Below, one piece after another: positions 1 to 7,462 of a DNA stretch of 7,462 bases. This DNA comes from a bacterium (GTDB lineage: Bacteria > SZUA-182 > DTGQ01). The DNA is taken from contig JAILZY010000133.1 in assembly GCA_023512255.1 (NCBI GenBank), positions 1-7,462 of the forward strand, read 5' to 3'. Made by a program: the position numbers and the translations under genes. Within the stretch, counting starts at the first letter, position 1. Each line of letters starts with the position of its first letter. The notes beneath the pieces are model-generated. The model did no database searches, was not told where the DNA came from, and worked only from the letters and a program-made list of their open reading frames with translations.

Positions 1-33
1 ACTTTCTTCTCTCTTTATTTTCTCTCCTCCCCT

Positions 34-179
34 TTATATTTTCAACATTATTTTTTCAACATGGGGAACATCTGGCTGCTCCTAAATCCCTTTGATTATC
101 TCTACTACTTCTGGTACAATTAATTCTAATTTCAGGGCGCTGTTCTTTTCTTTTGGTGATTATTCCAATAAAAACCCAT
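34..179 (-). pseudogene. possible decayed reading frame, family unknown
   Basis: On the minus strand an ATG at 179 opens a 15-codon frame that stops at 132. A second frame, offset from it, is open from 159 to 37 apart from one internal TAG at 82-84. That second frame reads LKLELIVPEVVEIIKGI before the stop and EQPDVPHVEKIMLKI after it. Both parts look protein-like, with alternating hydrophobic and charged residues, which suggests one frameshift and one nonsense change in a former coding region. There is no ribosome binding site before the ATG. The string loosely recalls the N-terminal helices of some IS256-type transposases, but no catalytic part is visible and I do not assign it. A chance open stretch is a real alternative. 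Confidence 0.22.
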
Positions 180-578
180 TGTAAAGGAAAAGCGTTTTAT
201 TTTTCTACTACTTAAAATTTTACACAAAATATTTTACATTACCAAAAGATAGATTACAGTTTGAACTTACAGCCAACCTTGCAAATTATAATGGATCATG
301 ACGATAGCAGGTCATACCGAATCATGACGATAGAATGCAGATCATAACGCTATAAGGCTTCAAATCCTTATTGTGCATCTTGTGCAGGGGAACAGTGATC
401 ATATAAACGATGATCATAGTAGGCAGCGAGTAGTCAGAAGAAAAACTTACCAGCGCAGAGGCGAAATGGAAGAGGATGCACCGCAATGAATGAATGGAAG
501 AGGCACTGCAAGGAAGGTATCAACAGCAGGCAATCAGCAGGGAATTAAACAGCCGCGCCTAGGCTAATAGAAACGGAG
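180..578. other. gene-poor region with short direct repeats
   Basis: No convincing gene was found on either strand. The only candidate is a 20-codon frame at 486-548 on the plus strand, with a weak purine-rich stretch (GGAAGAGG) ten bases before its ATG; I do not call it. The stretch holds the ATCATGACGATAG repeat cluster (295-354) and a 6-bp hairpin ATAAGG/CCTTAT (352-371). It also holds a 7-bp direct repeat TTGTGCA at 371-377 and 380-386, two TGATCAT copies at 396-402 and 411-417, and an 11-bp direct repeat AATGGAAGAGG at 465-475 and 493-503. Confidence 0.5.
295..354. repeat. cluster of ATCATGACGATAG-type direct repeats
   Basis: ATCATGACGATAG occurs exactly at 295-307 and 321-333. A degenerate copy, ATCATAACGCTATA, lies at 341-354, and a partial GTCATACCGA lies between the two exact copies. 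Spacings between unit starts are 26 and 20 bp, so this is not a regular tandem array or a CRISPR. Same-orientation, short, irregularly spaced copies resemble iterons or repeated operator sites. No replication or partition gene is in the window to support an origin role. Confidence 0.5.
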
Positions 579-785
579 CTAATAGAAATATTTTCCGATA
601 ACCTCGTAATAATAAGTTACGGTTCTATCTCTAGCCTCTCTCTCCATCTGGTCAAGGGCAAGAGAGAGATCTTTGTCTAAGCTATCAATTTTATGAATGC
701 ATGTTTCCAGAAATTTGCGTAATATCTCTGACTTTATCGAACTTTCTTGAACCTTAAAAATTTTCTCTTCTTTTTTAATACTCAT
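579..785 (-). CDS. small charged helical protein, function unknown
   Basis: This 68-residue protein starts MSIKKEEKIFKVQESS and ends in an aromatic tail (TYYYEVIGKYFY). I chose the ATG at 785 because a purine-rich ribosome binding site, GAGGGAGAG, ends six bases upstream. A TTG two codons further upstream (791) would leave no room for that site. The protein is rich in Lys, Glu, Asp and Arg, has no membrane segment or signal peptide, and the middle (about residues 16-54) looks like one or two amphipathic helices. The single Cys is near residue 30. I do not recognise the family. It stands alone, divergent from the sigma-54 transcript at 1220, and has its own promoter candidate at 921-950. No convincing terminator follows; a 4-bp stem AGCC/GGCT near 553-566 is too weak. 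Confidence 0.6.
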   Translation of the reverse strand: MSIKKEEKIFKVQESSIKSEILRKFLETCIHKIDSLDKDLSLALDQMEREARDRTVTYYYEVIGKYFY

Positions 786-854
786 ACCCAACTCTCCCTC
801 GAACCTCTATTTTTCTCTGAAATTACTGTACTCTTATCATCCCCTCCCTTATAT

Positions 855-876
855 TCTGCCGTCTTAATTTGGCAGA
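855..876 (-). promoter_or_regulatory. leader hairpin or operator upstream of the small ORF
   Basis: TCTGCC (855-860) and GGCAGA (871-876) form a 6-bp inverted repeat around a 10-nt spacer. It lies inside the predicted leader of the small minus-strand gene, about 70 bp before its start codon. It could be an RNA hairpin or a protein-binding dyad; nothing here decides between them. Confidence 0.35.
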
Positions 877-920
877 CAAGTAGTATTGTAACCACACAAT
901 CGCAATTCCACCTACTATAA

Positions 921-950
921 AAGATAGCGGATAGCTCGGTGATTTGTCAA
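921..950 (-). promoter_or_regulatory. sigma-70-like promoter for the small ORF
   Basis: Read on the minus strand, a perfect TTGACA (-35, 945-950) is followed after 18 bp by TATCTT (-10, 921-926; four of six matches to TATAAT). Predicted transcription starts near 914, giving a leader of about 130 nt before the ATG at 785. Confidence 0.45.
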
Positions 951-978
951 AAATTTTAGCCAAGCAATCTTTCCTCTG

Positions 979-1000
979 CCCTCGACACTTTTGTCATCCA
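979..1000. promoter_or_regulatory. weak second upstream activator-site candidate
   Basis: The core TCGAC-N6-GTC repeats the core and spacing of the stronger dyad at 1082-1103, but the outer arms match poorly (about 9 of 16 arm positions overall). Its centre lies 103 bp upstream of the first dyad. Two activator dimers upstream of a sigma-54 promoter are common for NtrC-type proteins, which is the only reason to list it. Confidence 0.2.
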
Positions 1001-1081
1001 TTGCTCATGGCTTGTAATCAAAGAAAACGCATATGAAATCAAGCTAATAGTCCTCTTAAGGAGATTTTTCTAGACAGTTTA

Positions 1082-1103
1082 TTTTCGACGAAATTGTCGA
1101 AAA
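1082..1103. promoter_or_regulatory. dyad, likely enhancer site for an NtrC-family activator
   Basis: TTTTCGAC (1082-1089) and GTCGAAAA (1096-1103) are perfect 8-bp inverted arms around a 6-bp spacer. The centre is about 127 bp upstream of the predicted start of the sigma-54 promoter at 1194-1209, the usual distance for an NtrC-type upstream activating sequence. There is no U-tract after it, so it is not a terminator. The obvious candidate binder is the Fis-type HTH of the regulator at 3607-4980; that pairing is inference. Confidence 0.5.
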
Positions 1104-1193
1104 ATTTAGCTCATCACTGGATTGATTAAGAGAAGAATGATATATCGCCTTTATTTTTAATGAAATAGGTGGCATGAATCTCAATTTAAAAAA

Positions 1194-1209
1194 TGGCATG
1201 GAGATTGCT
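1194..1209 (+). promoter_or_regulatory. sigma-54 (RpoN) promoter
   Basis: TGGCAT (1194-1199), five bases, then TTGCT (1205-1209) matches the consensus TGGCAC-N5-TTGCW at all but one specified base. The invariant GG (1195-1196) and GC (1207-1208) have the required 10-bp spacing. The predicted start is a G at about 1220. Other GG-N10-GC hits in the window match the consensus far less well. No protein gene starts within a normal distance downstream, but an intrinsic terminator lies about 230 bp further on. Confidence 0.7.
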
Positions 1210-1219
1210 ACTCTATAAA

Positions 1220-1478
1220 GACAAAGAAAATAAGGGAGGTGATCAGGTTTAACGAAGTTAGCTAATGGGTTATATTTGCCAGCCGAATGGGCAAAGAAGA
1301 GAGAGTGGATTAAATGAGCTAGCTACTCGAAGGAGGTGGTGGAAGCGATGAAATAAAAGGGAAAGGAAAGCGATTTAGCCTTCCATTCCCTGAGCAAATT
1401 TAGTGGGGACCTATCCTCGAAGGGCATAAAAGAGATTTTGATACAGGAGGCGGGAGGCAAAATCCCGCCTTATTTTTT
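1220..1478 (+). ncRNA. candidate sigma-54-dependent small RNA, GGA-rich
   Basis: The ends are set by the sigma-54 promoter and by the terminator stem and U-tract. No reading frame fits. The longest, 28 codons at 1265-1351, starts 25 nt after the nearest ribosome-binding-like sequence. Visible RNA structure: AGTTAGCT (1256-1263) pairs with AGCTAGCT (1317-1324), with one G-U pair, and encloses the hairpin TTTGCC/GGCAAA (1275-1295). A long hairpin at 1359-1390 has stems GGGAA/TTCCC and GGAA/TTCC around an A-A mismatch. Then comes the terminator. Nine GGA triplets occur (1235, 1307, 1332, 1341, 1360, 1365, 1407, 1446, 1453), four in ANGGA context, and several fall in predicted single-stranded parts. 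CsrB/RsmZ-type RNAs show this pattern, but purine-rich sequence alone would give some. It lies just upstream of an NtrC-type two-component pair. It does not match any riboswitch or housekeeping RNA I know. Confidence 0.55.
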
Positions 1479-1485
1479 CTTTTTT
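1448..1485 (+). terminator. strong Rho-independent terminator
   Basis: AGGCGGGA (1448-1455) pairs perfectly with TCCCGCCT (1463-1470) around a 7-nt loop (GGCAAAA). TATTTTTTCTTTTTT (1471-1485) follows directly. The stem is GC-rich and the tract is long, so it should work efficiently on the plus strand. It ends the sigma-54 transcript and insulates the kinase operon downstream. Confidence 0.87.
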
Positions 1486-1521
1486 GCTTTCCGTGCCTGA
1501 TGACTGTTTTTTATTCATATC

Positions 1522-1551
1522 TTGAGCAGAAAAGGGTGAGGATATTATAAT
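1522..1551 (+). promoter_or_regulatory. sigma-70-like promoter for the kinase-regulator operon
   Basis: TTGAGC (1522-1527, four of six matches to TTGACA) is followed after 18 bp by a perfect TATAAT (1546-1551). The -10 sits inside the AT palindrome TATTATAATA. Predicted start is near 1558, leaving a leader of about 300 nt before the kinase ATG at 1859. Confidence 0.5.
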
Positions 1552-1596
1552 ATAAGTCAATAAGAAGTTAAAAAGAAGTCAAAAAATAAGCCCAAA

Positions 1597-1740
1597 AACC
1601 AGGTCGCTCTTATATATCAGACACCATAAACCCTATATCAGAACAACCATAATCAGAACAACCATAAACCCTCGAAGGGGCTTAGCTCTTATTAGGATTA
1701 TGTCTCTCAATGGTAGCTAATAAATAAGAGCGACCAGGTT
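1597..1740 (+). repeat. long inverted repeat in the kinase leader
   Basis: AACCAGGTCGCTCTTAT (1597-1613) and ATAAGAGCGACCAGGTT (1724-1740) are 17-nt inverted arms with one mismatch, 110 nt apart. The right arm can instead pair locally: AATAAGAGC (1723-1731) is the exact complement of GCTCTTATT (1685-1693). The two pairings exclude each other. As RNA this looks like an alternative-structure leader; as DNA a 144-bp element with terminal inverted repeats resembles a tiny MITE. I see no clear target-site duplication, and no U-tract to make either form a terminator. Confidence 0.5.
1616..1672 (+). repeat. three imperfect tandem units, ATCAGAACAACCATA type
   Basis: Units start at 1616, 1637 and 1652. 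The first and third are about 21 bp and share the ending CCATAAACCCT. The middle one is a 15-bp short copy. The array sits within the loop of the long inverted repeat, in the predicted leader of the kinase gene. Confidence 0.55.
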
Positions 1741-1759
1741 AATGTGTCTTTTGGACTTG

Positions 1760-1775
1760 TTGGCCGCCTGGCCAA
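1760..1775 (+). promoter_or_regulatory. small hairpin or operator TTGGCC-GCCT-GGCCAA
   Basis: Perfect 6-bp arms enclose a 4-nt loop about 85 bp upstream of the kinase start. It is GC-rich enough to be a stable RNA hairpin but no U-tract follows, so it is either a leader structure or a protein-binding dyad. Confidence 0.35.
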
Positions 1776-1805
1776 AGGCCAAATAGTCTAAAGGCAAAAT
1801 AGTCT
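1774..1805 (+). repeat. 16-bp tandem duplication before the kinase gene
   Basis: AAAGGCCAAATAGTCT (1774-1789) is followed immediately by AAAGGCAAAATAGTCT (1790-1805), 15 of 16 bases identical. The first copy overlaps the right arm of the 1760-1775 hairpin. It may be a recent slippage duplication or a paired binding site. Confidence 0.6.
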
Positions 1806-1858
1806 TAAGAGTTTTTAAATCAGGCAAGTTTTTTGAGGAGCTTAAATTTTGGGGCTCT

Positions 1859-3610
1859 ATGAGAGCTTTTTGGGGAAAATCAGCTATGGGAGAAGAGCGA
1901 GAGACGAATCTTTCGTGGACCTATACCATCGTCAGCATTTTTCTGCTGATCATTGTCGTCAGCTTTCACAGCCTTTGGCAAATACAAAAAGGAAAGCAGA
2001 TCATATACAAGACCTTGCGTGAGCAGGGAGAAGCCTTAGCGGAAAGCCTTCAGGCCAGTGGAAAGAATGCTATTATCTCCAATAAGCTGGCCCAGGAGAT
2101 CCTGGTTAATCGTCTTTTGGACAATGCCCGGCTGATTGATATGTTAATTCGGATTTATGGGTATAATAACGTGCTCCTCAATGAGATAGCGACCCAGAAC
2201 GGTTTATTCCGCGTCCAGGTGATTGATCAGTGTGGCCGACTAGTGCTTGATTCTTTGGCTCCACCTTTTCCTTCGATTCTGAACTGGGTGCCTGATTATC
2301 GGCATCGGGCGATCTTCCTGAAGGTGATTGCTCCCATCCTGAGGGGCGAGAAACGATTTATTTTGGAAGGTGTTCATCAGGATCACCCGATCATGGAAAA
2401 TCTCTTTTGGGTAGCTATGGCCAGAGCGAACAACGAGGGAGCCATTATTGTCCATGTAGATGCCAGGTACATGGAACAATTTCGTCAGGAGATAGGGCTT
2501 GGGAAATTGATCAGCGATATTGCCGAGCAGGAGGGGATCAGCTATATTGCCTTTCATGACCAGCAGGGGGCCATCGTTGCTCCACGACACATCTGTTTGC
2601 CAGCGCTTCACAGCTTCCCCAGCCAATACACGAATATTCAAAGCGGGTTTCGTCGTTTTCAGTCGGGGAAGGAAGCTTTTGAAATTGTCAAGCCTTTCAT
2701 TTTTCAAGGGAAAGTGATAGGGGTATTCCGAATAGGCCTTTCTTTGGATAAAATTACCAGAACCATTCAGCAGTCGCAGAAAAATTCACTCTGGTTTAGT
2801 CTGCTGATCATTGCCTTGGGCAGCGGTGGGCTAATAACTATTTTTTACCATCAGTATGTCCAGTATAAACGACATAAGATCTTGGCCGAGAGTTTGCAGC
2901 GCACCGAGCGTCTGACCTCTATCGGGAAACTGGCGGCTGGCGTAGCTCATGAGATCAGAAACCCACTGAATGCTATTAGCATGGCCATTCAGCGGCTTCA
3001 GCAGGAGTATCTGCCGGAAAAAGAGGAAAATCAGCAGGAATTTATCAACTTTACCGAGATTATAAGAAACGAAGTCAAGCGGGTGGATAAGATCATCAGC
3101 AATTTTCTCACCTTTGCCCGGGAGCCTAAACTTGAGTTAGAGGAAGTGAACATTTCCTGCCTGATCGACGATCTTATCTTTATTTTGGCCCCTGAGGCGG
3201 AAAACCATCAGGTGAAAATCAAGGCCGAATATCAGCAGGGAGAGGCCTTGTTGCGATGTCGCTGTGATCCAAACCAGATTAAGCAGGCCCTGATTAATAT
3301 CATCCGCAATGCCGAGCAGGCCATGCCCGAGGGTGGAGTAATCACGATCAGGGTCAGTCAGGTCCAGGAGCGGATCTTGATCTGCGTGGCTGACACGGGT
3401 GTAGGTATTGCAGACACAAGCAAAATCTTTGAAATTTACTATACGAGTAAAGATGGAGGGGTAGGGCTTGGGCTACCCATTTCTCAAAAGATTATCGAGG
3501 AGCACGGCGGAAAGATTGAAGTTGAGTCCTCGGTGGGGAAGGGTTCAGAGTTTCGGATCTGGCTGCCTATTAAACCGTTGATGCCGCATGTGGAGATGAA
3601 GCCGCTATGA
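1859..3610 (+). CDS. membrane sensor histidine kinase, NtrB/ZraS-like class
   Basis: A 583-residue inner-membrane kinase. A first membrane helix (about 20-40) and a second (about 310-332) enclose a periplasmic region of roughly 270 residues. That region holds two related Cache/PAS-like modules: each has an IAxQxG stretch followed by a DQxG turn (109-128 and 221-237), and each ends near a 'VxxD/SLDK' type strand (198-201, 292-298). There is no HAMP domain; a short linker leads to the dimerisation helix with phosphoacceptor His364 in GKLAAGVAHEIRNP. The ATPase domain shows the N box (IIRNAEQA, Asn484), G1 (DTGVGIA, Asp512), the F-box region (IFEIYYTSK) and G2 (GVGLGLP, 534-540), so it looks catalytically intact. 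ATG 1859 has only a weak GGGG site; Met10 (1886) is an alternative start. The stop overlaps the regulator's start by 4 nt, a translationally coupled pair. The ligand is unknown. Confidence 0.92.
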   Translation: MRAFWGKSAMGEERETNLSWTYTIVSIFLLIIVVSFHSLWQIQKGKQIIYKTLREQGEALAESLQASGKNAIISNKLAQEILVNRLLDNARLIDMLIRIYGYNNVLLNEIATQNGLFRVQVIDQCGRLVLDSLAPPFPSILNWVPDYRHRAIFLKVIAPILRGEKRFILEGVHQDHPIMENLFWVAMARANNEGAIIVHVDARYMEQFRQEIGLGKLISDIAEQEGISYIAFHDQQGAIVAPRHICLPALHSFPSQYTNIQSGFRRFQSGKEAFEIVKPFIFQGKVIGVFRIGLSLDKITRTIQQSQKNSLWFSLLIIALGSGGLITIFYHQYVQYKRHKILAESLQRTERLTSIGKLAAGVAHEIRNPLNAISMAIQRLQQEYLPEKEENQQEFINFTEIIRNEVKRVDKIISNFLTFAREPKLELEEVNISCLIDDLIFILAPEAENHQVKIKAEYQQGEALLRCRCDPNQIKQALINIIRNAEQAMPEGGVITIRVSQVQERILICVADTGVGIADTSKIFEIYYTSKDGGVGLGLPISQKIIEEHGGKIEVESSVGKGSEFRIWLPIKPLMPHVEMKPL

Positions 3611-4980
3611 TTAATATTCTGATTGTCGACGATGAAAAGAATCAGCGAGATGTGCTGATGGGTTTTCTAGTGAAAAAGGGCTACCATGCTCTGGCCTGTG
3701 GCAGTGGCAAAGAGGCGCTGAGCCTGGTCAGGGGAGAGCGAATAGATATGATCCTAACCGACTATCAAATGCCAGAGATGACCGGCCAGGAGCTTTTGGA
3801 GGAGGTTAAACGAATCAACCCTTCGATCCTGGTAATAATTTTTACCGCTTATGGCACTATTGACCGGGCAGTAGCCGCCATGAAAGCCGGAGCTTATGAT
3901 TATCTTACCAAACCAATTGACCTGAATGAGCTTTTGATCATTATTCAAAAGGGAGTGGAATATCTGCATCTAATTGAGGAAAACCGTGAACTGCGGGAGA
4001 TGCTCTCCCAGCGCTACTCCTTTGACAATATCATCAGCGTAAGCGACAAAATGGAGGAAATCCTGAACCTAGTCAGCCGGGTGGCCAAGACCGACATTAC
4101 GGTCCTGATCCGTGGAGAGAGCGGAACGGGCAAAGAGCTCATTGCCCATGCCATTCATTTTAATAGCTCCAGGGCAGAGCGGCCCTTTATTAAGGTTAAT
4201 TGTGCGGCTTTGCCTGAAAATCTTCTGGAAAGTGAGCTGTTCGGCCATGAAAAGGGATCATTCACTGGTGCCATTCAGCGCCGGATTGGCCGTTTTGAAG
4301 AAGCCGACTCAGGATCTATATTCCTAGATGAGATCGGTGATCTCTCCCATCCTCTCCAAGTCAAACTTCTGAGGGTACTTCAGGAGAGGGAGATACAAAG
4401 AGTTGGCGCCAACGCCAGTCTTAGGGTAGATGTGCGCGTTATCGCCGCCACGAACAAGGATTTGGAAAAGGGGATGATGGAGGGACATTTTCGTGAGGAC
4501 CTCTACTACCGGCTCAATGTAGTGCCAATCTTTCTGCCCCCTTTAAGAGAGCGTAGAGAGGATATCCCAAGGCTGATCGAGTTTTTTTTGCAAAGGCATA
4601 GCGAAAAATGCAAAAAAAAGGTCAAAGGAGTAACCAAAGAGGTCCTTGACGCGCTGCTCAAGTACCATTATCCGGGCAATGTTAGAGAGCTGGAAAACAT
4701 TATCGAGCGGGCCACAGTCCTGACCAGGTATGAATATATCACTCTGGCTGATCTTCCTCCTAATATTTACGCCCACCAGTCCCATATGTCCGAAGCAGAC
4801 CTTTTGCCCACAACCGCCCATTCGCTTGACGATGCGGTCTCTGCGCTCGAAAAAAAATTAATCACCAAGGCACTGGCCCTTCATGATGGGGTTCAGACCA
4901 AGGCGGCCGAATCCCTGGGTATAAGTGAGCGGGTTTTACGCTACAAGATGAAAAAGTACGGTCTTAGTCTTAGCCATTAG
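3607..4980 (+). CDS. sigma-54-dependent NtrC-family response regulator
   Basis: A 457-residue cytoplasmic transcription activator and partner of the upstream kinase. The receiver domain (1-120) has the acidic pair Asp8/Asp9, phosphoacceptor Asp52 (LTDYQMP), Thr80 and Lys102. The AAA+ domain (about 143-375) has Walker A GESGTGKE (170-177), the sigma-54 contact loop as GSFTGA (217-222), Walker B SIFLDE (237-242), the RxDLYYRL region (296-303) and YPGNVRELEN (355-364). The C-terminal Fis-type HTH (about 417-453) contains TKAAESLGISERVLRYKMKK. Length and domain order are typical of NtrC/ZraR/AtoC proteins. The Ser in GSFTGA replaces the usual Ala and is conservative, so sigma-54 contact should hold. 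The ATGA overlap and a nearby TGGAG support coupled translation. The sigma-54 promoter at 1194 with its dyad is the most likely local target (inference). No canonical terminator is visible between this gene and the convergent one at 5042. Confidence 0.95.
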   Translation: MINILIVDDEKNQRDVLMGFLVKKGYHALACGSGKEALSLVRGERIDMILTDYQMPEMTGQELLEEVKRINPSILVIIFTAYGTIDRAVAAMKAGAYDYLTKPIDLNELLIIIQKGVEYLHLIEENRELREMLSQRYSFDNIISVSDKMEEILNLVSRVAKTDITVLIRGESGTGKELIAHAIHFNSSRAERPFIKVNCAALPENLLESELFGHEKGSFTGAIQRRIGRFEEADSGSIFLDEIGDLSHPLQVKLLRVLQEREIQRVGANASLRVDVRVIAATNKDLEKGMMEGHFREDLYYRLNVVPIFLPPLRERREDIPRLIEFFLQRHSEKCKKKVKGVTKEVLDALLKYHYPGNVRELENIIERATVLTRYEYITLADLPPNIYAHQSHMSEADLLPTTAHSLDDAVSALEKKLITKALALHDGVQTKAAESLGISERVLRYKMKKYGLSLSH

Positions 4981-5041
4981 TCCCAAGATTCACTCCCCAC
5001 CGTTTGCAGTACAGCCTCAGGCAGCCTTACCCTGCTGTGCC

Positions 5042-6490
5042 CTAGGAGGAAGATTTGCGCTCATCCTGCTGATCATACCGTACCGTCTCAATGGCTTTCT
5101 GCCTGAGAATATCATAATAGATCATGATCTTTCGGACATATCGCACCGGCCTTGTCCCGCGGCAGTAGCCGTATTTGCTTTGTCTATAGTAGCGGGGCTC
5201 GGCCAGCAAGGGAAGAGTTTTTTTGAGGGAAGACCATTGCCAGGGGTCAAGGTTAAGCCGCCGGGCAAGCACCTGGGCATCTCGGATATGCTTGGGCCCA
5301 ACATTATAGGCAGCCAGGCTGATAAGTAGACGATCCGGTTCTGGAGCCTGTTGATAAAGGTCATAGAGATAGCGAAGGTATTTGACTCCGGCCTTGATGT
5401 TCTGCTGTGGATCGAGGCGATCCTCAATGCCCATCTCCTTAGCCGTAGCTGAGGTGAGCTGCATAAGCCCTCGGTCATTATTCGGATCTAGGCTCTCAGG
5501 ATCAAAGTGTGATTCCTGATAGACCATAGCGGCGATCAATCGCCAGTCAAACCCATATCTTTGGGCTATTTCCTTGATGGTGGCTTTATGTTTGGGTAGC
5601 CGAGTTTTGAGCCTCTGATGATATTTTTTTATATCCTGGTAATCAAAAACCTCAAGATCTGAGTAATATCGAGCATAGATATCATAGAAAAGGCCATTTG
5701 CCCGAATGGTTTCAAAAAAACGGTTGATTTCTTCCACAAGCTCTCTCTCTCCCTTGGCCACGGCCCAGCTTAGAGATTGGGCCTTTTCGATTGGGAATCC
5801 GATTCGGATATCTGGATAGTAGCGCCGGCAAAGAAGAGCAATGGTAGAGTCAGCTATAGTGATGTCGATCTTCTTTTGAGCTACCTTACCGATAAGCTCT
5901 TCAACCGTAGCCTCATCGTGGACTTCGATGGTGCAGCGTATCCCAGCCTGCCAGAGTCGGTCAAGGCATTCTTCCGATAGGCTCCCCTTGCAGATATGAA
6001 TGGTTTTCCCGTCTAGGTCATTGATGGTTCGAATAGTATGGTTATTTTTGTGAACAATGATATGGCGCTGAACGGTTAAATAACCATCTGAAAAATCAAC
6101 TACTTTCTGACGAGAGGGAGAAGGAGTCAGTTTAGCGGCCAAAAAATGGGTCCGGCCAAGGCATCTAACCATTTCCTCCCAATTGCTGACAATCTGCACT
6201 CGCAGCTCCACGCCCAGAAATTGAGCAAAGGCCTTAGCCAGCTCATATTCGAAGCCTGAAGGCCTACCCCGGTACTTATAATAACAGTGGTTATTGCTTT
6301 GAGTAACTAGGGTTATGACTCCGGTTCTTTTGATCCTGCTCAGAGCACTTTCCTGCTTAGCTTGCTGAGCTGCTGGCGGCACAGGACGACATGAGGTTAC
6401 AACGAGAAGATAGAGAAAGAGAATTACGCTAATCTCCTTCAGCGGCCCTGGGCAAATTCTTCTCAAGAGTTTGGTTTCGCTCATAAGCAT
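5042..6490 (-). CDS. mltF: membrane-bound lytic transglycosylase, MltF type
   Basis: A 482-residue predicted outer-membrane lipoprotein that cleaves peptidoglycan glycan strands, releasing 1,6-anhydromuramyl products. A signal peptide ends in the lipobox VTSC (Cys34); the next residue is Arg rather than Asp, which favours the outer membrane. Residues about 52-277 form a family-3 solute-binding-like domain (GFEYELAKAFAQFLG, SRQKVVDFSDGY). Residues about 302-435 form the SLT catalytic domain, with catalytic Glu326 in VYQESHFDP, GLMQLT (341-346) and AAYNVGP (393-399). The C-terminal RYYRQSKYGYCRG and YVRKIMIYYD stretches match the MltF ending. Length is a little under E. coli MltF (about 518). 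ATG 6490 has AAGAG five bases upstream; the ATG at 6484 is a possible alternative. Eight cysteines are unusually many for a periplasmic protein. The gene converges on the regulator, separated by 61 bp. Confidence 0.88.
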   Translation of the reverse strand: MLMSETKLLRRICPGPLKEISVILFLYLLVVTSCRPVPPAAQQAKQESALSRIKRTGVITLVTQSNNHCYYKYRGRPSGFEYELAKAFAQFLGVELRVQIVSNWEEMVRCLGRTHFLAAKLTPSPSRQKVVDFSDGYLTVQRHIIVHKNNHTIRTINDLDGKTIHICKGSLSEECLDRLWQAGIRCTIEVHDEATVEELIGKVAQKKIDITIADSTIALLCRRYYPDIRIGFPIEKAQSLSWAVAKGERELVEEINRFFETIRANGLFYDIYARYYSDLEVFDYQDIKKYHQRLKTRLPKHKATIKEIAQRYGFDWRLIAAMVYQESHFDPESLDPNNDRGLMQLTSATAKEMGIEDRLDPQQNIKAGVKYLRYLYDLYQQAPEPDRLLISLAAYNVGPKHIRDAQVLARRLNLDPWQWSSLKKTLPLLAEPRYYRQSKYGYCRGTRPVRYVRKIMIYYDILRQKAIETVRYDQQDERKSSS

Positions 6491-6529
6491 GTGTTCTCTT
6501 GGGTGAAGAAAAGTGGTCAGGGCGATGCG

Positions 6530-6545
6530 GGCAAGCCTTACCCCT
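6530..6545 (-). promoter_or_regulatory. weak sigma-54-like site upstream of mltF
   Basis: On the minus strand AGGGGT-AAGGC-TTGCC has the invariant GG and a full TTGC at the right spacing, but the -24 element otherwise departs from TGGCAC. The predicted start near 6520 would give a 30-nt leader for mltF. GG-N10-GC matches are expected by chance every few hundred bases, so this is only a candidate. Confidence 0.2.
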
Positions 6546-6582
6546 GCTTCACCTCAGCTAACCACCGTCCCCTATAACCAGC

Positions 6583-6626
6583 CGTAAATAAAAAATAATT
6601 TATTTAAATTATTTAAAAATAAAAAT
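6583..6626. other. AT-rich tract upstream of mltF
   Basis: Nearly pure A/T for over 40 bp, including the palindromic-looking TTTATTTAAATTATTTAAA. It lies 90-135 bp upstream of the mltF start codon. It could serve as an UP-element-like or nucleoid-protein binding tract, or simply be a bent spacer. Confidence 0.35.
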
Positions 6627-6643
6627 TCCCAGATGTTCACACC

Positions 6644-6710
6644 CATCCTCGCTCCCCTCCCTTGATGATTCAGAAGCGAGGATAGTGAGGATGTTTTTAT
6701 TCATCCTCAC
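6644..6710. repeat. pair of competing inverted repeats
   Basis: ATCCTCGCT (6645-6653) pairs with AGCGAGGAT (6675-6683). GTGAGGATG (6685-6693) pairs with CATCCTCAC (6702-6710) around an 8-nt loop. The leftmost arm CATCCTCGC can also pair with GTGAGGATG with one G-T wobble, so the four arms form alternative structures. On the minus strand they lie 150-220 bp upstream of mltF. No U-tract follows closely on either strand. Confidence 0.5.
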
Positions 6711-6714
6711 CCAG

Positions 6715-6859
6715 CCTTCCCTATCAAGGCCTTCCCTATCAAGGCTTTTAGGGGCATAGTAGTTATCCTTCATTCCCTAATCAAGGGGGAGGTGCTTCAG
6801 AATAGTAATAATATCGGCGATTCTCCGCCGCTCTTTTGACCAGATCCCCTATCAAGGGG
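6715..6859. repeat. family of CCCTATCAAGG repeats
   Basis: CCTTCCCTATCAAGG occurs as an exact tandem pair at 6715-6729 and 6730-6744. A related TTCCCTAATCAAGGG lies at 6773-6787, and CCCCTATCAAGGGG at 6846-6859. Each copy has a short dyad (CCCT/AGGG, five bp in the last, less complete in the first two) around ATCA. Confidence 0.6.
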
Positions 6860-7229
6860 TGGAGCATATGGGAGTCTCCAATTTAAGGAGATATTGAAAT
6901 ACCCCAAAATATTGAAATATTCAAAAAGAGTGAGGAAATCTCCGCAAGCCTCCCATAAAGACAGGAAACATCTGGAAAATTCCCTTGACGCTTGGAGAAT
7001 GAAAGTTCCCTTGACAGTTTAGTCAGGAAATCGGAAGAGACAATAGCTTGCGCTCTCGGCTATTTGAGCTCTCGAGAAATCGCCTGAGGAGGAGTACGTT
7101 CACTAAATCGTACGGAGCTATAGATACTCGTCGCTTTCTCTGAGATCTATTTTTATTAGTAGGAGATATTTTTAAATTATTTATTGTGAGTTAATAATAT
7201 CATAAGAAGGGAGACCGGGTCAAGCTATT

Positions 7230-7271
7230 TATGCTATCTCTAGGTCCTATTATGCTCTCTTTAGGCCTTTT
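7230..7271. repeat. imperfect 21-bp tandem pair
   Basis: Two adjacent 21-bp units, 7230-7250 and 7251-7271, agree at 16 of 21 positions. Both begin TATGCT and carry TAGG in the middle. Confidence 0.45.
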
Positions 7272-7288
7272 AGCCGTGTCTTTATCTT

Positions 7289-7320
7289 TAATTTTTACTT
7301 TTATCCAGTAATTTTTACTT
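7289..7320. repeat. 12-bp direct repeat TAATTTTTACTT
   Basis: Exact copies at 7289-7300 and 7309-7320, start to start 20 bp, about two helical turns, so two proteins could bind on the same face. No gene context supports a role. Confidence 0.55.
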
Positions 7321-7406
7321 CTAAGTGGTTTTTTCGCCAAGTGCGAGAGCAGATCCAATTATCCTTATGCCAGAGCGAATGCTTAATTGCATTTTAAAAT
7401 CAATCA

Positions 7407-7435
7407 GTTAACTTTCACAAAATGTGTGAGTTAAC
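7407..7435. promoter_or_regulatory. 29-bp near-palindrome, operator or hairpin
   Basis: GTTAACTTTCACA (7407-7419) and TGTGTGAGTTAAC (7423-7435) are inverted arms agreeing at 11 of 13 positions around AAA. Both outer ends are GTTAAC. It lies 27 bp from the window edge, so it may belong to the control region of a gene just outside. No U-tract follows. Confidence 0.45.
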
Positions 7436-7462
7436 ATTCTGGAATATAAAGCTTTTCAGGTG

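Follow-up and report, generated by a model that had tools for sequence, protein, structure and literature searches.

A putative sigma-54-dependent small RNA gene upstream of an NtrC-type two-component system, with a conserved pair of Shine-Dalgarno-like motifs

In the Pseudomonadaceae, the NtrC-type regulator of the CbrAB two-component system activates sigma-54-dependent small RNA genes (CrcZ/CrcY) adjoining the kinase and regulator genes (PMC8871633). A comparable arrangement is found in Enterobacteria, where the NtrC-type regulator of QseEF (GlrKR) binds upstream activating sequences at the sigma-54-dependent gene for the small RNA GlmY (PMC6075780); GlmY serves as a decoy for RapZ in the control of glmS (PMC7073468). 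The locus that is the subject of this paper has, as predicted from its sequence, the same wiring as CbrAB–CrcZ, with an RNA gene adjacent to a kinase–regulator pair, and it shares with QseEF–GlmY the two-component, NtrC-type control of a sigma-54 small RNA gene. It differs from the former in that CrcZ lies downstream of cbrB, whereas the present RNA is upstream of the kinase, and in that CrcZ binds Crc/Hfq, whereas Hfq was not found here; in addition, the present RNA has a pair of GGAGGTGAT motifs. The difference from GlmY is that the present RNA matches no Rfam family (covariance-model searches gave no match at the gathering score, nor did 800-1858 yield one at E<=1). LuxO–Qrr of Vibrio is a further case of sigma-54/NtrC-type control of regulatory RNAs; Qrr genes occur in several copies and their RNAs depend on Hfq, in contrast to the single copy per genome seen here and the failure to find Hfq. 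Two-component output RNAs with repeated GGA-containing motifs are also known from GacA–RsmY/Z and UvrY–CsrB/C. GacA and UvrY are not of the NtrC type; in the present case, moreover, CsrA was not found, and it is a longer motif, GGAGGTGAT, that is conserved. The analogy with CrcZ, GlmY/GlmZ and Qrr drawn in the initial annotation of this DNA can be kept for the wiring but not, given that Hfq and CsrA were not found, for the mode of action.

The window, by which we mean the whole stretch of DNA analysed (7,462 nucleotides), is one complete contig of a draft genome of 3.83 Mb in 172 contigs. It was compared within a set of nine genomes of the phylum, four of which represent the family of the source genome and are 91-97% complete: the source itself (G000), a member of the same genus (G001) and representatives of two further genera (G002 and G003). 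The features are summarized in Table 1. Orthologues of the kinase and the regulator are found downstream of the RNA locus in each of the four; kinase identity is 82% in G001, 64% in G002 and 55-65% in G003, where the gene is in two pieces split between contigs, and the regulators are 72-86% identical across the family. The presence of rpoN may be deduced from the many sigma-54 activator genes in the genome. The divergently encoded 70-residue protein is present in G000, G001 and G003 and was not found in G002; the promoter or control region of its gene may use the dyad region in common with the RNA gene. On the other side, an MltF-type lytic transglycosylase (5042-6490, minus strand, above the NCBIfam cut-off) is convergent with the regulator gene; this neighbourhood is not conserved in either G001 or G002.

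Table 1. Features of the window around the predicted small RNA gene (dyad functions and the RNA itself are predictions)
Feature	Position	Strand	Remarks
Conserved 70-residue protein, divergent from the RNA gene	579..791	-	No Pfam or NCBIfam family
Distal dyad, CGACACTTTTGTCA	983..996		Weaker than the proximal dyad; putative tandem activator-binding sites
Proximal dyad, TTTTCGACGAAATTGTCGAAAA	1082..1103		Core 1086-1099, which follows the distal core by 103 bp
Sigma-54 (-24/-12) promoter, TGGCATGgagaTTGCT	1194..1209	+	11/12 consensus bases
Predicted small RNA, about 260 nt	1220..1479	+	Deduced from promoter and terminator
Shine-Dalgarno-like motif 1, GGAGGTGATC	1235..1244	+	Complementarity of 10 nt with the 16S 3' tail
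Shine-Dalgarno-like motif 2, GGAGGTGGT	1332..1340	+	AA directly before
Two-codon frame ATG AAA TAA after motif 2	1348..1356	+	ATG TGA in G001; absent from G002 and G003
Possible hairpin, GGGAAAGGAAAG...CTTCCATTCCC	1359..1390	+	Single-sequence folds, two sequences only
32-nt block	1413..1444	+	No differences between G000 and G001; lacking in G002 and G003
Intrinsic terminator	1447..1479	+	9-bp GC-rich stem 1447-1471, then T run ATTTTTTC
Sigma-70-type promoter of the kinase operon, TTGAGC-18-TATAAT	1522..1551	+	3' of the terminator
Membrane sensor histidine kinase	1859..3610	+	Weak sCache match, HisKA, HATPase_c
NtrC-type response regulator	3607..4980	+	Receiver, sigma-54 activation domain, Fis-type HTH

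The initial annotation had pointed to a dyad, a sigma-54 promoter with a single mismatch, some 260 nt lacking a credible gene and a strong terminator, and these elements are all borne out. A sigma-54 site as good as that observed would arise by chance with a probability of 0.002 (1279-nt region, both strands), and it sets the predicted transcription start at about 1220. Sites at the matching position are present in G001, G002 and G003, with 10-11 of the 12 consensus bases across the four genomes. The terminator, whose 9-bp stem is followed by a T run, has a GGCGGG-type stem common to the whole family, so that transcripts of 260, 234, 222 and 261 nt are predicted for G000, G001, G002 and G003, respectively. 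The homology between G000 and G001 in the spacer forms a block from 580 to 1478, ending at the terminator. Within 1220-1479 the longest sense open reading frame has 28 codons for amino acids and is not conserved. The initial annotation held that a protein frame conserved across relatives would mark the interval as coding; comparison of the four transcripts reveals no such frame. A frame on the antisense strand of the 3' part was considered and rejected: judged by eye, the short stretch that it has in common with G001 merely reflects identity of the DNA at that point, and the likeness then breaks off.

Upstream of the promoter, the proximal dyad has the form TTTTCGAC-GAAATT-GTCGAAAA, with perfect arms of 8 bp and symmetry at 9 of 11 positions overall. 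By single-sequence statistics it is not significant, as 28% of stretches of 1279 nt contain one like it under a Markov null; its significance comes from its conservation. The initial annotation overlooked both a second dyad, at 983-996, and the pair of Shine-Dalgarno-like motifs described below; its bounds of 1082-1485 hold for the parts as placed, but the upstream limit should move to about 979. In both G001 and G002 the distal dyad has the perfect form CGACATTTTTGTCG, while G003 has GACATTTTTGTCGA. Two CGACAnnnnTGTCG-type dyads, about 102-103 bp apart, precede the kinase in each of the four family genomes, co-occurring with the regulator gene in all of them. Positions counted from the promoter's first base are, for G000 to G003, -211, -208, -192 and -191 in the case of the distal dyad and -108, about -105, -90 and about -88 in that of the proximal dyad. 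In all four the promoter is 88-108 bp past the second dyad; the order of tandem dyads, sigma-54 site, transcript and terminator is likewise kept throughout.

A search of all nine phylum genomes for the tandem-dyad pattern gave only five places, namely the four family loci and one operon locus in G002, and the reversed pattern used as a control gave zero matches. The other five phylum genomes, searched for the module outside the family, contain no tandem dyads, and scans of further genome contigs and of viral contigs gave no new module loci beyond those of G002 and G003. In G039, which has a distant relative of the kinase (36%), no such dyads were seen upstream on reading the sequence, and a sigma-54-like site with 10 of 12 bases is the only such element before the kinase gene. 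Comparison of the sequences thus establishes the parts, their spacing and their restriction to genomes with the kinase–regulator pair. From this linkage and co-occurrence we infer that it is the neighbouring regulator, and not another, that contacts the dyads. A CTTTATTTWTAATG-like stretch at about 1150-1165, past the proximal dyad and ahead of the sigma-54 site, recurs by eye at this place in the relatives and is perhaps a bending or IHF-like site.

The fifth place (contig C227 of G002; L057:3770-7879) has a sigma-54 site 90 bp past the second dyad, and precedes a gene for a cysteine-rich protein of 198 residues, belonging to no known family, which is followed by gspE/pilB- and pilC-type genes. 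This locus is likely to be another target of the same regulator. In the genus of G002, a pilus or secretion operon may thus also be under its control, given the dyads and the sigma-54 site before the genes. The G003 orthologue of the gene behind this second dyad pair is without dyads. A separate observation concerns another conserved sigma-54 promoter (L058:3580-3642 and L059:220-288, both on the minus strand, with 12/12 and 11/12 consensus bases). It is preceded by dyads resembling TTGCAA-TTTTGCAA and followed by AGGAGGTGAT, which stands before a frame of 24 codons (the frame is MGIFLGAFGTLLYFLVSSRKGIK in G000); the locus is possibly a second sigma-54 small gene.

As the sigma-54 promoter, the terminator and the kinase lie in this order on the same strand, the transcript could alternatively be a leader with an attenuator, through which the kinase operon is autoregulated and from which no free RNA arises. 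Several observations make this very unlikely. A promoter of the form TTGAG[AC]-17/18-TATAAT is present after the terminator and before the kinase in all four genomes; this conserved sigma-70-type promoter, proper to the kinase operon, implies that the RNA forms a unit of its own. In G000 and G001, conservation is lacking from the terminator to the kinase, and there is no sign of an alternative fold that could act as an antiterminator. The kinase operon, which had been placed right after the RNA, is indeed downstream, but the kinase gene starts 380 nt past the terminator, behind its own promoter and an insert. The latter (1597-1740) is MITE-like, with 31-bp imperfect terminal inverted repeats (AACCAGGTCGCTCTTAT...) that are 84% complementary and flank 82 nt, and is absent from the relatives, as judged by reading their upstream sequences. 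The conserved parts, the homology that ends at the terminator and the separate promoter therefore argue for a free-standing, regulator-driven RNA gene rather than an attenuated leader. The proposal of a sigma-54 small RNA under an NtrC-type regulator is supported by its occurrence in the four family genomes, the fixed spacing, the want of a conserved frame and the separate kinase promoter; the interval is very probably the gene of such an RNA.

Every one of the four predicted transcripts contains two GG[AG]GGTG motifs (GGAGGTG(AT)), the first of which is invariably GGAGGTGAT, and, besides the terminator, this pair is the element clearly common to the RNAs of all three genera. The 3' end of the 16S gene, read in G001, is GGATCACCTCCTTT, and motif 1 therefore complements the tail perfectly over at least 9 nt; in G001 itself the complementarity extends to 12 nt (AAGGAGGTGATC). 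For each transcript, two motifs occurred in at most 1 in 1000 dinucleotide shuffles, and the duplexes formed with the 16S tail have energies of -17.7 to -21.5 kcal/mol, whereas the shuffles average about -6 to -11. The 60.7 kb of family DNA contain 13 such motifs, of which eight are in these RNAs. The predicted accessibility of the motifs is no more than moderate, with a mean pairing probability of 0.5-0.75. The possible hairpin that follows motif 2 is also seen in G001, with altered sequence. Covariation of the structure is weak because there are only four sequences, from one family; in the two-sequence alignment, three of 49 predicted pairs are changed on both sides. In the open-access literature, which was covered in part, no obvious case was found of a natural RNA in which Shine-Dalgarno motifs are paired and start-less.

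The motifs are strong ribosome-binding sequences, and the RNA might be supposed to be a small mRNA in which each of them opens a tiny frame, giving a micropeptide or a start-stop element. In keeping with this, ATG AAA TAA and ATG TGA follow motif 2 after 11 nt in G000 and 8 nt in G001, respectively, and the same genomes have a comparable sigma-54 promoter with AGGAGGTGAT ahead of a real frame of 24 codons. However, six of the eight motifs, including motif 1 of G000, are without an ATG, GTG or TTG 4-15 nt downstream, the frames are unlike one another and no open reading frame is conserved, and we regard a small mRNA as unlikely.

A GGA-rich output RNA also brings to mind the sponge RNAs of the CsrB/RsmZ kind, the GGA motifs of which titrate CsrA; these are two-component outputs, and CsrB of E. 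coli contains 22 GGA sequences (PMC7652899). Six-frame family searches for CsrA (PF02599) and Hfq (PF17209) detected neither in the four family genomes, at their stated completeness, while control genomes were positive, and the conserved unit here reaches well past GGA. The RNA therefore cannot work like RsmZ/CsrB or like CrcZ/Qrr; Hfq-dependent pairing was rejected together with the CsrA sponge, which is extremely improbable.

Hfq-independent small RNAs are used by many bacteria, and the present RNA might pair with particular mRNAs through other segments, such as 1413-1444, the GGAGGTG motifs being secondary. That block shows no difference between G000 and G001, against a mean column identity of 83% over the transcript alignment, and is a candidate genus-specific functional segment. 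It is missing from G002 and G003, whereas both motifs persist in all four genomes, and we consider pairing through such segments possible but doubtful. Action through the motifs is the likeliest mode, since only these two persist across three genera. The modes that remain may then be action of the paired motifs on the 16S tail, on CCUCC-containing RNAs or by way of a protein, or else Hfq-independent antisense pairing elsewhere. On balance, the RNA probably works through its paired motifs; that their partner is the 3' tail of the 30S subunit is suggested only tentatively. Equally tentative is the wider proposal of a signal-controlled RNA acting on the ribosome itself: its two start-less motifs would occupy the 16S tail in 30S subunits, or soak up CCUCC-containing RNAs, such that a two-component system would tune translation broadly in bacteria with neither Hfq nor CsrA detected.

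The locus as a whole is quite probably the gene of a non-coding RNA of about 260 nt that is turned on by the neighbouring NtrC-type regulator and is independent of Hfq and CsrA; its action is more likely than not motif-based. Transcription itself, the contact of regulator and dyads, and the mode of action are what we infer in the following scheme. The membrane kinase would detect a signal and phosphorylate the regulator, which would then occupy the two dyads about 102 bp apart and activate sigma-54 polymerase at 1194-1209. Transcription of the RNA would end at 1447-1479, and the kinase–regulator operon would be transcribed separately, from its sigma-70-type promoter. The RNA might then act by pairing of its motifs, either to the 3' tail of the ribosome or to RNAs that contain CCUCC.

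If this reading is correct, the locus adds a full module of sensor, regulator and RNA in a sparsely sampled phylum, within a family that has no detectable Hfq or CsrA. The doubled and mostly start-less Shine-Dalgarno motif leads to a specific and testable hypothesis, namely that the RNA may compete for the tail on which the ribosome docks mRNA.
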